Shown one piece after another: positions 1 to 64,000 of a stretch of 64,000 bases of DNA (positions are counted from its first letter, which is position 1; the number at the start of each line of letters is the position of its first letter). Both the position numbers and the translations under genes were made by a program. The notes under the pieces were generated by a model that saw only the letters and a program-made list of their open reading frames with translations, had not been told where the DNA came from and searched no databases. Where the stretch lies: positions 390,501 to 454,500 of the forward strand of contig NZ_CP015247.1 in the NCBI RefSeq assembly GCF_001891125.1. Reading direction: 5' to 3'. This DNA comes from Leuconostoc suionicum (GTDB lineage: Bacteria > Bacillota > Bacilli > Lactobacillales > Lactobacillaceae).

Positions 1-250
1 AGACAAAGACGGTAAAACTTCTAACTTTACTTTAGTATCTGCAGTTAAGCGCGTTGACAGTGCGGTTGAAGATGTTGCAAACAAGGCGAAAAACGATAAG
101 TTCCCTGGCGGAAAGACCATTACATATGGACTGAAGCAAAAAGGGGTAAGCTTATCAAAGGATTCAGCTTCAGATGATGTTTGGTCAGCAGTTCAGACGG
201 CACAAAAGAAGATTATTAGTGGGAAAATCACTGTGCCAGTGCATCCTTAA
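1..250 (+). CDS. BMP-family nucleoside-binding lipoprotein, C-terminal part (5' end outside window)
   Basis: The open frame runs in from the left edge (first full codon at base 2) and ends with TAA at 248-250, giving the last 82 residues. The tail, with features such as FPGGKTITYGLKQKGVSL and a final helix before TVPVHP, resembles the PnrA/TmpC/BMP substrate-binding lipoproteins that feed nucleosides to an ABC importer on the cell surface. The N-terminal lipobox cannot be seen. A terminator follows at once, so this is probably the last gene of its transcript or a single gene. Family assignment rests on the C-terminal part only. Confidence 0.7.
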   Translation, partial: DKDGKTSNFTLVSAVKRVDSAVEDVANKAKNDKFPGGKTITYGLKQKGVSLSKDSASDDVWSAVQTAQKKIISGKITVPVHP

Positions 251-270
251 AAACGAACAACTAAGTAAAA

Positions 271-304
271 AAATTATCGAGTGATAAGTCGATAATTTTT
301 TTTA
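271..304 (+). terminator. Rho-independent terminator of the BMP lipoprotein gene
   Basis: Ten-base stem AAATTATCGA / TCGATAATTT around an 8-base loop, running into a tract of nine T. It starts 20 bases after the stop codon. Confidence 0.85.
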
Positions 305-340
305 TGTAATATTGAACTCAAAAATAAAGTGGCCAGTTTC

Positions 341-412
341 TGCTATAATTTATATGCTTTTAGATTAAAATCTAACATTATCTGGTCTAACCAATCGATT
401 TTTTGTTATACT
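341..412 (+). promoter_or_regulatory. Promoter region of the amino-acid importer: two extended -10 boxes and a palindrome
   Basis: An extended -10 (TGC-TATAAT) lies at 341-349 and a second (TGT-TATACT) at 404-412, nine bases before the ATG at 422. Between them, at 360-375, is the palindrome TTAGATT-AA-AATCTAA, placed just after the predicted first start site, where an operator would sit. No good -35 box goes with either. The identity of any regulator is unknown. Confidence 0.55.
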
Positions 413-421
413 AAATATACT

Positions 422-1864
422 ATGAAAAAAATATGGATAATTCTCACAACGCTTGCAGTTAGTTTCATTGCAATGGCGTCTGTAACGACAGTCAGCGCAG
501 CAAAGCCAAACTACATCATCACAACGGATGCAACATATCCGCCGTTTGATTTTCAAGATAGCAATAATCAATATACAGGTATTGATCAAGAAATCTTGAA
601 AACTATCGCAAAACGTGAAGGATTCACGTACACATTAAAGCCTATGAGCTTCAATGCGGCAACACAATCTGTCACATCAGGTCAAGCTGATGGGATCATC
701 GCTGGTATGTCAATTACTGACGAACGAAAAGAAGTGTTTGACTTTGGAACACCTTATTATAAATCTGGTATTGCATGGGCAGTAAAAAAAGGATCTAATA
801 TCAAATCGTTAAGCGATTTAAAAGGAAAAACCGTTGCCTTAAAGACGGGAACTGCGGGTGCTGATTACGCACTTTCAATTCAAAAGCAGTATGGCTTCAA
901 GGTTACCTATTTTAATGATTCAGATACGCTATACAATGATGTTGTGAATGATAATGCACAGGCAACATTTGGTGATTTACCAGTGTTGCAATACAGTATT
1001 AAAAATGGCACAAAGTTGAAAGTTATGAACGCGAATTCACCATATGAATCAGGATGGTATGGATTCGCCGTTAAAAAGGGTCAAAACAAACAACTTTTAG
1101 CTTCCTTTAACAAGGGATATGCATCAATTAAAAAAGACGGTACATATGACAAAATTATCAAAAAATATCTTGGTGCACCAGCATCGGATTTCACTGGTAA
1201 AAAGTCGGATAACAACTCAGTATTGGGTATTTTAAAAGCTAACAATGGGGCGTTCATGCGTGGCTTGTGGCAAACATTGTTGTTAACGATTCTGGGTATT
1301 ATCTTAGCCTCAATTTGGGGTGTAATTCTAGGTGTCATGGGTGTTAGTCAAAACAGTGCACTTCGTGGCTTGTCAACAACACTGATTTATATTTTCCGTG
1401 GGTTGCCATTGATGGTATTAGCATTTTTCATTTATATTGGTTTGCCAGGAGTTATTGGAACAAAGATACCCGCCTTTACAGCAGGACTAATTACCTTAAT
1501 CTTAAATGAAGGTGCTTATACAGGGGCCTTTGTGCGTGGTGGCTTTGAAGCCGTTGATAAAGGTCAGATGGAAGCAGCACGAAGCTTGGGATTCACTTAT
1601 AATCGTTCGATGCGTAAGGTCATCATGCCACAAGGATTGAAGATTATGGTGCCAAGTTTCATTAACCAATTTATCATCACGTTGAAGGATACTTCAATCT
1701 TGTCAGCTATCGGTATTTTAGAGTTAACACAAACTGGAACCTTAATCGTGTCACGTAATTCACAAGGTTTCCGTGTGTGGGCTATTGTGGCTGTGATATA
1801 CTTAGTCGTTATTACATTACTCACGTGGTTGAGTAATTGGGTAGAAAAGAGGACACGTGCATGA
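422..1864 (+). CDS. Amino-acid ABC transporter, fused substrate-binding protein and permease (GlnP type)
   Basis: 480-residue fusion. Residues 1-26 are a Sec signal peptide ([10 protein letters not shown]..., cleavage near VSA/AK) without a lipobox Cys. Residues about 28-265 are a family 3 solute-binding domain ([21 protein letters not shown]). Residues about 285-478 are a polar-amino-acid permease domain with the EAA loop ([24 protein letters not shown]). This layout is that of Lactobacillales GlnP. The start at 422 is preferred over an in-frame ATG at 329 because the signal peptide begins there; no Shine-Dalgarno is visible. The ATPase gene overlaps the stop by four bases. The substrate (Gln, Glu, Arg or other polar amino acid) cannot be decided. 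The 3' part takes part in a gene-conversion tract with the paralogue at 2680. Confidence 0.9.
1298..1750 (+). repeat. Near-identical 453-bp tract shared by the two permease domains (copy 1; copy 2 at 3562-4014)
   Basis: Reading both genes side by side, 1298-1750 matches 3562-4014 with four substitutions (at 1459, at the CGT/CGC codon near 1608, and two in the GATACTTCAATC stretch). On both sides the genes diverge strongly at the DNA level. The tract covers most of the permease domain and none of the binding domain, as expected for recent gene conversion. Confidence 0.9.
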
Positions 1865-2613
1865 GTGAAGCACAAACTAAAGTTAAAGTACATGTCGATA
1901 AAGTTAATAAATCATACGGTTCGAACCATGTTTTGCGTGATATTTCCTTAGATATCAATGAAAATGAAGTTGTTGTAATGATTGGGCCATCTGGTTCAGG
2001 TAAGTCAACATTCTTACGTATGTTGAATCAGTTAGAAACGCCCGACAATGGTACAATCGTTGTTGATGGTTACGATCTTTCTGATAAGGGCACGGACATC
2101 AATAAAGTTCGTGAAAATATCGGTATGGTTTTCCAAGGCTTCAATTTATTTAATAACTATACTGTTTTAGAAAATATCATGTTGGCGCCTGTCGAACTTG
2201 GTAAGATGGATAAAGAAAAGGCCGAGAAAAAGGCTCGTGAATTACTGGAAACGGTTGGTTTAGCTGAAAAAGCAGATGTGTCAGTGAATTCATTATCTGG
2301 TGGACAAAAGCAACGTATTGCTATTGCACGTGCCTTAGCCATGGAGCCAGATATTATGCTTTTCGATGAACCAACATCCGCTTTGGATCCAGAAATGGTT
2401 GGGGACGTTTTGGATGTTATGAAGAACTTGGCCGAATCAGGTATGACAATGATTATTGTGACACACGAAATGGGATTTGCTAAACAAGTGGCAGATCGGG
2501 TTGTGTTCTTTGAATCAGGTAAGATTCAAGAATCTGGTGTACCAGAACAAGTTTTCAATGCACCAAAAAATGAGCGTCTACAAGAATTCTTGAGCAAAGT
2601 TATGCATGCATAA
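1861..2613 (+). CDS. Amino-acid ABC transporter ATP-binding protein (GlnQ type)
   Basis: 250-residue ABC ATPase that energises the neighbouring fusion permeases. Seen: Walker [10 protein letters not shown] near residue 40, Q-loop VFQGFNLF, signature LSGGQKQR, Walker [13 protein letters not shown], and the H-loop VTHEM. ATG at 1861 overlaps the TGA of the upstream gene (ATGA), with AAAGAGG ten bases upstream as ribosome binding site; an in-frame ATG at 1837 would lengthen the overlap and has no support. It is the only ATPase in the cluster, so it probably serves both fusion proteins. A terminator follows. Confidence 0.93.
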
Positions 2614-2640
2614 TAGCATAAACAAACAATAATTAAGTAA

Positions 2641-2667
2641 GATGGCTTAAAATGCCATCTTTTTTTG
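2641..2667 (+). terminator. Terminator between the ATPase gene and the second fusion gene
   Basis: Stem GATGGC / GCCATC with a 7-base loop and eight T. It ends only 13 bases before the next ATG, so it probably limits read-through into the second binding-protein/permease gene. Confidence 0.8.
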
Positions 2668-2679
2668 AGAGGGAAAAAC

Positions 2680-4125
2680 ATGTTCAAAAAACGTTTCATC
2701 TTTGCTGTTACACTGGTTGTAGCACTACTATCTTTTTCATTGGCGGCAGATCATATTCATGCCGATAAACCACATTATACAATTTCCACAGATGCCACTT
2801 ATCCACCATTTGACTTTCAGGATAAGAACAATGATTATATTGGTATTGATCAAGATATTTTGAAAGAAATTGCTAAACGAGAAAATTTTACCTATACACT
2901 TAAACCAATGAGCTTTACCTCAGCTGCGCAACTAGTGGCTAATGGTCAAGCGGATGGCATTATTGCCGGTATGGCTATTACAGATGAACGCAAAGAAGTT
3001 TATGATAATTCGACGCCGTATTATAAAACTGGTGTTGCTTGGATTGTAAAAAATGGCAGCGAAATTAAGTCTTTGAAAGATTTGAAAGGAAAAACAGTGG
3101 CTTTGAAAACGGGCACAGCTGCCTCTGAATATGGTAAGTCACTTCAAAAAAAATACGGTTTTAACATCAAATATTTTAATGATACTGATACGATGTATAA
3201 TGATGTCGTTGTGGGTAACTCTGCTGCCACTTTTGAGGATATGCCAGTCATTCAATATGCTATAAAAAATGGTGTAAAGCTTAAGGTAATGAATACCAAT
3301 AATCCAGGTAATGCTGGATCATACGGTTTTTTTGTTAAAAAAGGCGAAAATAAAGAATTGTTGGCATCCTTCAACAGAGGATTTGCATCAATAAAAAAAG
3401 ACGGCACCTACGACAAAATTATCAAAAAATATCTTGGTGCGACACAGTCAACGTTTACTGGTTCTAAGAAAAACAATAATTCAGTGCTAGGTATTTTAAA
3501 AGCCAATGATGGTGCATTTCTAAAAGGATTATGGTTAACAATTGAGCTGACTGTATTGGCAATTATCTTAGCCTCAATTTGGGGTGTAATTCTAGGTGTC
3601 ATGGGTGTTAGTCAAAACAGTGCACTTCGTGGCTTGTCAACAACACTGATTTATATTTTCCGTGGGTTGCCATTGATGGTATTAGCATTTTTCATTTATA
3701 TTGGTTTGCCAGGAGTTATTGGGACAAAGATACCCGCCTTTACAGCAGGACTAATTACCTTAATCTTAAATGAAGGTGCTTATACAGGGGCCTTTGTGCG
3801 TGGTGGCTTTGAAGCCGTTGATAAAGGTCAGATGGAAGCAGCACGAAGCTTGGGATTCACTTATAATCGCTCGATGCGTAAGGTCATCATGCCACAAGGA
3901 TTGAAGATTATGGTGCCAAGTTTCATTAACCAATTTATCATCACGTTGAAGGATACCTCAATTTTGTCAGCTATCGGTATTTTAGAGTTAACACAAACTG
4001 GAACCTTAATCGTGGCGCGAAATTCACAAGGTTTTCGTGTTTGGGCAATTATCGCTATTATTTATTTGATAATTATTACATTACTCACATGGTTGAGCAA
4101 CTGGGTTCAAAAGAAAATACAGTGA
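2680..4125 (+). CDS. Second fused substrate-binding protein/permease of the amino-acid importer
   Basis: 481 residues, paralogue of the protein at 422: signal peptide (MFKKRFIFAVTLVVALLSFSLA, no lipobox Cys), family 3 binding domain to about residue 265, then the permease domain with the same EAA loop. The binding domain differs at many positions (for example YDNSTPYYKTGVAW), so specificity may differ, while the permease half is almost identical. ATG at 2680 has GAGAGG eight bases upstream. No ATPase of its own is encoded, so it most likely uses the one at 1861. A terminator overlapping the next gene's start follows. Confidence 0.9.
   Translation: MFKKRFIFAVTLVVALLSFSLAADHIHADKPHYTISTDATYPPFDFQDKNNDYIGIDQDILKEIAKRENFTYTLKPMSFTSAAQLVANGQADGIIAGMAITDERKEVYDNSTPYYKTGVAWIVKNGSEIKSLKDLKGKTVALKTGTAASEYGKSLQKKYGFNIKYFNDTDTMYNDVVVGNSAATFEDMPVIQYAIKNGVKLKVMNTNNPGNAGSYGFFVKKGENKELLASFNRGFASIKKDGTYDKIIKKYLGATQSTFTGSKKNNNSVLGILKANDGAFLKGLWLTIELTVLAIILASIWGVILGVMGVSQNSALRGLSTTLIYIFRGLPLMVLAFFIYIGLPGVIGTKIPAFTAGLITLILNEGAYTGAFVRGGFEAVDKGQMEAARSLGFTYNRSMRKVIMPQGLKIMVPSFINQFIITLKDTSILSAIGILELTQTGTLIVARNSQGFRVWAIIAIIYLIIITLLTWLSNWVQKKIQ
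3562..4014 (+). repeat. Near-identical 453-bp tract, copy 2 (partner of 1298-1750)
   Basis: Same strand, 2264 bp downstream of copy 1, four substitutions by eye. A direct repeat of this size could also support deletion of the intervening ATPase gene by recombination. Confidence 0.9.
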
Positions 4126-4130
4126 TAAGG

Positions 4131-4167
4131 ACACCTCTAATTCGTATGATGAATTAGAGGTGTTTTT
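4131..4167 (+). terminator. Terminator whose 3' arm holds the coiA ribosome binding site
   Basis: Stem ACACCTCTAATTC / GAATTAGAGGTGT (13 bp) with a 7-base loop and a short T-run. The AGAGGTG at 4156-4162 in the 3' arm is also the only Shine-Dalgarno candidate for the ATG at 4168, so a folded read-through RNA would hide it. Confidence 0.8.
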
Positions 4168-5169
4168 ATGATTATTGCATGTGATAGTAACAAGAAATAT
4201 GTACGGGCCGACGAAGCAAATAAAAGAAATAATTATTTTTGCCCTGGATGCCAGGAAAAAGTTATTTTAAAGAATGGCGAAGTCAAACAAAAACATTTTT
4301 CCCATTGTGCCGGTGCGGCATGTGTGACTTTTACTGAAAACGAATCGATACAACATTTGTCTGGAAAGTTGCAACTCGCGTCTAAACTACAGTGTTATGG
4401 TGATGTACAAATTGAAGCAGTTTTGCCAGAAATTCAACAGCGACCAGATATACTTCTAATACATAACCATAAAAGAATAGCTATCGAGTATCAATGCAGT
4501 CCCATATCGCAAAAAAAACTTGACATGAGAAATAAAGGATATTTAGCTGAAAATATTTATGTTATTTGGATTTTAGGGCAAACTTATTTTAATAGAACAA
4601 TGACACAAGGAACAATTTTGAAATTCATGGCTGATAATGCATTGATTTTCTATTTGCCCGATAAACAGTATTTTGTGCATCGGCAGCATTTTAGAAAACA
4701 AGATTTTTCACGTGTACATTTTGTTGATAAAATAGATACAACATTATTTAATGCGAAAGTTCCAAAACAAAGAACGAGATTAAATGTTACTAAACAAATC
4801 TATAAACTGCAAAGCTTAATTTTGCAGCAGCGAGTCGATTCTAAGTTGGTTGATTATCTATACAAAAAGAATCGGTTGCTAATGAATGTGCCCGTATGGG
4901 TACATGGTGGAAATACTTTCGGGCTTAAGGTACCTAATTGGTATTGGCGCTTGATTACTATTCTATTTCTAGAAAAAATAGGTCAACAAAATGTTGTGAA
5001 AAAGGCAGAACTAACAGGTAAGCTAATCCCCTTTTTGTTAGGTGATAATACATTTAAGCAACAACAAATTGCAGAATTATACCATGATCTCGAAGTACAT
5101 GATTACATCTTGCAACAAGATAATTACATATTAGTGCGGCATTTGCCACAGTGGAAAAATGCGCGTTAA
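4168..5169 (+). CDS. coiA: Competence protein CoiA (transformation nuclease-like)
   Basis: 333 residues. CoiA is needed for chromosomal transformation in Gram-positive bacteria and acts with RecA/DprA on incoming single-stranded DNA. Seen: an N-terminal Cys-containing module (FCPGCQEKV, with H..HFSHC following, residues 24-46) and a restriction-nuclease-like core with RPDILL then IAIEYQCS, the D and E-x-Q of a PD-(D/E)xK fold. Length and the following pepF gene are as usual for coiA loci in Bacilli. The ATG sits directly behind a terminator hairpin and I see no separate promoter. It joins comGA-GG and radC in this window as competence-linked genes. Confidence 0.88.
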   Translation: MIIACDSNKKYVRADEANKRNNYFCPGCQEKVILKNGEVKQKHFSHCAGAACVTFTENESIQHLSGKLQLASKLQCYGDVQIEAVLPEIQQRPDILLIHNHKRIAIEYQCSPISQKKLDMRNKGYLAENIYVIWILGQTYFNRTMTQGTILKFMADNALIFYLPDKQYFVHRQHFRKQDFSRVHFVDKIDTTLFNAKVPKQRTRLNVTKQIYKLQSLILQQRVDSKLVDYLYKKNRLLMNVPVWVHGGNTFGLKVPNWYWRLITILFLEKIGQQNVVKKAELTGKLIPFLLGDNTFKQQQIAELYHDLEVHDYILQQDNYILVRHLPQWKNAR

Positions 5170-5241
5170 CAAAGTATAGTGAAAATATGATAAAATGATT
5201 AGTACTGAATGATAAGGAGTATGCGTTTGATCGCAAATTAA
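5166..5241 (+). promoter_or_regulatory. pepF promoter with a six-codon mini-ORF
   Basis: TTAACA (5166-5171), 19 bases, then the extended -10 TGA-TAAAAT ending at 5196. AAGGAG at 5214-5219 is followed at 5221 by ATG CGT TTG ATC GCA AAT TAA, in frame with pepF but stopped seven bases before the pepF ATG. The strong ribosome binding site is therefore 28 bases from the pepF start and only one base from the mini-ORF start. Confidence 0.45.
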
Positions 5242-5247
5242 ATAATT

Positions 5248-7041
5248 ATGTCTGAAAAACAACTATTACGTAATCAAGTACCAGAAAATCTCACATGGGA
5301 TCTATCCTCAATTTTTCCGACAGATGAAGCTTGGGAAGCTGCTTTTGATGAAACACGAAAGTCTGCACAAGCATTAAGCAAGTATGCTGGACACGTCGGG
5401 GATTCTGCTGATGTTTTGAGAGAAGCATTAGAAGCAGATTTGGCAGTAGAACGTCAATTCGAAAAAGTCTACGTATATGCTCATCAAATTTATGATCAAG
5501 ATACAACTAACCAAAAGTACAGTGCGTATAATGCTCGTGTTCAAGGATTGTATGCTGAATTAAGTGCGAATACAGCCTTCTTCCAGCCTGAAGTGTTAGC
5601 ATTGTCAAACGAGAAGTTAGATGCATACTTAGCGACAGATGGTTTGAAAAAATATGCACACTTCTTTGAAGTTTTAAAAGCTCGTAAACCGCATACGCTA
5701 CCTGCAGAACAGGAAGCCTTACTAGCAGGAGCAAGCGATATTTTTAATGCTTCTGAACAGACGTTTGGTGCATTGGATAATTCAGATATTGTTTTTGGTG
5801 ATGTCCATACTGAAACAGGTGAAATTGTGCCATTGACAAATGGCCTCTATTCATTGTTGTTGGAGTCTAAAGATCGTTCATTGCGTGAGGAAGCATTCAC
5901 AACGCTTTATGATAGTTATATTGCTTTGCAAAATACATTTGCCTCAACTTTATCTTCACATGTCAAGGGACATAACTTTTTAGCTAAAACCCGTCACTAT
6001 GATTCAGCTCGTCAAGCTGCCGTAACAGCCAATGATATTCCTGAGTCAGTTTTTGAAACATTAACCAAAACTGTTGATGCCAATCTGCCATTACTACACC
6101 GTTTTGTATCATTACGTAAAAAAATTCTTAATGTTGACGATGTACATTCTTACGATTTATATGTACCACTTGTTGACGAAATTAATTTTGAAGTAACATA
6201 TGAAAAGGCAAAAGACATTGTTTTGGCGGCTTTGGCACCGTTAGGGGATGATTACATTGCTATTGTTCAAAAGGCTTTTGATGAACGATGGATTGATGTG
6301 GTTGAAAATAAAGGGAAACGTACTGGCGCTTATTCAAGTGGTTCTTATGACACAAAACCATTCATTTTGCTCAATTGGCAGAATAATTTGAATAACGTTT
6401 ATACGTTGGCTCATGAGATGGGACATTCGGTTCATTCATACTTTACACGTCATAATCAAGAGTATCATTATGGTGATTACCCAATATTCTTAGCCGAAAT
6501 TGCTTCAACTACTAATGAGGGATTATTAACGGATTATTTGCTAAAGACAAATGATGATCCCAAGTTTCAGGCTTACGTATTGAACCAGTATCTAGATGGA
6601 TTCAAAGGAACAGTTTTCCGCCAAACTCAATTTGCTGAGTTTGAGCAATGGATTCATGAACAAAGTGCGGCTGGAGTGGCTTTGACAGCTGACGAAATGA
6701 GTACATTCTATGGATCATTGAATCAAAAGTTTTATGGATCGGACTTATTTCCAGATGAAGCTATCGCTTATGAATGGGCACGTATTCCACATTTTTATTA
6801 CAATTTCTATGTCTATCAATATTCTACTGGCGAAGCTGCTGCCACAACTTTGGCAGAACGCATACTAACACAAAATGGTGCTGAGGATTATAAGAACTAT
6901 CTGAAAGCAGGTAATTCAGATTATGCTTTGAATGTGATAAAAAAAGCTGGCGTTAACATGAGTCAACCGGACTATTTAAATGAAGCTTTCAAAGTGTTTG
7001 AAGAGCGATTAAATGAGTTTGAAAAAATCATGTTAAAGTAA
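5248..7041 (+). CDS. pepF: Oligoendopeptidase F (M3 metallopeptidase)
   Basis: 597 residues, close to the usual 600 of PepF. A cytosolic zinc peptidase that cleaves peptides of roughly 7-17 residues in the peptide-utilisation pathway. The zinc motif HEMGH is at residues 389-393 (H-E-x-x-H) and the third ligand Glu is likely in the following FLAEIASTTNE segment. The coiA-pepF order is typical of lactobacilli and streptococci. The upstream frame is closed by TAA at 5239, so ATG 5248 is the first possible start although its Shine-Dalgarno lies unusually far away. A second, divergent PepF-like gene is at 51948. Confidence 0.95.
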   Translation: MSEKQLLRNQVPENLTWDLSSIFPTDEAWEAAFDETRKSAQALSKYAGHVGDSADVLREALEADLAVERQFEKVYVYAHQIYDQDTTNQKYSAYNARVQGLYAELSANTAFFQPEVLALSNEKLDAYLATDGLKKYAHFFEVLKARKPHTLPAEQEALLAGASDIFNASEQTFGALDNSDIVFGDVHTETGEIVPLTNGLYSLLLESKDRSLREEAFTTLYDSYIALQNTFASTLSSHVKGHNFLAKTRHYDSARQAAVTANDIPESVFETLTKTVDANLPLLHRFVSLRKKILNVDDVHSYDLYVPLVDEINFEVTYEKAKDIVLAALAPLGDDYIAIVQKAFDERWIDVVENKGKRTGAYSSGSYDTKPFILLNWQNNLNNVYTLAHEMGHSVHSYFTRHNQEYHYGDYPIFLAEIASTTNEGLLTDYLLKTNDDPKFQAYVLNQYLDGFKGTVFRQTQFAEFEQWIHEQSAAGVALTADEMSTFYGSLNQKFYGSDLFPDEAIAYEWARIPHFYYNFYVYQYSTGEAAATTLAERILTQNGAEDYKNYLKAGNSDYALNVIKKAGVNMSQPDYLNEAFKVFEERLNEFEKIMLK

Positions 7042-7090
7042 AATATTTGTCTATCTGTTAAATAGTAACTGCTAAACATGTATATAAAAA

Positions 7091-7125
7091 GCAAAACTAA
7101 TCAGTCCCTGCGGCTGATTTTTTGC
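7091..7125 (+). terminator. pepF terminator
   Basis: Stem GCAAAA-ct-AATCAG / CTGATT-TTTTGC around TCCCTGCGG, with the T-run inside the 3' arm. Confidence 0.8.
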
Positions 7126-7151
7126 TAAAATAATATTAGGAGAAAATGATC

Positions 7152-7541
7152 ATGGCCCCACGAAAACTTGTTGACGTTGCAAATCAAGCACTTAACGATA
7201 CATATACCCCTTACTCTCATTTTCCTGTAGGTGCTGCGTTACTTGGCGTAAACGGTGAAATTTTCAAGGGCGTTAATATTGAAAATGTATCATTTGGTCT
7301 AACCAATTGCGCCGAGAGAACTGCAATTTTTACAGCAATAGCAGCAGGGCAACGCCATTTTCATGGGTTAGTTATTTCAGGTCGTACAGATGAACCTATA
7401 GCTCCATGTGGCGCTTGTCGGCAGGTGATGGTGGAATTTTTTGATCCTGAAATGCCAATTTGGTTGATTAACGAGCAAGGTAAAGAAATTGAAACAAATA
7501 TTGCAGAACTAATGCCGGGATCCTTTAATTCATTACAATAA
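7152..7541 (+). CDS. cdd: Cytidine deaminase
   Basis: 129 residues. Deaminates cytidine and deoxycytidine to uridine and deoxyuridine in pyrimidine salvage. The zinc and catalytic motifs of the small tetrameric class are present: NCAERTA and PCGACRQ, preceded by the substrate loop HFPVGAALL and GVNIENVSFGLT. Two ATGs (7146, 7152) share AGGAG at 7138-7142; 7152 has the better spacing (9 bases). First gene of a probable operon with the deoxyribosyltransferase and dehydrogenase genes. Confidence 0.95.
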   Translation: MAPRKLVDVANQALNDTYTPYSHFPVGAALLGVNGEIFKGVNIENVSFGLTNCAERTAIFTAIAAGQRHFHGLVISGRTDEPIAPCGACRQVMVEFFDPEMPIWLINEQGKEIETNIAELMPGSFNSLQ

Positions 7542-7557
7542 AGAAAGAAGAATAATA

Positions 7558-7998
7558 ATGTCACAAATCTATCTTGCAGGACCTTTTTTTTCAGATGAAC
7601 AAATCGATCGTGTGAAACGTATTGAAGCTGCTCTTGATTCGAATCCAACTGTTACTGATTATTATTCACCCCGAAAACATCAAAAGACTGAAAACCCTGA
7701 ATTCACTGCACCATGGGCGGCAGAGGTTTTTCAACGTGATATCAAGAATGTCACAGATGCGAGCATTATTTTGTCGATTATTGATTATCGTGATGATGAT
7801 GCCGATTCAGGAACAGCCTTTGAGCAGGGCATGGCGTGGGTACAAAAAAAGCCAATTATTGTATTTAATGAATTGAAGTTCCCAGTGAATTTGATGCTAT
7901 CAGAATCACTGACTGCCTACATCACAAATTCGGACGATATTGCAACGTATGATTTTGATCAAACACCAAAGTTACCATTTACGGGAGAACTATTCTAA
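7558..7998 (+). CDS. ntd: Nucleoside 2-deoxyribosyltransferase
   Basis: 146 residues. Transfers deoxyribose between nucleobases, a salvage activity typical of lactobacilli. The Rossmann-like N-terminus IYLAGPFFSDEQ, the central DADSGTAFEQGMAW (the Glu is the expected nucleophile) and PVNLML match the NTD/PTD family, though the protein is slightly shorter than the 157-residue L. leichmannii enzyme. Seventeen bases after cdd; the stop shares one base with the next start (TAATG), so the three genes are likely co-translated. Confidence 0.88.
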   Translation: MSQIYLAGPFFSDEQIDRVKRIEAALDSNPTVTDYYSPRKHQKTENPEFTAPWAAEVFQRDIKNVTDASIILSIIDYRDDDADSGTAFEQGMAWVQKKPIIVFNELKFPVNLMLSESLTAYITNSDDIATYDFDQTPKLPFTGELF

Positions 7999-8927
7999 TG
8001 AAAAAAGTATTAGTAGCTAATATGACATCTCAAAAAGCTGTCGACTATCTTGAATCCAAGGGATATCAAGTGATTAAAAATGATCAGGCCTCAGATGATG
8101 ATTTTCTGGAGCATGCAGATGTTGATGGCATTCTAATTATGATGCATCCTTTTGGTGAAAGTCTGATGTCCAAAATGCCCAATCTCAAGGTTGTTGCACG
8201 TCATGGCGTCGGATATGATAATGTTGATTTAGATGCAGCCAGTGCACATGATATTGTTGTGACCAACACGCCTGGAGCGAATGCGACCGCGGTCGCTGAA
8301 ACGGCTATGATGCATATGTTGATGGCTGGACGAATGTTTTATCAGCGTCGTCAAGCTATTACTGATAATGCGAACAAGCGTTACCTAGCCGCGCATCACG
8401 GTCAGGAGTTAACTGGGAAAACAGTTGGCCTTATTGGCTATGGGCACATCGGCCAAGAAATTAATCGGATGTTGACAGGATTTAATGTAAAAGTATTGGC
8501 TTATGCACGACATCAACATGAGGTAACTAATGGTCATATGGCAACGCTAGATGAAATCTATGAACAAGCGGATTTTGTAGTGACAGCGCTGCCAGCAACT
8601 CCTGAAACAAAGCATATGATTAATGCGAGTGTTTTTAGAAAAATGAAAAAGAGTGCCGTATTAGTTAATATTGGACGTGGAGCGCTTGTTGATGAGGAAG
8701 CATTGGTTGAGGCATTAACTAATGAAGAAATTGCTGGCGCTGGGGTAGATGTAGTTGAAAAAGAACCAATTACAGCGGAAAATCCATTGTTACACTTGCC
8801 TAACGCATTTGTTACACCACATGTCGCTATGATTTCCAAGGAGGCCATGGATAATGTAGCTTTGAAAGCGGCAGAGGATATCGTTCGTGTCTTGGAAGGT
8901 GAACGAGCTGTATTTCAAGTGAATTAA
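7998..8927 (+). CDS. D-isomer 2-hydroxyacid dehydrogenase family protein
   Basis: 309 residues. NAD-dependent reductase/dehydrogenase of the phosphoglycerate/D-lactate dehydrogenase family. Seen: ARHGVGYDNVD and NTPGANATAVAE of the catalytic domain, the GxGxxG loop LIGYGHIGQEI near residue 145, and the catalytic triad Arg (VNIGRGALVDE), Glu (VVEKEP) and His (TPHVAMIS). No C-terminal ACT domain, so probably not a regulated SerA; the substrate is unknown. Overlaps the upstream gene by one base, which places it in the nucleoside-salvage operon without an obvious functional link. Confidence 0.85.
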   Translation: MKKVLVANMTSQKAVDYLESKGYQVIKNDQASDDDFLEHADVDGILIMMHPFGESLMSKMPNLKVVARHGVGYDNVDLDAASAHDIVVTNTPGANATAVAETAMMHMLMAGRMFYQRRQAITDNANKRYLAAHHGQELTGKTVGLIGYGHIGQEINRMLTGFNVKVLAYARHQHEVTNGHMATLDEIYEQADFVVTALPATPETKHMINASVFRKMKKSAVLVNIGRGALVDEEALVEALTNEEIAGAGVDVVEKEPITAENPLLHLPNAFVTPHVAMISKEAMDNVALKAAEDIVRVLEGERAVFQVN

Positions 8928-8946
8928 CTAAAAACAGGGGGTTATG

Positions 8947-9315
8947 ATGGTTAAAAAAACAAAAAATACTGAAAATACTTTGTGCAAGAACTTTACGTGT
9001 ACTTTCGAACTTTTGGGGCGTAAATGGAACGGACTAATTATTGAAACATTGCTGATTAGTGGTGCAAAAAGGTTTTTAGAAATATCACGTGCTGTTTCAG
9101 GATGTTCGGATCGGGTGTTGGTTGAGCGCTTAAAAGAGTTAGAAGCTGCAAACATAGTAATTCGTCAAACTTATGAAGATTCTAATTTAATTGAGTATAA
9201 ATTAACTGAGGCGGGAGAAGCTATGCGACCTATGATGAAAGCAATTCATGAATGGTCAGATCAATTCAATAACGTTGCTAACCTGGAAGAACCTGACAGT
9301 GCAACAAAATTTTGA
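8947..9315 (+). CDS. HxlR-family winged-helix transcriptional regulator
   Basis: 122 residues. The core FELLGRKWNGLIIETLL...RFLEISRAVSGCSDRVLVERLKELEAANIV is typical of HxlR/YodB-like regulators, often thiol or electrophile sensors; Cys residues occur near the N-terminus (CKNFTC) and in the recognition region (SGCSD). Two adjacent ATGs (8944, 8947) follow AGGGGG at 8936-8941; 8947 has better spacing. Lies 19 bases after the dehydrogenase gene, so probably in the same transcript. The pheST T-box promoter overlaps its last codons. Target unknown. Confidence 0.85.
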   Translation: MVKKTKNTENTLCKNFTCTFELLGRKWNGLIIETLLISGAKRFLEISRAVSGCSDRVLVERLKELEAANIVIRQTYEDSNLIEYKLTEAGEAMRPMMKAIHEWSDQFNNVANLEEPDSATKF

Positions 9316-9321
9316 TATACT
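9293..9321 (+). promoter_or_regulatory. Promoter of the pheST T-box leader
   Basis: CTGACA (9293-9298), exactly 17 bases, TATACT (9316-9321). The -35 box is inside the 3' end of the hxlR-like gene. Confidence 0.85.
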
Positions 9322-9327
9322 AAAGAA

Positions 9328-9560
9328 GCATACGATGAATGACCCAGTAATTGTATTGATGCCCTCAGCGAACGGTGATTAGTGAAAGGCCGTGGCTAAA
9401 ATACGATGAAATTCAGTCAGGAGTATTGGTTTAATCGCCAACGGTTGTCTCCGTTATGGACACCAAAGCTGGATTTATCCAGGAATTTGGGTGGTACCAC
9501 GGTATTTAACGTCCCATGTAGTTCTTTTTTGGAAGAATTACATGGGGCTTTTAATTTGTA
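9328..9560 (+). ncRNA. T-box leader controlling pheST (phenylalanine)
   Basis: The T-box sequence GGGTGGTACCACG lies at 9489-9501. Upstream, stem I can be traced: TGTATT and AATACG pair to close the specifier loop, and UUC at 9412-9414 followed by A is the expected specifier for tRNA-Phe. The GTGAAAGGCC region fits the apical part of stem I. The terminator is GTCCCATGTAGTTCTT / AAGAATTACATGGGGC at about 9510-9548, followed by T. Uncharged tRNA-Phe should stabilise the antiterminator and allow pheS-pheT transcription. Confidence 0.93.
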
Positions 9561-9618
9561 AAGTATAGGTGGCTGGTAAAGATAAAAGTTAATGGTCACA
9601 ATAGTGAAAGGAAAAAAT

Positions 9619-10668
9619 ATGGGCTTAATTGAAGATCTTACGGCTTTAAAAAATTCAGCAGTAGAACGAATTAATGATAAAAATGCTGATATTGAGCAAT
9701 TACGTGTGAAGTTATTAGGGAAAAAGGGTGAGTTAACAGGTTTGCTGAAGGGGATGAAGGACGTCGCCGCAGAAAATCGCAAAATGGTTGGTGAAGTCGG
9801 TAATGATGTTCGTCAAATTATCACAGAGTTGTTGAAACAAAAAAAACAAGCGCAAGAAGAATATGCTTTAAATCAACAATTATTGGCAGAAAAAATTGAT
9901 GTTACTCTGCCGGGTAGCGCACATCAGGTAGGACAACCACACGTTTTACAACAAATTATTGACGAAATTGAACAACATTTCTTGGGCCTTGGGTTTGAAA
10001 TAATCGATGATACAGTTGATTCACCAGAAGTTGAAACTGACGAATATAACTTTGAACGTGAAAATTTGCCTAAGGATCATCCTGCTCGGGATATGCAAGA
10101 TACATTTTACATTACGCCAGAGATTTTATTGCGTACGCAAACATCTCCGGTTCAATCTCGATCGCTTGAAAAACATGATTTTTCAAAGGGACCACTGAAA
10201 ATGATTGCTCCTGGAAAAGTCTATCGTCGTGACACGGATGATGCCACTCACTCCCATCAGTTCCATCAAGTTGAGGGTATGGTTGTTGGTGAAAATATCA
10301 CAATGGCTGACTTAAAAGGTACATTGCTTTCTATTATGCAAGAATTATTTGGTGAAAAACATCAAATTCGCATGCGACCTTCTTATTTTCCTTTCACTGA
10401 GCCATCTGTGGAGGTAGATGTTTCTTGGAATGAAGTTACACCAGATATGAATCCAGAAGACATTGAGTGGATTGAAGTTCTTGGCGCTGGAATGACACAC
10501 CCGAATGTGTTAAAAATGGATGGTATTGATCCTGAAAAGTATTCAGCTTTCGCCTTTGGTTTAGGACCAGATCGATTTGCTATGTTGAAATATGGCGTAG
10601 ATGACATACGTCAATTTTACCTGAATGATGTGCGTTTCTTGTCACAATTCAATCGAAAGGGGAACTGA
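9619..10668 (+). CDS. pheS: Phenylalanine-tRNA ligase alpha subunit
   Basis: 349 residues. Catalytic subunit of the alpha2-beta2 PheRS that charges tRNA-Phe. N-terminal coiled coil to about residue 85 (tRNA contact), then the class II core: HPLxxx region [20 protein letters not shown], motif 2 ([22 protein letters not shown]) and motif 3 ([15 protein letters not shown]). ATG 9619 with GAAAGGA upstream is preferred to an in-frame ATG at 9592. Co-transcribed with pheT, two bases downstream, under the T-box. Confidence 0.97.
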
Positions 10669-10670
10669 TT

Positions 10671-13127
10671 ATGAAGACAAGCTTAACATGGTTAAATGAA
10701 TACTTGGATAATGCAATTGACTTGCACCCAAAAGCAGTGAGTGATTTAGCGGAAAAAGTAGAGCGTACAAGTGTAGAAGTCGACAGTAATACAACGATTG
10801 CTTCAGGGCAAAACGGTCTTGTAGTAGCTAAAATATTGTCAGTAATCCCACATCCAGATTCTGACCACATGGTCATTACTCAGGTTGATGCTGGTGAACC
10901 AGAACCGATACAAATTGTCACGGGAGCGCCTAACGTAGCTGAAGGGCAAATGGTTATTTTAGCTAAAGTTGGTGCGCATATTATTAACCGTGAAAATGGT
11001 GAGCTAATTGAACTAAATGCAGTTAAATTGCGTGGAGAATTATCTTATGGCATGTTAGTTGCGCTGCAGGAAATTGGATTTAGTGACAAAATTGCCCCCA
11101 AAGCGTTTGAAGCAGGAATTTATGTTTTTAATGAAACTGATGATGTCAAACCTGGAGATGATGCGCTTGTAGCTTTGGGAATGAATGAGCCGGTGTTAGA
11201 TACTGATTTAACGCCTAATCGAGCAGACATGCTATCAATGATCGGTACAGCCTATGAATTTGGGGCGATGTTAAATAAACCGGTTACTCTACCATCATTT
11301 GAATTGGTGGAGTACGAAAAAACAGCAGATAGTCAAGTTGCTGTTCAGATTGATGATCAAGAACTAGTTTCAAAGTATGCATTGCGCGTTGTGAACAATG
11401 TCACCATAAAAGATTCTCCTTTGTGGTTACAAAAACGTCTGTGGAATGCAGGTATGCGTCCAATCAACAATATCGTTGATATCACTAATTATATGATGTT
11501 AACCTATGGGCAACCGCTACATGCATTTGATTTGGATAAGTTAAATGGTTCAGATATTTATGTACGCCGTGCGAAAGATGGCGAAAAGTTGATAACCCTC
11601 GATGGTGAAGAGCGATCATTGCGATCTGGTGAAGACATTGTCATTGCTGATGAATCAGAAGGATTAATGTTAGCTGGTGTTATGGGTGGCTTGGGTTCTG
11701 AAATTGATAATAATACGAAAAATATTGTGATTGAAAGTGCCATCTTTAACCCAAGTTTGGTTCGAGCAACTGCAAGACGACATAATTTACATTCTGAGGC
11801 TTCATCACGCTTTGAGCGTGGATTAAATTGGGATGAAACACTTAATGTCTTGGATCATGCGGCTAGTTTAGTGGATGAATTAGCCGACGGTCAAGTAGCA
11901 CGTGGCCAAATTGTTGCTGCTGATGATGTTCGTAAAGATATCCGATTGTCATTATCGACGCAACGGGTAAATGATATTTTGGGTACATCATTAGAAACAG
12001 ATGAAATTGCTAACATTTTTGATGAGCTGAACTTTGTTTATGAAAAAGATGGTGAAAAAATAGTTGTTGATGTGCCAGCACGTCGTGCTGATATTTCTAT
12101 TGAGGCCGATTTAATTGAAGAAGTAGCACGTTTGTATGGCTATGACAACTTGCCAGTTACATTGCCTTACGGCCCCACAACGCCTGGTAAATTGTCTAGA
12201 CAGCAACGTCAAATTCGTGCTAGCCGGCATATTATGGAGAGTTTAGGATTAAATCAAGCAATTTCATATGTATTAACAACGAGTGAAAAGTCCCAGTTAT
12301 TTGCTGAGGATAAAGCAGATGGTGTCGTAACATTAAACTATCCTATGAGCTCTGACCGTACAACGGCTCGTCAAAATTTGTTAGCAGGATTATTAGATGA
12401 TGTCAGTTATAATGTGAGCCATTTTGTACCTAACGTCGCGCTATATGAACAAGGTCGAGTGTTTATTGCAAATGAACCTAATGAGCAACCAAAAGAAATT
12501 GAGCATATAGCGGGAGTAGTAACTGGTAACTTACAAAAATCGTCATGGCAAAAATCTAAGCAAGAAAAAGCCGTTGATTTTTATGATATCAAGGGAATTG
12601 TAGAAAGTTATTTAGATCAGATTGGTGTCGATAACGTCCGTTATGTTGCGACAGAACGCCATGAAAATATGCATCCTGGTCAAACGGCTGATATTTATAT
12701 TGGAGAACAATATGCCGGCTTTGTTGGTCAAATCCACCCCAAGGTTACAAAAAAGCAAAAGTTAGCGCCAGTATTTGGCTTTGAACTTAATTTATTTACC
12801 GTATTTGATCATGTGATAGATGGCATTCATTTTAATCCTATTTCACGTTTTCCACAGATTAGTCGAGATGCCGCATTACTAGTTGATCAGGCGATAACAA
12901 ATAGTGAAATTAGTGCAACAATTTTAGAAACAGCAGGGAAGCACTTAGTTGATGTGACTTTGTTTGATGTTTATACAGGTGAAAATTTGCCAGAAGGCAA
13001 AAAATCACTTGCTTACACATTAACTTATCAAGACAGTGATGGCACGTTGATAGAAACTGATGTGAACTCTGATTTTGAATATATTATGAGTGAATTACAA
13101 TCTAAATTTAATGTAGAAATACGTTAA
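10671..13127 (+). CDS. pheT: Phenylalanine-tRNA ligase beta subunit
   Basis: 818 residues, full length for the bacterial long form. Order seen: N-terminal tRNA-binding EMAP-like domain (about 40-150, HPDSDHMVITQVDAG), B3/B4 editing domain (about 210-380, NNIVDITNYMMLTYGQPLHAFD and ESAIFNPSLVRATARRHNL), B5 domain, a pseudo-class II core, and the C-terminal anticodon-binding ferredoxin-like FDX-ACB domain (FPQISRDAALLVDQ to the end). Starts two bases after pheS with AAAGGGGA as ribosome binding site. No clear terminator follows before the murA promoter. Confidence 0.97.
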   Translation: MKTSLTWLNEYLDNAIDLHPKAVSDLAEKVERTSVEVDSNTTIASGQNGLVVAKILSVIPHPDSDHMVITQVDAGEPEPIQIVTGAPNVAEGQMVILAKVGAHIINRENGELIELNAVKLRGELSYGMLVALQEIGFSDKIAPKAFEAGIYVFNETDDVKPGDDALVALGMNEPVLDTDLTPNRADMLSMIGTAYEFGAMLNKPVTLPSFELVEYEKTADSQVAVQIDDQELVSKYALRVVNNVTIKDSPLWLQKRLWNAGMRPINNIVDITNYMMLTYGQPLHAFDLDKLNGSDIYVRRAKDGEKLITLDGEERSLRSGEDIVIADESEGLMLAGVMGGLGSEIDNNTKNIVIESAIFNPSLVRATARRHNLHSEASSRFERGLNWDETLNVLDHAASLVDELADGQVARGQIVAADDVRKDIRLSLSTQRVNDILGTSLETDEIANIFDELNFVYEKDGEKIVVDVPARRADISIEADLIEEVARLYGYDNLPVTLPYGPTTPGKLSRQQRQIRASRHIMESLGLNQAISYVLTTSEKSQLFAEDKADGVVTLNYPMSSDRTTARQNLLAGLLDDVSYNVSHFVPNVALYEQGRVFIANEPNEQPKEIEHIAGVVTGNLQKSSWQKSKQEKAVDFYDIKGIVESYLDQIGVDNVRYVATERHENMHPGQTADIYIGEQYAGFVGQIHPKVTKKQKLAPVFGFELNLFTVFDHVIDGIHFNPISRFPQISRDAALLVDQAITNSEISATILETAGKHLVDVTLFDVYTGENLPEGKKSLAYTLTYQDSDGTLIETDVNSDFEYIMSELQSKFNVEIR

Positions 13128-13145
13128 TTATTTTTCTAATGTTAT

Positions 13146-13174
13146 TTGAGTTGTCATTGTAAATACGATATAAT
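13146..13174 (+). promoter_or_regulatory. murA promoter
   Basis: TTGAGT (13146-13151), 17 bases, TATAAT (13169-13174). Confidence 0.7.
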
Positions 13175-13207
13175 GGGTTGCAGACTATAAAGTTATAGGA
13201 TAATTTC

Positions 13208-14494
13208 ATGGCAAAAATAATCGTACACGGCGGTAAACGCATACGTGGAGAAGTCACAATTGGTGGCGCTAAAAATTCAACAGTAGCATTAATCCCGGCG
13301 GCCATTTTAGCTGATACGCCGGTGAAATTTGATACGGTACCACAAATTCTAGATGTTAAAAACCTGCAATTGATTTTGCAAGCAATGAATGTGACGTCTA
13401 AGTTTGAAAATGGGGTGTTGGATATTGATCCAACACGCATTGAAGAAAGTGATTTGCCTAGTGGCGCTATTAAGTCATTACGCGCTTCATATTATTTTAT
13501 GGGTGCATTACTTGGCCGGTTTGGCCGTGCAACAGTGACTTTCCCTGGTGGCGATAATTTAGGCAGACGTCCTATTGATCAGCATATTAAGGGATTTGAA
13601 GCGCTAGGTGCCGTGGTGACTGAAAGCAATGATATTATTCATATTGATGCAACGGATCATGGTCTAATTGGTGCACGTATCGCTTTAGATACCGTATCTG
13701 TTGGTGCCACTATTAATATCGTTTTAGCTGCGGTTCGTGCTAAAGGCCAAACGGTTATTGAGAATGCTGCACGAGAACCTGAAATCATTGATATTGCAAC
13801 ATTTCTGAACAATATGGGTGCTAACATCCGTGGTGCGGGAACTGATACTATTCGTATTGCTGGCGTACCGACTTTAAAGGCACGCAATACGCATACTGTG
13901 ATTCCTGATCGGATTGAAGCTGGAACATACATGAGTATGGCAGCAGCATACGGGGATGGCGTGACTATAAAAAATGTTATTCCAGAGCACTTAGAATCAT
14001 ATACATCAAAACTAATTGAAATGGGTGTTAACCTTGATATTGGTGAAGATGCAGTTCATGTATACAAATCAGATGCATTAAAACCGGTCGCTATCAAAAC
14101 GATGCCGTACCCTGGTTTTGCTACTGATTTGCAACAACCTATTACTCCCTTACTGTTAATAGCTCAGGGTGAAAGTACTATTATTGATACCATTTATCCA
14201 AAACGAGTGAAGCATATTGCTGAGTTACGTCGTATGGGTGGTGATATTGCTTCAGCTAAGCCGGGCGAAATTAAAATTAATCAGTCACCGCGTTTGGTTG
14301 GTACCGATGTTGAGGCGGCAGAAATTCGCGCAGGAGCAGCATTAGTTATTGCAGCAATTATGGCTGATGGTGAGACAATCATTAACAATGCCGATCACAT
14401 TTTACGTGGATATGATCGTATTCAAGAGAAGTTAACAAGTTTAGGTGCCGATATTAATATTGAAGGCATCGACCTTATCAATCTAATGCCATAA
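13208..14494 (+). CDS. murA: UDP-N-acetylglucosamine 1-carboxyvinyltransferase with Asp at the catalytic Cys position
   Basis: 428 residues. First committed step of peptidoglycan synthesis: transfers enolpyruvate from PEP to UDP-GlcNAc. The inside-out alpha/beta barrel is complete, with Lys22 (GGAKNST), the [13 protein letters not shown] segment, [16 protein letters not shown], and the C-terminal GYDRIQEKL. In the active-site loop, where most MurA have PGGCxxGxRP, this one reads [10 protein letters not shown], so residue 116 (codon 13553-13555) is Asp. Asp at this site is known from fosfomycin-insensitive MurA of Mycobacterium and Chlamydia. A second MurA elsewhere in the genome is possible. 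Has its own promoter. Confidence 0.93.
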
Positions 14495-14498
14495 TGTA

Positions 14499-14527
14499 TT
14501 GCGTTACGAATCAATATTTGGTATACT
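14499..14527 (+). promoter_or_regulatory. rpmE2 promoter
   Basis: TTGCGT (14499-14504), 17 bases, TATACT (14522-14527), starting five bases after the murA stop. Confidence 0.85.
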
Positions 14528-14541
14528 AGTTTAGTTAATAA

Positions 14542-14565
14542 CTGACTCTGGGTCACGAGACTCAG
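14542..14565 (+). promoter_or_regulatory. Hairpin in the rpmE2 5' leader
   Basis: CTGA-C-TCT, loop GGGTCACG, AGA-C-TCAG: a stem of seven pairs with one C-C mismatch, seven bases before the AAGGAG ribosome binding site. Autoregulatory leaders for L31 are known in Firmicutes; this small hairpin might be such an element, but I cannot match a consensus. Confidence 0.35.
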
Positions 14566-14586
14566 GGCGCTAAGGAGAAATGAACA

Positions 14587-14853
14587 ATGCAAGCAGAAAT
14601 CCATCCAGATTATCATCAAGTTGTTTTCATTGATGCATCAACAGGAAAGAAGTTCTTGTCAGCTTCAACTGTAACATCAAATGACACAACTGATTTTGAA
14701 GGTAAAGAATATCCAGCAATTCGTATGGATATTACATCTGATTCACATCCATTCTACACAGGTAAGCAAAAGTTTACGCAAGCCGATGGTGCGGTCGACA
14801 AGTTCAACAAGAAGTTTGCTGGATTTGGTTTCAAGAACAACGAAGACAAGTAA
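14587..14853 (+). CDS. rpmE2: 50S ribosomal protein bL31, type B
   Basis: 88 residues. The sequence [20 protein letters not shown], the conserved [13 protein letters not shown] and FNKKFAGF, and the absence of any CxxC pair identify the zinc-free (C-minus) type B form of L31. AAGGAG lies five bases before the ATG. It has its own promoter and terminator and so is a single-gene unit. Confidence 0.96.
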
Positions 14854-14866
14854 TTGTTCTTTTAGA

Positions 14867-14892
14867 AGCGTTCACTTTAGTGAACGCTTTTT
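14867..14892 (+). terminator. rpmE2 terminator, directly abutting the next start codon
   Basis: Stem AAGCGTTCAC / GTGAACGCTT with a TTTA loop and five T. The final T is the base before the ATG at 14893. Confidence 0.88.
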
Positions 14893-16284
14893 ATGTATGA
14901 GGTGAAAATTATCGCACGCACAGTTTTACCAGTAAAATTAAATCAAGAGTTGATCGTTGTAGTCGATGATATTCGGATTGATGGCATGGGTATTGTTTAT
15001 GTCACAGCAAAGTATCCGTTGTATGTTGCTGATGCATTACCAGGAGAAAAGGTGCATTTACTGGTAACTCAAGTAGACAAATTTTCTGGCTATGCTAAAG
15101 TTCTTGATCGGTTGGAAAGTTCAGATAAACGTCAAAATAGTGACCGGCAGTATTTGATTGATGCCGGTACAGCACCATTAGTAAACTTAAAATATGATGC
15201 ACAACTTGAACTAAAACAAGCCCAAGTGAAGAGGCTGTTTGAAAATCAGCATATTGATGTGTCAGTTGACCGAACGATTGGGATGGATAATCCAACATAC
15301 TATCGTAATAAGACTATTGTGCCAGTAAAATGGCAGAATGATCATTTGACCAGCGGGTTTTACAAGAGAGGTACTCATGATTTAGTACCCATGGATGATT
15401 ATTTTGTTAACGATGCAAAAATTGACCAGGCAATTATCGTGGTTCGAAATATTTTGGAGAAGTATGATATCACAGCATTTGATCCTGATTTGGAGCGTGG
15501 TGCCATTCGTTATATAATGATACGTCGCGGCTATTATTCTCATGAATTAATGGTCGTATTGGTTTCAAATGAAGAAGTCATTTCGCACGAAACAGAAATT
15601 ATTACTGATATTCGAAATCAATTGACAGAATTAAAAAGCTTGATTTTAAATTATAGTCCCAAAAAAGACTATGTTTTGTTAAGTCCAAATAATCGAACAC
15701 TATGGGGCGAGAAAGCAATTTATGATACTTTGCTCGGATATGAGTTCATTATTGGTCCTAATTCGTTTTATCAAGTTAATCCGCAAACCACCGAAGTTCT
15801 ATATGATTTAGCTGCCCAAAAAGCGGATTTGAAGCCGACAGACACTATTATTGATGCTTATTCAGGTATTGGAACTATTGGAATTAGCGTTGCTAGTCGG
15901 GTTAAAAAAGTACTTGGTGTTGAGGTTGTTCCTGGTGCGGTTGCTGATGCACAATTGAATTTACAGGTCAACAATATTTCTAATGCCGAATATATTTTGG
16001 CTGATGCACCTGTCCAATTTAAAAAGTGGCAAGAACAAGGTTTGAAGCCAGATGTTGTTTTCGTTGATCCACCGAGACGTGGCTTAACGACTTCCCTCAT
16101 TAACGCCACAACTGATATGTCACCAGAAAAAATAGTATATATTAGCTGCAATCCAGTAACTTTGAGTCGTGATGCCGTTGAAATTATTGAAAATGGGTAT
16201 CATATTGATGGTTCAGTCTTACCAGTGGATCAATTTCCACAGACCTCTCACGTCGAAAGTATTACAGTGTTCCGGAAGGATTAA
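14893..16284 (+). CDS. 23S rRNA (uracil-5-)-methyltransferase, RlmD/RlmCD-like, without iron-sulfur cysteines
   Basis: 463 residues. SAM-dependent C5-methylation of a uracil in 23S rRNA (TrmA/RlmC/RlmD family). Order: TRAM domain (about 13-75, DGMGIVYV), central domain, then the methyltransferase fold with FYQVNPQTTEVLYD, DAYSGIGTIGIS (SAM loop), VFVDPPRRG and the catalytic Cys in YISCNPVTLSRD. The Cys cluster that binds Fe4S4 in RlmD is replaced (DAGTAPLVNLKYDAQLELK). ATG 14893 has no usable ribosome binding site because a terminator precedes it; GAGGTG at 14900-14905 suggests a later, possibly non-ATG, start a few codons in. murF follows after one base. Confidence 0.85.
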   Translation: MYEVKIIARTVLPVKLNQELIVVVDDIRIDGMGIVYVTAKYPLYVADALPGEKVHLLVTQVDKFSGYAKVLDRLESSDKRQNSDRQYLIDAGTAPLVNLKYDAQLELKQAQVKRLFENQHIDVSVDRTIGMDNPTYYRNKTIVPVKWQNDHLTSGFYKRGTHDLVPMDDYFVNDAKIDQAIIVVRNILEKYDITAFDPDLERGAIRYIMIRRGYYSHELMVVLVSNEEVISHETEIITDIRNQLTELKSLILNYSPKKDYVLLSPNNRTLWGEKAIYDTLLGYEFIIGPNSFYQVNPQTTEVLYDLAAQKADLKPTDTIIDAYSGIGTIGISVASRVKKVLGVEVVPGAVADAQLNLQVNNISNAEYILADAPVQFKKWQEQGLKPDVVFVDPPRRGLTTSLINATTDMSPEKIVYISCNPVTLSRDAVEIIENGYHIDGSVLPVDQFPQTSHVESITVFRKD

Positions 16285-16285
16285 A

Positions 16286-17614
16286 ATGAATTACTCAGTA
16301 AAAAAGATAGGTCAGATATTAAATGCGACAACACAGATAGACTCCAAAATAGTTACTGGTGTGTCTTTTGATTCTCGTAAAGTTAAATCTGGAGATTTAT
16401 TTGTTGCCCTGGTTGCTGAAAATGATGGGCATGATTATGTGCAACAGGCGTTGACGAAAGGGGCCACAGCCGTTTTAGTGGACGATAGGCATCAAATTGA
16501 CTCAAAAATACCAGCTATCATTGTATCAGACACATTGTTAGCTCTTCAGCAATTGGGAGAATATCGGCGTCACCAAATTAATCCTAAAGTTGTTGCTATT
16601 ACTGGTTCAAATGGTAAAACAACAACTAAAGACATGACTTCGGCAATCATGGGTTCTCAATACAAAACCTTCAAAACACCTGAAAACTTTAACAATGAAA
16701 TTGGTGTACCTTTGACGTTGCTCACCATGCCAGATGATACAGAGGTTTTGGTAGTAGAATTAGGTATGGATCGACCTGGTCAGCTGACGACATTATCTGA
16801 GTTAGTGAAACCAGACATTGCCATCATTACTATGATTGGAGAGGCGCATATTGAGTTTTTCAAAACACGTGAAAAAATCGCTAGGGCAAAACTCGAAATT
16901 ACTAAAGGCCTCAAATCACAAGGAACATTATTGATTCCTTATGATGAACCTCTTCTGACAAATGCACAAGTTAAACAACATGTGCAAACCTTTGGACAAG
17001 ATATTACAGATATTAATTCGTCATCGTCCAAGACGATTTTTACTTATCAAAATACTCGATTTGCTATTCCACTGTTAGGTCGGTATAATATAATGAATGC
17101 GCTCGCAGCGATTTCAGCGGGTATCTTATTACATATTGAATTAAAAAACGCTGCGGAAGCGCTTCAGCATTTTGATTTGACAAAAAATCGCACAGAACAG
17201 CTCACCACATCTCACGGCGTGAACTTAATTAGTGATGTTTATAACTCAAATCCAACGGCTGTTGCTGCTGTCTTGGCAACATTAAAAATCATACCGGCCA
17301 CACACAAGTATGTTGTGTTGGGTGATATGTTAGAATTAGGCGAACAGGCTGCAAGCTTGCACGCTTGTCTGGCAGAAACGGTGATAGATGCGAATGTTGA
17401 TGGCGTTTACTTGGTTGGACCATTGATGAATAAATATCTATATCCAATCTTGCAACGACGCTTTGATTCAGCGCACTTGCACCAATATGAAACAGATCAG
17501 TTAGCCGAATTAATCAAAGATTTACAGACGTTAGGTGAAAACGGGGACGTGATTTTGTTAAAAGCAAGTCATGGGATTCATCTTGAGAACGTTGTTAACG
17601 CATTGGTAAAATAG
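16286..17614 (+). CDS. murF: UDP-N-acetylmuramoyl-tripeptide--D-alanyl-D-alanine ligase
   Basis: 442 residues. Adds the terminal D-Ala-D-Ala (or D-Ala-D-Lac in intrinsically vancomycin-resistant lactic acid bacteria) dipeptide to the peptidoglycan precursor in the cytosol. Mur ligase order seen: N-terminal UDP-binding domain (FDSRKVKSGDLFVAL), ATP loop TGSNGKTTTKD at residues 106-116, ELGMDRPGQL, and the C-terminal domain with DVYNSNPTA and VLGDMLELG. ATG 16286 with GGAAGGA is chosen over an in-frame start inside the upstream gene. Lies one base after the rlmD-like gene, so co-transcribed. Confidence 0.95.
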   Translation: MNYSVKKIGQILNATTQIDSKIVTGVSFDSRKVKSGDLFVALVAENDGHDYVQQALTKGATAVLVDDRHQIDSKIPAIIVSDTLLALQQLGEYRRHQINPKVVAITGSNGKTTTKDMTSAIMGSQYKTFKTPENFNNEIGVPLTLLTMPDDTEVLVVELGMDRPGQLTTLSELVKPDIAIITMIGEAHIEFFKTREKIARAKLEITKGLKSQGTLLIPYDEPLLTNAQVKQHVQTFGQDITDINSSSSKTIFTYQNTRFAIPLLGRYNIMNALAAISAGILLHIELKNAAEALQHFDLTKNRTEQLTTSHGVNLISDVYNSNPTAVAAVLATLKIIPATHKYVVLGDMLELGEQAASLHACLAETVIDANVDGVYLVGPLMNKYLYPILQRRFDSAHLHQYETDQLAELIKDLQTLGENGDVILLKASHGIHLENVVNALVK

Positions 17615-17637
17615 TTTTATGTGTTGAGGGGCACAAA

Positions 17638-18780
17638 ATGAAACGCAGTCAGAAGCAACAATTTAAGATCAGAAAATGGTCTGTGTTCTTAATATTAGTT
17701 TGTATCACGGGATTATTATTATGGCCGAAACGGTTGAATAACGGTCAATATACGATTAATCCAATCGCTGATAATAAGTATAGTGCTACCAGTATGTCAG
17801 CACTAAAAAGCAACATCTCACCACAAAATAAATTTGCTGAGACGTTGGATAAAAAACTTCAGTCAGAAAACTATATAGGTACAGCGCTGATTGTGCACCA
17901 TAATGAAATTATTTTGCAAAAGGGCTATGGTGAGGCTGATGAAAAAATGCATCGTGATAACGATGCTTCAACACTTTTTCAGCTTGCCTCAATTGAAAAA
18001 GCCATGACTGCTGTATTAATAATGCAGCAAATAGAATCTGGTAAACTGTCATTTGATACTAAGTTGAGTGATTATTATCCGAATGTGGTGAATGCTAATA
18101 GTATTACGATTAGAGATTTAATCACCATGACTAGTGGTTTAAGTCAACACATTCAACCGACGACATTTGAGTCCGAAAAAGATAACATTGATTTTTCTGC
18201 TGCTCATGCTGTTAAAATTGGTGAACCTGGTACTGGGATCGGTTGGTCTTACCAACCGGTTAATTATCGTTTGTTAGCAGGTATTTTGATGAAACTCACT
18301 AATAAAACGTTTGCCGTATTGTTGAACCAAGTATTCAATAATACTTATCATTTAAATGTGAGAAATTACCAAGATTTCATCAATTCCAAACATCGTTCTA
18401 TTGGGTATGATAATAGTTACGATAAAGCTTATAGTGAAGATCAAGTGGCGTACAACCGTGAAACTGGTACCGGAAATGTTGCCATGACAACTGGAGAATT
18501 ATATCACTTTTATCGATTAATGATTGATAAAGTTATCATTAAACATCCCAGTCAGTTATGGCAAACGCGAGCCGGTGAGACCTATGCTGCGGGAATGTAT
18601 CACGAGGGAAAATACCTCAATGCTCACGGGGTTTTGCCAGGATTTGAACCCACGGTTGTTATAAGCAATAATGGACAAGATGCGGTAATATTGCTTAGTA
18701 ATCAATATTATAAGAATCACAGTTTTCAACCATTAGCCAGAGAATTATTTACAAAAATGACTGCCATTCCAACAAAGTAA
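17638..18780 (+). CDS. Membrane-anchored serine hydrolase of the beta-lactamase/PBP4* family
   Basis: 380 residues. A single N-terminal membrane segment (about 14-30) puts the domain outside the cell. The S-x-x-K catalytic pair is SIEK at 118-121; the third motif is probably HGVLPGF near 330. The usual Tyr-x-Asn motif is altered to YQP (205-207, in WSYQPVNYRLLAG). Relatives include FmtA-like esterases and class C type D,D-peptidases acting on wall polymers. It follows murF by 23 bases with GAGGGG as ribosome binding site, which supports a cell-wall role. Exact substrate unknown. Confidence 0.8.
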   Translation: MKRSQKQQFKIRKWSVFLILVCITGLLLWPKRLNNGQYTINPIADNKYSATSMSALKSNISPQNKFAETLDKKLQSENYIGTALIVHHNEIILQKGYGEADEKMHRDNDASTLFQLASIEKAMTAVLIMQQIESGKLSFDTKLSDYYPNVVNANSITIRDLITMTSGLSQHIQPTTFESEKDNIDFSAAHAVKIGEPGTGIGWSYQPVNYRLLAGILMKLTNKTFAVLLNQVFNNTYHLNVRNYQDFINSKHRSIGYDNSYDKAYSEDQVAYNRETGTGNVAMTTGELYHFYRLMIDKVIIKHPSQLWQTRAGETYAAGMYHEGKYLNAHGVLPGFEPTVVISNNGQDAVILLSNQYYKNHSFQPLARELFTKMTAIPTK

Positions 18781-18814
18781 TGGCAAACGCGCACAAAGCG
18801 CAAGGAGAAAAATT

Positions 18815-20398
18815 TTGAAATTTAGTGAATTAGGTTTGTCACAAGACATTTTGGATGCTATTACAACGCATGGATATGTTGAAGCTACACCAATCCAAGA
18901 AAAGACAATTCCATTAACATTAGCAGGTCGTGATGTAATTGGACAAGCACAAACAGGAACTGGTAAAACAGCAGCATTTGGTTTGCCAATCTTGGAGCAC
19001 ATTGATTTAAATAATAAAAACATTCAAGCGTTGATTGTATCACCAACGCGTGAATTAGCAATTCAAACAGCTGAAGAATTAAAAAAGCTAGGACGCGACA
19101 AGCGAGTTGATGTACAGGTTGTCTTTGGTGGTGCTGATATTCGCCGCCAGATCCAAAATTTGAAGTCACATCCACAAATCCTAGTTGGTACACCCGGTCG
19201 TTTACTTGACCACATTAACCGTAAGACTGTAAAAATTGATAATGTTCGTACATTAGTATTGGATGAAGCTGATGAAATGTTAAATATGGGCTTCTTAGAC
19301 GATATTGAAGCAATTATTTCAAAGACACCAGCAGAGCGTCAAACACTGTTGTTCTCAGCAACAATGCCACCAGCAATTAAGCGTATTGGTGTCAAGTTCA
19401 TGACGAACCCTGAACATATTCAAATCGAAGCAAAAGAATTAACAACTGATTTGGTTGATCAATACTTTGTTCGTATGCGTGAAAACGAAAAGTTTGATAC
19501 TATGACGCGTATCTTTGATGTACAGGCACCAAAATTGGCGATTGTCTTCGGTCGTACAAAGCGTCGAGTTGAAGAATTATCCCGAGGATTAGAAGCACGT
19601 GGTTATCATGCTGCTGGTTTGCATGGTGATTTAACACAACAAATGCGTTCACGTGTGTTGGCTCAATTTAAGTCACATGAAATTAATATTTTAGTTGCAA
19701 CAGACGTTGCTGCACGTGGCCTGGATGTTAAGGACGTATCTCACGTTTATAACTTTGATATTCCACAAGATCCAGAATCTTATGTCCACCGTATTGGGCG
19801 TACTGGTCGTGCCGGAGCTAAGGGTGTGTCTGTCACATTCGTTGCACCAAACGAAATGGATTACTTACGTGCTGTTGAAGATTTGACTAAGAAGCGTATG
19901 ACGCCTCTTGAACCAGCATCTCTAAAGGACGCCCGTATTGGAAAGATTAACAATGCTGCTGGTGAAGTTGCTAAGTTAATTGATACAACTGAGGTTTCAG
20001 AAATTCAATCTCAGGTAGATGCGTTGACAGCAAAGTATACTGCTGAACAATTGGCCGCGGCTTTATTATCTAGCGTTGCTGATTTAGAAAAGCAAAATAC
20101 ACCAGTCGAGATTACTCGTGAACGTCCATTACCACGTCGCAAGGGTGGTAATGGTGGCTCACGCGGTGGTTCACGCAATGGCGGTGGACGTCGTAATAGT
20201 GGTGGTTACCGTGGCAATCGCGAACGTCGTGGTAATGGTGACACCCGCGGTAATGATCGCCGTCGAGGCGGCGGTGGGGTTGCTTCTAGCGAACGCCGTT
20301 TTGGAGATTACAAGCGTCGTGACGGTCGCTCAACTGAAAGTCGTCGCAACAGTAGTGGCGGATCACGTCGTGAATTTACTGTACGTGAAAAAGATTAA
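18815..20398 (+). CDS. cshA: DEAD-box ATP-dependent RNA helicase CshA
   Basis: 527 residues. Cold-shock and RNA-degradosome helicase. Motifs in order: Q motif (TPIQEKTIPL), Walker A AQTGTGKTA, PTRELA, TPGRLLD, DEAD (VLDEADEML), SAT, ATDVAARGLD and HRIGRTGRAG. From about residue 435 the tail is rich in Arg and Gly (RGG-like), an RNA-binding tail. The start is TTG at 18815, seven bases after AAGGAG; no upstream ATG fits. A GCGC-acaaa-GCGC repeat lies just before the ribosome binding site. Ends in a terminator at 20498. Confidence 0.95.
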   Translation: MKFSELGLSQDILDAITTHGYVEATPIQEKTIPLTLAGRDVIGQAQTGTGKTAAFGLPILEHIDLNNKNIQALIVSPTRELAIQTAEELKKLGRDKRVDVQVVFGGADIRRQIQNLKSHPQILVGTPGRLLDHINRKTVKIDNVRTLVLDEADEMLNMGFLDDIEAIISKTPAERQTLLFSATMPPAIKRIGVKFMTNPEHIQIEAKELTTDLVDQYFVRMRENEKFDTMTRIFDVQAPKLAIVFGRTKRRVEELSRGLEARGYHAAGLHGDLTQQMRSRVLAQFKSHEINILVATDVAARGLDVKDVSHVYNFDIPQDPESYVHRIGRTGRAGAKGVSVTFVAPNEMDYLRAVEDLTKKRMTPLEPASLKDARIGKINNAAGEVAKLIDTTEVSEIQSQVDALTAKYTAEQLAAALLSSVADLEKQNTPVEITRERPLPRRKGGNGGSRGGSRNGGGRRNSGGYRGNRERRGNGDTRGNDRRRGGGGVASSERRFGDYKRRDGRSTESRRNSSGGSRREFTVREKD

Positions 20399-20497
20399 TA
20401 AATTAAAATGCTGTTTGAGACATCTTTGTATGATGTCTTATGGAAAATGGTGCTCAGCTATTACTGAGTTGTCATCCACACATTTTGTAACACGATG

Positions 20498-20526
20498 AAA
20501 CCGTCCAAACATTTTGGACGGTTTTT
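20498..20526 (+). terminator. cshA terminator
   Basis: Stem AAACCGTCCAAA / TTTTGGACGGTTT with T-run. Two smaller hairpins precede it: AGACATC/GATGTCT at 20417-20437 and CTCAG/CTGAG near 20454-20470. Confidence 0.85.
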
Positions 20527-20541
20527 AGTTGGAGAAAGTAA

Positions 20542-21723
20542 ATGAAAACAGTTGAAGATGCTATATCTTATATTCATAATCGGCCAAAAGGTGGTCAAAA
20601 AGAGTCACTATACCGCATGACTACATTGTTAGCAGCCTTGGGAAATCCACAAAATGATTTACCGTATGCCATACATATCACTGGTACGAATGGTAAGGGC
20701 TCAGTATCAACGATGGCTAGTAACATTTTACGTGTGGCAGGTTATGACACTGGTTTGTTTGTTTCACCTTTCATCACTAATTTTCGGGAACGAATGCAAA
20801 TCAATAATGAGATGATTTCGAAAGATGATTTACTGCATGCTACTAACAAAGTTGCGCAAGTATTAGTAAACGTTGATGCAGAGTTATATCCGGATATTCC
20901 TGTTGAATTCGAAGTTTTGACAGCGATTATGTTCACCTATTTTGCTTCAAAAAAATTAGATGCACTAGTGATAGAAGTGGGTATTGGTGGTTTACTTGAC
21001 TCTACTAATGTGATGCCAAATACAAAGGTAGCTGTCATCACTAGCGTAGGATTAGATCATCAGAAAATGTTAGGTAATACAATTACTGAAATTGCAGCAC
21101 AGAAAGCCGGTATTATTCATGATGATGTTGCTGTTGTTACCGGTGATTTACCAGATGAAGCACGCTTGGTCATTGAAAAGAAAACCTCACATGTGATAAA
21201 AGGTCTACGCCATGAATTTCAATCCGGATTGCCAGGAGAATATCAGATAGAAAATACAGCGACTGCTGTTGCAGCAGTGCGTGCTTTTGCTCAGAATATT
21301 TCTGATGATACAATTCAAAAAGGGTTAAAAGAGAGCCACTTTTCGGGACGGTTTGAACTAATTGCACCAAATATTATGGTAGATGGTGCTCATAATGCTC
21401 AAGGACTTCGTGCTTTATACAAGTCGTTGTTAGTGGCATATCCAAAGAAAAAAATTACCTTGATTATTGGTAGCTTGATGGATAAAAATGTTACTGCTGA
21501 ATTCAATGAAATATTGCAAGATGACAGATTTAACATTGTTCTTGTACCATTTACTGGACCTAATGGTCGTCCTAGTTTATCCATTGATCAGACATTAAAA
21601 AAGTATCAGGTATCTGCGATGCCACATTGGCAAGAAGCGGTTGAAAAATCAACCGCGGATTTAACGGTATTAACTGGATCATTATATTTTATAAGTGAGG
21701 TAAGAGAGCAATATGATAGATGA
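20542..21723 (+). CDS. folC: Bifunctional folylpolyglutamate synthase/dihydrofolate synthase
   Basis: 393 residues. Adds glutamate to (dihydro)folates, retaining them in the cell. Mur-ligase-like fold with ATP loop ITGTNGKGSVSTMA near residue 50, LFVSPFITNFRERMQ, VIEVGIGGLLDSTN, SVGLDHQKMLGNT and the C-terminal DGAHNAQGL. GGAGA ribosome binding site seven bases before the ATG. Its end overlaps the next gene by 11 bases. Functionally linked to thyA and folD nearby. Confidence 0.95.
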   Translation: MKTVEDAISYIHNRPKGGQKESLYRMTTLLAALGNPQNDLPYAIHITGTNGKGSVSTMASNILRVAGYDTGLFVSPFITNFRERMQINNEMISKDDLLHATNKVAQVLVNVDAELYPDIPVEFEVLTAIMFTYFASKKLDALVIEVGIGGLLDSTNVMPNTKVAVITSVGLDHQKMLGNTITEIAAQKAGIIHDDVAVVTGDLPDEARLVIEKKTSHVIKGLRHEFQSGLPGEYQIENTATAVAAVRAFAQNISDDTIQKGLKESHFSGRFELIAPNIMVDGAHNAQGLRALYKSLLVAYPKKKITLIIGSLMDKNVTAEFNEILQDDRFNIVLVPFTGPNGRPSLSIDQTLKKYQVSAMPHWQEAVEKSTADLTVLTGSLYFISEVREQYDR

Positions 21724-23101
21724 TAAGTTATCCCCACGTTTGGTGCTAAGTGTCTTAGCGATTGGATTGCTGGGATTTACTGATATTATGTTAGAAACTG
21801 CCTTGAATGTCAGCTTTCCAATGTTGATGACAGAATTTAAGATAACTTCTAGCACCGTACAATGGTTGACCTCAGGTGTCATCTTGTTGACAAGTATGAT
21901 AGTTATTTTGTCGCCATGGTTAAAGAAAAACTTCACTAATCGGAGTCAGTTTATTGTTGCCACTGTTATATCGATTGTAGGTGTGCTGATTGATGCTGTG
22001 AGCAATACCTTTGTGATTACGTTGTTCGGCCGGTTGTTACAAGGGATTGGTGGTGGAGTTGGCTTACCGTTAATGTATAATGTTATTTTTGAACAAGTTC
22101 CTGAAAAAAAGCGTGGCACGATGGTTGGACTTGGCTCATTAATTATTTCGTTTGCCCCAGCAATTGGTCCAGCTTTTGGTGGTTATCTAACTCAAAATTA
22201 CGGTTGGCATATGGTTTTTTGGGTTGTGCTGCCCGTTCAAATTGGTTCTCTCATACTTGGGTGGGCCACAATCAGGCAAGTTTCAACAATTAAAAAAGAA
22301 AAATTAGATATTATTGGCTGGCTGTTGTTAAGTCTGTTTTTTGTCTCTGGTATTTTTGTCATCGAAAGAATCAGCACACATGGATTAGTAAATCCCTTAA
22401 GTTTATTGATGACTTTGACGATGTTTGTGGGTATTATTGGTTATATTCTTTATGCAAAAAGAGTTGACAATCCATTGTTAAGACCCGAAATATTTAAGTT
22501 TAAGGTTTTTCGTTTTGGTATAGCAGCGGCATTTGTAGCTCAAATAGTCAATCTAACGTTTAACTATGCAATACCTATGGTTTTACAAATTGTTTTACTC
22601 AAAAATCCACAAGTTTCCGGTTTGACTTTACTTCCAGGTGCTTTAAGTTATGCTATGATGGCTATAATTTCAGGTCGCCTATATGATCGATATAGTGCAC
22701 GGCTACCAATTACAATTGGTGTGACATTGATGTTTGTTGGAACGTTACTAATTGCATTTATCCCAATTAATCTCATTAGTTTAACCGGTGGATTCATGGT
22801 TATGCAAATAGGGGCTGGTTTTTGGTTTGGTAACAACATGACCTATTCGGTAAGCAGTGTACCGGTTGAATTTCAAAGCTCCGGAAATTCTATTTTTTCA
22901 GCAACAACGAACTATTCCGCTGCAGTTGGTATTGCACTTGCTGCTGGCATTATTGCTACATTTCAAAAGCAAGCAATTAACGTACGTGAGTTGGCTTCGT
23001 CAACTCACATTGGTGCATTATGGACATTTAGAGTGGACATAGTACTGATTGTTTTAGCGACCATTCTTTCATTAAGTGCTTTAAGTTCTACAAGAAAATA
23101 G
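21713..23101 (+). CDS. MFS multidrug transporter, DHA2 (14-TMS) type
   Basis: 462 residues and very hydrophobic, compatible with 12-14 membrane helices. Seen: a family-like first helix with WLTSGVILLTSMIVILSPWL, motif A-like LFGRLLQGIGGGVGLPL and motif C-like SFAPAIGPAFGGYL. This is the pattern of proton-coupled drug exporters such as EmrB/LmrB. ATG 21713 overlaps folC by 11 bases (ATGATAGATGA), with GAGGTAAGAG as ribosome binding site. Substrate unknown. The overlap with folC is conserved-looking but has no obvious meaning. Confidence 0.85.
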   Translation: MIDDKLSPRLVLSVLAIGLLGFTDIMLETALNVSFPMLMTEFKITSSTVQWLTSGVILLTSMIVILSPWLKKNFTNRSQFIVATVISIVGVLIDAVSNTFVITLFGRLLQGIGGGVGLPLMYNVIFEQVPEKKRGTMVGLGSLIISFAPAIGPAFGGYLTQNYGWHMVFWVVLPVQIGSLILGWATIRQVSTIKKEKLDIIGWLLLSLFFVSGIFVIERISTHGLVNPLSLLMTLTMFVGIIGYILYAKRVDNPLLRPEIFKFKVFRFGIAAAFVAQIVNLTFNYAIPMVLQIVLLKNPQVSGLTLLPGALSYAMMAIISGRLYDRYSARLPITIGVTLMFVGTLLIAFIPINLISLTGGFMVMQIGAGFWFGNNMTYSVSSVPVEFQSSGNSIFSATTNYSAAVGIALAAGIIATFQKQAINVRELASSTHIGALWTFRVDIVLIVLATILSLSALSSTRK

Positions 23102-23136
23102 AGAGAATGACGTATCATATTGTAGAGGTAAACAAT

Positions 23137-23745
23137 ATGGTGAAAGAAAAAGTAGAGAAATTTTACAATGTTTTGGGGTATACAGAAGAGAAAGATATTC
23201 ATACGTTTCAACGTTACTTTCCAAATAACTATAATTTAAATGAATTGACAAATGATATAGTGGAAGATTTTCTGTCTCACAATCCGATTGCTAATGAAGC
23301 TTTGCTACTGGGGATTGAAATTGGCAGACATGTTGCGCACCAGCGACGGCCACAGTTACTAAATGCCAAATATTCAGCAGAAATAGGTCGGTTTGCGCAA
23401 CAACAAATTGGTAATTTGATGCAGGAACAATTAAGTGTTGCTTTGCTTGATACGCAGTTGAATGTGATCGGTTGGGAAGTAGTCTTTGTGGGTACTTTAA
23501 GTCAAGTGCAAGCGTCACCACGTGAGATATTTCAACGCGTGTTAAAAGCTAATGCATTTGGATTCATGATTGCACATAACCATCCTAGCGGTAATATTAT
23601 GCCTTCCAATGCAGATATTACTTTCAGCCAGCGTTTGGCAACAATCGGTCATCAAATGGATTTACGTTTATTTGACTCGTTTGTTGTGACGCAAAATGAG
23701 TATTGGAGTATGTCAGAAAATCAACAATTAAAAAAAGTTATCTGA
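23137..23745 (+). CDS. radC: RadC-family JAB/MPN protein
   Basis: 202 residues. The C-terminal JAMM metal motif is complete: HNHPSGNIMPSNAD (H-x-H...D) with an upstream Glu, as in RadC. Function is not settled; RadC is often induced in competence but is dispensable for repair. The N-terminal helix-hairpin-helix part is short and divergent (from DIHTFQRYFP). ATG 23137 with AGAGG eight bases upstream is preferred; ATG 23107 is in frame without a good ribosome binding site. The stop codon lies inside the stem of the shared terminator. Confidence 0.88.
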   Translation: MVKEKVEKFYNVLGYTEEKDIHTFQRYFPNNYNLNELTNDIVEDFLSHNPIANEALLLGIEIGRHVAHQRRPQLLNAKYSAEIGRFAQQQIGNLMQEQLSVALLDTQLNVIGWEVVFVGTLSQVQASPREIFQRVLKANAFGFMIAHNHPSGNIMPSNADITFSQRLATIGHQMDLRLFDSFVVTQNEYWSMSENQQLKKVI

Positions 23746-23765
23746 TTTTTCAGATAACTTTTTTA
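23731..23765. terminator. Bidirectional terminator between radC and thyA
   Basis: AAAAAAGTTATCTGA / TCAGATAACTTTTTT with a short T loop. A and T runs on both sides make it work for both converging genes. Confidence 0.88.
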
Positions 23766-23766
23766 T

Positions 23767-24735
23767 TTAGACAGCTACGGGCGCTTTAATGGCTGGTTCA
23801 CTATCGTAATCTAATATTTTGATATCATCCATCGTATAATCAAACAATGATTTAACTTCCGGGTTTAGCCATAGTTTGGGTAATTTGTGCATAGGTCGTG
23901 ACAATTGCTCTGTTATTTGATCAACATGATTGTTGTAGATATGTGTGTCACCAATAGTATGGATAAATTCACCAACTTCATAGCCGGTTTGGGCTGCCAC
24001 CATGTGTAGCAAAAGTGAATAGCTGGCAATGTTGAATGGAACACCAAGGAAAAAGTCACCAGAGCGTTGATACATTTGCAAGCTGAGTTTACCGTCAGCA
24101 ACATAAAACTGACTAAGTACGTGACAAGAAGGTAGGGGCGCTTGCGGTGTGGTCTCTGCATTCCAAGCTGTTAAAATAAGGCGACGTGAATTCGGTGTTT
24201 TCTTAATTTGATCAATAAGTCTGGCTACTTGATCAACGGTTTCATCACCAGCGGTCAGACTATTTGTTTCCCAGCTGCGCCACAATTTTCCATAAACATT
24301 TCCAATATAACCAAATTCTTCCTTGAATTCATCATCATTGAGAATGTTGCTAACGAAAATTTCTTTTTGTTCCTTGTATATTTGGGCAAAATCTTCATCA
24401 GTTTGTGAACGAAGACCAAAATTAGTCATATCGGGACCGGTATATTTATCAGATTCAATCCATTTTTTAAACGCCCATTCGTCCCAGATATGATTATTGT
24501 GTTCAAGCAAGAATCGGATATTATTATCTCCTCTTAAGAACCATAATAGTTCACTTTTAATCAAACCAAAGAAAACCTTTTTGGTAGTTAAAAGGGGAAA
24601 TCCTTCAGACAGGTTGAACCGCATTTGCGTACCGAACAATGAACGTGTTCCAGTACCAGTGCGGTCTCCTTTATGTGATCCTTCATCAAGAATCTTTTTT
24701 GCGAGGTCGAGATATTGTTGTTCATTTTGAGACAT
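23767..24735 (-). CDS. thyA: Thymidylate synthase
   Basis: 322 residues. Converts dUMP and methylene-THF to dTMP and DHF. Of the longer L. casei type with an extra insertion of about 50 residues. Seen: phosphate-binding [13 protein letters not shown], catalytic Cys204 ([12 protein letters not shown]), [17 protein letters not shown] and the C-terminal APVAV. The start by homology is ATG 24735, but it has no Shine-Dalgarno; the nearest good one (GGAGG) serves a 17-codon ORF overlapping this start. The dCMP deaminase upstream supplies dUMP and folD, divergent, supplies the cofactor. Confidence 0.96.
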
Positions 24736-24775
24736 ATGTCAAAATACGTAATGTGCGTGACTGAATCGTGGGCAT
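24722..24775 (-). CDS. 17-codon upstream ORF overlapping the thyA start (putative)
   Basis: Reads [17 protein letters not shown] then TGA. GGAGG (24782-24786) sits six bases before its ATG, an ideal arrangement. Its stop lies 11 codon-positions' worth of bases inside thyA (24722-24724 against the thyA ATG at 24733-24735), in another frame. Termination there could feed re-initiation at thyA. Not previously known to me; may be only a decoy. Confidence 0.45.
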
Positions 24776-24812
24776 ACAATGCCTCCAGGCGATTCCTAAT
24801 CGAACACATTTC
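24733..24812 (-). promoter_or_regulatory. thyA 5' leader with mutually exclusive hairpins
   Basis: On the reverse strand the leader can form CGATT-AGG-AATCG, then either GCC-TGGA-GGC (24781-24790), which hides the GGAGG of the upstream ORF, or GGCAT-TGT-ATGCC (24771-24783), which frees it; the two share the GGC and exclude each other. No match to the THF riboswitch or a T-box is apparent. Confidence 0.4.
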
Positions 24813-24846
24813 CTTTCAAAATTAATCTTTACTTAAAATACTAACG

Positions 24847-24884
24847 AAAACCCCCTTAAATAGCAAATGATTTAACGGGGGTTT
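24847..24884 (-). terminator. Terminator of the dCMP deaminase gene
   Basis: Stem AAACCCCCGTTAAAT / ATTTAAGGGGGTTTT read on the reverse strand, with an imperfect middle and a T-run after it. It separates the deaminase transcript from thyA. Confidence 0.75.
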
Positions 24885-24935
24885 CGATGTGATATCTCTT
24901 TCTATTGGATTAAAAAAGTTTAAGGGATATCGTAT

Positions 24936-25412
24936 TCATACAATGAATTGGTTCATATCAATTTGCTTCGCTGTTAATGCTGAAAGTGGAACTTGTTTTA
25001 ATTCAATTCCTTTTTGTGCTAATAGTTCTTCGGCGAAGGTATTATTTCGGTAATCTCTCATAAAATAAATTTTATTGATACCGGCTTGTAAAAGTAATTT
25101 AGTACATTGAACGCAAGGCACGTCTGTTACATAAACTTCCGATCCATCAATTGTTATACCCATTTTTGCAGCTTGCATCAAGGCGTTTTGCTCTGCGTGA
25201 ACTGCTCGAATACAGTGACCGTCAACCATCAAGTCACCAACTTCTGTACAGTGAGGAGTGCCAGATACAGAGCCATTGTACCCACTGGCAATAATGCGAT
25301 GGTCACGGACAATAATGGCACCAACATGTAATCGCGTGCAGGTAGATCGTGTGGATAAAATTGCTGCTTGTGCAATGAAATATTGATGCCAACTAATACG
25401 CTGATCTGCCAT
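24936..25412 (-). CDS. comEB: Deoxycytidylate (dCMP) deaminase, ComEB-like
   Basis: 158 residues. Deaminates dCMP to dUMP, the substrate of thyA. Zinc and catalytic motifs HAEQNALMQAA and PCVQCTKLLLQAGI are present, plus the family stretch RLHVGAIIVRDHRIIASGYNG. Length is typical of B. subtilis ComEB-type enzymes; despite that name it is not needed for DNA uptake. AAAGGA ribosome binding site eight bases before the ATG. Divergent from folD over 72 bases; a terminator follows before thyA. Confidence 0.93.
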   Translation of the reverse strand: MADQRISWHQYFIAQAAILSTRSTCTRLHVGAIIVRDHRIIASGYNGSVSGTPHCTEVGDLMVDGHCIRAVHAEQNALMQAAKMGITIDGSEVYVTDVPCVQCTKLLLQAGINKIYFMRDYRNNTFAEELLAQKGIELKQVPLSALTAKQIDMNQFIV

Positions 25413-25438
25413 GAATAACTTCCTTTATCAAATAAATC

Positions 25439-25447
25439 TGTTAGAAT
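25439..25447 (+). promoter_or_regulatory. folD extended -10 promoter
   Basis: TGT-TAGAAT at 25439-25447, 38 bases before the folD ATG; no clear -35 box. Confidence 0.5.
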
Positions 25448-25484
25448 GATAATAACACATTTTTATTTGAAGGAGTAAAAAAAT

Positions 25485-26330
25485 ATGACAGAAATTTTAG
25501 ATGGTAAGGCGGTTGCAAAAACCATCAATGAACAAACAAAAGCACGTGTGGCTAAACAAAAAAAGCCTGTCACTTTAGCAGTTATTTATGACCCTTCAAA
25601 TGATGGAAGCCAGTTATATGTTGGTATGAAGTCACGTCAAGCAGCTAAACTCGGTATTGCAACGCAAGATATACCAATCTCAACTGATGCAACAACAGAA
25701 AGTGTTATTCAATTAGTAGAAGAGCTAAATGACGATGAAAGTATTACAGGAATTCTGGTTCAGAGTCCGTTAACCAAAGGAATTAAAGAACGACAAATTT
25801 TTTCTGCTGTAGCACCACATAAAGATGCTGACGGTCTAGGAGCAACAGTTCAAGGAATGTTATTCGGTGATTCTTTGGAAAATTATACTGTTGCGGCAAC
25901 GCCTCAAGGTGTGATGACACTTTTGGCGCAATATAATATTCCTTTAAAAGGGAAAAATGCTGTGGTCGTTGGCCGCTCACAATTATTTGGTAGGCCAATG
26001 TTTGCTTTGCTCACTAACGCAGACGCTACAGTAACCCTAGCACATCGCTATACCGAACCAACGACTTTAAAGTCACTTTTGAAAAATGCAGATATTGTGG
26101 TTGTTGGTGTTGGTATTCCAAACTTTATTCAAGGTGAAGACCTGAAAAAAGGCGCTACAGTAATCGATGTTGGTATGAATGTTGTTGATGGGAAAGCTAC
26201 GGGGGATGTGAACTTCCCCTCAGCCCAGGGGATTGCCGATTATATAACCCCCGTCCCAGGTGGTGTTGGACCAATGACTATCGCAACGTTGTTAGAAAAT
26301 ACAGTAACATTAGCAGAACAAAATCAATAA
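25485..26330 (+). CDS. folD: Methylenetetrahydrofolate dehydrogenase/methenyltetrahydrofolate cyclohydrolase
   Basis: 281 residues. Interconverts methylene-, methenyl- and formyl-THF using NADP. Seen: SQLYVGMKSRQAAKLGI (with the catalytic Lys equivalent region), GILVQSPLTKGI, PHKDADGLGA, the NADP motif VVVGRSQLFGRP and the final TPVPGGVGPMTIATL. AAGGAG ribosome binding site. Single gene ending in a terminator; supplies the cofactor for thyA and purine synthesis. Confidence 0.96.
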   Translation: MTEILDGKAVAKTINEQTKARVAKQKKPVTLAVIYDPSNDGSQLYVGMKSRQAAKLGIATQDIPISTDATTESVIQLVEELNDDESITGILVQSPLTKGIKERQIFSAVAPHKDADGLGATVQGMLFGDSLENYTVAATPQGVMTLLAQYNIPLKGKNAVVVGRSQLFGRPMFALLTNADATVTLAHRYTEPTTLKSLLKNADIVVVGVGIPNFIQGEDLKKGATVIDVGMNVVDGKATGDVNFPSAQGIADYITPVPGGVGPMTIATLLENTVTLAEQNQ

Positions 26331-26341
26331 AACGACAAACA

Positions 26342-26375
26342 AAAAGCATCTGGCATATTCGTCAGATGCTTTTTT
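26342..26375 (+). terminator. folD terminator
   Basis: Stem AAAAAGCATCTG / CAGATGCTTTTTT with a 10-base loop. Confidence 0.9.
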
Positions 26376-26437
26376 GTGCGAAAAGATATCTAAACTCGTA
26401 TGATACTGTGAGCTCAAAAAAGAGAAAGGAGTTAATA

Positions 26438-27379
26438 ATGGAAATTAATCAATTACTTGATAACGCTGTTGTTGAGGAAGTTAGTGATATTTACATATTG
26501 CCTAACAATGATAGGTTTATTATAAAGTTTCATACTGGTGGTTCAATAGTAACTCAAGAATATTTGGAAAATAAAGCTGCTGAAAAAATGATTTCAGCTA
26601 TTAAATATCGTGCTAAGATGAATATTTCTGAGCGGAGAAGACCACAACTCGGACGTTTTCAAAAACAGGATATTTGGATACGTGTTTCAACTGTGGGAGA
26701 TTTTTTGAATCGAGAAACGGTTGTTTTACGGATAATTTATCCTGCACAGCATGCGCAAAATTGGTTGGCAGAAAAGCAATTTAATGAGATGTCATTAAAG
26801 TTACCTGATTCAGGACTATTTTTAATTTCAGGACCAACGGGATCAGGTAAAACAACAACACTTTATCATTTATTAAAAAGCATTGCAGAAAATAAATTAG
26901 TATTAACCATTGAAGATCCCGTAGAAATTAATGCCCCAGAGTTTGTGCAGTTGCAGGTTAACGAAACAGCGGGCATTGACTATACAGAATTAATTAAAGT
27001 AGCTTTACGCCACCGACCTGAAATCTTACTAATCGGAGAAATTCGTGATGCCAAAACAGCTCAAGCTGTGATACAAGCGGCTTTGAGTGGACATTTAGTA
27101 TTTAGTACTATTCACGCAATGTCAACAAAAGATGTTGCTTTACGTTTGTTGGAACTAGGTGTTGATAAAAGTCAGCTTGAAGCAGCACTAACAAAAATTG
27201 TTTATCAAAGGCTAGTGCCCACGACAGATAATAAGCAAGCTGCCGTTGCTGACTTTGTAGAAGGAATGCCTTTAAAAAATTCACCAAAATTTACTAATAG
27301 ATGGCGAGAAACGCTGGCGGATGCCGTGAAAGAAGGAAAGATAACAAATGAAACCTATCAAAAGTTTAGCGCGCTTTAA
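26438..27379 (+). CDS. comGA: Competence pseudopilus assembly ATPase ComGA
   Basis: 313 residues. Type II secretion/type IV pilus traffic ATPase that drives assembly of the transformation pilus at the membrane. Walker A GPTGSGKTT (132-140), Asp box with TIEDPVE, Walker B ILLIGEIRD (196-204) and the His box HLVFSTIHA are present. ATG 26438 follows AAAGGAG by seven bases; an upstream in-frame ATG at 26366 lies in the folD terminator. First gene of the comG operon, overlapping comGB by 32 bases. No clear competence-sigma box is seen upstream. Confidence 0.93.
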   Translation: MEINQLLDNAVVEEVSDIYILPNNDRFIIKFHTGGSIVTQEYLENKAAEKMISAIKYRAKMNISERRRPQLGRFQKQDIWIRVSTVGDFLNRETVVLRIIYPAQHAQNWLAEKQFNEMSLKLPDSGLFLISGPTGSGKTTTLYHLLKSIAENKLVLTIEDPVEINAPEFVQLQVNETAGIDYTELIKVALRHRPEILLIGEIRDAKTAQAVIQAALSGHLVFSTIHAMSTKDVALRLLELGVDKSQLEAALTKIVYQRLVPTTDNKQAAVADFVEGMPLKNSPKFTNRWRETLADAVKEGKITNETYQKFSAL

Positions 27380-28358
27380 TAAGCGGGACCAGGTATTATT
27401 TTTTCAAGAGCTGGGTGAGCTCCTATCATCTGGCTATAGTATCGCGCAGAGTATTGATATTTTAGCTAGTGCACATCAAAAATGGCAATCAATCCTTAGT
27501 CAGGTTCAGGAGGGTTTATCAACAGGGCAACCATTCTATCAAGCTCTCGAGGCATTTATTAGTCCAAATATTTTATTACAATTGCGGTTATCAGACCAAC
27601 ATGGGAATGTTTCCAATACACTGGTTCGAATTGGGCAGACCCTTGCCAAATTTCAACAACAACAAAACAAATTATCACAGGTCATGCGTTATCCAATTAT
27701 TTTATTGGGTATCCTCGGTTTGTTGCTGATTGGACTAAAATGTTTTTTATATCCAATGATCAATCAATGGCGAGAAACTAATCAAGAAGCGACTAATTAT
27801 CCGTATGTATTTATGTTCTGCACCGGTATCTTAGCTTTAATCTTCTTAACACTGTGGTTATGGTATTGGCATCATTTATCATCGATCCAACAATTAAATA
27901 TACTAGCTAAATTGCCGTTTATGGGGACGGTAGTGCGCAGTATTGTTACTTATCAAATTAGCCAACAATTATCAATGTTAATGTTTAGTGGACTAACGTT
28001 ACCAGAAATTATTGATGAAGTTGCACAACAAAATAATAAATCGTACGCAGTTGCGCTTGCGCATGATATTCAAAAACAGCTCAAATTAGGCGGTAATGTC
28101 GAAAGATATATATTATCACAGTCATTTGTTAATGATTCATTGGCTGGATATTTTATTCGTGGGCATAAGCCTAAGGTGCTTGCTCGCTATCTCGATTATT
28201 ATTCAAAAACACAATTTCAATTACTTATGCAACAAACTGACCGCTTTATCGGTACACTACAACCATTATTCTTTGGTATTATTGGCGTTGCAATTGTTGG
28301 TCTTTATATAAGCATGCTATTACCAATGTATCAAACAATCGGAGGACTATATCAATGA
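27348..28358 (+). CDS. comGB: Competence pseudopilus membrane protein ComGB
   Basis: 336 residues. Polytopic inner-membrane platform of the GspF/PilC family: two GspF repeats with membrane helices near 120-140, 160-180 and 305-330, and the family pattern FFQELGELLSSGYSIAQSIDIL in the first repeat and QLSMLMFSGLTLPEIID in the second. Begins inside the comGA 3' end with AAGGA upstream and ends overlapping comGC by four bases. Confidence 0.9.
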   Translation: MKPIKSLARFNKRDQVLFFQELGELLSSGYSIAQSIDILASAHQKWQSILSQVQEGLSTGQPFYQALEAFISPNILLQLRLSDQHGNVSNTLVRIGQTLAKFQQQQNKLSQVMRYPIILLGILGLLLIGLKCFLYPMINQWRETNQEATNYPYVFMFCTGILALIFLTLWLWYWHHLSSIQQLNILAKLPFMGTVVRSIVTYQISQQLSMLMFSGLTLPEIIDEVAQQNNKSYAVALAHDIQKQLKLGGNVERYILSQSFVNDSLAGYFIRGHKPKVLARYLDYYSKTQFQLLMQQTDRFIGTLQPLFFGIIGVAIVGLYISMLLPMYQTIGGLYQ

Positions 28359-28666
28359 CCATTTTTAAGAAATCAAAAAAAGCATTTACATTAATTGAAG
28401 CAGCAATTGTACTCTTTATTATTAGTTTATTAATGTTACTTATTCTGCCAAATTTAAATGCACAGCGTAAACACGCTATAGAAAACCATGCGACAGCGAT
28501 GGTATCAACTGTTCAAACACAAATTGATTTATATCAAAATGACCATCCCAATCAGGATAATGTGACTCTCGCTGCACTAAAGTCAGAAAATTATTTAACT
28601 GAGAAACAGTTTCAAAAAGCACAAGATCTTAAAATAATAATTGTTCATAATGAAGCACGCAAATAG
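28355..28666 (+). CDS. comGC: Major competence pseudopilin ComGC
   Basis: 103 residues. Class 3 prepilin signal: basic start, KKAFTLIEAAIVLFIISLLMLLILPNL, with the processing site before Phe and the Glu at +5. Forms the shaft of the transformation pilus after cleavage by a ComC-type peptidase (not in this window). ATG 28355 overlaps the comGB stop. Confidence 0.93.
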   Translation: MTIFKKSKKAFTLIEAAIVLFIISLLMLLILPNLNAQRKHAIENHATAMVSTVQTQIDLYQNDHPNQDNVTLAALKSENYLTEKQFQKAQDLKIIIVHNEARK

Positions 28667-29051
28667 TGGGTTTACATTAATCGAGTCAGCTGTAACATTA
28701 GCGATTGTGAGTTTGCTGCTTTTTGTCGGGGTACAAACATCGGCGCACCCCAAAACAGACACTCAACAATGGCTAGCAACATTTCAAACCTACTGGCAAA
28801 ACGCAAGACTAACAGCACAACATGAACAAAAAACAGTTGAGGTTATTTTTGATGAGAAGGAAGTTAGACTTAATAATCAAGTATTAGTTTATCCAGCAGG
28901 TATAAAAAAAGATACGCGACAAAAAATAAATGTCTTAACAACAGGCTATGTTGCACCAACCACAGTGACACTAACAGGAGAACAGACGATAAAACTAATA
29001 TTTAGTCTTGGAGGAGGAGAATATCGTGTTGAAACAAATAATTCAAAATAA
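28650..29051 (+). CDS. comGD: Competence minor pseudopilin ComGD
   Basis: 133 residues from ATG 28650 (an in-frame TTG at 28641 is possible). Prepilin motif SGFTLIESAVTLAIVSLLLFVG. Overlaps comGC by 17 bases with no separate ribosome binding site, so translation is probably coupled. Confidence 0.88.
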   Translation: MKHANSGFTLIESAVTLAIVSLLLFVGVQTSAHPKTDTQQWLATFQTYWQNARLTAQHEQKTVEVIFDEKEVRLNNQVLVYPAGIKKDTRQKINVLTTGYVAPTTVTLTGEQTIKLIFSLGGGEYRVETNNSK

Positions 29052-29238
29052 GCAGTCCGCATTTGTTTTGGCAGAATCAATGTTAGCTTTAATATTAGTA
29101 TCAGTGTGCATGTCATTTGAGTATGAACAAGTTCATCAATTTCATGTTCACAAAAGCAACTTGGAAAGAAAACTAAAAGTTGCAGAACGAGAGCGAATTG
29201 ATGCTATAAATCAGTGGGAAGAGTCAAATGAAAAATGA
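29026..29238 (+). CDS. comGE: Competence minor pseudopilin ComGE
   Basis: 70 residues. Probable GTG start at 29026 (TTG 29029 also possible) after a strong GGAGGAGG at 29010-29017. The prepilin segment is SAFVLAESMLALILVSVCM: weaker than in ComGC but with Glu at the +5 position. Position in the operon decides the name. Overlaps its neighbours on both sides. Confidence 0.78.
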   Translation: MLKQIIQNKQSAFVLAESMLALILVSVCMSFEYEQVHQFHVHKSNLERKLKVAERERIDAINQWEESNEK

Positions 29239-29641
29239 TGGATTTACATTGGTAGAAGCTTTGATATCATTGTTTATAGCTTCGTTAGTTTTGATTTCTT
29301 TACAGTTTGTTGTTCCGCTCCTAAAGCAAATCTCTGATGCTCCAAAGGGAACAGTACTGCAAACCATCACGCATCAACTCGAAACACAAAAATATACTAT
29401 AACGTCAGCAACATTGACATCAGCGAGACTCAAAAGCTATGAGGGTAAAGATATGTATCTTGAAGTCAAAAATGATAAATTACAATTAAGTGGCAGTAGT
29501 GCGGGCCAGATAATTTTAATGCAAAACGTAACAGATTTGGCGGTGGATAATAGCAATAATTACTTAAACTTAACAATTACAACTAACAAAGGTAAATTTT
29601 CAAGTATACTACATTTAAAGAAGACGGTACAAAATGAATAA
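29228..29641 (+). CDS. comGF: Competence minor pseudopilin ComGF
   Basis: 137 residues. Prepilin motif KNDGFTLVEALISLFIASLVLISLQF at the very start, followed by a soluble ComGF-like domain. Begins 11 bases before the comGE stop and ends eight bases inside comGG. Confidence 0.88.
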   Translation: MKNDGFTLVEALISLFIASLVLISLQFVVPLLKQISDAPKGTVLQTITHQLETQKYTITSATLTSARLKSYEGKDMYLEVKNDKLQLSGSSAGQIILMQNVTDLAVDNSNNYLNLTITTNKGKFSSILHLKKTVQNE

Positions 29642-29921
29642 AAAAAATGCTTATGTCTTAGTACCAACCATTCTTGTTCTGGGGGCATTAAGCACGTTAT
29701 TTATTTTGCAGAATATGTCTTTTAATCAACAGTTGCGGGCGCGAGCACATTTGATTGAAATGGCAAAGATTGACAAGATACAAATGATTGTCAGTACACA
29801 AGTATACAAACATAATGCCACCAAATTCAATTTTGATGAGGCTAAAGTCACCATTATGGATAAGCAAATAAAAATTTACTTAGGAAAGCGTATATATCAG
29901 CGTGAATTGCTTGTGAAATGA
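29634..29921 (+). CDS. comGG: Competence protein ComGG
   Basis: 95 residues. One N-terminal membrane helix (AYVLVPTILVLGALSTLFIL) without a clear prepilin cleavage motif; assigned by position as the last comG gene. All seven comG frames are open, so the operon looks intact. Confidence 0.72.
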   Translation: MNKKNAYVLVPTILVLGALSTLFILQNMSFNQQLRARAHLIEMAKIDKIQMIVSTQVYKHNATKFNFDEAKVTIMDKQIKIYLGKRIYQRELLVK

Positions 29922-29923
29922 CC

Positions 29924-29952
29924 TTGAAAACTGGTCCTAAAACCGCTAAAAT
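29924..29952 (+). promoter_or_regulatory. Promoter of the comG-linked methyltransferase gene, placed for a leaderless mRNA
   Basis: TTGAAA (29924-29929), 17 bases, TAAAAT (29947-29952), then six bases to the ATG at 29959. The predicted start site falls on the A of the ATG. Confidence 0.75.
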
Positions 29953-29958
29953 AAACCT

Positions 29959-30942
29959 ATGACACAAGAAAAAATAGCACAATATTTTGATGCTTTAACT
30001 AGGGCTTCGCAATCTTTGGTTAAAGACACGAACATCAGTTATATCGATGCACTAATTGAGATACTTGAAGATATTAATTCGCATACTGTCCATCGTGAAT
30101 TTGATAAGCCAAGTAACGATGTGGTGCAAATAATACAGTCAACAATTGATATGAACTGGTCTTTATTATCACCAGCTGAAAAACGCAAAGCACTACAGTT
30201 GGCTGTTTTGAAAGCTAATCGTGAGGATCAAATTCCTTCTAATTATCAGATTACTCCCGATGGAATTGGCTATTTGCTGGCTGATTTTATTAACCAGACA
30301 GCCGGGTTACGAGATGGCGATACGATTATCGACATGAACGTTGGTTCAGGTAATCTTTTATGGACAATAAATGAGATGCTAGACGTGTCAATTAAACGCG
30401 TGGGGATTGACAATGATGAAACACAACTAGCGCTCGCGTCCGCCACAGATGAAATAATCAATAGCGATGAAACAACTCTATACAAAGAGGATACCATCAG
30501 CGTAGAAGATGCTCCTAAAGCCAAAGTTGTTATAGCTGATTTACCGGTTGGGTATTATCCACTTCAGCCAAGTGACAAATTTATAACTCGTAATCAAAAT
30601 GGATATTCTTTTGTTCATCATCTACTTATTGAAAAGTCATTGGACTTTGTTACAGATGATGGATGGATATACCTACTTGTACCCGCAAATATTTTGAACG
30701 GCGATGAAGCAAAGAAAATACTACAATTTGTTACATCACAAGCACAACTTAAAGCGTTTCTACAATTGCCAAACGAATTTTTCCAAGATCCGCGTGCAGC
30801 AAAAGCTATTTTAGTGCTTAAAAAGCAAAAATCTAAAAATAGTGAAGTACTCATGGGTCAATATCCTTCGCTCAAGGATTTGAAATCATTGCAAAATTTT
30901 TTGCAAGAAATCAAAGCGTGGGTTAAACTAGAGAATGAGTAA
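29959..30942 (+). CDS. Class I SAM-dependent methyltransferase (N6-adenine DNA methylase-like, YtxK family)
   Basis: 327 residues. SAM loop DMNVGSGNLLWTI near residue 118 and a motif IV IADLPVGYYP in place of NPPY. Such genes follow comG in many Lactobacillales and Bacillus, between comG and ackA as here. N-terminal helical part to about residue 95. No target or function is established. There is no Shine-Dalgarno; a good promoter directly upstream suggests a leaderless transcript. Confidence 0.85.
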   Translation: MTQEKIAQYFDALTRASQSLVKDTNISYIDALIEILEDINSHTVHREFDKPSNDVVQIIQSTIDMNWSLLSPAEKRKALQLAVLKANREDQIPSNYQITPDGIGYLLADFINQTAGLRDGDTIIDMNVGSGNLLWTINEMLDVSIKRVGIDNDETQLALASATDEIINSDETTLYKEDTISVEDAPKAKVVIADLPVGYYPLQPSDKFITRNQNGYSFVHHLLIEKSLDFVTDDGWIYLLVPANILNGDEAKKILQFVTSQAQLKAFLQLPNEFFQDPRAAKAILVLKKQKSKNSEVLMGQYPSLKDLKSLQNFLQEIKAWVKLENE

Positions 30943-31006
30943 AATTGTTGTATTCGTGGCATTGTCACTTAGAATTTAGGTAAGAAAGACAGGTAAAAAG
31001 AATATC

Positions 31007-32266
31007 ATGGCTAAAACAATGGCTGTTAACGCAGGTAGTTCATCACTAAAGTTTCAATTATTAGAGATGCCTGCAGAACAAGTAATTGCACAAGGTGTTA
31101 TCGAACGCATTGGTATGGACGATGCAATAGTAACGATTAAATACGGTGCAGAAATCAATGCAGAGCGCTTGGTTGGCCATTCAGAAGATGACGAACATAT
31201 TACTTTGTCCAAAGACGGCAAAGGTAAGAAGTATGAAAACGTTACTGCAATTAAAAACCACCAACAAGCTATTAACTTCATGTTGCAAAAGTTAACAGAT
31301 CTGGGGATTATTAAGGACTTTAATGAAATTACTGGTGTCGGACATCGTGTTGTTGCTGGTGGTGAATGGTTTAATCATTCCGTGGTAGTAACAGATGAAG
31401 TACTGGCTAAAATTGATCGTCTTGCAGATTATGCACCGCTTCACAACCCAGCCAATGCTATGGGAATTCGTGCTTTCCAGAAGCTTCTTCCTGATGCATT
31501 GTCAGTGGCAGTCTTTGATACTTCTTTCCATCAAACAATGCCAGATGAAAACTTTCTTTATGCCTTACCCTATGAATACTACACACGTTATGGTGCTCGC
31601 AAGTATGGTGCGCATGGCACATCGCACCGATATGTTGCATCGCGTGCAGCCGAACTACTTGGAAAAGACCTGAAGAGCTTGAAATTGATTACATTACATT
31701 TGGGTGCAGGTGCATCAATTACGGCTATTAAGGATGGTAAGTCATTAGATACTTCTATGGGATTTTCTCCTTTAGCGGGTGTTGCTATGGCAACGCGTTC
31801 AGGAGATGTCGATGCCTCACTAGTCTATTATATTCAAGAACGTGAAGGACTAACTAATGAAGAGATGTTGAATATATTGAATAAAAAGTCCGGCTTGCTT
31901 GGTATTTCAACGATTTCAAGTGATATGCGCGATTTACTAGATGTTCAGGACACTAATGAACACGCCAACATGGCTATTAGAATATTTATTAATCGTGTTG
32001 TTAAATATGTGGGACAGTATGTTGCTGAAATGGGAGGCGTTGATGCCATCGTATTTACAGCAGGAATTGGTGAAAACTCGGTCCCAGTTCGTAAAATGAT
32101 TATTGATAAATTAAACTACTTTGGTGTGAAATTAGATGAAGAAAAAAATAATGTTCGCGGCAAAGAAGTTGAAATATCTACGAATGACTCCAAGGTCAAA
32201 GCCTTGTTGATCCCAACCAATGAAGAACTAATGATTGCTAGAGATGTTGAATCTTTGAAAGCATAG
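31007..32266 (+). CDS. ackA: Acetate kinase
   Basis: 419 residues. Makes ATP from acetyl phosphate in the phosphoketolase pathway. ASKHA-fold signatures: AVNAGSSSLKFQL at the start, GHRVVAGGEWF, FDTSFHQTMP (catalytic Asp), HLGAGASITAIKDGKSLDTSMGF, and FTAGIGENS. A plausible promoter TTGTAT-N16-TAGAAT lies at 30948-30975. Followed by a terminator at 32288. Confidence 0.97.
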   Translation: MAKTMAVNAGSSSLKFQLLEMPAEQVIAQGVIERIGMDDAIVTIKYGAEINAERLVGHSEDDEHITLSKDGKGKKYENVTAIKNHQQAINFMLQKLTDLGIIKDFNEITGVGHRVVAGGEWFNHSVVVTDEVLAKIDRLADYAPLHNPANAMGIRAFQKLLPDALSVAVFDTSFHQTMPDENFLYALPYEYYTRYGARKYGAHGTSHRYVASRAAELLGKDLKSLKLITLHLGAGASITAIKDGKSLDTSMGFSPLAGVAMATRSGDVDASLVYYIQEREGLTNEEMLNILNKKSGLLGISTISSDMRDLLDVQDTNEHANMAIRIFINRVVKYVGQYVAEMGGVDAIVFTAGIGENSVPVRKMIIDKLNYFGVKLDEEKNNVRGKEVEISTNDSKVKALLIPTNEELMIARDVESLKA

Positions 32267-32287
32267 TTAGATGTTAGAGTATGTGGA

Positions 32288-32316
32288 CGGCTAGTGGACT
32301 ACACTAGCCGCTTTAT
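32288..32316 (+). terminator. ackA terminator
   Basis: Stem CGGCTAGTG / CACTAGCCG with a 5-base loop, then CTTTATT. Confidence 0.7.
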
Positions 32317-32341
32317 TACGCTGTAAGAGGTGAGATGAGAT

Positions 32342-33643
32342 ATGCAGTCCAGAAAAGAAAGACATCAGCATGAGATCAAAAATGCTGAGGCGATTGAGAA
32401 AGGCCTCGATCCATTTGCTGATACAATGAATAGTGGGAATAAGAGCGGTAACCCTAGAAAAAAACGTAAAAAGCCTAATCGTCTGATATTACTTTTGTTA
32501 CTTTTAGTCATAGTGATAGGTTTGTTTTTCGGATTAAAAGTTTTATTGACAGATAATACAGCTGCATTAGATCCGAATGACACAACGTTTAAAACTGTGA
32601 AAATACCATCCGGATCTACACCCTCTCAGATGGCAAAAGCATTGCAAAAACAAAAAGTTATTAAAAGTTCTGAGGCCTTTTACAAATATTCATTAAAGCA
32701 CGGTGCTGAAGATCTCCAAGCAGGTACTTATAAAATATCACCTTCTCAAACGGTTCAATTGATTTTCAAACAGATGACGCTAGGACCTAATGCTGGACCA
32801 CAATTGGGCAAAGGATATGTTTTGGTAGCAACGGGTCAGGATCGGTCGGCTATTGCCAAAAACGTTGCTAGTGAGACTAAATTGTCACAAGATAAAGTGA
32901 ATAAGGCATTTAGTGATAAATCTATTATTGCTAAAATGAAGGCAAAGTATCCTGATTTATTGAAAAATATGTCTTCTAAGAGTAGCTTGGCAGATTATGT
33001 TTACCCAGCTGCCTACGATTTAAATAAAGTGACAGATGTTACTGATTTAATGACGAAATTGTTGGCAACTTCAGATAAACAACTAAAGTCGTATTATAAA
33101 GACTTGAATAAAGATGGTATAAATAAGCCTGCTGTTATAACATTGATGGCTACTTCGGGTAAAAGCGAATTCGAACATCGTTTGGCTTTTGTCAATAAAA
33201 TTGCACCATATGCTCAGACACTCAGTAAAAAATATGGTATCTTAGCATCAATATCGATAGCTCAAGCAGCACACGAATCAAACTGGGATAACTCAAAACT
33301 ATCATCTAAATACAATAACTATTTTGGTGTTAAAACTCAGGATGAGACAGCAGGAAAATCAGTTGTTTTGGAAACAACTGAGTATGTTGATGGGAAACCT
33401 GAGACACAAAAAGCGCGTTTTGCTGTGTATAGCAATTGGAAAGATAGCATGAAAGAACATGCTGAAACATTAGTGAATGGTAATACTTGGAATCCTAATC
33501 AATTCCAAGATGTGTTGGATGCAAAGAACTACAAGGAAGCTGCTAAAGCTCTGTATAAAGATTCATACGCAACCGATGTTAATTATCCAAAATTGATTAT
33601 AAATTTGGTCGAAACATGGAATTTACAACGTTTTGATAAATAA
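32342..33643 (+). CDS. MltG-like protein with its catalytic half replaced by a GH73 glucosaminidase domain
   Basis: 433 residues. Basic cytoplasmic N-terminus, one membrane helix (47-67), a LysM-like MltG segment (about 82-145, VKIPSGSTPSQMAKAL), then an MltG-like region (150-275) with KMKAKYPDLL and DYVYPAAYDL, as in MltG KMVAKYPNLL and LEGYLFPATY. Where MltG has its catalytic Glu (SSLVEKEG) this reads MATSGKSE, and the rest of MltG is absent. From about 283 to the end is a GH73 domain (SIAQAAHESNW with likely catalytic Glu312; NNYFGVK). The gene is close to greA, as mltG often is. I infer it evolved from mltG by domain swap; it should cut peptidoglycan glycan strands at the outer face of the membrane. 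Confidence 0.82.
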   Translation: MQSRKERHQHEIKNAEAIEKGLDPFADTMNSGNKSGNPRKKRKKPNRLILLLLLLVIVIGLFFGLKVLLTDNTAALDPNDTTFKTVKIPSGSTPSQMAKALQKQKVIKSSEAFYKYSLKHGAEDLQAGTYKISPSQTVQLIFKQMTLGPNAGPQLGKGYVLVATGQDRSAIAKNVASETKLSQDKVNKAFSDKSIIAKMKAKYPDLLKNMSSKSSLADYVYPAAYDLNKVTDVTDLMTKLLATSDKQLKSYYKDLNKDGINKPAVITLMATSGKSEFEHRLAFVNKIAPYAQTLSKKYGILASISIAQAAHESNWDNSKLSSKYNNYFGVKTQDETAGKSVVLETTEYVDGKPETQKARFAVYSNWKDSMKEHAETLVNGNTWNPNQFQDVLDAKNYKEAAKALYKDSYATDVNYPKLIINLVETWNLQRFDK

Positions 33644-33648
33644 ATATA

Positions 33649-33685
33649 AACCCGATTATCTAGACACTCTAGATAATCGGGTTTT
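33649..33685 (+). terminator. Terminator of the MltG-GH73 gene
   Basis: Perfect 16-bp stem beginning AACCCGATTATC around CAC, then TTTT. Confidence 0.92.
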
Positions 33686-33903
33686 AATATACGATATTAC
33701 TGAATATGTTTTCAATATATATTTCTTATTTAATTTTAATATTTTAAAAAATGATGTAAATTTACAAAAATCATCTTGTAAATAATTATATCGTACTTAA
33801 TAAAAGTAAGTGTATACCAGTAGTAATCAGGATTACCAGTAGTATTATAACGTAAACTTTTTCATGATTTGCATTCAAAATTTTTAAGAAATTAACAAGT
33901 ATT
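33686..33903. other. AT-rich intergenic region with a palindrome and an 11-bp direct repeat
   Basis: No gene is seen. Holds the palindrome TGTAAATTTACA (33755-33766), with a related TTGTAAAT soon after, and a direct repeat TACCAGTAGTA at 33815-33825 and 33834-33844 (19-bp period). Together with the cre pair downstream this is the longest non-coding stretch apart from the liv leader. Confidence 0.7.
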
Positions 33904-33963
33904 TGAAACCGTTTACAGAAATTGTAAAAAAGGCTTGTGTAAACGGTTTCACTAATGTAAAAT
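33904..33963 (+). promoter_or_regulatory. Two cre-like operators and promoter of the sugar transporter gene
   Basis: TGAAACCGTTTACA (33904-33917) and its exact reverse complement TGTAAACGGTTTCA (33938-33951), centres 34 bp apart; both fit the CcpA cre consensus TGWAANCGNTNWCA. The promoter TTGTGT (33935-33940)-N17-TAAAAT (33958-33963, extended by TG) is overlapped by the second site, so binding should repress. A small stem-loop TGATGTT / AACATCA follows at 33980-33999. Confidence 0.82.
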
Positions 33964-34023
33964 AAATAGTGTGAAAAAGTGATGTTTTACAGAACATCAT
34001 ATGGAAAAGGAGCAATATTTAGC

Positions 34024-34989
34024 ATGAGTTTAGCAATCATACTGGCTTTAGTGCCGGCACTAGCTTGGGGTTCCGTTGGAATCGTCAATACAAAAATGGG
34101 AGGGACAGCCGGTCAACAGACATTAGGCATGACCTTTGGTGCTTTGATATTTGGCCTAGCAACAATGTTTTTCTTTGTAATGCCACGCCACATCGAATTA
34201 AGCAGTCATATTTGGGTTGTCGGTGTCGTTTCTGGTTTGGTTTGGGCAGTTGGAACAGCAGGGCAGTTTTTGGCTATTAAGGATTTGGGCGTTTCGCTTG
34301 CTATTCCATTGTCAACAGCCGGTCAAATTGTAGCAAATGCTTTAATGGCGGCCGCTGTCCTAGGTGAATGGAAAACTGCTAAAATGTGGGCAATTGGTGT
34401 GATCTCAATCATTACTGTTGTTATCGGTGCAACTTTGATTTCAGCTCGTGATAAAGCAAAAAACAGCGAAGGAATCGAAGCACAAGAGCAAAAAAAGGAC
34501 TGGACTAAAGGGCTTATCTACCTGATTGTTTCAACTATCGGATTCATGTTCTATTTTGTTTTACCAAACTTCTTAAATAAAGTTGGTTACATTTCTGATG
34601 CAATTAAAGCACGTGGTAATGGTGTCGATTATATGACTGCCATTGTTGGACCACAAGCTATCGGTCAAGTTATTGGCGCCTTTCTGATTGTTGTCTTTGT
34701 TCTGAAAGAATCAAGTATCATGTTTAAGTTACCAACTTGGCGTAACATTGTAACAGGTCTAGTTTGGGCTGCTGGTAATATTTTCATGTTCATCTCAGCT
34801 GCCAATCCTGATGTTGGTCAAACCATCGCAACGACATTCTCACAATTAGGTATTATTGTTGGTACTTTTGGTGGTATCTATATATTAGGAGAAAAGAAGT
34901 CAAGTTATCAAATGAAGTTAATTGTGATTGGTACAATATTAGTTGTTATTGGCGCAATTATCATCGGCAATATTTATACTTTCGCATAA
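34024..34989 (+). CDS. GRP-family sugar transporter (GlcU/RbsU-like)
   Basis: 321 residues with ten predicted membrane helices, the DMT-fold architecture of the glucose/ribose porter family. Features: MSLAIILALVPALAWGSVGIVNTKMGG at the start, AGQFLAIKDLGVSLAIPLSTAGQ, and SQLGIIVGTFGGIYILGEKKS near the end. ATG 34024 starts at the first helix with AAGGAG 11 bases upstream; an in-frame ATG at 33979 would add a polar 15-residue lead. The flanking cre pair indicates carbon-catabolite control. Glucose or ribose import by proton symport is likely. Confidence 0.85.
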   Translation: MSLAIILALVPALAWGSVGIVNTKMGGTAGQQTLGMTFGALIFGLATMFFFVMPRHIELSSHIWVVGVVSGLVWAVGTAGQFLAIKDLGVSLAIPLSTAGQIVANALMAAAVLGEWKTAKMWAIGVISIITVVIGATLISARDKAKNSEGIEAQEQKKDWTKGLIYLIVSTIGFMFYFVLPNFLNKVGYISDAIKARGNGVDYMTAIVGPQAIGQVIGAFLIVVFVLKESSIMFKLPTWRNIVTGLVWAAGNIFMFISAANPDVGQTIATTFSQLGIIVGTFGGIYILGEKKSSYQMKLIVIGTILVVIGAIIIGNIYTFA

Positions 34990-34992
34990 TTT

Positions 34993-35020
34993 AAAAAAGC
35001 ACCTAGGCAGGTGCTTTTTT
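34993..35020. terminator. Bidirectional terminator between the sugar transporter gene and greA
   Basis: AAAAAAGCACCT-aggc-AGGTGCTTTTTT, 12-bp arms. Confidence 0.9.
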
Positions 35021-35030
35021 AACACTGGAA

Positions 35031-35513
35031 TTATTTAGTTACGTTAATAATTTCGACGTCAATGCTAATGCCATTTGGCAATGGAACAGCAACGGTTTCC
35101 CCGACCTTTTTACCAATTAAGGCATTGGCCATGGGTGACTCGTTAGAAATTTTTCCTGCCAAAGGATCAGCTTCTACAGAACCAACAATAGCATATGTTT
35201 CAGGTTCTTCATCTGGTAATTCTTTGAATGTCACCGTCTTACCTAATGAAACTTCGTCCTTGGCTGTTGCATTAGAATCAATGATTTCAGCATTATCAAT
35301 CATATTTTTTAAAGTTTGAATGCGTCCTTCAACAAAGGCTTGTTCATCTTTAGCTGATTGATATTCTGAGTTTTCTGATAAGTCCCCGTATGATCTTGCA
35401 ACTTGAATACGTTTTGTAATTTCTGGTCGTTGATTAGCAATAAGATCTTCCAACTCAATTTGAAGCTTGTCACGGCCTTCAGCAGTCATTGGATATGTTT
35501 TTTCTTCAGACAT
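35031..35513 (-). CDS. greA: Transcription elongation factor GreA
   Basis: 160 residues. Rescues backtracked RNA polymerase by stimulating transcript cleavage. N-terminal coiled coil with the acidic tip [18 protein letters not shown] (about 42-60) and C-terminal FKBP-like domain ([22 protein letters not shown]). AAAGGAAA ribosome binding site. In many relatives greA lies next to mltG; here the MltG-derived gene is 1.4 kb away with the transporter gene between. Confidence 0.96.
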
Positions 35514-35568
35514 AAGTGTTTCCTTTCAATTTGCGCTTTTTTCCGCAAAATATAACGGAAAAAGCATA

Positions 35569-38178
35569 TCATGTGTGGATTTTTTTTGCAATAGATTTTC
35601 GATTAATTATTAACAATAGCAATAAGGCGAGTAAGCTAATTATCACCCCGTAATAGAAAAGAGGTGGTGTGTAAACAAAGGAGATTTTATGGAGACCAGG
35701 TCTCGTTTTTACTGCTATAAAATAGTTGGCTACTTTGGTCGTTTTGACTATTTTACCATCAACCTTAACTTGCCAGCCCGGAATCGACGGAATAGTTGTC
35801 ATAATGAGTGGCTTTTTGGTCGTTGTTTTGATAGTGCCTTCAATGCGTCGCTGTGAGCGTTTGCTTATCTTTAGGCTATTCTGTTTCAGATTAGTCGAAT
35901 CCTTGGCTATTCGCTTATTATCGATGTGATACAGAGTCACATTTGTCAGCGCTAGCGTCTGGGTATCTTTAAGCCTGAATGTAATAGTTTGTAATTTATC
36001 CTTGGCATTGGTAGCCAAATTAACAACAACAGTATGTCGATAGGTATTGAATTGCGTAATTACTTTGCCGTTAATTAATAAATCAAAATTTTTAATGTCT
36101 AATCCGCTACCAATCGTCAGATAATAACTATCATTAGTTGTGGGCGTAAATTGTAAGTCAAGACTTGCAGGTTTTGCAGCATTTTGTCGAGTGATAATTG
36201 AACCAGTAATCATACTTGGTGCAGTAAGGTTATTTCCGATGGATTTTTGGAAGTTGTCAACATGAACAGTTGAGGTCGTTGAGCCAGTTATACCTTGCCA
36301 AAGATTACCTTGATTTTGAAGTGGATTATTGAAAAGCATTTTGGTATTCAATGCACCGGAACTAGCTGCAAATGCGAGTGGCAAAGCATTTTTATTTTGA
36401 TAAATATTTGTGGTTTTGGTAGTGGCCTTAAGCTTGTAATTTTTGGTATCAGGACGAAAACCAATTAGATGTTGGCTAGGCTGACCAGCGTCTCCATTAT
36501 CTTTGCCATTCGCCGTGATAAAATACTTCATTCCTAAAAAGGCATCAGATAATACGCTACCATTACTATAAACAACGTAATTATCACCATCTGGTTGACC
36601 AAAATTACCAAAGAAAGTTGGTGTCGCTTTTGGTAAAGCAGAACTAAAATGAGCACCACCGTAATAGTTAAGCATCATAGAGTCGCCACGTGTTCGTTGG
36701 AATGTTTGTGCCACGCGGTACCATGAACGATCTTTTTTAATTTTTTGAGTTGCGTCGGTAAGGGCGCGAATGGCATTTTGGTATTCGGTGTTTGTAAGAT
36801 ATGAAAAATGATTGAGTGTTAATGCTACATTGGCGCCAAGAGAAACGATGGTGATTAGACTAAGCAGCGGCAACCAAATACGATCGTGACTTTTAAAAGT
36901 AAAGTGGACTAACGTTAATAAAGCTAATCCAATAAAAATGGCAATGCTATTACTGTCTATGTAGCTTGTCTTTTGATCATTTATAAACGCATATACCGCG
37001 ATGCCTACAAAAGAAACAAATAGCAAAACAAGCGTTATTTTTTGTGGTCGCCAAGTCGGCTGCCAACTCATTGCGGCTAAGTATATAACAAAAAAACTAA
37101 TTAGGAAGCTAAACCGGTAAGGATACCAAACTGGATATTGAAAACCATGAAAAAGTAAGGTTAGGGGTGCCCATGTTGTTGCCAAGAAGAGAAAACTTAA
37201 AATAGCAAACGCACCAACTTTGACACGCCAATGTATGACACGAGTGGTAATAAAGGTAATCAATGTGATTAAAATAAACGCGCTAACATAGAAATTGGCT
37301 TGACCACTCTGCATTTGGTCAAAATCAAAGCTACCCGGAATTAACTTGAGAAGTAGATGCAATGGATTGTTATCAAATTTGAAAGAAAATTCGGAATTAT
37401 ATTGTGATTTACCAAGCGTCAATTGGAAGTAGGTGGGCAAAATAAGCCACGCGGACAATGCGCCACCAATAATAGAACCAAGAGTAAAGTGCCATAAAAT
37501 AGTTAGACGATGTTTAACATTAGGCCATGTGAGGCGCCACAAAAAATAAAGAACAATAAAGATGGCTACCATGAAGCCAATATAATAATTCGTGATGATA
37601 GTAATAGCAAATAAGACGCTATAACGCCACCATGTTTGACGGTAGAATACTTGTTCAAGCTGATAAATTACAAGTGGCAGCATGACAGCTGTATCAAGCC
37701 ATAGTAGGTTGAGATTATTAGCGACAAACCAACCAGATAGGGCAAAGTTGATGGCAAAGAGGGTAATATAGTAGCCGTGTTGTAAATGCAGTTTTTTTAA
37801 AAGGTAACCCATTGAGAGACCAGCTGCACCAATCTTTAAACAGATAACCAATAGAATCGCAGCAGGTAAATTAGCGTTTGATATAAAAAGAAAAATGAAG
37901 TTAAATGGGCTCATCAAATAGTAGGCCCATTCACCTAACATATCTCCGCCTAATGCGTTTGAAAATGAATAGAAGAAACTGGATGGGTGTTGTAAAATAG
38001 TGTATTTGAATGCTGCAAATTGATCAATGTATTGTTGACCAAGATCAACAGTCAGTATAGAGTTGGAACCAAAGGGTGCCATTTTCCGATAAGCAAAATA
38101 TCCGATTAGAACAAGAAAAGGAATCCAAAAACTGAGTGCAAGCGGTGAAATTGTGTATTTTTTAATTTTACTTTTCAT
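35569..38178 (-). CDS. YfhO-family polytopic membrane protein
   Basis: 869 residues. About a dozen membrane helices in the first 420 residues, a large extracellular domain (about 450-830) and a last helix near the C-terminus. The N-terminal region LTVDLGQQYIDQFAAFKYTIL and SFFYSFSNALGGDMLGEWAYYLMSPFNFI is diagnostic of YfhO. Relatives are GT-C-like proteins linked to glycosylation of lipoteichoic acid or wall polymers. ATG 38178 is preferred: an extended -10 box ends seven bases upstream and there is no ribosome binding site. The in-frame start at 38190 would overlap the -10. Confidence 0.88.
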   Translation of the reverse strand: MKSKIKKYTISPLALSFWIPFLVLIGYFAYRKMAPFGSNSILTVDLGQQYIDQFAAFKYTILQHPSSFFYSFSNALGGDMLGEWAYYLMSPFNFIFLFISNANLPAAILLVICLKIGAAGLSMGYLLKKLHLQHGYYITLFAINFALSGWFVANNLNLLWLDTAVMLPLVIYQLEQVFYRQTWWRYSVLFAITIITNYYIGFMVAIFIVLYFLWRLTWPNVKHRLTILWHFTLGSIIGGALSAWLILPTYFQLTLGKSQYNSEFSFKFDNNPLHLLLKLIPGSFDFDQMQSGQANFYVSAFILITLITFITTRVIHWRVKVGAFAILSFLFLATTWAPLTLLFHGFQYPVWYPYRFSFLISFFVIYLAAMSWQPTWRPQKITLVLLFVSFVGIAVYAFINDQKTSYIDSNSIAIFIGLALLTLVHFTFKSHDRIWLPLLSLITIVSLGANVALTLNHFSYLTNTEYQNAIRALTDATQKIKKDRSWYRVAQTFQRTRGDSMMLNYYGGAHFSSALPKATPTFFGNFGQPDGDNYVVYSNGSVLSDAFLGMKYFITANGKDNGDAGQPSQHLIGFRPDTKNYKLKATTKTTNIYQNKNALPLAFAASSGALNTKMLFNNPLQNQGNLWQGITGSTTSTVHVDNFQKSIGNNLTAPSMITGSIITRQNAAKPASLDLQFTPTTNDSYYLTIGSGLDIKNFDLLINGKVITQFNTYRHTVVVNLATNAKDKLQTITFRLKDTQTLALTNVTLYHIDNKRIAKDSTNLKQNSLKISKRSQRRIEGTIKTTTKKPLIMTTIPSIPGWQVKVDGKIVKTTKVANYFIAVKTRPGLHKISFVYTPPLFYYGVIISLLALLLLLIINRKSIAKKIHT

Positions 38179-38185
38179 AAGTATT

Positions 38186-38214
38186 AGCATACCAAATTTT
38201 ATTTAAATTGAGAA
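38186..38214 (-). promoter_or_regulatory. yfhO promoter, leaderless arrangement
   Basis: On the reverse strand: TTCTCA, 17 bases, TGG-TATGCT (extended -10, ending at 38186), then seven bases to the ATG at 38178. Confidence 0.6.
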
Positions 38215-38223
38215 AAATTAAAA

Positions 38224-38255
38224 CCAGAATCTCCTTCCGTATTAGAAAATTCTGG
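38224..38255 (-). terminator. Terminator of the NAD-binding protein gene
   Basis: CCAGAAT / ATTCTGG arms with an 18-base loop; on the reverse strand it is followed by TTTTAATTTTT. Confidence 0.65.
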
Positions 38256-38266
38256 CCAAATTATTG

Positions 38267-38884
38267 TTATTTAGTTGAAGAAATCGCAATGGATTCTGCA
38301 ATATGTTGCTCGGGATTTAATAATAGCTGAGCAATAAACTCTGCGACACTTGTTCTAGTGATTGGGCCACCAATAATTTTTTCGTGAGGATCAGCTTGGA
38401 CATTCAGTTGTTGCATTTTATTATCATCAGTTAGTTCGTTGGGTCGAATGATTGTATAGTCCAATTGAGATTCTTCGATGCGCCTAGCTGCAGCAGCTTG
38501 ATCTCCCATGTAGGTGTTTTCATTGTCTGGGGTACCCAAAATATTACGCCAAATGTCAGCAGTTTCAGTAGGTATCTCATTGTAAATACCGATTGTTGCG
38601 ACCCAAATTAAGCGCTTAACGCCAGCAGTGTGCATTGCGTTAACTAAGGCATTAGCGGCGTTTTTTTGTCGACCTTCTGCACCAATATTTGCATAAACAA
38701 TATCAATGTCTTTTAGCGCACGAACTAAATTTTCTTCTTTAGTGGCATCAAGTGATTTGATTGACTTTTCAGGGCGAGCGTGAAGAGAAGTTAATGTAAT
38801 TTTTGTATCGGTATTTGCCAGTATGTCAACCACAATTTTAGCAATTTGACCGTTGGCACCGAGGATTAAAATGTTTTTTGTCAT
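38267..38884 (-). CDS. NAD(P)H-binding atypical short-chain dehydrogenase family protein
   Basis: 205 residues. Rossmann start ILILGANGQIAKIVVDIL (GxxGxxx), then DIDIVYANIGAEG, LIWVATIGIY and LDYTIIRPNELTD, as in the NmrA/YwnB-like PF13460 group. Such proteins bind NAD(P) as sensors or reductases of unknown substrate. No ribosome binding site; TGC-TAAAAT ends six bases before the ATG, suggesting a leaderless transcript. Divergent from the MoxR/VWA operon. Confidence 0.8.
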   Translation of the reverse strand: MTKNILILGANGQIAKIVVDILANTDTKITLTSLHARPEKSIKSLDATKEENLVRALKDIDIVYANIGAEGRQKNAANALVNAMHTAGVKRLIWVATIGIYNEIPTETADIWRNILGTPDNENTYMGDQAAAARRIEESQLDYTIIRPNELTDDNKMQQLNVQADPHEKIIGGPITRTSVAEFIAQLLLNPEQHIAESIAISSTK

Positions 38885-38890
38885 GTCTTC

Positions 38891-38899
38891 ATTTTAGCA
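38891..38899 (-). promoter_or_regulatory. Extended -10 of the NAD-binding protein gene, leaderless arrangement
   Basis: Reverse strand TGC-TAAAAT (38899 to 38891) followed by six bases and the ATG at 38884. No clear -35 box. Confidence 0.5.
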
Positions 38900-39008
38900 C
38901 GATTGTTTGTGTTGCGGTAGAATATACTTAGAAAGGGTATAGAAATAAACGTGGCGATAATTATTGGCTTTTAGACACGGTTATCTATACATAAAACATG
39001 AGGTTTAT

Positions 39009-40160
39009 ATGAGTTTAACTTATCAAAAATTACTAGTAGCTGTACCTTTAATTTTGCGTGGCGGTAACGTACCAACCATTGTGGGAGAAGCTGGAATTGG
39101 AAAATCTGCCCTTGTTGCTGAAGTAGCTAAAAAATTGGATGCGAAACTTTTTACAACAGTAGTTTCACTATCTGAAAAAGGAGATTTAGCAATTCCAATC
39201 CCACCTTTGAATGAGACATCATTCTTGCAAACTAAAAATTATGGTCAATTGGCTGATATTAAATTTGGTTATACACACACTTTGATACAAATTATAGAAC
39301 AAGCTGAAATCGAGCCGGACCGAACCATTATCTGGTTTTTAGATGAATTCAACCGAGGATCACAAGCGGTACAAGGTGAACTAATGAATCTTGTTTTACA
39401 GCGACAAATTAATGATCTGGTATTGCCTGATAATGTCAAACTCATTCTCGCAGAAAATCCCGATGATTCAATGCAAGGGTTTGAGAATGCCGAATATGCG
39501 GTTCAAACATCTGATGCGGCGATTAAAGATCGAACCACTCGACTGGTCATGACCGTTTCAGTTCGTGATTGGTTGCAGTGGGCCGCATCAGGAAAAAAGC
39601 GACCGCACATACACGGCTTGGTCCGCCAATTTATTGCCGAAAATGCCCAATTATTGTACCCAAAAAATCGAGATATTGACTTGAATCCTACCCCGCGTGC
39701 GTGGCAGCGCGTATCTGATAATTTATTCCAGTTGCAAAAACTAGCCAAAGAGCAGCAAGATGAATTGTTATTTGATATCGTAGCGGGAGATCTTGGAGAC
39801 AATTGTGCCACACAATTTGTGACTTTTGTCCAAGAAAAAATAACTAGTCTAACAGCTGAGGACGTCTTTAATTCAACACCAAGTGGTCCAAAATTACCAC
39901 AGATAATACGTGAAAAATTCCAGAGTTTTTCAGAAATTCAAAAGCTGAACGTGATGAAAACTTTATTATTAACGGCAGATATGAGACTAGATAATAATGC
40001 TGGTCGTTTCAGTGAGTTACTCAATTTGATTGCTCCCGATGGACAGTATGCACTGGTAAAACAAATGACGAGCGCGCCAATTTTGGATGATTTATATGCT
40101 TCTGATAATCATTACGCCAACGTGTTATATCAACAGATTATGGATATTGCTACACGATGA
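39009..40160 (+). CDS. MoxR-type AAA+ ATPase
   Basis: 383 residues. AAA+ core with Walker A GEAGIGKSAL (about 26-35), Walker B IIWFLDEFNRG, sensor I LILAENP and a conserved Arg pair in KDRTTRLVM. MoxR ATPases usually work with VWA-domain partners as chaperones that load metals or remodel complexes. ATG 39009 follows GAGGTTT; the gene is the first of four that overlap by four bases each (ATGA). No homologue with a known role can be named from the sequence. Confidence 0.87.
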   Translation: MSLTYQKLLVAVPLILRGGNVPTIVGEAGIGKSALVAEVAKKLDAKLFTTVVSLSEKGDLAIPIPPLNETSFLQTKNYGQLADIKFGYTHTLIQIIEQAEIEPDRTIIWFLDEFNRGSQAVQGELMNLVLQRQINDLVLPDNVKLILAENPDDSMQGFENAEYAVQTSDAAIKDRTTRLVMTVSVRDWLQWAASGKKRPHIHGLVRQFIAENAQLLYPKNRDIDLNPTPRAWQRVSDNLFQLQKLAKEQQDELLFDIVAGDLGDNCATQFVTFVQEKITSLTAEDVFNSTPSGPKLPQIIREKFQSFSEIQKLNVMKTLLLTADMRLDNNAGRFSELLNLIAPDGQYALVKQMTSAPILDDLYASDNHYANVLYQQIMDIATR

Positions 40161-41314
40161 AATCAGAGAATGACAAGCTAATTATTGATGGTATTAAAAC
40201 ATTGCTCGATGTATCACCCCTCTACGGTAATATTGTGATGAACTTAGTCCGAGAGGTGAATCCACAGGCTGCTAATCCATTAGCGTTAAAATGGCAAGGA
40301 CACCACTGGTACTTGGTGGTTAACCCTAATTTATTAACGGCTCGTTTTACATCACACAACCAGGTTGCTGCTGCATTAGCTCATGAGGCTTTGCATGTTA
40401 TTTGGCAGCATCCGACTCGTTATGCGCAAGAACGAAAACATAATCAAATGGTTGATATAGGTACTGACTTAGCGGTCAACCAATACTTACCAAGTGATTT
40501 GGGTGAATTACCTGGTGCAATATCGTTTCAAACTATCAATGAACTCTATCACATTAAATTACCACACAATCAGGATTCATCGACCTATATTTCTTTATTG
40601 TCAGAAGTTGATCAAAAAAATTCACAGGCGAAAAAGAAGACTTTGCCAAAACATACGGAATGGAAAAGCGCAAGTAATGCAATAGAAGAAGCTGAGTCTG
40701 CATTGAAGAACGTGATAAAAAAAGCCAACGACGATACGAGATACGCTGGACGTGGTAATGTATCGGGTGCTGTTTTGCAACAAATTAGTGAGGTTGTCGT
40801 ACCGAAGCGCAACTGGAAAAGCATTTTGCGAACTGGTATCAGTCAAGCACCAAATAAAAAGAAAGATTCACGAGCTAGGTTTAATCGCCGACAGGCATAT
40901 CGACTTGATCTACCAGGAGAAATTAGTCGTTATGATACGGAAATTGCTGTTTTCATTGATAATTCTGCATCAATATCTAATCAACAGGCAAGTGAGTTTT
41001 TAGCCAATGCCATGCAGATAACAAAACAATTTGATATTAACGTGCATTTCTTTTCGTTTGACACGAAAGTGCATCAAATTAAAAATATAAAAACGTGGGA
41101 ACGCCACGCCGGTGGTGGAACAACTTTTCAAAGCATATTCGATGCATTAATTGCTTTAAAATTTTTTCCCCTGCAAACACTGGTAGTTATTTTTACGGAT
41201 GGTGATGGTGAAAAAGAGTTGATTCAAACCAAATTTAAACATGTGTATTGGTTACTACCAGAGGGGCAAACATTAAGCCTACCATCACCATTTGGAAAGG
41301 TTATTACGCTATGA
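40157..41314 (+). CDS. Putative metallopeptidase/VWA-domain protein (DUF2201-like)
   Basis: 385 residues. An N-terminal metallopeptidase-like domain with HEALH at 76-80 (in AAALAHEALHVIWQHP), a polar basic linker (about 155-245), then a VWA-like domain with an intact MIDAS: DNSAS at 268-272, Thr near 322 (GGGTTF) and Asp in FTDGDGE near 348. This is the standard partner of a MoxR ATPase. No signal peptide, so cytosolic. ATG overlaps the stop of the ATPase gene. Whether the HExxH site is catalytic is unknown. Confidence 0.85.
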   Translation: MKSENDKLIIDGIKTLLDVSPLYGNIVMNLVREVNPQAANPLALKWQGHHWYLVVNPNLLTARFTSHNQVAAALAHEALHVIWQHPTRYAQERKHNQMVDIGTDLAVNQYLPSDLGELPGAISFQTINELYHIKLPHNQDSSTYISLLSEVDQKNSQAKKKTLPKHTEWKSASNAIEEAESALKNVIKKANDDTRYAGRGNVSGAVLQQISEVVVPKRNWKSILRTGISQAPNKKKDSRARFNRRQAYRLDLPGEISRYDTEIAVFIDNSASISNQQASEFLANAMQITKQFDINVHFFSFDTKVHQIKNIKTWERHAGGGTTFQSIFDALIALKFFPLQTLVVIFTDGDGEKELIQTKFKHVYWLLPEGQTLSLPSPFGKVITL

Positions 41315-41601
41315 AATTAAAACCTCAAGATCTTAAGAGTTTTATTGATAAAGACAGGCGCTACAAGCGGGCAGAAGCATTACTGATTGGGCAGTGGGAA
41401 TCATTGCTATTAAGTGAGCCGTGGGACATGCCGATGATTACACGAGCCGATGTTTCTTTTGCCAAAACATTAAGCGAAGCAAATGTTGTTAAAACAGATG
41501 TTGATTTGTCGACGTTTAAGGGTGTACAGGCATTTATAAGCCACAACAGCAGTCGGCTAACACCAGACGTTATTAAACTATTAAAGGAGCCATTTTTATG
41601 A
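41311..41601 (+). CDS. Unrecognised small protein in the MoxR/VWA operon
   Basis: 96 residues from ATG 41311, which overlaps the previous stop (ATGA). Soluble, rather basic N-terminus (MKLKPQDLKSFIDKDRRYKRAE), then mixed helices; no Cys, no membrane segment and no motif that I know. Position between the VWA gene and another unknown gene, with four-base overlaps on both sides, makes it a likely subunit or substrate of the same system. Confidence 0.75.
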   Translation: MKLKPQDLKSFIDKDRRYKRAEALLIGQWESLLLSEPWDMPMITRADVSFAKTLSEANVVKTDVDLSTFKGVQAFISHNSSRLTPDVIKLLKEPFL

Positions 41602-42104
41602 AAATAAACTTAGTATTAGCACCAGAGCAACCCGTTTCGGAACTGTTAACATTACAAAGCGCTCAACCGCAAAATGTATTTTATTTAGGAAAAATTTCTC
41701 AACTGGCAGGGACAAATTTACTCATCATTGATGCACAGAATGTCGTTGCAAAATTTGCCCGTCCTATTGGATTTGAGAGTCGAGCAGTTATCGGACAATT
41801 TAAAGGGAACGTTGTTCATCAAATTGCATTTCAGGCTAAGGATAACAATGATGAGTTGATTGCAAAGTTATTAACTGGAAATGCCATTATGGCTCAAAAT
41901 GATAATGGTAAGTCAGAGTATATGATTTGGTCATTCTGGCCAACTCACGATGAATTAGCACGTTTTCTAGCTAGTGAAATCTATCAACAAATGCACGATT
42001 TGATGAAAAATCCGTATACTACAACTTATCAGCACGTGACTGATGCATCGCAGTTATCCTTGACGACCAAAATGCGTGACTTTGACAAGGAGTGGTGGGG
42101 ATAA
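41598..42104 (+). CDS. Unrecognised protein, last gene of the MoxR/VWA operon
   Basis: 168 residues. Overlaps the previous gene by four bases. No membrane segment or signal peptide. N-terminal half predicted alpha/beta (INLVLAPEQPV, NLLIIDAQNVVAKFARP), C-terminal part with SEYMIWSFWPTHDELARFLASEIYQQMHDL and an acidic aromatic end (FDKEWWG). I recognise no family. No clear terminator follows; the next strong promoter starts 54 bases later. Confidence 0.75.
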   Translation: MKINLVLAPEQPVSELLTLQSAQPQNVFYLGKISQLAGTNLLIIDAQNVVAKFARPIGFESRAVIGQFKGNVVHQIAFQAKDNNDELIAKLLTGNAIMAQNDNGKSEYMIWSFWPTHDELARFLASEIYQQMHDLMKNPYTTTYQHVTDASQLSLTTKMRDFDKEWWG

Positions 42105-42157
42105 GTAATTACAAAGGCTAATTTTCACATTTTTATCGTGTAAAGCCCGATATCTTC

Positions 42158-42186
42158 TTGACAATGTTTTTACTGGCCTGTATGAT
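42158..42186 (+). promoter_or_regulatory. Strong promoter of the leucine-leader/liv operon
   Basis: TTGACA (42158-42163), 17 bases, TATGAT (42181-42186): consensus -35 and near-consensus -10. Confidence 0.9.
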
Positions 42187-42219
42187 ATTAGATATTAAGA
42201 AATCAGGAGGCAACACATC

Positions 42220-42282
42220 ATGCAAAACATGAATCAAAAACAAAACTCATCTCAAGCCCTCCTTCTCCTCCTCATGCTGTAG
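42220..42282 (+). CDS. Leucine-rich leader peptide (attenuator peptide)
   Basis: 20 codons: MQNMNQKQNSSQALLLLLML then TAG, with AGGAGG nine bases upstream. Five consecutive Leu codons (CTC CTT CTC CTC CTC, 42259-42273), an ATG, and a sixth Leu codon CTG directly before the stop. Six of the last seven codons are Leu, four of them the same CTC. This is the hallmark of a translated leader that senses leucyl-tRNA. Confidence 0.88.
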   Translation: MQNMNQKQNSSQALLLLLML

Positions 42283-42409
42283 TCATGATGAGGTTTTTCG
42301 CACTCATGACTAACTGGAATCAGTGTTCATGGGTGTTGAAATGATGAGTATAAATGCTGTCATTATTAACGATTAGTAACCCATGAATTTTGGTATTCAT
42401 GGGTTTTTT
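42280..42409 (+). promoter_or_regulatory. Transcription attenuator of the branched-chain amino-acid transporter operon
   Basis: Five segments pair in alternatives: A 42280-42288 (TAGTCATGA, starting with the leader stop codon) with B 42304-42312 (TCATGACTA); B' 42301-42309 with C 42327-42335; C 42326-42334 (TTCATGGGT) with D 42379-42387 (ACCCATGAA); D 42378-42388 with E 42395-42405 followed by T6, the terminator. A ribosome stalled on the Leu codons leaves A free, giving A:B and C:D (read-through). A ribosome at the stop masks A, giving B:C and D:E (termination). Confidence 0.85.
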
Positions 42410-42454
42410 GTTTGCGAAAAGAAGGAATTGAGAGAATAAATTGGAGAAGAAAGA

Positions 42455-43630
42455 ATGAAAAAAATTGTAATTGTCGGCGCTGCGTTTATTGTTGCTATTG
42501 TTGCTATCGTTGCATTTGGGATAGTCAATAAGTCTAGCAAAGCATCAACATCAAATGTAATCAAAATCGGGGGTGTCTTTGATACATCCGGTGACGCTTC
42601 CTCATATGGAAAGGCTGAGCAAGATGGTGCTAACTTTGCTATAAAGCAAATTAATGCTAATGGTGGTGTTAAAGTTAACGGAAAAAGCTATAAGTTTAAA
42701 ATCATTAACAAAGATGCTAAGACGGACAATACTGAAACCGCTTCGGTAACAAGTAGTTTGATTAACAAAGAAAAAGTCAGTGCTATCGTTGGTCCCGTGA
42801 TTACCTCTGGTGTTCAAGCAGCAGTGCCAGTGGCAACTCAAGGTAAGACGCCGATGATTTCACCAACTGCTGGTGCAGACAACATTACTTTGCAAAAGAA
42901 TGGGAATGTTCAACCTTACGTATTCCGCGCACAATACAAAAATTCTTTTATGGGTACAAAGATGGCACAATTTGCCACAGAGACTTTAAAAGCTAAAAAT
43001 ATTGTGATTTTCCAGGACAATTCTTCCGATTATGGTACTGGTATCACATCTGCATTTAAAAAAGCCTTTAAGGGTAACGTCGTAGATGTTGAATCTTATC
43101 AAGAAGGCACGAAAGATTTTCAAGCAGTTTTGACAAAAATTAAGGATAAAAAGTTTGACGCAATTGCAATCAACGGCTACTACACTGAGGGTGGTGCAAT
43201 TTTGAAGCAAATGCGTGATATGGGAATTGATGTGCCGGTTATTGGACCAGATGGCATTGGTGATCCTAAAACGGCTGAAATTGCGGGAAACAAAAATACA
43301 AGTAATGTTTATTACGCGGCACATTTCTCAGTTGATGCACCAGCTACTAAGGTTTCAGCACCATTCGCCAAAGCTTATAAAAAGGCTTATGGCAAGTATC
43401 CATCACAATTTACAGCTTTAGCTTATGATTCAGTTCGCATGATAAAAGCAGCTATTGAAAATGAAAATTCAACCAGCAAATCGGCAATTACTAAGGGATT
43501 GGCTAACTTGAAAAATTTTGATGGTGTAACTGGTAAGATGTCAATTGACAAAGACCACAATCCTGTCAAATCAATGGTTATGGTCGGCATGACTGATGGT
43601 AAAGAGTCATCTGCCGTAGTTGTTAAGTGA
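42455..43630 (+). CDS. livJ: Branched-chain amino-acid ABC transporter substrate-binding protein
   Basis: 391 residues of the Leu/Ile/Val-binding family (type I periplasmic-binding fold): IKIGGVFDTSGDASSYGKAEQDGANFAIKQIN, SAIVGPVITSGVQAAVPVA, FRAQYKNSFMGTKMAQF, GPDGIGDP. An N-terminal hydrophobic segment (about 3-24) is followed by SSKAS with no Cys, so there is no lipobox; it may be held by an uncleaved anchor or released. Start at 42455 with GGAGAAGAAAG upstream, 45 bases after the attenuator. First of five liv genes. Confidence 0.93.
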   Translation: MKKIVIVGAAFIVAIVAIVAFGIVNKSSKASTSNVIKIGGVFDTSGDASSYGKAEQDGANFAIKQINANGGVKVNGKSYKFKIINKDAKTDNTETASVTSSLINKEKVSAIVGPVITSGVQAAVPVATQGKTPMISPTAGADNITLQKNGNVQPYVFRAQYKNSFMGTKMAQFATETLKAKNIVIFQDNSSDYGTGITSAFKKAFKGNVVDVESYQEGTKDFQAVLTKIKDKKFDAIAINGYYTEGGAILKQMRDMGIDVPVIGPDGIGDPKTAEIAGNKNTSNVYYAAHFSVDAPATKVSAPFAKAYKKAYGKYPSQFTALAYDSVRMIKAAIENENSTSKSAITKGLANLKNFDGVTGKMSIDKDHNPVKSMVMVGMTDGKESSAVVVK

Positions 43631-43687
43631 ACACATTTTCTAGGAAACGTATGAAACCAATGCGTTTTATAATATTTTGAGGTTAAA

Positions 43688-44566
43688 ATGACTACTTTCA
43701 TTCAACAATTAATCAATGGTCTTATGCTAGGCAGTGTCTATGCGCTACTAGCTTTAGGCTATACAATGGTCTACGGTATTATTAAATTAATCAATTTTGC
43801 ACATGGTGATGTATACATGCTCGGTGCGTATTTTGGCTATTTTTTCATTAAGGTTTTACATTTAAATTTCTTTATAGCATTAATTCTCGCAATGGCAGTA
43901 AGCGCCATTATTGGTGTGGTCATTGAGTATATTGCCTATCGACCATTGCGTCATTCTCCAAGAATTGCAGTTCTTATCTCCGCTTTAGGCATCTCTTTTT
44001 TGTTAGAAAATGGCATGACTTATTTATATGGGTCAGATCAACGTTCATTTCCACAGGCGATTAAGACAGTACAATACCATTTTTATGGTATACAAGTTTC
44101 AAATATTCAGTTGATTATTGCTGTAACTTCAATAGTTTTGATGCTGTTATTGACTTACATTGTTAAAAATACAAAAATGGGTCGTGCGATGCGGGCAGTA
44201 TCTGCAGATCCAGATGCAGCTTCATTAATGGGTATCAACATTAATCACACAATTTCATTTACATTTGCAATTGGGTCAGCATTGGCGGCGGCTGGTGGCG
44301 TTTTGATTGGATTATATTATAACAGTATCGACCCATTGATGGGGATGACACCTGGGTTGAAAGCGTTTGTTGCTGCGGTTTTGGGCGGTATAGGCATTAT
44401 TCCAGGGGCAGCAGTAGGTGGTTGGCTAATCGGTGTATTGGAAACAATGGTTCAAGCGACAGCTTTTTCAGATTACAAAGATGCGATCGTGTATGCAATG
44501 TTGATTGTCATATTGCTTATTAAACCAACTGGTATTTTAGGGAAAAACAAGCGGGAGAAAGTTTGA
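43688..44566 (+). CDS. livH: Branched-chain amino-acid ABC transporter permease LivH
   Basis: 292 residues, eight or so helices. LIV permease signatures FIQQLINGLMLGSVYALLALGYTMVYGIIKLINFAHGD at the start and the coupling loop RAVSADPDAASLMGININHTISFTFAIGSALAAAGG. TTGAGGTT ribosome binding site. The stop TGA shares its A with the livM ATG. Confidence 0.95.
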   Translation: MTTFIQQLINGLMLGSVYALLALGYTMVYGIIKLINFAHGDVYMLGAYFGYFFIKVLHLNFFIALILAMAVSAIIGVVIEYIAYRPLRHSPRIAVLISALGISFLLENGMTYLYGSDQRSFPQAIKTVQYHFYGIQVSNIQLIIAVTSIVLMLLLTYIVKNTKMGRAMRAVSADPDAASLMGININHTISFTFAIGSALAAAGGVLIGLYYNSIDPLMGMTPGLKAFVAAVLGGIGIIPGAAVGGWLIGVLETMVQATAFSDYKDAIVYAMLIVILLIKPTGILGKNKREKV

Positions 44567-45540
44567 TGGATCAAGCGCATATTAAATACACGTTATCATG
44601 GGCATCTTTGGCTGCAATGGGGTTCATTTTGATATTTGTAGCTCAAATGGTTGGCCTTATTGGTCATTATGGCATCACAACGATTGTACTGATTGGCATT
44701 AATATCATTGCTGCACTAGGCCTTAATCTAGTAGTTGGTATTTCGGGGCAGTTTTCGTTAGGACACGCTGGATTTATGGCTATCGGTGCTTACGCGACAG
44801 CATTAGTTATGGAAGTTGTTCCTGGTATCATTGGCTTTATTTTGGGAATGGCTGCAGGTATCGTAGTCAGTGGCGTAATTGCTCTAATTGTTGGTATTCC
44901 AACATTGCGTTTACGTGGCGATTATTTGGCTATTGCGACATTAGGATTTGCTGAAATTATTCGAATTGTCATTATGAACTTGAAAATAACTAACGGACCA
45001 GCTGGTATTTTTGGCATCGAACCTTTTGTGAGTTGGCAATTAGTTTATATATTAGCAGTTATAACATTGATTATTGTGGTCAACTTTGTTCGTAGTATGC
45101 CTGGGCGAGCTATTATTGCCGTTCGTGATAATGAAATTGCTGCCGAATCCTTAGGAATTAATACAACTAAGTATAAGGTAATTGCTTTTGTGACTGGTGC
45201 ATTATTTGCTGCTATGGCTGGTAGCTTGCGTGCAAGTTTCATTCAATCTATTGCGCCTAAAGACTATGCTTTTATGCAAAGTATTATGATTTTAATCATT
45301 ATTGTAATCGGTGGGATTGGTTCAATGAGTGGAACAGTTGTGACAGCAATTGCGTTAGGTGTGTTAGACACAATGTTACAAAATTTTGGTTCCTTGCGTA
45401 TGGTCATCTACGCTGTTATTTTAATTGCTGTGATGCTGGTTAGACCTCAAGGTATTTTTGGTAGTCGAGAACTATCATTAAAGAAATGGTTATTTGATGA
45501 AGGAGACGGACATGGTTCAGACAATACTGAAAACGCGTGA
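44566..45540 (+). CDS. livM: Branched-chain amino-acid ABC transporter permease LivM
   Basis: 324 residues. Second permease: INIIAALGLNLVVGISGQFSLGHAGFMAIGAYATAL, IPTLRLRGDYLAIATLGFAEIIRI, AVRDNEIAAESLGINTTKYKVIAFVTGALFAAMAG. ATG 44566 (a TTG at 44563 is also in frame) with GGGAGAAAG upstream. Overlaps livG by 29 bases. Confidence 0.94.
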   Translation: MDQAHIKYTLSWASLAAMGFILIFVAQMVGLIGHYGITTIVLIGINIIAALGLNLVVGISGQFSLGHAGFMAIGAYATALVMEVVPGIIGFILGMAAGIVVSGVIALIVGIPTLRLRGDYLAIATLGFAEIIRIVIMNLKITNGPAGIFGIEPFVSWQLVYILAVITLIIVVNFVRSMPGRAIIAVRDNEIAAESLGINTTKYKVIAFVTGALFAAMAGSLRASFIQSIAPKDYAFMQSIMILIIIVIGGIGSMSGTVVTAIALGVLDTMLQNFGSLRMVIYAVILIAVMLVRPQGIFGSRELSLKKWLFDEGDGHGSDNTENA

Positions 45541-46297
45541 TTTAAGTATCCGTTTTGGAGGTGTAACTGCTGTTGATTGTGTTAATATTGAAGCTGCCGA
45601 AAATGAGTTAATTGGTTTAATTGGGCCAAATGGTGCGGGCAAAACCACATTATTTAATTTGCTGACGGGTGTATATTCACCTAGTGAGGGAGAAGTACTC
45701 CTGTTTGATGGGCAGCAGTTAGCTAATGTCAATCGTCAATCTCCCGCAAAGCGTGCTCGATTAGGTGTTGCGCGCACTTTTCAAAATATTCGCTTGTTTG
45801 GAAGTCGAACAGTATTAGAGAATGTTATGATTGCTATGAATTCTAGTACTCAGGCACATGTATTCAGTTCATTGTTTCGTTTACCTTCATTTTATAAAAA
45901 TGAAGAGCAACTAAAAAACGAGGCTCGTAAGCTGTTAAGTATTTTTGATATGCTTGAAGTACAGGATACGTTGGCAACAAACTTACCATATGGGCAACAA
46001 CGACGTTTAGAAATTGTTCGGGCATTGGCCACAAAACCTAAAATCTTATTTTTAGATGAGCCAGCAGCAGGTATGAATCCACAAGAAACGGCTGACTTAA
46101 CACGTCTAATTAAACAAGTTCAACAAGAGTTTAAGATGACCATTATTTTAATTGAACACGATATGAATCTTGTTATGGATGTCAGTGAGCGATTATATGT
46201 ATTAGAGTACGGTAAGTTATTAGCCAGTGGCACACCATTAGAAATACAGCAGAATGCCGATGTAATCCGTGCATATTTGGGAGAAAATAACGAATGA
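45512..46297 (+). CDS. livG: Branched-chain amino-acid ABC transporter ATPase LivG
   Basis: 261 residues. Walker A GPNGAGKTT, Q-loop FQNIRLF, signature variant LPYGQQRRLEIVRAL (LivG lacks the second Ser/Gly of LSGGQ), Walker B ILFLDEPAAGMNP, H-loop IEHDMNLVM. The long loop between the Q-loop and signature is typical of LivG. ATG 45512 with AAGGAG seven bases upstream. Confidence 0.95.
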   Translation: MVQTILKTRDLSIRFGGVTAVDCVNIEAAENELIGLIGPNGAGKTTLFNLLTGVYSPSEGEVLLFDGQQLANVNRQSPAKRARLGVARTFQNIRLFGSRTVLENVMIAMNSSTQAHVFSSLFRLPSFYKNEEQLKNEARKLLSIFDMLEVQDTLATNLPYGQQRRLEIVRALATKPKILFLDEPAAGMNPQETADLTRLIKQVQQEFKMTIILIEHDMNLVMDVSERLYVLEYGKLLASGTPLEIQQNADVIRAYLGENNE

Positions 46298-47007
46298 GTG
46301 TATTACTGACAGTTGAAAATTTAAACGTAAGTTATGGTGCTATTAAAGCGGTACAAGACGTTAACTTTGTGGTGAACAATAACGAAATCGTATCACTAAT
46401 TGGTGCTAATGGCGCTGGGAAAACTACAATTTTACGTACGATTTCAGGCTTAGAAAACCCCACTAAAGGACGTATTTTATTTGAAAATCAAAACCTATTA
46501 ACTATGAATTCAGAGCGAATTGTCTCAAGTGGAGTTGCTCAAGTGCCAGAAGGACGGCGCGTGTTTTCTGGCATGACTGTTCAAGAAAACCTACAGTTAG
46601 GTGCTTTTACTCGAAGCAAGGGCATTAACTTGAAAGATGAATATGCACTTATTTACGATCAGTTTCCAATTTTAAAGGAAAGACGTAATCAAGATGCGGC
46701 GACTTTATCTGGTGGCGAGCAACAAATGCTAGCCATGGGACGCGCATTAATGGCACAACCAAAATTATTATTGTTGGATGAACCTTCCATGGGCTTGGCA
46801 CCGCTATTTATTGAGAAAATTTTTGATATTATTAAAAATGTTAATGCACAAGGAATGACAGTATTAGTAATCGAACAAAATGCGAATCAAGCGCTAAAAA
46901 TTGCGGATCGCGGCTATGTTTTGGAAAGTGGAAAAATTACGATGACAGGTACGGGAGCAGATTTACTTGCATCAGATGACGTGCGCAAAGCATACTTAGG
47001 CGGTTGA
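46294..47007 (+). CDS. livF: Branched-chain amino-acid ABC transporter ATPase LivF
   Basis: 237 residues. Walker A GANGAGKTT, the LivF-specific VPEGRRVFSGMTVQENL, signature LSGGEQQMLAMGRALM, Walker B LLLLDEPSMGLAP, H-loop IEQNANQAL. Overlaps livG by four bases and completes the heteromeric importer. The TPP riboswitch unit begins about 40 bases downstream. Confidence 0.95.
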   Translation: MSVLLTVENLNVSYGAIKAVQDVNFVVNNNEIVSLIGANGAGKTTILRTISGLENPTKGRILFENQNLLTMNSERIVSSGVAQVPEGRRVFSGMTVQENLQLGAFTRSKGINLKDEYALIYDQFPILKERRNQDAATLSGGEQQMLAMGRALMAQPKLLLLDEPSMGLAPLFIEKIFDIIKNVNAQGMTVLVIEQNANQALKIADRGYVLESGKITMTGTGADLLASDDVRKAYLGG

Positions 47008-47048
47008 TTATTCGTATGGATTCAGGTACACTGAAGTAGAATTAAATA

Positions 47049-47122
47049 AATATCTGGGGTGCCCAAGCTGGCTGAGAGATACCCATTGAACCTGATTACG
47101 GTAATTCGTGCGAAGGAAGATT
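47049..47122 (+). ncRNA. TPP riboswitch (THI element)
   Basis: Conserved blocks in order: CTGGGGTGCCC, GGCTGAGAGATACCC, TGAACCTGATTACGGTAATTCGTGCGAAGGAAG. This is a complete THI box upstream of thiM-thiD-thiE. Thiamine pyrophosphate binding should favour the terminator at 47164. Confidence 0.96.
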
Positions 47123-47163
47123 ATAATAATGAACTATTCTAGTGTATAAATATGCCTATTTAG

Positions 47164-47202
47164 CCGTTAACTAATCTTTTCTGATAGTTAGCGGTTTTTT
47201 TA
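47164..47202 (+). terminator. Expression-platform terminator of the TPP riboswitch
   Basis: CCGTTAACTA / TAGTTAGCGG (one G-U pair) followed by eight T, 40 bases after the aptamer and 80 before thiM. Confidence 0.85.
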
Positions 47203-47282
47203 TTCATTAATGTTAACTTTAAAATTGACGAAGATATTTGTTTAAAAACACGCAGCCAAACAAGAAAAAAAGGAATTTGATC

Positions 47283-48062
47283 ATGAATATTACAGATGTT
47301 AGAACGAAATCACCTCTTGTCCTTACTTATGCAAATTTTGTTACACCACAATTTGTAGCTAATGTAGTTAATGTTGTTGGTGCCTCACCGTTAATGAGTC
47401 GCGAGCTAGCAGAATTTAAGGAATTAGCCGGAATTGCCAATGCGGTGATTATTAACACGGGTACGCTTCAAAAAGTAGAAATTAACGATATTATTAAACT
47501 TTCTCAGGAAGCATACCAATTAGGCAAACCAGTCATATTAGATCCGGTTGCTGTATCAGTTCCATTTAGGTCTCAAGCCATTACACAATTTTTATCATCT
47601 GGTCATGTTGATGTTATTCGTGGCAATGCAGCCGAAATTGCTTGGTTTGCCGATATTGATTTTGCCAGTCAGGGTATTGATGCTACTGGAAAAGGTGACG
47701 TAATTGAAATTGCACAGCGTGCCGCCCACAAAACAGGTGCAGTGATTGCGCTAAGCGGGGCTTGTGACGTTGTCAGTGATGGTCAATACACACAAACACT
47801 TGATATAAATGTGGAACAATTATCTTCTATTGTAGGGACAGGAGATGCCTTATCATCATTAATTGGCGCGTTTATTGCTGATGGGCTAAAGGTTCCTAAT
47901 GTGATGAATGCAATGGCTACATTCAAACTTGCTGGACAAAAAGCCGCTACAAAAACGAATCGACCAGGTTCTTTTACAAATCAGTTATTAGATGAACTAT
48001 TTGTTATTGATAATATCGATGTTCAAAATTTTATGGAGAAAAGTGTGCTCAATCATGGTTAA
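47283..48062 (+). CDS. thiM: Hydroxyethylthiazole kinase
   Basis: 259 residues. Phosphorylates hydroxyethylthiazole for thiamine salvage. Ribokinase-like ThiK features: SPLVLTYANFVTPQFVANVVNVVGASPLMS, LDPVAVSVPFRSQ, VIRGNAAEIAWFA and the anion-hole loop IVGTGDALSSLIGAF with the catalytic Asp. The common Cys of the GTGC motif is Asp-flanked here (GTGDAL). ATG 47283 follows AAAGGAATTTG. First salvage gene behind the riboswitch; overlaps thiD by eight bases. Confidence 0.94.
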   Translation: MNITDVRTKSPLVLTYANFVTPQFVANVVNVVGASPLMSRELAEFKELAGIANAVIINTGTLQKVEINDIIKLSQEAYQLGKPVILDPVAVSVPFRSQAITQFLSSGHVDVIRGNAAEIAWFADIDFASQGIDATGKGDVIEIAQRAAHKTGAVIALSGACDVVSDGQYTQTLDINVEQLSSIVGTGDALSSLIGAFIADGLKVPNVMNAMATFKLAGQKAATKTNRPGSFTNQLLDELFVIDNIDVQNFMEKSVLNHG

Positions 48063-48888
48063 TAAAACACCCCAAGTTTTAACAATTGCTGGTATGGATA
48101 GTAGTGGTGGCGCTGGAGTTAGCGCTGATTTAAAGACGTTTGCCGCCCAAGGTGTTTATGGCGCTAATGTGATTGTTGCTCTAACAGCACAAAACACAAT
48201 GGGGGTACAGCAGGTTTCGATGACCTCCCCATCTATGATCCATGCCCAATTAAAATCAGTGGTTGATGACTTAAAAATAAGTGCTGTAAAAAGTGGCATG
48301 CTTGGTGATGTGCCCACAGTAGAAGCAGTTGCTGAATTTTTACAACAAGCAGATTTTGGCGACTATATATTAGATCCTGTAATGGTTGCTAAGGGAGGCG
48401 CTCACTTATTGAGTGACGAGGCTATAGTTGCTATTAAGTCTAGTTTGATACCGTTGGCAACGCTCATTACGCCTAATATGCCAGAAGCTGAAGTCTTAAG
48501 TGGGTCAAACATTACTAACCATGAAGATGTGATGCAATCAGCTTCAAAGATACAACAATTAGGAGTTGAAAACGTACTATTAAAAGGTGGGCATGCCTCT
48601 GGAAAAGATGTTTATGACTATATTCTATTGGCTGATGGTAGTCATTTTTGGCTTAAAAGTTCACGGGTAGATACAATTAGAACGCACGGTACAGGGGATA
48701 CAATTTCTGCGGCAATTACAGCACGTTTAGCTTTGGGAGATGATATGAAAAAGGCTATTATTTATGCAAAAGCTTATGTTGATGCTACCATTCGTGAGGG
48801 TATTGATGTTGGGCATGGGCATGGACCACTTAATCACCAGGCAAGAGTGGCTGACAGGCATTTTCCAGAGGTGCTAGAAAATGTTTGA
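48055..48888 (+). CDS. thiD: Hydroxymethylpyrimidine/phosphomethylpyrimidine kinase
   Basis: 277 residues. Two phosphorylations making HMP-PP. Seen: LTIAGMDSSGGAGVSADLKTFAAQGVYGANVIVALTAQNT, VKSGMLGD, LDPVMVAKGG, TPNMPEAEVL, HGTGDTISAAITARLALG. ATG 48055 lies within the thiM end; overlaps thiE by eight bases. Confidence 0.95.
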   Translation: MVNKTPQVLTIAGMDSSGGAGVSADLKTFAAQGVYGANVIVALTAQNTMGVQQVSMTSPSMIHAQLKSVVDDLKISAVKSGMLGDVPTVEAVAEFLQQADFGDYILDPVMVAKGGAHLLSDEAIVAIKSSLIPLATLITPNMPEAEVLSGSNITNHEDVMQSASKIQQLGVENVLLKGGHASGKDVYDYILLADGSHFWLKSSRVDTIRTHGTGDTISAAITARLALGDDMKKAIIYAKAYVDATIREGIDVGHGHGPLNHQARVADRHFPEVLENV

Positions 48889-49519
48889 TTCGAGCATATT
48901 AGTAAATTATTTTGTATTAGGAACTCAGGACACTAACGGAGAGAGACATTTTTTTGAAGTCTTAGAGGAAGCTCTGCAATCGAAAATCAGCGTGTTTCAA
49001 TATCGAGAAAAAGGTCAACTAGCTTTAAGTGGATCAGAGAAATTACGAGTAGCCAAAAAAGTCCGGCAGCTAACAGCTGACTACCATGTACCATTGATTA
49101 TTGATGATGATATTCAACTAGCACATGAAATTGGTGCAGAGGGCGTTCATTTTGGGCAAAAAGACGGCGATATCATCAATAATATTCAATTAGCTGGGAG
49201 TCTAGCTGTTGGGGTATCGGTGTCTAACGACAGCCAGTATAAAAGAATAGAGAATATTGAAGGGATTGATTATATCGGAATTGGTCCTGTTTTTCCGACG
49301 GTAAGCAAATCTGATGCAAATCCAGAGATTGGGCTTGAAGGGTTACAATATTTGACAAGTAAAAGTAAATGGCCAAGTGTGGCAATCGGTGGAATATCGG
49401 AAATAAATTTACCATCTGTTTTATCTACGGGTGTCAACGGTGCTGCTGTAATCAGTATGATTAGTCAAAGTGCAAATATAAGCGCTACCTTAAAATATTG
49501 GCGTTCTTTACTTTTATAA
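48881..49519 (+). CDS. thiE: Thiamine-phosphate synthase
   Basis: 212 residues. Joins HMP-PP and hydroxyethylthiazole phosphate. TIM barrel with VFQYREKG, PLIIDDDIQLAHEIGAEGVHFGQKDGD, DYIGIGPVFPTVSKSDA and AIGGI. Last gene of the thiM-D-E salvage operon; no de novo thiC or thiG is seen nearby. Confidence 0.95.
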   Translation: MFDSSILVNYFVLGTQDTNGERHFFEVLEEALQSKISVFQYREKGQLALSGSEKLRVAKKVRQLTADYHVPLIIDDDIQLAHEIGAEGVHFGQKDGDIINNIQLAGSLAVGVSVSNDSQYKRIENIEGIDYIGIGPVFPTVSKSDANPEIGLEGLQYLTSKSKWPSVAIGGISEINLPSVLSTGVNGAAVISMISQSANISATLKYWRSLLL

Positions 49520-49576
49520 ATAATGTGCTTTGATGAAAATATCACAAACAAAATATACTTTTCGAATGAATGATGG

Positions 49577-49585
49577 TGTTATAGT
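49577..49585 (+). promoter_or_regulatory. Extended -10 promoter of the aldehyde dehydrogenase gene
   Basis: TGT-TATAGT at 49577-49585, 54 bases before the ATG; no good -35 box. Confidence 0.5.
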
Positions 49586-49638
49586 AAGGGTGTTTAGAAC
49601 AGAAATGTAATTTGTTAATTGAAGAAAGGTCGAATAAA

Positions 49639-51045
49639 ATGAGCTATCAAACAATTAATCCCTTTAACGACGAAGTTATTCAAACATTTGACAATCATGA
49701 TGATGCTTATGTTGAGAAAGCCATTGCCGAAGGTCATGCACTGTATAAGAAGTGGCGCAATGACCCGGCTAGTAGCCGTGCAGAGATATTAAACAAAATT
49801 GCTGACTTGATGGAAGAAGATGCTGATCATTTAGCTAAGGTACTTACTATTGAAATGGGTAAGCGATTTATCGAGGCTCAAGGTGAAGTAGCGTTAAGTG
49901 TTTCAATTGCTCGTTACTACGCCAAAAATGGTGCAGATTTTCTTAAGCCAGAACCAATTAAATCCTCGATGGGGGATGCGCAAGTAATTTCGCGCCCCAC
50001 TGGTGTATTGATGATGGTTGAACCATGGAATTTCCCTTACTATCAAATTATTCGTGTATTTGCACCCAATTATATAGCTGGAAACCCAATGCTTTTGAAG
50101 CACGCAAGTAATACGCCAATGGCTGCATCCGAATTTGAAAAAGTTGTTGAACGGGCTGGTGCACCAACTGGTGCTTTTGCTAATTTATTCATTGATTATG
50201 ATCAAGTGAATAAAATTATTGCTGATGATCGTGTACAGGGAGTGGCGTTAACTGGTTCAGAACGTGCCGGACAATTAATTGCTGCCGAAGCTGGTAAAAA
50301 TATGAAACAAAGTTCGCTTGAACTTGGTGGAAGTGATCCATTCATTGTTCTGGATGATGCCGATTTATCTGAGATTAAAAAGATTATCGGAGGTGCTCGT
50401 CTATACAATGCAGGGCAGGTATGTACTTCGTCTAAACGGTTTATTGTAACCGAAAAAAATTATGATGCAGTACTTACAATGTTAAAAGATGCTTTTGCTG
50501 AAGCAAAGCTAGGGGACCCATTGTTGGAAGATACGACATTAGCACCATTAAGTACCAGTAAGGCTAAGAAGAACTTGACCAAACAAGTGAAAGCGGCGGT
50601 TGATGCTGGTGCTACTCTTGAATATGGTAGTGTTGTTCAAGATAAACCAGCTGCACTATTTGATCCCGTTATTTTAACTGGTATTACAAAAGACAACCCA
50701 GCTTATTATCAAGAGTTCTTTGGTCCAGTTGGACAAGTCTACAAAGTGAAAGATGAAGAAGAGGCAATTACACTAGCTAATGATTCTAATTATGGCTTAT
50801 CGGGTGTGGTCTTTGGTGGTTCACCTGAGCATGCGACGGAAGTTGCTTCTCGTATTGAGACGGGAGCAGTTTATGTGAATAGTTTTGGTGGTACGTTGCC
50901 TGAGCTACCATTTGGTGGTGTTAAAAATTCTGGCTATGGACGTGAGCTAGGACGCTTTGGTATTGAAACCTTTGTGAACAAGGAACTTATTGTTACTAAA
51001 AAGGAACCAATTGATTTAGATAATGCTTTTGGTGGATTTGTTTAA
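49639..51045 (+). CDS. NAD(P)-dependent aldehyde dehydrogenase (succinate-semialdehyde dehydrogenase-like)
   Basis: 468 residues. Oxidises aldehydes to acids. Cofactor-site PWNFPYYQIIR, catalytic Glu in LELGGSDPF, catalytic Cys in NAGQVCTSSKRF, and ELPFGGVKNSGYGREL near the end. GabD-like enzymes of this length (about 455-470) are common in lactic acid bacteria; true substrate is not shown. ATG 49639 with GAAAGG upstream is preferred to a TTG at 49612. Single gene with its own terminator. Confidence 0.9.
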   Translation: MSYQTINPFNDEVIQTFDNHDDAYVEKAIAEGHALYKKWRNDPASSRAEILNKIADLMEEDADHLAKVLTIEMGKRFIEAQGEVALSVSIARYYAKNGADFLKPEPIKSSMGDAQVISRPTGVLMMVEPWNFPYYQIIRVFAPNYIAGNPMLLKHASNTPMAASEFEKVVERAGAPTGAFANLFIDYDQVNKIIADDRVQGVALTGSERAGQLIAAEAGKNMKQSSLELGGSDPFIVLDDADLSEIKKIIGGARLYNAGQVCTSSKRFIVTEKNYDAVLTMLKDAFAEAKLGDPLLEDTTLAPLSTSKAKKNLTKQVKAAVDAGATLEYGSVVQDKPAALFDPVILTGITKDNPAYYQEFFGPVGQVYKVKDEEEAITLANDSNYGLSGVVFGGSPEHATEVASRIETGAVYVNSFGGTLPELPFGGVKNSGYGRELGRFGIETFVNKELIVTKKEPIDLDNAFGGFV

Positions 51046-51074
51046 AAATTACTAATTACCGGTTATCCCTGGTT

Positions 51075-51116
51075 AAACGATTAGATCTCGAATAATGCTG
51101 AGATTTAATCGTTTTT
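51075..51116 (+). terminator. Aldehyde dehydrogenase terminator
   Basis: AAACGATTAGATCTC / GAGATTTAATCGTTT with a 10-base loop and T5. Confidence 0.85.
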
Positions 51117-51156
51117 CGTTACTTTAAATTGAGAAGTTGGTTGGAAAGGATAAATA

Positions 51157-51897
51157 ATGACCAGTATGCATAGAAGTTTTACCTGTATTGTGGATGGTGA
51201 AGAAAAGAATGTTGTCGATGGTGTCTTACTGGCAGAACTAGATATGGAACTACAACAAAAGATAAAGCATGATTTTCCTGACAGCATGTTGGCAGATTTT
51301 ATTTGCTTTGATCATTTGCTTCAATATCGTTTAGAAAAAATTGATAAAATGATATTGGAGAAGCATAGAACAAACAAACATATTAATAACAAACTAACGC
51401 ACATATTGACGGATAAAAGTTTTAAAGTTGTTAATGTGAATAAGCATCAAAGAGAATCCTATACATTTGGCCAAAAAATAGCAGATACTGTCGCACATTT
51501 TGGTGGTAGTTGGGGATTTATTATCGTGTCCATTTGTGCAATGATTATGTGGATTATCACAAATATTTTTCAATTATTCAACATGCATTTCGATCCCTAT
51601 CCCTTTATCTTATTAAACCTATTTTTGAGTATGGTGGCTGCATTACAAGCGCCGTTAATATTAATGAGTCAGAATCGATCATCTGATTATGACAGATTGC
51701 ATGCGGATAATGATTACCATGTGAATTTAAAGACCGAGGAAGAGATGAGAGTACTGCATGCTAAAATTGACCGTATTATTCAAAAAGACAACCCCGATTT
51801 ATTTGAAATTCAAAAAATGCAGACAAAAATGCTTGGAGAATTACAAAAACAAGTCAATGAGTTATATAATCACCAAAAAATCAAAAATAGCGACTAA
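51157..51897 (+). CDS. DUF1003 membrane protein
   Basis: 246 residues. An N-terminal soluble part (1-105), two membrane helices (about 118-137 and 148-170) and a C-terminal coiled coil. The sequence FGGSWGFIIV, FDPYPFILLNLFLSMVAALQAPLILMSQNRSSDYDR is the DUF1003 signature. Function unknown in the family. AAAGGA ribosome binding site. Converges on the PepF-like gene across a strong terminator. Confidence 0.9.
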   Translation: MTSMHRSFTCIVDGEEKNVVDGVLLAELDMELQQKIKHDFPDSMLADFICFDHLLQYRLEKIDKMILEKHRTNKHINNKLTHILTDKSFKVVNVNKHQRESYTFGQKIADTVAHFGGSWGFIIVSICAMIMWIITNIFQLFNMHFDPYPFILLNLFLSMVAALQAPLILMSQNRSSDYDRLHADNDYHVNLKTEEEMRVLHAKIDRIIQKDNPDLFEIQKMQTKMLGELQKQVNELYNHQKIKNSD

Positions 51898-51898
51898 T

Positions 51899-51933
51899 AA
51901 AAAGGCCTAGGTGTGACACACTTTAGGCCTTTT
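51899..51933. terminator. Bidirectional terminator between the DUF1003 gene and the second pepF-like gene
   Basis: AAAAAGGCCTA / TAGGCCTTTT (with a flanking T) around a 13-base loop containing GTGTGACACAC. Confidence 0.88.
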
Positions 51934-51947
51934 GTTCCGTCTATTTT

Positions 51948-53759
51948 TTATTGTACAAATTGTTCAGAAAGTGACAAGAATTCGTTAATATCTTTTTTAA
52001 CCAAATCGGCACCAGTCTGCCAAAATTCTGGTTTCGTTAAATCAACACCAAGATGTTTTTTTGCTAATTCTTCTGAAGTCATATTAGCAGTGTCACGTAG
52101 CAAGGCAATATATTTTTCTTCAAAATTGTCACCATCTTTTTGTGCTTGCGCGTAAATGCTTGATGAGAATAAATAACCAAATGTATAAGGAAAATTATAA
52201 AATGGTACAGAATCAATGAAAAAGTGCAATTTCGATGACCAGAAGTGGGGATGACGGACATCTAAAATACCATCAAAAGCTTCTTTTTGCGCATTATCCA
52301 TTAGTTGATTGAGACGCTGTGGTGTCACTAGGCCATGCTTACGTTCTGTATAAAACGAATCTTCAAATAGGAAGCGAGCATGTATGTTTAGAAACATAGC
52401 AATAGGATTCGTCATTTTTGCATCTAACAAAACAATTTTCTCGGCATCTGTTTTTGCTTCTTTTACGTTAGCATCATTAACAATCAATTCGGCAAAAGTT
52501 GAGGCTGTTTCGGCAACGTTCATAGCATATGCATCACGCCAAAATGGTAAATCAGTTAGCTGCGCAGAGTGGAATGCATGACCCAGTTCATGCGCAATTG
52601 TCGCAGCATCATTTACTGAACCTGTATAGGTTAGAAATATTCGAGATTCGTGTAAGTCTGGCACAGATTCCATATAACCACCTGGCTGTTTACCTGGACG
52701 GTTCTCTGATTCAATCCAATTATTCTCAAAAGCCATTTGAGCAAACGACGCCATCTTAGGTGAAAATTTACCAAATTGCTCGATAATAAATTTAGCAGCA
52801 TCATCATAAGAAACATCTGATGGTTTATAGTCACCGATGTTGGTTAGTGGCGCGACTTGATCTTGCCAACCGATGGATTTCAAACCGAGTAATTGCTTTT
52901 TACGTTCAAAATATGGTTTAAACATACCCTTGTTAGCATCTACAACTTGCCACATAGCATCCAAAGTCTCGCGAGACATACGGTTGAGCTCCAGTGGTTG
53001 TTCTAAGTGTGATTGACGACCATGAGCTTCTTGATTGGTTAGACGAAATCCAGCCAAATGATTTAATGTATCACTCGTTAAATTTTCAGCTTCTGCCCAC
53101 ATTTTTTCATAGTTTGTCATGAGGTTAGCTCGCACCTCGTTATCGGGTTCACCATCTAACATGTTCAAGGCTTGTCCAGCGGAAATTTGACGAGTTTTAT
53201 TGTTTTCATCGGTATAGCTCATCGATAATGAAGCAGATATTGTGTCATAATGTTGGGACCAAGCTTGCTGTCCATCAAGGTCAAATTTGTTGATTAACGT
53301 TTCCGTTTTATCGTCCAACAAGCGCTTAGCATCAGTACGCAATTCTGTTAAGTAAAAAGCAATTGGTGCGAGACGACTAGTAGTGATAGCTTTTTCAAAT
53401 GTTTCATCATCTAATTTTGAAAGTAGTTTTTGAAAAGCATTTAAAGGAGATGAGAAAGATACCCATAAGTTTCCTAATTTATTAAAATGAGGTGCATAAA
53501 CACTGTTACCATAATCTACAGACGACCAACCATTAACGAAAATATTGGCAGTACCTATTCCAGCACCAATATTTTGTGCTAAATCAGCTAAGTCAGCCAA
53601 TACCGTGAAATTCTTGTCTTGTGCGAGGCTGTAATCGGCTATCATATCAGTAAAATCATTGATTTGCTTTGCGATAAGATCATACTTTTGAGTGAGTTGT
53701 GGTGAAGTTATACCACCTGGGAAGATACTTTCTAAATTCCATTTTTGTGAGTAGGTCAC
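51948..53759 (-). CDS. M3-family oligoendopeptidase, second PepF-like enzyme
   Basis: 603 residues. Zinc endopeptidase with HELGH in DAATIAHELGHAFHSAQL (about residue 395) and the downstream Glu in NVAETASTFAELIV. Differs widely from the PepF at 5248 and belongs to the clade often annotated oligoendopeptidase, pepF/M3 family. Cytosolic, no signal peptide. The ATG has GAGGTATATTAACG upstream. Single reverse gene. Confidence 0.92.
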   Translation of the reverse strand: MTYSQKWNLESIFPGGITSPQLTQKYDLIAKQINDFTDMIADYSLAQDKNFTVLADLADLAQNIGAGIGTANIFVNGWSSVDYGNSVYAPHFNKLGNLWVSFSSPLNAFQKLLSKLDDETFEKAITTSRLAPIAFYLTELRTDAKRLLDDKTETLINKFDLDGQQAWSQHYDTISASLSMSYTDENNKTRQISAGQALNMLDGEPDNEVRANLMTNYEKMWAEAENLTSDTLNHLAGFRLTNQEAHGRQSHLEQPLELNRMSRETLDAMWQVVDANKGMFKPYFERKKQLLGLKSIGWQDQVAPLTNIGDYKPSDVSYDDAAKFIIEQFGKFSPKMASFAQMAFENNWIESENRPGKQPGGYMESVPDLHESRIFLTYTGSVNDAATIAHELGHAFHSAQLTDLPFWRDAYAMNVAETASTFAELIVNDANVKEAKTDAEKIVLLDAKMTNPIAMFLNIHARFLFEDSFYTERKHGLVTPQRLNQLMDNAQKEAFDGILDVRHPHFWSSKLHFFIDSVPFYNFPYTFGYLFSSSIYAQAQKDGDNFEEKYIALLRDTANMTSEELAKKHLGVDLTKPEFWQTGADLVKKDINEFLSLSEQFVQ

Positions 53760-53916
53760 GTTAATATACCTCGCTTTCTTTATAATTTATGATACCATTC
53801 TTAATGAAATTCTAGGGATAATAATTTATTAAACTTCAATTTTAATCATAATTTGTTTGCTCCATGACCAAAATTAGCGTACAATTTTATGGATTGATTA
53901 TAAGGGAAAGTGATTT

Positions 53917-54846
53917 ATGAAAAGAAAGTATAAGTGGTTAATTGGTTGTTTAGTTTTTATTGCTATTTTATTGTTATCAGCAGGTATGTATTTTTTTCAT
54001 GTTGCTGAGGTCCGTGATGTAGCAGCAGATAAGCCTGACAAGTTACGCGCTAAAACAAATTCACTTTATCACTACGAACATGATTTTTTGTCTCGTGAAA
54101 AGCAAACATGGACACAAAGAACCTCTGATAATTTGAAACTAATTGCTTGGTACGTACCTGCTGAGAAAAAAACAAGTAAAACAGCTATTCTGGCTCACGG
54201 CTGGCACAACAATAAAACAACGATGGCCATATATGGTGAGCTATTCCATGAGCTGGGCTACAACGTACTAATTCCAGATAATCGTGCACACGGTGATTCA
54301 CAGGGCGAAATGATTGGTTACGGTTGGCTAGATCGGCGAGATTATATTGGTTGGTTGAATCAAATTTTAAAAAAGAATGGTCAAAAATCAGATATTGTCA
54401 TGTATGGTATGAGTATGGGTGCTGCTACTGTGTTATCAACTTCTGGTGAAAGTGATTTACCGAATCAGGTGAAAGCAATTATTGCTGATTCGTCCTACAC
54501 AAGTGTTTTAGAAGAAATTAAGCATGAAGCAGGAGATATGTATGGCTTACCATGGTTTCCACTTGTTAATGTGGTCTCGGGTATTTCGAAGGTTCGGGCC
54601 GGATACTCATATGAAGAAGCTAGTCCTTTGAAACAAGTAGCCAAAAACACGCGCCCGACTTTTTTCATTCAAGGTGGGGCCGACACTTTTGTTCCAACCA
54701 AAATGGTTTACCCGCTGTACAATGCGTCTAAAGGACCAAAGCAGTTATGGATTACCAAGGGCTCAAAACATGTTCAAAGTTTTCATGACTATCCAGCCGC
54801 TTATAGAAGTAAAATAAAGGCATTTTTGGAAAAATATGATAAATAA
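53917..54846 (+). CDS. Membrane-anchored alpha/beta hydrolase
   Basis: 309 residues. N-terminal membrane helix (7-27) and an outward-facing alpha/beta hydrolase: oxyanion AHGWHNNK (93-100), PDNRAHGDSQGE, nucleophile Ser166 in GMSMGA, acid in GGADTFVP, and His in GSKHVQSFHDYP. Similar to YqkD/BAAT-like hydrolases of Gram-positive bacteria; substrate unknown. AAGGGAAAG ribosome binding site. Terminator follows. Confidence 0.87.
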   Translation: MKRKYKWLIGCLVFIAILLLSAGMYFFHVAEVRDVAADKPDKLRAKTNSLYHYEHDFLSREKQTWTQRTSDNLKLIAWYVPAEKKTSKTAILAHGWHNNKTTMAIYGELFHELGYNVLIPDNRAHGDSQGEMIGYGWLDRRDYIGWLNQILKKNGQKSDIVMYGMSMGAATVLSTSGESDLPNQVKAIIADSSYTSVLEEIKHEAGDMYGLPWFPLVNVVSGISKVRAGYSYEEASPLKQVAKNTRPTFFIQGGADTFVPTKMVYPLYNASKGPKQLWITKGSKHVQSFHDYPAAYRSKIKAFLEKYDK

Positions 54847-54880
54847 AAGGATTAACTCATTAATGAGTTAATCCTTTTTT
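54845..54880. terminator. Terminator between the hydrolase gene and the reverse perR-like gene
   Basis: AAAAGGATTAACTCATTA / TAATGAGTTAATCCTTTTTT, a nearly perfect inverted repeat usable from both sides. Confidence 0.9.
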
Positions 54881-54904
54881 GGAACAAAGTTAATATCAGA
54901 AACA

Positions 54905-55309
54905 CTACGAATCTTCTGGATTAACCCCAAAGACCTCAATATGATATCCTGTAATATTTAAACCGCTAGCTTTACGTGCTGCGTCAAACAAAGGAGCCAT
55001 ATCGAAATTATCTGCATCAATGATCTCACTAGTTTGCTGATTGATGATGTGATAATGTGGCTCACCATAATAATCAAAGTGACGTTTTCCATCATCATGA
55101 ATGTCTATAGCAATGATTAATCCAGTTTCAATTAATTTATCAAGTGTGTTATAAACTGTTGCCAAACTAATATTATTTAGATCTCCGTGAATCATTTCTG
55201 CTGTGGGGTGGGTTTTATTTGTAGCGAGATATTCTAAAACAGCCATTCGTTGATACGTAGCTTTTAAACCGTGTTCTTGCAATATTGTACGCAATTTTTG
55301 ATCAGTCAT
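54905..55309 (-). CDS. perR: Fur/PerR-family metalloregulator lacking all cysteines
   Basis: 134 residues. Winged-helix domain (ATYQRMAVLEYLATNKTHPTAEMI, LATVYNTLDKLIETGLI) and a dimerisation domain. The PerR regulatory-metal ligands can be matched: His34, Asp79, His85, His87 and Asp98 (or 100). The usual four structural zinc Cys are absent; the protein has no Cys at all. PerR is the best guess; Fur or a manganese regulator is possible. Divergent from two VIT metal transporters with palindromes between, so probably controls them and itself. AGGATTC ribosome binding site. Confidence 0.85.
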   Translation of the reverse strand: MTDQKLRTILQEHGLKATYQRMAVLEYLATNKTHPTAEMIHGDLNNISLATVYNTLDKLIETGLIIAIDIHDDGKRHFDYYGEPHYHIINQQTSEIIDADNFDMAPLFDAARKASGLNITGYHIEVFGVNPEDS

Positions 55310-55332
55310 AAGAATCCTCCATATTTATTATT

Positions 55333-55347
55333 ATTATATCATGATAT
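55333..55347 (-). promoter_or_regulatory. perR-like gene promoter with overlapping palindrome
   Basis: Reverse strand TGA-TATAAT (extended -10, 55341 to 55333). The palindrome ATATCATGATAT (55336-55347) overlaps it and may be an operator. Confidence 0.5.
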
Positions 55348-55367
55348 GTAGAATTGTTCCAAATAAC

Positions 55368-55419
55368 TTGATTTATGAAACTAGATGAGTTAAAATGTTT
55401 ATTAGAATAGTTCTAATAA
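55368..55419 (+). promoter_or_regulatory. Promoter and 21-bp operator-like palindrome of the VIT genes
   Basis: TTGATT (55368-55373), 17 bases, TAAAAT (55391-55396). At 55399-55419, over the predicted start site, is TTATTAGAA-TAG-TTCTAATAA, arms 9/9 perfect. Size and AT-rich sequence resemble Fur/PerR boxes, and a Fur-family gene is divergent. Confidence 0.75.
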
Positions 55420-55431
55420 GCAGGGGGAGTT

Positions 55432-56109
55432 ATGTCTGAAAAAACAAGTTTTATGCAACGAAATAATATTATTCGTGCGGCAGTTATGGGTGCCAATGAT
55501 GGTATTTTATCAGTATCTGGTATCGTGTTAGGTGTTGCGGGTGCCACAAGTCACATAAGTACGATTTTACTAGCGGGGTTTGCTGGTATGTTAGCTGGAA
55601 CTGTGTCGATGGCAATGGGGGAATATGTTTCGGTCAATTCTCAACATGATGCACAAGAAAAAGTGCGTCAAATTCAGACTCGGGCTGTTGCAAATGATTA
55701 CGATGGCGAATTTGAATTTGTACAAAAAAAATATGAAGAAACAGGTATATCATCAACGTTAGCTCAACAAGCTACGCAGGAGATGATGTCAAAAGATCCC
55801 TTGGTCACATCTGTCCGCGAACGCTATGGATTTTCTTTAAACCAAGAATTAAGTGCTGGCCACGCTGCTTTGGCGTCATTAGTTAGTTTCCCCATAGGAT
55901 CAATATTACCAATGGTTGCTATTTCTATAGCACCTCAGGGAACGCGAGAAATCGCCACATTTATTGCTGTTGTTGTGGCATTAGCCATTACAGGATATGC
56001 AGCAGCTCGAGTAAATGGTGCCAATAAAAAACATTCCGTAATTCGTAATGTCATTGCCGGTATCTTTACAATGATTGTGACGTTCCTAATCGGTAGTTTG
56101 TTTAGATAA
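55432..56109 (+). CDS. VIT1/CCC1-family metal transporter, first copy
   Basis: 225 residues, five predicted helices. VIT signatures IIRAAVMGANDGILSVSGIVLGVAGA and MLAGTVSMAMGEYVSVNSQHD, and the metal-binding cytosolic loop with repeated Glu (EFEFVQKKYEETG). Family members move Fe2+ or Mn2+ out of the cytosol. AGGGGGAG ribosome binding site. Paralogous gene 14 bases downstream. Regulated most likely by the divergent metalloregulator. Confidence 0.9.
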   Translation: MSEKTSFMQRNNIIRAAVMGANDGILSVSGIVLGVAGATSHISTILLAGFAGMLAGTVSMAMGEYVSVNSQHDAQEKVRQIQTRAVANDYDGEFEFVQKKYEETGISSTLAQQATQEMMSKDPLVTSVRERYGFSLNQELSAGHAALASLVSFPIGSILPMVAISIAPQGTREIATFIAVVVALAITGYAAARVNGANKKHSVIRNVIAGIFTMIVTFLIGSLFR

Positions 56110-56123
56110 AAAAGGGGACTGAA

Positions 56124-56807
56124 ATGGAAAAAGTAAAAAAACACGAAACCATGGATGAACGATTAAATGCTATTCGAGCGGGGGTTCTCGGGTCTAATGA
56201 TGGTATATTAACTGTTGTTGGGGTTTTGTTTTCAGTGGCAGCAGCAACGACAAATCAATTTGCAATTTTTATTGCTGGGCTAGCGGACTTAGTGGCATGT
56301 GCTTTATCAATGGCTTCTGGAGAATACGCCTCTGTCAGTTCACAGTCAGATAGTGAAAAGGTGGCCGTTGAAACCGAAAAAGAATTGTTAAAGACTGATA
56401 TGCGAGGGCAACACCGTTGTGTACGAGACTTTTACGTGGAACGTGGTGTGTCTGAAAAAACAGCCAGTGTGATAGCTGATGAACTATTGCAGAAAAAGCC
56501 TTTAGAAACAGTATTGAGTGTTAAGTATGATATCACACTGGGACACTATATGAGTCCATGGTCAGCTGCTTGGTCATCATTGTTTTCTGCAGCTTTAGGT
56601 GGTGCCTTCCCATTGTTGACGTTGTTAATTGTGTCAGGGAAGTATCAATTCATTGCTACAATTGCAGCAACTGTAGTAGCAGTTGCACTTACTGGATTCC
56701 TTAGTGCGAAAATTTCTAATGGCTTAGTTAAGCGTGCAGTTATTCGTAATATTATTATTGGTCTTATTACGATTGCAATCCATTTTGGCATAGGGAAAAT
56801 ATTCTAA
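56124..56807 (+). CDS. VIT1/CCC1-family metal transporter, second copy
   Basis: 227 residues, same topology as its neighbour: LNAIRAGVLGSNDGILTVVGVLFSVAAA, LVACALSMASGEYASVSSQSD, and a cytosolic loop with HRCVRDFYVERG. The two share the family frame but differ clearly, so the duplication is old; they may form a heterodimer. AAAGGGGACTG ribosome binding site. No clear terminator follows. Confidence 0.88.
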   Translation: MEKVKKHETMDERLNAIRAGVLGSNDGILTVVGVLFSVAAATTNQFAIFIAGLADLVACALSMASGEYASVSSQSDSEKVAVETEKELLKTDMRGQHRCVRDFYVERGVSEKTASVIADELLQKKPLETVLSVKYDITLGHYMSPWSAAWSSLFSAALGGAFPLLTLLIVSGKYQFIATIAATVVAVALTGFLSAKISNGLVKRAVIRNIIIGLITIAIHFGIGKIF

Positions 56808-56848
56808 CTAGTATAAGTTAACAATATCTATTATATTTTTAATTAATG

Positions 56849-56878
56849 TTGCTGAATACGGGCTATGTTTGAGATAAT
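56849..56878 (+). promoter_or_regulatory. yihY promoter, leaderless arrangement
   Basis: TTGCTG (56849-56854), 18 bases, GATAAT (56873-56878), six bases, ATG 56885. Confidence 0.5.
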
Positions 56879-56884
56879 AGTATT

Positions 56885-57745
56885 ATGAATAAGAAAATTA
56901 TGCACAAATGGCGTGTTTTAGATGCACGATTAAAAATATCCACTTTAAGTATTTTTTTTACACGTTCACAAATTGGCTATGTTGGACCGACATTTGCTTA
57001 TTATGCACTTTTAACAGTATTTCCTATATTGATGGGAGCAGCTTTAATTGTCTCTTTCACGAGTATCAGTACTGCTGATTTACTAGCAATGATGCGCAAC
57101 GTGTTACCGAAAAATATTGAGAATATTGTGATTCCAATTATGGAATCCGTTTTATCGTCAAGAAGTACTTCGCTACTTTCTTTTTCCGTCCTGTTTACGA
57201 TTTGGTCGATTTCACGTGTGATTGCGGTCTTTCGTCAGTCATTTAATGCCATTGCAGACGTTAAAGAACACATTAATAGTTTGTTCACACGAGCTTTTTC
57301 ATTTATATGGTTGTTGTTTATCTTGACATTATTTGCTTTGTTAATGGTTGGTAGCAATGTTTTGACTATCGTCATTCAGCACTTGCCGTATTCAGAATGG
57401 ACTAACTTTTTACAACATCAAACGCGCTGGTTTATATGGTTGGGTATTTGGCTAGCTTTGGTCATGATGAATTTTTTTCTGCCGGCAAAAGACGCCCGAG
57501 CACCATTTCGTTTTGTTTTAGTTGGCAGCTTTCTTGAATTAGTGATGTTGAATCTCCTGAATAGAGGATTCACGTTTTATGCTCAATTTGCTTTGGGGAA
57601 ATATGATTTTTATCAATCCGTAAGTTCCATGATTGCAATGCTGATTTGGTTAAACTTAATTGCTACAATTTTGGTATTAGGTTATGTAATCATTAAATGG
57701 TTGTCAGTCATTAATTGGAGGAAAGAAGATGTTTCGAAACAGTGA
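56885..57745 (+). CDS. YihY/virulence factor BrkB family membrane protein
   Basis: 286 residues, six membrane helices. The features FAYYALLTVFPILMGAALIVSF, SISRVIAVFRQSFNAIADVKE and the final SVSSMIAMLIWLNLIATILVLGYVI are typical of the family once called ribonuclease BN, whose role is unknown. No ribosome binding site; promoter spacing suggests a leaderless transcript. Overlaps the next gene by 17 bases. Confidence 0.88.
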   Translation: MNKKIMHKWRVLDARLKISTLSIFFTRSQIGYVGPTFAYYALLTVFPILMGAALIVSFTSISTADLLAMMRNVLPKNIENIVIPIMESVLSSRSTSLLSFSVLFTIWSISRVIAVFRQSFNAIADVKEHINSLFTRAFSFIWLLFILTLFALLMVGSNVLTIVIQHLPYSEWTNFLQHQTRWFIWLGIWLALVMMNFFLPAKDARAPFRFVLVGSFLELVMLNLLNRGFTFYAQFALGKYDFYQSVSSMIAMLIWLNLIATILVLGYVIIKWLSVINWRKEDVSKQ

Positions 57746-58322
57746 TTTTGATATTTTTGAAGATAAAACGTTAAATGGTCGAATGGAGAAAATAAAAACG
57801 ATTATTGATCCAAAGTTTGAAGAGTTTGCGTCGATTGCGTTGCCTATATTGAATACAGATGGGCAAAAATGGTATGCACACGTAGCTAAGCATTTACGTA
57901 GAACAACTTATGCGCCGGATAATACGTGGGTAGCATTTGCGCCAAATAAGCGCGGTTATAAAATGTTACCACATTTTGAATTAGGTATTTGGGAAGATAA
58001 TGTTTATTTTTATCTTGCTGTTGAAGAAAATATGAAACCTGCTCAAACCGACGTAATCACTCAAAAATTACGTGAGGTGAGCCCACTAGTGAGCGAATTG
58101 CCAGATTCATACCGATTAAGTCAAGATCACATGGTAAACAAAACATACTCACTATTACAATACGACGATTCAGTAGAACGTTATAGATCGGTTAAGCATA
58201 GTGAGGTATTGATTGGAGTAGAAATAAAACGTGGCGATCAACTTTTGGATAGCGATGGCATTGAAACTGCCTTGGTTCTAGCACTGAAAAATTTGTTACC
58301 CATCTACGAAAAGATTAAATAA
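57729..58322 (+). CDS. DUF1054 (UPF0637, YktB-like) protein
   Basis: 197 residues, soluble. Signatures DFDIFEDKTLNGRMEKIKTIIDPKFEEF, VAKHLRRTTYAPDNTWVAFAPNKRGYKMLPHFELGIW and FLAVEENMKP match the DUF1054 family of Gram-positive bacteria, whose function is unknown. GGAGGAAAG lies about seven bases before the ATG, inside the end of the yihY-like gene. Confidence 0.9.
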   Translation: MFRNSDFDIFEDKTLNGRMEKIKTIIDPKFEEFASIALPILNTDGQKWYAHVAKHLRRTTYAPDNTWVAFAPNKRGYKMLPHFELGIWEDNVYFYLAVEENMKPAQTDVITQKLREVSPLVSELPDSYRLSQDHMVNKTYSLLQYDDSVERYRSVKHSEVLIGVEIKRGDQLLDSDGIETALVLALKNLLPIYEKIK

Positions 58323-58367
58323 AAATAATGGCTAGACTTGAATACTAAGTCTAGCCATTATTTTTTT
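58322..58367. terminator. Bidirectional terminator between the DUF1054 gene and the antiporter gene
   Basis: AAAATAATGGCTAGACTT / AAGTCTAGCCATTATTTT around GAATACT. The T-run includes the first base of the antiporter stop codon. Confidence 0.92.
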
Positions 58368-60453
58368 AAGAGTTCATTGCTTCTATCTGGTTAATTTGTT
58401 GTAATTCTAACGTTTGGGCTTCATTTATTTCATTGTATAGTACAGCTGCCAGTGTATTGGGAATAATGCCTGTCGAGCTGGCTTGTTGAATATAATTATA
58501 TTCAAATTGAAAGGCTTGAATATATAAATCACTACTGATAGTTGGTGTCTCCTTATTATATTCACGTTTTATTAAATTAAAATAACGATCAAATCTTTGA
58601 CGAACATAACTAATGTATTGGTGGTCATCAGTGTCATTTTCTAAACTATTACGTAAGAGATTATCCAAGTACTGATTAACTTCATCAATGACGTCGTTAT
58701 TTAATAGCAGCAATCCTTCGTGAATATTTTGCCATTGTTGTACGCTATCTTGATGCTCTTGGGCCCATTTTTTACGACCTTTTAACCGTTGCTTTTTTGT
58801 AACTTGGCCATTTTGGATGTGCCACTTTATATGACGATATCTTGCCTTTACATAGTGAAAAACTCTTTGTAGGGGGCTGTGTTGGAAAAAAGTACTGATT
58901 TTGAGACGATTAAGAATTTTTTCATATGTGTCAATTACTTCAGCACTGTATTTTTGTTCAACACTGTCACTATGGAGATAATGAATAATAAAATCTTTCG
59001 TGTTGTTTAGCAAACTATTATATTTTTGAGAATTATGATTTTTTGTGGAATGGTTGTCTTTTAACCAGCCTTTTTGCGACTGCAATTGTATCATAATTGC
59101 CTCTCGAACTGCTGGGTCTGCAATAGTCTCTGAAATCTTTAATGATGCATAGTCAACCATTTTGTTACGGGTGTTTTCGAGGTCAGCTTTGGTATAGGTG
59201 ACCGCTTTCTTTGGTAGAGCGATAGGTAAAATAATTGCACTCATTAACATACTAATTAAGATAATCAAAGTAGCCACTACAATAAGTTCAGCACGATAAG
59301 GGAAAGCATGATTGGCAATAGTTAACGGTAAAGAAAATGCCATGGCCAGCGTCATAGTTCCGTGGACGCCACTGATGGCGAATATATGGGACAAAAAACG
59401 ATGTTGTTTGGGGTTGCTGTGGTTGTCAAAGAAGGTGTTAGCCGATTGGTTGTCTTCGCGAAAGGCCCAAATATATCGCACAGCGTACATAGCAATATAA
59501 ATTAAGATGCTTAAACCTAATAGTTGCATGATTCCAACTAAGCCCATATGAATAATTTCTTGCCAAACAATCGGTAAAGAAATACCTAAAATAATGAAAA
59601 CAATACTATTTAAGACATTCGATATTGATTCCCAAATAGTGTTGGAAGTCAGTTGTACTCGTGTCGATGTTAAGCGAAGCTTATTGGATTCCCAATTGTG
59701 CACAATACCGGTAGCAACCACGGCTAAAATACCGGAAGTGCCAAATGATTCTGCTAAAAAGTAAACAATAAACGGAGTTAAGAGACTAATCGGGATGATC
59801 GTTGTTTCTGGGCTAACGGTTCTGAAAGTAATATTGGTTCGGACAGTGACGAGCAGAAAACCAGCAATCACTCCAATTAGCGCACCACCAACTGCAACAA
59901 ACAAGAAGTGACCAATTCCTGCGATGAGAGAAAATTTCCCTTGTTCAAGCACGGATAGGGCTAAGTCTAATAAAACTAGTCCAGTTGCATCGTTGAATAG
60001 TGATTCCAGTTCAAGAGCCTCGCCCACACCATTGGGCATATCAACTGACGAGGTCATTGATTTGACGGCAACAGCATCGGTAGGCACAACAATTGCAGCT
60101 AGAGCAATTGCTAATGGCAATGTCCACTGTACTTCCACGCGATTAGCTATTAAGCCAACAACGATTGCGGTGGCCACAGCTAGTACTACTGACAGGAGAA
60201 AGATAATTGAAAAACGTTTTTTTATTTTAGAAAATGATTGTTTTTGTCCATCTAGAAACATTAATGGTGCAATAATCATTAGCATAAAAAACTCAGGTTC
60301 AAGTTCAAAATTTTGAAATATCGGTGTAAATGACAGGCAGATACCAACAATGATTAGGATGAATGGTTCCGGAATTTTAGGGAAGAATTGTTTAATTAGG
60401 TTAGTACCAATCACACCGATTAACAATAAAGCTAAGGTATATAGTGCTGTCAT
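58366..60453 (-). CDS. NhaP-type Na+(K+)/H+ antiporter (CPA1)
   Basis: 695 residues. About 12 helices in the first 420 residues (AIALAAIVVPTDAVAVKSMTSS and ALELESLFNDATGLVLLDLALSV, with the DAVA and ND motifs of CPA1 exchangers), then a cytosolic helical tail of about 270 residues. ATG 60453 has a strong AAGGAGG. Exchanges Na+ or K+ for protons for pH and ion balance. Reverse strand, same direction as the LacI gene. Confidence 0.92.
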   Translation of the reverse strand: MTALYTLALLLIGVIGTNLIKQFFPKIPEPFILIIVGICLSFTPIFQNFELEPEFFMLMIIAPLMFLDGQKQSFSKIKKRFSIIFLLSVVLAVATAIVVGLIANRVEVQWTLPLAIALAAIVVPTDAVAVKSMTSSVDMPNGVGEALELESLFNDATGLVLLDLALSVLEQGKFSLIAGIGHFLFVAVGGALIGVIAGFLLVTVRTNITFRTVSPETTIIPISLLTPFIVYFLAESFGTSGILAVVATGIVHNWESNKLRLTSTRVQLTSNTIWESISNVLNSIVFIILGISLPIVWQEIIHMGLVGIMQLLGLSILIYIAMYAVRYIWAFREDNQSANTFFDNHSNPKQHRFLSHIFAISGVHGTMTLAMAFSLPLTIANHAFPYRAELIVVATLIILISMLMSAIILPIALPKKAVTYTKADLENTRNKMVDYASLKISETIADPAVREAIMIQLQSQKGWLKDNHSTKNHNSQKYNSLLNNTKDFIIHYLHSDSVEQKYSAEVIDTYEKILNRLKISTFFQHSPLQRVFHYVKARYRHIKWHIQNGQVTKKQRLKGRKKWAQEHQDSVQQWQNIHEGLLLLNNDVIDEVNQYLDNLLRNSLENDTDDHQYISYVRQRFDRYFNLIKREYNKETPTISSDLYIQAFQFEYNYIQQASSTGIIPNTLAAVLYNEINEAQTLELQQINQIEAMNS

Positions 60454-60499
60454 ATATCCTCCTTAAGAATAAAGTTTTAGTGATTACAATAGTTCTTAG

Positions 60500-61489
60500 T
60501 CAAAGAGATTCTCTCATTTGGATTGTTGATGGGATTCGAATGGTTTTGGACAAAGTGGTTTCATCATTCATAATCTGCATTAAGTTGGCTGCAGCCGTTC
60601 GACCTATTTCTTGGGGGTTTTGTGATACAGAAGTAATTTCGGGTGAAATCATGTCAGCAAACATGTCATCATCATAACCAATTACACCAACATCATCAGG
60701 AATAGCGATATGATGTTCCTTTAAAAATCGAACAATTTCCCACAAGACTTGTCCATTAAGCGCATACAGCGCTTTTTTTGTGGGTAATTCAAGCATGGAT
60801 TGTAGTGTGTTTTGCCAGTCCTTATTGTCATCAATTTCGATTAGCTTAATCGTAATATTTGTGTTTTCAATACCAGTTTTTAGTCCATTGTAACGATTCA
60901 TACGGCTAGACACACCGTTGATATGATTGGATAAAACAATAATTTCTTCGTAATTCTTTGATTTCATTAGATCTGCCACTTCTAGTGATTTTTGAAAATT
61001 ATCCGATACTACTGCTGGCCAAGTAAACGGTTCAGTATAACGATCAACTTGAACAACGGGGATATTTTCATCAATTAATAGTTGGTAGTGATCAGGTTGG
61101 TGAACCAGTGGTTGTAAGATAATACCGTCGATCCTTTCGGTGACCATTTTTTCCAAATTACTATATTCACGTTCAATTGAATTGTCGCCGTCCATAATCA
61201 AAACTTGGTAGATTGTATTTTGAAAATAATCACTAATGCCTTTTAAAAGACGCGAGGTGTACATATTAGAAATATCTGCTACAGAGATACCGATTAACAG
61301 AGAGTTTTTGGCCTTTAAGGCTTGTGCCTGGCGACTAGGATGATAATCTAATTCGGCAATTGTTTCAGCAATACGTTCTTTTGTTGCTTCTGACATATTA
61401 TCAAATTTCCCGTTTAAAAAACGGGAAACAGTTGTCTTTGAAACCCTTGCCATTTCAGCTATAACGTTGATGGTCACTTTTTTACTCAT
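60500..61489 (-). CDS. LacI-family transcriptional regulator
   Basis: 329 residues from ATG 61489 (an in-frame start at 61528 would put extra residues before the DNA-binding helix). HTH VTINVIAEMARVSKTTVSRFLNGKFDNMSEATKERI with hinge helix residues YHPSRQAQALKAKNS, then a sugar-binding domain (IGISVADISNMYTSRLLKGI, GVIGYDDDMFADMISPEITSVSQNP). Similar to the KdgR/Gnt group of regulators. Divergent from the sugar operon it most likely controls. TATAAT ends six bases before the ATG, so the mRNA is probably leaderless. Confidence 0.9.
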   Translation of the reverse strand: MSKKVTINVIAEMARVSKTTVSRFLNGKFDNMSEATKERIAETIAELDYHPSRQAQALKAKNSLLIGISVADISNMYTSRLLKGISDYFQNTIYQVLIMDGDNSIEREYSNLEKMVTERIDGIILQPLVHQPDHYQLLIDENIPVVQVDRYTEPFTWPAVVSDNFQKSLEVADLMKSKNYEEIIVLSNHINGVSSRMNRYNGLKTGIENTNITIKLIEIDDNKDWQNTLQSMLELPTKKALYALNGQVLWEIVRFLKEHHIAIPDDVGVIGYDDDMFADMISPEITSVSQNPQEIGRTAAANLMQIMNDETTLSKTIRIPSTIQMRESL

Positions 61490-61495
61490 GAGAAC

Positions 61496-61501
61496 ATTAT
61501 A
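61496..61501 (-). promoter_or_regulatory. -10 box of the LacI-type regulator gene, leaderless arrangement
   Basis: Reverse strand consensus TATAAT (61501 to 61496), then six bases to the ATG; no ribosome binding site. Confidence 0.6.
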
Positions 61502-61521
61502 CGACAAATTAAAAAAAGGGG

Positions 61522-61570
61522 TTGACAAATATTTGGAAGCGTTTACAATATATCATGTAAACCGGTTTCC
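61522..61570 (+). promoter_or_regulatory. Promoter and two LacI-type operators of the sugar operon
   Basis: TTGACA (61522-61527), 16 bases, TACAAT (61544-61549). TGGAAGCGTTTACA (61534-61547), one mismatch from the cre consensus, overlaps the spacer and -10. TGTAAACCGGTTTCC (61556-61570), with a centred ACCGGT, follows at the start site. Either may be bound by the divergent LacI protein or by CcpA. Confidence 0.82.
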
Positions 61571-61607
61571 GAAAACGATACACTTAATAAAAATAAAGGA
61601 TGGAAAA

Positions 61608-61862
61608 ATGGGAAAAGAGCAGTTACATATTGATCCAGAAAAGTTTGCGTTACAATTTCTTGAATCTTTTAAACTAAATTTTGATGCTAAAAATCTTGAG
61701 GGGATGGCTAAACAACAACTTGCGGCCTATCTATCTGCTTACTTTCTAGTTGAAAAATTTAATAAAATTGAAGGCGAAAACTTTGATCGATCACAACCTA
61801 ATCTATCAGATTTAGGATTTGACGAGTTATTGAAACATGTAACAGAACTAAACAAGTATTGA
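61608..61862 (+). CDS. Small unrecognised protein, first gene of the sugar operon
   Basis: 84 residues from ATG 61608 with AAAGGATG upstream. Soluble and helical (QFLESFKLNFDAKNLEGMAKQQLAAYLSAYFLVEKFNKI), acidic, no Cys. I do not recognise a family. It starts the operon and lies ten bases before the isomerase gene, so a role as a subunit or regulator of that pathway is possible. Confidence 0.72.
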   Translation: MGKEQLHIDPEKFALQFLESFKLNFDAKNLEGMAKQQLAAYLSAYFLVEKFNKIEGENFDRSQPNLSDLGFDELLKHVTELNKY

Positions 61863-61872
61863 GGAACGGATA

Positions 61873-62616
61873 ATGAGAAAAGAACAAATTGTTTTAAATA
61901 ATTTAGTATTCATGAATGATCATGAGAAGGGAATGCAACAACTTGAAATGTTAAAAAAAGCTGTATCATTCGGTGTCTCATCGGTTGAATTACGACGGGA
62001 GTATTTTGATGACATTATTAAAGAAACTCCAGCTATTGCACAGTATGCAGCTGATAACAAGGTGCGGCTATTCTATTCCGTACCAGATGAAGTATTTGTG
62101 GATCATCGTCTTAATCCAAAATTGTCACAATACTATGATGAAGCACTGGCGCTTGGCATTTATGCGATTAAATTTAATATCGGAGATTTCGAAACGTTAT
62201 CTTCGGAAGATGTTTCTGAGTTAAGCCAATTATTAACGCGTGGTATTCAAACAAATATTGAAAATGATCAAACTCAAGTTTCGGGAAAAATAAATGCCAT
62301 TGAAAAGTTTATGTCTGCTGTTACTGAAAATAATTTAGATATTCGCTATGTTTATGATATGGGTAATTGGCGTTATGTTGGTGAAGATGAAGTTTTGGCA
62401 GCTGAAAAACTAGCACAGTACGTACGCTATATTCATGTTAAAGATGATCAAGGACACGGTGATAATTTGGTAACCGTACCGCTTAATGAAGGAGATATTG
62501 CATGGCAATCAATTTTGAACATCTTGCCAAGCAACGTTCCCGTAGCGGTTGAATATCCAACAGTTAATGACAAAGTTATCCAAGATGGCGTTCAGGCACT
62601 CGCCATGTTTAATTAA
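61873..62616 (+). CDS. Sugar phosphate isomerase/epimerase-like TIM-barrel protein
   Basis: 247 residues of the xylose isomerase-like (AP endonuclease 2) superfamily. Metal-ligand positions can be traced: Glu in VELRREYF, Glu in NIENDQ, Asp in VYDMGNWRYVG, His in IHVKDDQG and Glu in AVEYPT. Probably isomerises or epimerises a sugar (acid) taken in by the permease encoded next. GAGGAACG ribosome binding site. Confidence 0.85.
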   Translation: MRKEQIVLNNLVFMNDHEKGMQQLEMLKKAVSFGVSSVELRREYFDDIIKETPAIAQYAADNKVRLFYSVPDEVFVDHRLNPKLSQYYDEALALGIYAIKFNIGDFETLSSEDVSELSQLLTRGIQTNIENDQTQVSGKINAIEKFMSAVTENNLDIRYVYDMGNWRYVGEDEVLAAEKLAQYVRYIHVKDDQGHGDNLVTVPLNEGDIAWQSILNILPSNVPVAVEYPTVNDKVIQDGVQALAMFN

Positions 62617-62631
62617 AGGGGTGCAAGACTT

Positions 62632-63909
62632 ATGACTAATATAATTATTAGTATTTTGCTCCTACTAACATTCGTGGGTTTTATCTATTACATTGTTAAA
62701 GGTGGCAATTTAGTTATTGGTTTCTTTGTAATGGCGCTTCTCTGGTCTGTTATTGGGCTGGTACCTTTCGACCAAGTTGTTCAAAAGGTTATTGCAGAGC
62801 CAGCATTGAATTATGGACCAACAATTATTTATATTGTTTTTGGTTCTTGGTTTGGTCGTGTACTAGTTGATTCTGGTATAGCTGGATCCATTTCGGCTCA
62901 GACTGAAAGGGTTGGACGAAAAGCGCCTATTTTCGCAACAATATTAGTTGTGCTCGTTACAGCATTGATTTTCTCTTCGGCGTACGGCGTTGGTTCGGTT
63001 ATCGCCATTGGTGTTATATTGATTCCAATCTTGTTGTCGATTGGTGTCCCTAAAAAGGTAGCTATTCCAGCATTCACAATGGCTATTGGTGCGCCAATGT
63101 ACATTAACGTAGTCTTATTTAACCAAATAAAAGCCTTCTTCCCGTCAGTTAGTTTTTCGGGGAAATACTTGATTTTTGGATTAGCAGCCATGGGGGTTCA
63201 ATTATTAGGCGTTATTATCTTTATATTGTTTAATAGTAAAAGCATCAAAAATGGTGAAATTGAAACAATTGACGACAGTAAGCAAGCAGCCTTCCAGAAA
63301 ACGCATCCAATTACATTTATCATCCCCGTTTTACCAGTGGCCTTGAATATGTTCTTTCATTGGGATGCTATTCCTGCTCTGCTATTAGCAACTATTATTG
63401 CGTTGTTATTAACAGGACAAATGAAATCTTATAAAGGATTAGTTGCTTTTATTAACAAAACAGTTTCACAAGCAATCAATGATATTTCTGGGTTGATTAT
63501 ATTCTTGATGGCATTGGTTATGTTTGCCGGAGCAGCTACTATGAACGTGCCCCATTTTAAAAGCATGATTGAAGTTATTTTACCAAGTAGTCCATTGGTT
63601 TTGGCAATTGCCATTGGTATATTAGCACCATTGGCTTTGTTCCGCGGGCCTTTGCATGTTTGGGGTGCTGGAGCTGCTACGGCGGCAGTGTTAGCTGCTA
63701 CAGGTACTTTCCAACCAATATTTTTGCTGCCACTTCTTTACACGGCAAGTATTATGGCAGTTTCTATTGATCTAACACAGTCATGGAATACATGGGCGCT
63801 AACTTACTCAAAGTTGGAAACAAAGGAATACTTAAAAATGGGCATTCCAGTGATGTGGGCAGTGTCGTTTGTGAACGAACTATTAGTTTATGGCTTTTTC
63901 GGGCATTAA
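62632..63909 (+). CDS. Permease of the ion transporter superfamily (gluconate/citrate/dicarboxylate-like)
   Basis: 425 residues, about 12 helices. FGSWFGRVLVDSGIAGSISAQTERVGRKAP and SSAYGVGSVIAIGVILIPILLSIGVPKKVAIPAFT resemble the GntP/CitMHS/DcuC type; the closest family cannot be fixed by eye. The operon (isomerase and sugar kinase) suggests a sugar acid or keto-sugar acid as substrate. AAGGGG ribosome binding site. Confidence 0.78.
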   Translation: MTNIIISILLLLTFVGFIYYIVKGGNLVIGFFVMALLWSVIGLVPFDQVVQKVIAEPALNYGPTIIYIVFGSWFGRVLVDSGIAGSISAQTERVGRKAPIFATILVVLVTALIFSSAYGVGSVIAIGVILIPILLSIGVPKKVAIPAFTMAIGAPMYINVVLFNQIKAFFPSVSFSGKYLIFGLAAMGVQLLGVIIFILFNSKSIKNGEIETIDDSKQAAFQKTHPITFIIPVLPVALNMFFHWDAIPALLLATIIALLLTGQMKSYKGLVAFINKTVSQAINDISGLIIFLMALVMFAGAATMNVPHFKSMIEVILPSSPLVLAIAIGILAPLALFRGPLHVWGAGAATAAVLAATGTFQPIFLLPLLYTASIMAVSIDLTQSWNTWALTYSKLETKEYLKMGIPVMWAVSFVNELLVYGFFGH

Positions 63910-63930
63910 AAAGGAGTTAGGAGAAACAAG

Positions 63931-64000
63931 ATGAGTGAAATTTTAACATTAGGTGAACCGGTAGTGACATTTGCTTCCACCGACTTAAATAAGGGTTTAG
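63931..64000 (+). CDS. PfkB-family sugar kinase, N-terminal part (cut by window end)
   Basis: Only the first 23 residues are visible: MSEILTLGEPVVTFASTDLNKGL. The pattern LTLGEPVVTF is like 2-keto-3-deoxygluconate kinases (GEPMxxF), but the part shown is too short for certainty. GGAGTTAGGAG upstream. Twenty-one bases after the permease gene and in the same operon. Confidence 0.65.
   Translation, partial: MSEILTLGEPVVTFASTDLNKGL

Follow-up and report, generated by a model that had tools for sequence, protein, structure and literature searches.

A fusion of an MltG-like membrane stem with a GH73 domain at the mltG locus of Leuconostoc and related genera

In the window, by which we mean the whole 64,000-nucleotide stretch of Leuconostoc DNA that was analysed, we found a single intact open reading frame of 433 amino acids (32342-33643, + strand) whose product joins an MltG-like N-terminal part to a GH73 domain. 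The gene (the fusion below), its segments and its neighbours are as follows.

31007-32266, + strand: ackA (acetate kinase), the upstream neighbour, found near the fusion in Oenococcus too
32342-33643, + strand: mltG-locus fusion gene, 433 aa, with a transmembrane helix, a LysM-like domain, half of an MltG catalytic domain and GH73
32342-32479, + strand: basic cytosolic tail, aa 1-46 (from sequence; low-confidence structure by AlphaFold2 pLDDT)
32480-32548, + strand: transmembrane helix, aa 47-69, RLILLLLLLVIVIGLFFGLKVLL (from sequence; AlphaFold2 helix 47-69)
32591-32782, + strand: LysM-like beta-alpha-alpha-beta domain and the helix that follows it, aa 84-147 (AlphaFold2, PF02618 and 4IIW match)
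32792-33172, + strand: retained first half of the MltG catalytic domain, aa 151-277, with KYPDLL and VYPAAYDL (PF02618 to profile position 156; 4IIW_B)
33131-33172, + strand: former MltG active-site segment, aa 264-277, AVITLMATSGKSEF, catalytic Glu absent
33173-33640, + strand: GH73 glucosaminidase domain, aa 278-433 (PF01832; AtlA 7QFU, Auto 3FI7)
33275-33277, + strand: Glu312 of HESNW, predicted catalytic acid (invariant, 29/29)
33380-33382, + strand: Glu347, in a beta-hairpin (invariant, 29/29)
33566-33568, + strand: Tyr409 of YATD (invariant, 29/29)
33648-33684, no strand assigned: terminator-like 17-bp inverted repeat followed by a T-run, listed on the - strand and nearly symmetric
33979-34989, + strand: sugar transport protein (PF06800, sugar uptake), between the fusion and greA
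35031-35513, - strand: greA, conserved mltG neighbour, on the strand opposite to the fusion
35569-38190, - strand: yfhO, conserved neighbour past greA (by synteny)

The original prediction described an MltG-like N-terminal part followed by GH73, and both families were detected above their Pfam cut-offs. The YceG family (PF02618) matches residues 86-266 with profile positions 1-156 of 275 (63.8 bits, cut-off 32.4), so that a complete YceG catalytic domain is lacking, and PF01832 matches residues 288-428 over its complete profile (1-123 of 123; 108.9 bits, cut-off 30.2). Against TIGR00247 (MltG) the protein scores 72.6 bits, below the cut-off of 103.4. In phmmer comparisons, residues 74-279 match the Listeria MltG Lmo1499 (4IIW; E 4.5e-16) and residues 280-432 match the GH73 domain of Auto (3FI7; E 3.7e-22); the N-terminal transmembrane helix and LysM-like domain are homologous to those of MltG.

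An AlphaFold2 model built with 29 sequences (mean pLDDT 84.8) agrees with this division. The LysM-like beta-alpha-alpha-beta unit of the fusion itself comprises aa 84-132, and aa 82-265 align with Listeria MltG (4IIW_B) at Z 12.1, with an rmsd of 10.8 that indicates a different arrangement of the sub-domains. The GH73 fold is complete: aa 274-433 match AtlA (7QFU) at Z 22.4 and Auto (3FI7) at Z 20.9, and the Glu of the ESxW motif, the beta-hairpin Glu and the conserved Tyr are present as E312, E347 and Y409, which we take to be the counterparts of the catalytic residues of Auto. The Glu of HESNW, proposed from the sequence as the active-site residue of this domain, is the invariant E312. Judged by sequence and model, the transmembrane helix 47-69 and the GH73 domain together would make a membrane-anchored glucosaminidase, as SagB is; Staphylococcus aureus SagB itself was absent among the sequence (phmmer) and structure matches of the fusion.

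The YceG match breaks off where MltG carries its catalytic Glu, in a motif that reads LASLVEREG in MltG and LMATSGKSE here, in agreement with the earlier suggestion that the resemblance to MltG runs up to this motif, altered to MATSGKSE. The equivalent of Escherichia coli E218 is absent, in a register that is uncertain by a few residues: the position opposite is Gly273 by phmmer and a gap by MAFFT. An invariant Glu276 lies three residues beyond that position. Among 75 full-length MltG sequences from Lactobacillales and other Bacilli (some of them duplicates), all but five have Glu at the catalytic position.

The canonical gene order in Lactobacillaceae is pheS-pheT-mltG-udk-greA-yfhO-PBP, a Weissella genome (G035) has pheS-pheT-mltG-yfhO-greA, and the Leuconostoc group has ackA-fusion-transporter-greA-yfhO. 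The shared greA-yfhO synteny thus identifies the fusion as the in-place ortholog of mltG with changed upstream neighbours. Proximity to greA had been proposed to mark the ancestral mltG locus, and this is borne out, with the sugar-uptake gene lying between the fusion and greA. The fusion is also the sole YceG protein of this Leuconostoc genome, where a search for another mltG returned no second YceG protein. In the sister genus Weissella this slot is occupied by a full-length mltG, which excludes an unrelated insertion and indicates a remodelled gene. A terminator-like hairpin lies between ackA and the fusion (32288-32310), 31 bases 5' of the start codon; as a promoter would hardly fit behind it, expression may need read-through, attenuation or an overlapping promoter. 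In most other Leuconostoc a class B PBP gene directly follows yfhO, and in the window this place (38270-41311) is taken by a gene for an NAD(P)-binding protein and by a pair for an AAA_5 ATPase and a VWA (DUF2201) protein, then a branched-chain amino acid transporter. No defence genes were found in window positions 38964-45537.

We surveyed 301 genomes of the family and 60 relatives. In Leuconostoc, Fructobacillus, Convivina, L. fallax and g56, five genus groups with 37 genomes in the survey, every genome has the truncated YceG match and no other. Both YceG and GH73 are matched by each of the 29 fusion proteins in our alignment (that of the window and 28 further loci). The nearest relatives of the window are Leuconostoc species, and its fusion shares 86% identity with the L. 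litchii fusion. The original prediction had raised the question of fixation in related genera, and the architecture is fixed in Leuconostoc, Fructobacillus and Convivina. A shorter form of 286-287 aa, with the transmembrane helix, LysM and GH73 and without the half-MltG spacer, is found in genus group g46, which we infer to be Oenococcus partly from the absence of MutS. A search of 397 other Bacilli genomes taken from the class gave no full fusion, and in a scan of named genomes it was present only in the Leuconostoc group. The other three matches of that scan (two in Weissella, one in Companilactobacillus) were to GH73 alone.

The Leuconostoc genome has two GH73 genes, the fusion and a membrane-anchored stand-alone protein (212-221 aa), and their GH73 parts are 53.6% identical. 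In the GH73 tree, the fusion, the Oenococcus form and the stand-alone proteins of the Leuconostoc group cluster together with support of 95/80, which becomes 96/93 once Weissella-side sequences are added to that group. The simplest account from these sequences is that the GH73 part is a fused copy of the resident membrane-anchored stand-alone gene of the lineage. Topologies that keep the fusion and the Oenococcus form together (p-AU 0.515) and that place the Oenococcus fusion with the Oenococcus stand-alone protein (p-AU 0.391) were both retained. A single origin of the fusion for the Leuconostoc group and Oenococcus appears simplest, because the yfhO tree unites these two (100/99) and then joins them to Weissella (100/99). 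The dN/dS values of unsaturated pairs are 0.06-0.15 in the transmembrane and LysM segment, 0.09-0.11 in the MltG half that was kept and 0.02-0.05 in GH73, the most conserved segment; all three are under purifying selection and none is decaying.

MltG is generally regarded as the enzyme that terminates glycan strands at the membrane, and the LysM-like domain of MltG and MpgA holds the nascent glycan and sets the cutting distance. We consider it probable, at roughly 0.6, that the fusion is a domain-swapped mltG whose product acts as a membrane-anchored, LysM-guided glucosaminidase trimming nascent strands; activity, substrate, control of strand length and location are deduced from the sequence, the model and analogy. 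The transmembrane anchor and the membrane-proximal LysM-like domain would have been kept, the first half of the MltG catalytic domain would serve as a spacer, and the active half would have been replaced by a copy of the membrane-anchored GH73 of the lineage. On the extracellular side of the membrane, at septal or peripheral sites of cell-wall synthesis, the protein would cut nascent strands that are not yet crosslinked, at a fixed distance from the membrane, and may hydrolyse the GlcNAc-MurNAc bond to leave reducing GlcNAc ends, like SagB in S. aureus. In MpgA the LysM domain places the cut seven disaccharides away from the lipid anchor (PMC8563077), strands of seven disaccharides are also produced by Bacillus subtilis MltG (BsMltG; PMC8135044), and the membrane-anchored glucosaminidase SagB, with SpdC, frees nascent strands in S. 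aureus (PMC12272431); the fusion would unite an MpgA-like stem with the chemistry of SagB. Several points weigh on this reading. A strand-terminating role cannot be read off the GH73 domain, since domains of this family also act in cell separation and autolysis; the distance to the membrane differs in the Oenococcus form, which lacks the spacer; and Glu276, close to the old MltG active site, is invariant.

MltG catalysis has been lost repeatedly in the family. We detected intact proteins of 114-142 aa with only the transmembrane helix and LysM in the mltG slot (pheT-x-udk-greA) of two Lactobacillaceae genus groups, g6 and g51 (loci L116, 6494-6838; L118, 6528-6869; L117, L119, L123, L218 and L220-L222), with a dN/dS of 0.058, a sign of purifying selection, in the one pair measured, which is near saturation at dS 1.8. 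mltG is apparently lost altogether from 19 near-complete genomes of g43, g54 and part of g6, and close relatives of the mltG-less genomes retain it, whole or as a remnant. In five full-length MltGs, Gln replaces the catalytic Glu (L051 and L204 of Weissella, g18; L205 and L209 of g41; L216 of g49), with motifs such as LASIIQGEG and VASLVQGEN; the g49 relative L215 retains Glu, and the changes in Weissella, g41 and g49 are apparently independent losses of catalysis. Since these losses have no visible substitute, terminase activity may be unneeded, and the relatives that keep only the transmembrane helix and LysM suggest that the non-cutting part is what really matters. Glu to Gln at the catalytic position is the laboratory substitution that kills MltG, and Enterococcus faecalis MltG sustains growth without its YceG domain and fails to do so without LysM (PMC12288455); the comparative pattern points in the same direction as this experiment.

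A link to EloR/KhpB was also considered, as its loss is tied to MltG in the pneumococcus. Jag_N (EloR/KhpB, PF14804) was absent from all 12 fusion genomes tested (G000, G001, G009, G012, G019, G024, G025, G069, G079, G104, G112 and G133). The link was rejected: Jag_N is also missing in some genomes with an ordinary MltG and is present in genomes of g6 and g43 without MltG catalysis.

The E. faecalis requirement for LysM and not YceG, the persistence of LysM-only proteins at the mltG locus of g6 and g51, with low dN/dS in one pair, and the five Gln-bearing MltGs all favour an alternative in which the transmembrane and LysM part is a non-enzymatic scaffold for wall homeostasis, to which GH73 adds a dispensable or general hydrolase with a function other than strand termination. 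We regard this as unlikely, if still the strongest competitor, because the low dN/dS of GH73 and its invariant candidate catalytic residues indicate that activity appears to be selected, and GH73 was kept in Oenococcus even though the MltG spacer was dropped. It is more doubtful still that the fusion serves to separate daughter cells as an AcmA/LytB-like autolysin, held in the membrane by an MltG part that acts only as an anchor. The nearest solved GH73 structures are those of autolysins (AtlA and Auto), and with only two GH73 genes in the genome one may serve separation; against this, the transmembrane helix and membrane-proximal LysM would put GH73 near the membrane and not in the mature septal wall, the other GH73 is also membrane-anchored and could perform separation, and both the mltG locus and LysM are conserved. 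A chimeric assembly or a decaying pseudogene, of which we saw no sign, is refuted by the identical intact architecture in dozens of independent genomes and by purifying selection.

Taking the domain-swapped mltG together with the losses around it, we tentatively propose, at somewhat less than even odds, that the conserved function in Lactobacillaceae lies in the transmembrane and LysM part and not in cutting, that the cutter has been lost, changed to Gln or exchanged, and that nascent strands of the Leuconostoc/Oenococcus line, where the exchange was for a glucosaminidase, would end in reducing GlcNAc instead of an end of the MltG type. The original prediction stressed hydrolase rather than lytic transglycosylase chemistry, which is not itself new for the family given the precedent of the pneumococcal MltG (MpgA), a muramidase (PMC8563077). 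The novelty lies in an mltG ortholog that has had its cutting domain swapped throughout a lineage, and in the recurrent disappearance of MltG catalysis around it; as predicted from sequence, a glucosaminidase as cutter, and with it the other glycosidic bond, would be new for the MltG family. In the open-access literature, searched for MltG in Leuconostoc and for MltG with GH73, we found no description of this architecture. The cutter swap (including the Leuconostoc and Oenococcus of food fermentations), the LysM-only proteins, the Glu-to-Gln changes and the full losses are natural experiments in close relatives, through which one could test what portion of MltG is required by the cell, and whether strand length is set by the LysM stem alone, irrespective of the cutting chemistry.

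Among known systems, the fusion shares with MltG/YceG (PF02618; Lmo1499, B. subtilis, E. coli) the transmembrane anchor, the LysM-like domain, the first half of the catalytic fold and the greA/yfhO locus, but lacks the catalytic Glu along with the C-terminal half of that fold, GH73 taking their place. Like MpgA of Streptococcus pneumoniae, it is expected to be a membrane-anchored, LysM-guided hydrolase of nascent strands; MpgA cuts MurNAc-GlcNAc with its own YceG domain, whereas the GH73 of the fusion would cut GlcNAc-MurNAc. The engineered E. faecalis MltG delta-YceG, with natural counterparts in g6 and g51, likewise has the transmembrane helix and LysM without the YceG catalytic domain, but is artificial and lacks GH73. 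The GH73 autolysins (Auto/Lmo1076, AtlA, the AcmA family, FlgJ) have the same fold and catalytic residues, but are secreted or bound to the cell wall, often with binding repeats, and have no MltG stem. SagB of S. aureus is similar in being a membrane-anchored glucosaminidase, one that frees nascent strands, and differs from the fusion in standing alone, working with SpdC and lacking the LysM part of MltG.

Follow-up and report, generated by a model that had tools for sequence, protein, structure and literature searches.

The window, which is the whole 64,000-nucleotide stretch analyzed from Leuconostoc suionicum, contains four consecutive genes on the + strand, here called A to D, with the following features.

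39009..40160, + strand: gene A, predicted MoxR-type AAA+ ATPase (AAA_5), 383 aa (PF07728 28.8 bits, cut-off 22)
39084..39107, + strand: Walker A motif of A, GEAGIGKS, residues 26-33 (from the sequence; P-loop pattern in 33/33 A proteins)
39342..39347, + strand: Walker B Asp-Glu of A, D112 and E113 (WFLDEFNRG, invariant across alignment A3)
40157..41314, + strand: gene B, DUF2201_N (putative metallopeptidase-like) plus DUF2201 VWA, 385 aa (PF09967 and PF13203 above cut-offs)
40382..40396, + strand: HEALH motif of B, H76-H80 (both His invariant in Lactobacillaceae, Glu variable)
40958..40972, + strand: MIDAS motif DxSxS of B, D268-S272 (invariant in 77/77 and in 6/6 outgroup sequences)
41311..41601, + strand: gene C, predicted all-helical protein of 96 aa, constant third component (co-occurrence, model, no fold match)
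41583..41589, + strand: AAAGGAG, apparent Shine-Dalgarno sequence of D, within the codons for Lys-Glu-Pro at the end of C (from the sequence)
41598..42104, + strand: gene D, predicted HmoB/LmHde-like two-domain alpha+beta barrel, 168 aa, Leuconostoc/Convivina add-on (fold, distribution)

Gene order and the A-B pair

The start of A is the ATG chosen in the first-pass annotation of this DNA; with TTG as start the frame would be longer, beginning at 38964. That annotation had reported overlaps of four bases between the genes, and the ORF coordinates bear this out at all three junctions (A/B, B/C and C/D). When relatives are counted by eye, with each start set at the longest ORF, the overlap is seen at A/B in 26 of 78 loci, at B/C in 19 of 78 and at C/D in 15 of 16, and it occurs at all three junctions only in 3 of 16 loci and the window. 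Exact four-base overlap throughout is not a conserved trait. The four-gene arrangement as such lies far beyond chance, because the genes are conserved across genera.

Gene A has the PF07728 score and the Walker motifs of an AAA_5-type P-loop ATPase, and both motifs (GEAGIGKS and LDEFNRG) are intact, as had been claimed. The AAA_3 model (PF07726) missed A in its own genome, where its single match lies elsewhere. A helix-2 insert is the feature that defines the MoxR clade, according to an excerpt of PMC7159879. Judged by its sequence, A is a MoxR-type AAA+ ATPase. The product of B passes both Pfam models (PF09967, 54.1 bits against a cut-off of 26.4; PF13203, 38.4 bits against 23.2), with the HxxxH domain first and then the VWA domain, whose MIDAS is intact. 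Both motifs attributed earlier to this protein are present (HEALH at residues 76-80; DNSAS, GGT and TDG of the MIDAS), and the proposed MoxR-VWA pair stands.

Of the 80 named loci, 78 have B directly 3' of A; in the other two the sequence is cut short. These loci are the best 80 of 150 relatives found with A as query; thus A is present in 80/80 by construction, and the selection favours near relatives.

A constant third gene

C is found directly 3' of B in all 78 named loci that extend that far; sequences L165 and L174 run on for only about 145 and 39 bases beyond A, so that neither B nor C is visible. A draw of 301 Lactobacillaceae genomes, made independently of A, gives the same picture. Here, C is present in precisely the 101 genomes with an above-cut-off DUF2201 protein, and the two are neighbours on one contig in 101/101, the widest gap between profile matches being 145 bases. 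Genome G649 is excluded from the 101, as its DUF2201 match is below cut-off (E 6e-4, in a 728-aa frame), and it has no C. Among 295 genomes of the order, C is present in all 12 Lactobacillaceae genomes that match DUF2201 and in no other. The co-occurrence across genomes that the first-pass annotation proposed to check therefore holds for C and A-B. Genera carrying A-B-C include Lactiplantibacillus and Limosilactobacillus.

The trees of A and B group by genus. Flanking genes differ from genus to genus (mpg/pepO-like; sbcDC-like; ffh-rpsP; upp-tgt-like; liv; others) with A-B-C intact throughout, and they show no consistent functional link to these loci. C has no plasmid match at E<=0.01. The best reading of these sequences is that the system would have been inherited vertically. 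Two Leuconostoc species have lost A-B-C, which shows that it is dispensable.

The 96-residue product of C had been described as fitting no known family, and this remains so. As a single sequence it had no match at E<=1 in Pfam, NCBIfam or PADLOC. When all 68 members of the C alignment were scanned, Pfam gave weak and scattered matches (TY-Chap1 in 6/68, best E 0.012; CDC37_M in 4/68), NCBIfam gave TyeA in 2/68, and PADLOC gave matches in single members alone (best DpdD, 1/68, E 0.0019). TY-Chap1, CDC37_M, TyeA and DpdD disagree among themselves and were taken as chance. A match to SpaS in a PDB profile search was not significant (E 0.1). The predicted model is all-helical (pLDDT 93.9) and has no convincing fold match in PDB or BFVD (best Foldseek E 1.4; best VIA-align Z 2.8), which does not prove a new fold. 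The third gene of another Lactobacillales family, which we suspect to be Aerococcaceae, is small and follows A-B in 6/6 loci, but is unrelated to C (rejected as a remote homolog at an hhalign probability of 0.1%).

A putative remodelling chaperone and its alternatives

We suggest, with about even odds, that A, B and C together make up a MoxR/VWA-type remodelling chaperone in Lactobacillaceae, in which C is a small, dedicated third subunit. A would most likely form an ATP-hydrolysing ring with chaperone activity. B would dock on A, and the metal of its MIDAS would grip an acidic patch on the client, as in NorQ-NorD, where an intact MIDAS is required for target activation and not for NorQ binding (excerpt of PMC9976466). 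C may be an adaptor or a regulatory subunit that binds A-B and either presents the client or limits access to it.

Alternatively, C might itself be a dedicated client, i.e. a small protein, remodelled or activated by A-B, that acts as the pathway's true effector. C as client could equally account for the linkage, which is as strict as would be expected of such a client, and NorQD acts on one (PMC9976466, same excerpt). Weissella has a tandem second C, the other Lactobacillales family has its unrelated small third gene, and a gene overlaps the B counterpart in phage AR9, as if each lineage had added its own client. However, C is small, and neither an enzyme-like motif nor likely metal ligands show up among its invariant residues (L3, A21, W29 and D47). 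We regard C as client as possible, though rather unlikely.

The first-pass annotation described B as a metallopeptidase, and A-B-C could be an ATP-dependent zinc protease in which A unfolds, the HExxH domain of B cleaves and C is the adaptor. Pfam names the N-terminal domain of B 'putative metallopeptidase', and the analogous phage pair has been proposed to process structural proteins (excerpt of PMC7824862). In the window HEALH is present, and H76, H80, H85 and D104 are invariant in 77/77 Lactobacillaceae proteins (the count excludes rows L101 and L108, with split frames, and L165 and L174, which are without B). The catalytic Glu of a zincin is, however, not conserved across the family: position 77 is Glu in 40/77 (otherwise V 27, Q 8, N 1 and T 1) and in 0/6 sequences of another Lactobacillales family, where it is M or I and H76 is lost too. 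The MIDAS DxSxS is unchanged in these same six sequences. Because the Glu is lost in 37/77 relatives, B is, on its alignment, not a conserved protease. A protease role was rejected as the leading reading, the Glu being lost while the MIDAS is kept, and we consider it improbable; of the earlier label, the motif in the window stands and the catalytic residue in relatives does not. In the chaperone reading, the HxxxH...H...D domain of B is probably no working protease; the metal ion it would carry is more likely to have a structural or recognition role.

D gave nothing at E<=1 in a single-sequence search of Pfam, NCBIfam and PADLOC. HmoB was not significant in a PDB profile search (E 0.19), and a match to ArsA_ATPase in one of 16 D members (E 1.7e-4) was dismissed as chance, the other 15 lacking it. 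A match to ABM, also in 1/16 (E 0.056), agrees with the predicted fold. This fold consists of tandem ferredoxin-like domains forming one barrel (pLDDT 87), with whole-length similarity to 4jou (HmoB-heme) by Foldseek (E 2.2e-6) and to 3fj2 by VIA-align (Z 14.0, 3.1 A, 142 residues), at 12-18% identity in the top seven VIA-align rows. A further neighbour, 4ae5, we take to be the TRAP protein (its title reads 'major regulator of staphylococcal pathogenesis'). D is thus like the two-domain alpha+beta barrels HmoB, LmHde, Lin2316 and TRAP over its whole length, but differs from them in sitting in an operon with A-B-C. The profile and structure searches proposed for the two small proteins left C without a family or fold and placed D, which had likewise been said to fit no known family, with the HmoB/LmHde barrels (Z about 14). 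Clear homology to an unrelated housekeeping family had been named as evidence against the four-gene reading, and the predicted structure of D, which clearly resembles a known protein kind, counts as such evidence in the case of D.

The predicted barrel of D is a Leuconostoc/Convivina add-on of HmoB/LmHde type. It is absent from 62 of 78 A-B-C loci, occurs in 3/295 genomes of the order, and is kept without A-B-C in 2/18 other genomes of the genus, from two Leuconostoc species; AAAGGAGCCAT, which matches AAAGGAG, precedes D in both loci. The idea that two extra proteins define the system accordingly survives for the constant C and fails for D. D might nevertheless be a heme- or metal-related client of A-B-C in Leuconostoc, with A-B-C acting in cofactor handling. 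The four-base overlap of its start with C in 15/16 loci and fold neighbours that include the heme-degrading HmoB and LmHde would agree with this. Against it stand the many loci without D, its survival where A-B-C is lost, and the column aligned to the helix His of HmoB (the heme ligand, in the C-terminal domain), which is His in only 2/16 D proteins including that of the window (K 7, Q 3, I 2, N 1, T 1; counted by eye). The ligand His of a heme-degrading monooxygenase is thus not conserved in the D family, and a client role for D is very improbable. Under the chaperone reading, the barrel protein D would stand apart: it would have entered the operon in the Leuconostoc/Convivina line and be co-expressed with the machine without depending on it.

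MoxR-vWA ternary conflict systems exist (excerpt of PMC7159879), and the first-pass annotation had suggested a conflict or defense system in which C or D is the effector. This reading, already disfavoured, finds no support here, was rejected as the leading one and is very improbable: A reaches 11.7 bits with bpMoxR (PF20030), whose cut-off is 27; in single-sequence searches PADLOC gives PtuA alone for A (E 0.024) and no other family for A-D, beside the single-member matches for C; C and D have no effector-type or toxin-like domain in Pfam, NCBIfam or PADLOC (bpMoxR being the one conflict-subtype model used); and the strict grouping by genus, the ordinary chromosomal surroundings (ffh-rpsP and an mpg-like gene among them) and the plasmid search for C all argue against it.

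Significance and comparison with known systems

A-B-C is kept by about a third of sampled Lactobacillaceae genomes (101/301), and literature searches found no description of this machine. The new part is the third component, C; the MoxR/VWA core is already of a known kind and D has a known fold. Strict three-gene linkage together with natural loss in two species points to A-B-C as a small, dispensable system in tractable laboratory bacteria, where what such a third component does for MoxR/VWA chaperones could be addressed directly.

DUF2201 matches occur in 14/199 genomes of the phylum, that of the window included. As in the window, an AAA ATPase gene adjoins the DUF2201 gene where visible (by eye), in reversed order in some. 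Unlike the window, 14/14 DUF2201 loci from the 13 other genomes have no C match within about 1.5 kb to either side of the matched domain (at most 5.9 bits, E 0.81; the positive controls L125, L170 and L187 were all found). A-B without C is thus apparently functional elsewhere in the phylum.

Large phages have a MoxR and zincin-vWA pair (for example AR9 g028-g029; group 2.2 jumbo phages; excerpt of PMC7824862). As here, the AAA ATPase gene is directly upstream, and another gene overlaps the B counterpart downstream. This counterpart is annotated with both Pfam domains of B (pfam09967 and pfam13203), retains HELLH, and is about 24% identical to the B of the window over 78%. The third gene of AR9 (226 aa) has no convincing match to the C profile (3.4 bits) and was rejected as a remote C. 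We suggest tentatively, at somewhat short of even odds, that C founds a new protein family, perhaps with an unseen fold, as the obligate third subunit of a Lactobacillaceae MoxR/VWA machine whose ex-protease domain is now a metal-holding pseudo-protease, and that other lineages (another Lactobacillales family and large phages) independently added unrelated third proteins to the A-B core.

The A-B pair resembles NorQ-NorD, CbbQ-CbbO and RavA-ViaA, in that a MoxR-type AAA+ ATPase adjoins a protein that ends in a VWA domain whose MIDAS is intact. In B the VWA domain is preceded by the HxxxH of DUF2201_N, this comparison being confined to the parts of NorD, CbbO and ViaA beyond their N-terminal domains. 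In contrast to all three pairs, the system described here has a constant third gene, C.

The operon and its constant third gene

The operon is part of the main contig (2.03 Mb) of a 2.05 Mb genome in two contigs. It comprises A (39009-40160), encoding a MoxR-type AAA+ ATPase; B (40157-41314), a VWA protein; C (41311-41601), a 96-residue protein; and D (41598-42104), a 168-residue protein. The window sequence bears out the positions given in the first-pass annotation, with a 4-base overlap at every junction, and the sequence motifs it reported in A and B are intact. In family searches A matched AAA_5 (28.8 bits, cut-off 22), and B matched both DUF2201_N and DUF2201 above their cut-offs; A-B is a MoxR-vWA pair of an already known kind. 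Taken together, A, B and C are a genuine, conserved variant, with three components, of a machine already known, and D is an add-on whose fold is known. DUF2201_N is present in 14 of 199 genomes of the phylum, source genome included. A Weissella VWA-like protein, A0A0D1M163, which may or may not be a B protein, is reported from a metaproteome (PMC11988878).

The model of C, built from a 68-sequence alignment, has six helices and no sheet (pLDDT 93.9, pTM 0.84); a fold search with it gave no convincing match among PDB and BFVD chains. Across Pfam, NCBIfam and PADLOC, no family is hit by more than a few of the C sequences, and those hits are weak. Residues L3, A21, W29 and D47 are invariant.

Profile searches for C were seeded with homologues located 3' of B in nine other Lactobacillaceae genomes. 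Among 295 genomes of the order, C matched 12, exactly the 12 Lactobacillaceae genomes matched by DUF2201; the other 17 DUF2201 matches, from two further families (f5 and f3, the f3 matches being weak and below cut-off), had no C. Among 301 genomes of the family, C was found in 101 and DUF2201 in 102, one of which was excluded from the comparison since its match, in a 728-aa frame, fell under the family cut-off. The remaining 101 are the same 101 that carry C, and B and C adjoin on one contig in all of them. Neither draw contained a genome with C but no DUF2201. The 80 named loci are those of the best 80 among 150 relatives of A. In 78 of these loci A is followed by B and C, and in the other two the available DNA ends just past A; genera represented include Leuconostoc, Convivina, Weissella, Lactiplantibacillus, Secundilactobacillus, Paucilactobacillus, Limosilactobacillus and Philodulcilactobacillus. 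Within about 1.5 kb on each side of 14 DUF2201 loci in 13 other genomes of the phylum no C was found (best 5.9 bits); three positive-control loci were recovered at 111-125 bits. C is a constant partner of A-B in Lactobacillaceae. In four loci, from Weissella confusa and W. cibaria, a second C gene stands in tandem with the first.

Both the A and the B tree recover Secundilactobacillus, Lactiplantibacillus, Weissella, Convivina and Paucilactobacillus as separate clades; Convivina and one further locus, L111, fall inside the Leuconostoc clade of the A tree. This genus-wise pattern fits vertical descent with losses. Judged by eye from the sequences, a 3-methyladenine-glycosylase-like gene lies directly 5' of A in 25 loci (24 of them with a spacing of -26 to +5 bases, the remaining one with 39), an sbcC-like gene takes this place in 8, and 13 have ffh 5' of A and rpsP 3' of C. 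No gene setting is common to all A-B-C loci, and the neighbours thus give no clue to the client.

The add-on gene D and the region downstream

With 60 genomes searched, D was found in 21: the source genome, all 18 others of its genus and 2 from elsewhere in the family. It was also found in 3 of the 295 order genomes. The first-pass annotation placed D in no family; its model (pLDDT 87.4, final 13 residues below 50) matches HmoB, LmHde, Lin2316 and the staphylococcal regulator 4ae5 across the whole fold, and D is, by this predicted structure, an add-on gene of known fold. In HmoB, the barrel is described as formed by two ferredoxin-like domains in tandem, and the heme His belongs to the C-terminal domain (PMC4835899). 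The aligned position is His in 2 of 16 D proteins, and heme degradation by D therefore cannot be assumed.

Two Leuconostoc species (G008 and G013) have no A, B or C at the D locus. A is absent from both, with no match in G013 and a 19-bit stray in G008, and the family-genome profile search returned no C in G008. In both, D sits behind AAAGGAGCCAT, which matches the Shine-Dalgarno that the window carries inside the last part of C. Most simply read, A-B-C were cleanly lost and D was retained. The apparent Shine-Dalgarno of D (41583-41589) lies within the codons of LKEPFL, the tail conserved in Leuconostoc C, so what keeps this tail constant may be the translation of D and not C itself.

Downstream of D lies the following feature:

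42220-42410, + strand, leucine-rich leader peptide MQNMNQKQNSSQALLLLLML and terminator-like hairpin

The peptide is preceded by a strong Shine-Dalgarno, followed by the hairpin (42380-42410), and conserved in both nearest relatives inspected; a branched-chain amino acid ABC transporter gene begins just beyond, at 42455. The arrangement looks like a transcription attenuator; Rfam gave only a sub-threshold match in this region. Whereas the window and its nearest relatives have transporter genes 3' of D, five other Leuconostoc loci show, by eye, a TPP riboswitch-like stretch in the first 150 bases beyond D.

Function of the A-B-C machine and known relatives

In 77 Lactobacillaceae B proteins the MIDAS residues never vary, nor do H76, H80, H85, Y89, D104 and N108; position 77 does (Glu 40, Val 27, Gln 8, Asn 1, Thr 1). 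The f5 proteins (n=6) have Gln for H76 and Met or Ile at 77, and retain the MIDAS DxSxS. What never changes is thus the interaction site, along with a possible site for a metal, rather than the base of a peptidase. B is split in two frames in L. fallax (two loci), with C and D kept. In the L. inhae KCTC 3774 assembly B is broken and D interrupted, while C is still present; either sequencing error or decay would give the same picture.

For NorQ-NorD, target activation is reported to require the MIDAS residues and ATP hydrolysis, and the NorD MIDAS to be dispensable for NorQ binding (PMC9976466). By analogy, A-B would be a remodelling chaperone powered by ATP, with the MIDAS of B gripping the client. 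The strict linkage of C to A-B suggests either a subunit or adaptor, to which we give an even chance, or a dedicated client, which that linkage would suit equally and which we consider possible but rather unlikely. Other readings are less likely still. A protease is improbable, given that E77 is replaced in 37 of the 77 proteins and both H76 and E77 are absent from f5. That D, kept alone by two species, is the client is very doubtful, and the conflict system suggested in the first-pass annotation is the least probable.

No description of A-B-C was found in literature on DUF2201, MoxR with VWA, Leuconostoc and lactobacilli, judged largely by titles. Jumbo phages are reported to encode a MoxR-vWA pair whose vWA protein has an N-terminal metallopeptidase domain, with a proposed role in virion assembly (PMC7824862). 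Phage AR9 has the gene order of A-B, a vWA gene annotated as zincin-like, and a third gene 3' of the pair that is unrelated to C; f5 has a different conserved gene of 149-171 aa there in 6/6 loci. These third genes hint that separate lineages plug their own protein onto A-B, and they support C as adaptor and C as client equally. The three-component variant is apparently undescribed in the literature searched; the machine beneath it is already known.

Follow-up and report, generated by a model that had tools for sequence, protein, structure and literature searches.

A putative leucine-sensing leader-peptide attenuator in front of the livJHMGF importer genes of Leuconostoc suionicum

Introduction

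Leader-peptide attenuation is textbook knowledge for amino-acid biosynthesis. Attenuators of this type are known from the enterobacterial leu, ilv, trp and his operons (PMC6123439), and leucine-rich attenuators of branched-chain amino-acid biosynthesis occur in enterobacteria, Staphylococcus aureus and Listeria and have been predicted in Lactococcus, Streptococcus and Corynebacterium (PMC6123439, PMC5794164). For the leucine-rich attenuator peptide of the S. aureus ilv-leu operon, attenuation was inferred from mutants and reporters (PMC5794164). The nearest precedent for a transporter is the His-leader attenuator that serves the his operon, the hisZYX transporter genes or both in some Firmicutes (PMC9413887).

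The locus described here lies in a 64,000-nucleotide stretch of DNA (the window; contig NZ_CP015247.1, positions 390,501 to 454,500) from the 2.05 Mb genome of L. suionicum, genus Leuconostoc, and an initial annotation, made from the sequence, had read it as a leucine attenuator of an importer. It resembles the enterobacterial attenuators in having codons for the regulated amino acid in the leader, mutually exclusive hairpins and an intrinsic terminator, but differs from them in that its target is an importer and in that a free first segment, left by a stalled ribosome, would lead to antitermination through a five-segment relay. With S. aureus ilv-leu (PMC5794164) it shares a leucine-rich leader in a Firmicute, although the S. 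aureus operon is biosynthetic and is also acted on by CodY, whereas the Leuconostoc genes encode an importer in a genome without CodY. Like the His-leaders, it may serve to regulate an ABC transporter for an amino acid in a lineage without the other known regulators of those genes; the His-leaders, however, sense histidine and are not known to include paralogues that differ in their amino-acid code (PMC9413887). A survey of the open-access literature found no report of attenuators on liv genes of Lactobacillales. The mechanism is of a known kind; what looks new is that it acts on an importer, that each leader is coded for a single amino acid and that its occurrence is linked to loss of CodY. 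The putative liv attenuator has an unusual target and belongs to a large, apparently undescribed class.

Results and discussion

The importer genes and the leader open reading frame

Five genes on the forward strand bear out the proposal that a complete livJHMGF set lies downstream: livJ, for a branched-chain amino-acid substrate-binding protein (42455-43630; Pfam Peripla_BP_6, 3.9e-58; NCBIfam PRK15404, 4.3e-43); the permease genes livH (43688-44566; PRK10740, 2.2e-75) and livM (44563-45540; PRK11301, 1.6e-55); and the ATPase genes livG (45512-46297; PRK11300, 1.8e-91) and livF (46294-47007; PRK11614, 1.5e-87). Each has its best family match in the Liv protein after which it is named, and all five NCBIfam scores lie below the strict cut-offs of those models. 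The nearest solved structure to LivJ is the pneumococcal branched-chain amino-acid-binding protein 4gnr (S. pneumoniae; 9.4e-79). Judged by these family matches, the genes in question would concern the same amino acid that the leader is proposed to sense. Directly behind livF there is an ordinary TPP riboswitch (47045-47135), followed by ORFs resembling thiM, thiD and thiE.

Upstream of livJ, the elements of the initial annotation were all found by direct reading of the forward strand. A sigma-70 type promoter (42158-42186) has TTGACA at 42158-42163 and TATGAT at 42181-42186, with a spacer of 17 and 11 of the 12 consensus positions matched. It is followed by the Shine-Dalgarno sequence AGGAGG (42205-42210) and by a 20-codon leader ORF, MQNMNQKQNSSQALLLLLML* (42220-42282), so that a short ORF with its own ribosome binding site (RBS) sits between promoter and structural gene. 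The peptide ends in ALLLLLML: six of its last seven codons specify leucine (CTC CTT CTC CTC CTC at 42259-42273 and CTG at 42277-42279), and four of the six are CTC, the rarest leucine codon in the genes of the window (4.8% of Leu codons). Such an ending is uncommon. Among the 138 RBS-preceded ORFs of 10-45 amino acids in the whole window, three carry, within seven residues near the C-terminus, at least five copies of a single branched-chain residue (Leu, Ile or Val), and the livJ leader alone has six.

There is complementarity between the run of Leu codons, CCTCCTTCTCCTCCTC, and the Shine-Dalgarno sequence of the leader itself (42205-42273), and the run also resembles the anti-Shine-Dalgarno sequence; its DNA is identical in the five species discussed below. 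When the isolated, ribosome-free leader is folded, pairing between the Shine-Dalgarno sequence and the CUCC-rich Leu codons has a probability of about 1 and may stop re-initiation of the leader.

Competing helices and the predicted response of the fold to ribosome position

Between the leader and livJ lie five segments, which form the competing A:B, B:C and C:D pairings put forward in the initial annotation together with a terminator, four exact helices in all. Segment A (UAGUCAUGA, 42280-42288) begins at the stop codon and pairs with segment B (42301-42312) at 42304-42312 (UCAUGACUA), with complementarity at nine of nine positions. B may alternatively use 42301-42309 to pair with 42327-42335 of segment C (42326-42335). 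C in turn has D (42378-42388) as its other partner, and 42326-42334 (UUCAUGGGU) and 42379-42387 (ACCCAUGAA) are again complementary at nine of nine positions. D is also the 5' arm of an intrinsic terminator ahead of the structural gene: 42378-42388 forms 11 bp with 42395-42405 of segment E, and TTTTTT completes the element (42395-42409; -14.4 kcal/mol). The region 42276-42412 folds at z = -4.5, and none of 200 shuffles was equally stable. From the terminator hairpin it is a further 49 bases to the start codon of livJ.

The RNA was folded from the leading edge of the ribosome, assumed to lie 15 bases downstream of the first base in the P site, to successive 3' ends, and the pairing shifted with the position of the ribosome. 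When the A site holds Leu14 or Leu16 and the transcript extends to 42390, where D has been made and E has not, A:B and C:D both form with probability 1.00, in agreement with the claim that a stalled ribosome lets A:B free C for D. With Leu18 in the A site the values are 0.67 and 0.74, and with the stop codon there B:C reaches 0.88 and C:D falls to 0.12. It is thus in silico that ribosome position decides between mutually exclusive antiterminator and terminator. The companion claim, that a ribosome at the stop codon yields the terminator, stands in so far as B:C prevails at 42390 and D:E finally wins, but in the same calculation C:D is favoured for a time, with a probability of 0.80 when the 3' end is at 42396, until D:E displaces it, so timing matters. 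The two best full-length structures are nearly equal in energy (A:B with C:D, -40.0 kcal/mol; B:C with D:E, -40.2 kcal/mol), which indicates a bistable design. At equilibrium the full-length RNA favours B:C with D:E even when A is free (B:C 0.95-0.99), and the ON state must therefore be trapped kinetically. Known attenuators likewise switch kinetically.

These parts, their complementarity, their conservation (below) and the switch in silico argue strongly that the locus is a ribosome-mediated transcription attenuator of the trp/leu/his type, and that expression of livJHMGF very probably depends on charged leucyl-tRNA. The leader ORF would be translated behind RNA polymerase. If leucyl-tRNA were scarce, the ribosome would stall at the rare CTC codons and leave A free to pair with B; C, released, would capture D, and the importer genes would be transcribed, the terminator being absent because C takes D before E is made. 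If leucyl-tRNA were plentiful, a ribosome at the stop codon would cover A, B would pair with C, D would be left for E, and transcription would be expected to stop at about 42409.

Conservation in Leuconostoc and a second leucine-rich leader

The leader element is present in five of 19 Leuconostoc species genomes. In these five species the amino-acid codon run near the end of the leader is kept, with the Leu codons identical down to their third positions, and segments A-E are near-invariant between variable flanks. Leaders that had lost the Leu run, or whose helices were broken, had been named as evidence that would count against attenuation; all five leader-bearing species keep both. The comparison of relatives that had been proposed bears out the conservation of the Leu codons, but the five leaders are so similar that they leave no room for covariation within the helices. 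The LivJ proteins of L. falkenbergense and L. pseudomesenteroides are 91% identical to that of L. suionicum, and in these two species similarity starts just upstream of the promoter and runs into livJ. Because the DNA farther upstream is unrelated, promoter, leader and livJ may be regarded as one unit. In nine other Leuconostoc species livJ immediately follows an unrelated membrane-protein gene and lacks the leader, a point that counts against the attenuator reading. In one Leuconostoc species (L009, genome G008) a TAA lies within livJ, and the gene may not be intact.

Ahead of the leuABCD genes of the same L. suionicum genome there is likewise a leader ORF rich in Leu, MRNQATVQINITNAALLLNLLRQTLAS, together with a strong terminator-like hairpin (minus strand; L222, 10408-10730; genome C1, about 1986400-1986730). 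LeuA at that locus is short, with 390 amino acids and without the end of the LeuA model.

Leaders before livJ in other Lactobacillales

Regions upstream of livJ were compared in Leuconostoc, in other Lactobacillaceae, in a second Lactobacillales family (f5) and in other families, a leader being scored as an RBS-preceded ORF with at least four identical branched-chain residues per six-residue stretch near the C-terminus. Leaders were found in 5 of 14 Leuconostoc regions, 41 of 93 from f5, 22 of 49 from other Lactobacillaceae and 0 of 8 from other families, where dinucleotide shuffles predict 0.1, 1.4, 0.4 and 0.1 and the antisense strand gave 0, 3, 0 and 0, respectively. Several other leaders of Lactobacillaceae, in which there are three or four Leu (as in ...NAALLLTKKDPVT), just miss the threshold or the start-site rule, and leader-like ORFs at -192/-180, close to livJ, in L051, L073 and L074 were set aside as doubtful. 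The proposed logic extends, with Leu, Ile or Val leaders, to many Lactobacillales livJ genes.

The initial proposal also holds beyond the genus, in that leaders of two families repeat the terminator and the alternative pairing. A scripted search found a terminator behind 52 leaders, 33 of which have an alternative upstream partner for its 5' arm at p <= 0.05, as judged against mononucleotide shuffles with related leaders counted as if independent. An alignment of 21 leaders from Lactobacillaceae shows that the eight-pair C:D core forms seven or eight of its pairs in 19 and six in the other two; pairs were counted by script because a plain alignment puts segment C one base out of place in part of the rows. 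C:D segments with their own partners form 133 Watson-Crick pairs, as against a mean of 127 with swapped partners, a value matched in 0.0005 of shuffles when relatedness is ignored.

Four f5 leaders (L025, L042, L027 and L068) have a common hairpin, similar to GGGTTCTACA..TGTAGGGTCC, right after the leader stop codon, and GGGCC downstream; this would be an alternative design within the same general type of attenuator. Among leaderless Lactobacillaceae livJ genes, seven (L132-L135, L137, L142 and L143) have a common promoter-region motif resembling TTATTAAAAACAAATTAGAAT just upstream of the start, possibly a binding site for a regulator.

The amino-acid code and LivJ phylogeny

Genomes of f5 often hold several livJ paralogues with differing leaders. 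Those of genome G028, for instance, read ...SLLLLLA, ...NIIIIIN, ...IVIIIID and ...NLLLLLAN, and some other f5 leaders have five or six Val. On a tree of the substrate-binding proteins the labels Leu, Ile and Val require eight changes, against 18.4 in shuffles (minimum 14); with the tree thinned to 26 rows, seven changes are needed against 11.2, and none of 300 shuffles was as low. One f5 clade, made up of five proteins each from a different genome, has Val leaders throughout, and another has Ile (one of them mixed). The leader may therefore name the substrate of its binding protein. The binding pocket lends this no clear support, as none of the residues inspected separates the Leu, Ile and Val groups. 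The Asp of the GPDG motif is invariant in 46 leaderless proteins and varies (H, N) in leader-bearing ones, these representing few clades.

In one Lactobacillaceae clade of LivJ all 18 sampled members have leaders, 17 of them with Leu and one with Ile. The 11 proteins of its sister clade, some of which are second copies from the same genomes, are without leaders; Leuconostoc LivJ forms a separate clade. This distribution makes repeated origin or capture of the leaders probable.

Alternative explanations

It is very improbable that the hairpin merely ends an upstream operon and that the Leu-rich ORF is due to chance. An unrelated gene does end at 42104 and a strong terminator does stand ahead of livJ, but the two are separated by the consensus promoter, which stands after the gene and before the hairpin; the similarity in L. 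falkenbergense and L. pseudomesenteroides runs from promoter to livJ across differing upstream DNA; and leader ORFs with antiterminator pairing recur in two families far above shuffles. Scarcely less remote is a stalling leader that works mainly through ribosome occupancy or through sequestration of the Shine-Dalgarno sequence, and so controls how often it is re-initiated or how stable the RNA is, while the terminator dampens expression to a fixed extent. The near-certain pairing of Shine-Dalgarno and Leu codons in the free leader is in keeping with it, but it leaves the mutually exclusive, near-invariant helices unexplained and has to contend with the distance of the livJ start codon from the hairpin.

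Control of livJ by a different regulator, whether T-box, riboswitch or CodY, is just as improbable as a chance ORF. T-box leaders too sense tRNA charging and control antitermination; they do so without a leader peptide. The genome has 23 T-box matches, but T-box RF00230 has no match at the livJ leader, and the only one in the window (9326-9519) is an ordinary case upstream of two ORFs resembling pheS and pheT. At gathering score no Rfam family matches the livJ leader, and a permissive scan gave only terminator-like chance matches there; for the wider leader class no Rfam family was found at gathering or permissive thresholds. CodY-box-like sequences were seen by eye upstream of livJ in some other Lactobacillales families, but CodY has no match in any of the 19 Leuconostoc genomes, that of L. 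suionicum included. Ribosome-mediated attenuation accordingly remains by far the preferred reading of the L. suionicum locus.

Loss of CodY and the control of branched-chain amino-acid uptake

CodY is likewise absent above cut-off from all 201 Lactobacillaceae genomes. Among 49 f5 genomes with livJ, one has both a leader and CodY, 15 have a leader without CodY, 22 have CodY without a leader and 11 have neither (Fisher p = 6e-5, with no correction for phylogeny), CodY being absent from 15 of the 16 leader-bearing genomes. The wider proposal, for which we regard the chances as evenly balanced, is that Lactobacillales lineages that lost CodY control branched-chain amino-acid uptake through an attenuator family in which the leader of each livJ paralogue is coded for a single amino acid, be it Leu, Ile or Val, and so labels what that binding protein imports.

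In L. suionicum, then, leader-peptide attenuation would govern uptake, and the leader before leuABCD suggests a single leucine regulon in Leuconostoc, embracing uptake and synthesis, without a protein regulator. If leader codons follow the substrate of the importer, the short ORF would be a genome-readable label of specificity for paralogous binding proteins, beyond what homology alone can give. In that case the wide set of Leu, Ile and Val leaders would also provide a natural test of how attenuators are gained, are lost and change their amino acid in the absence of the global regulator CodY.
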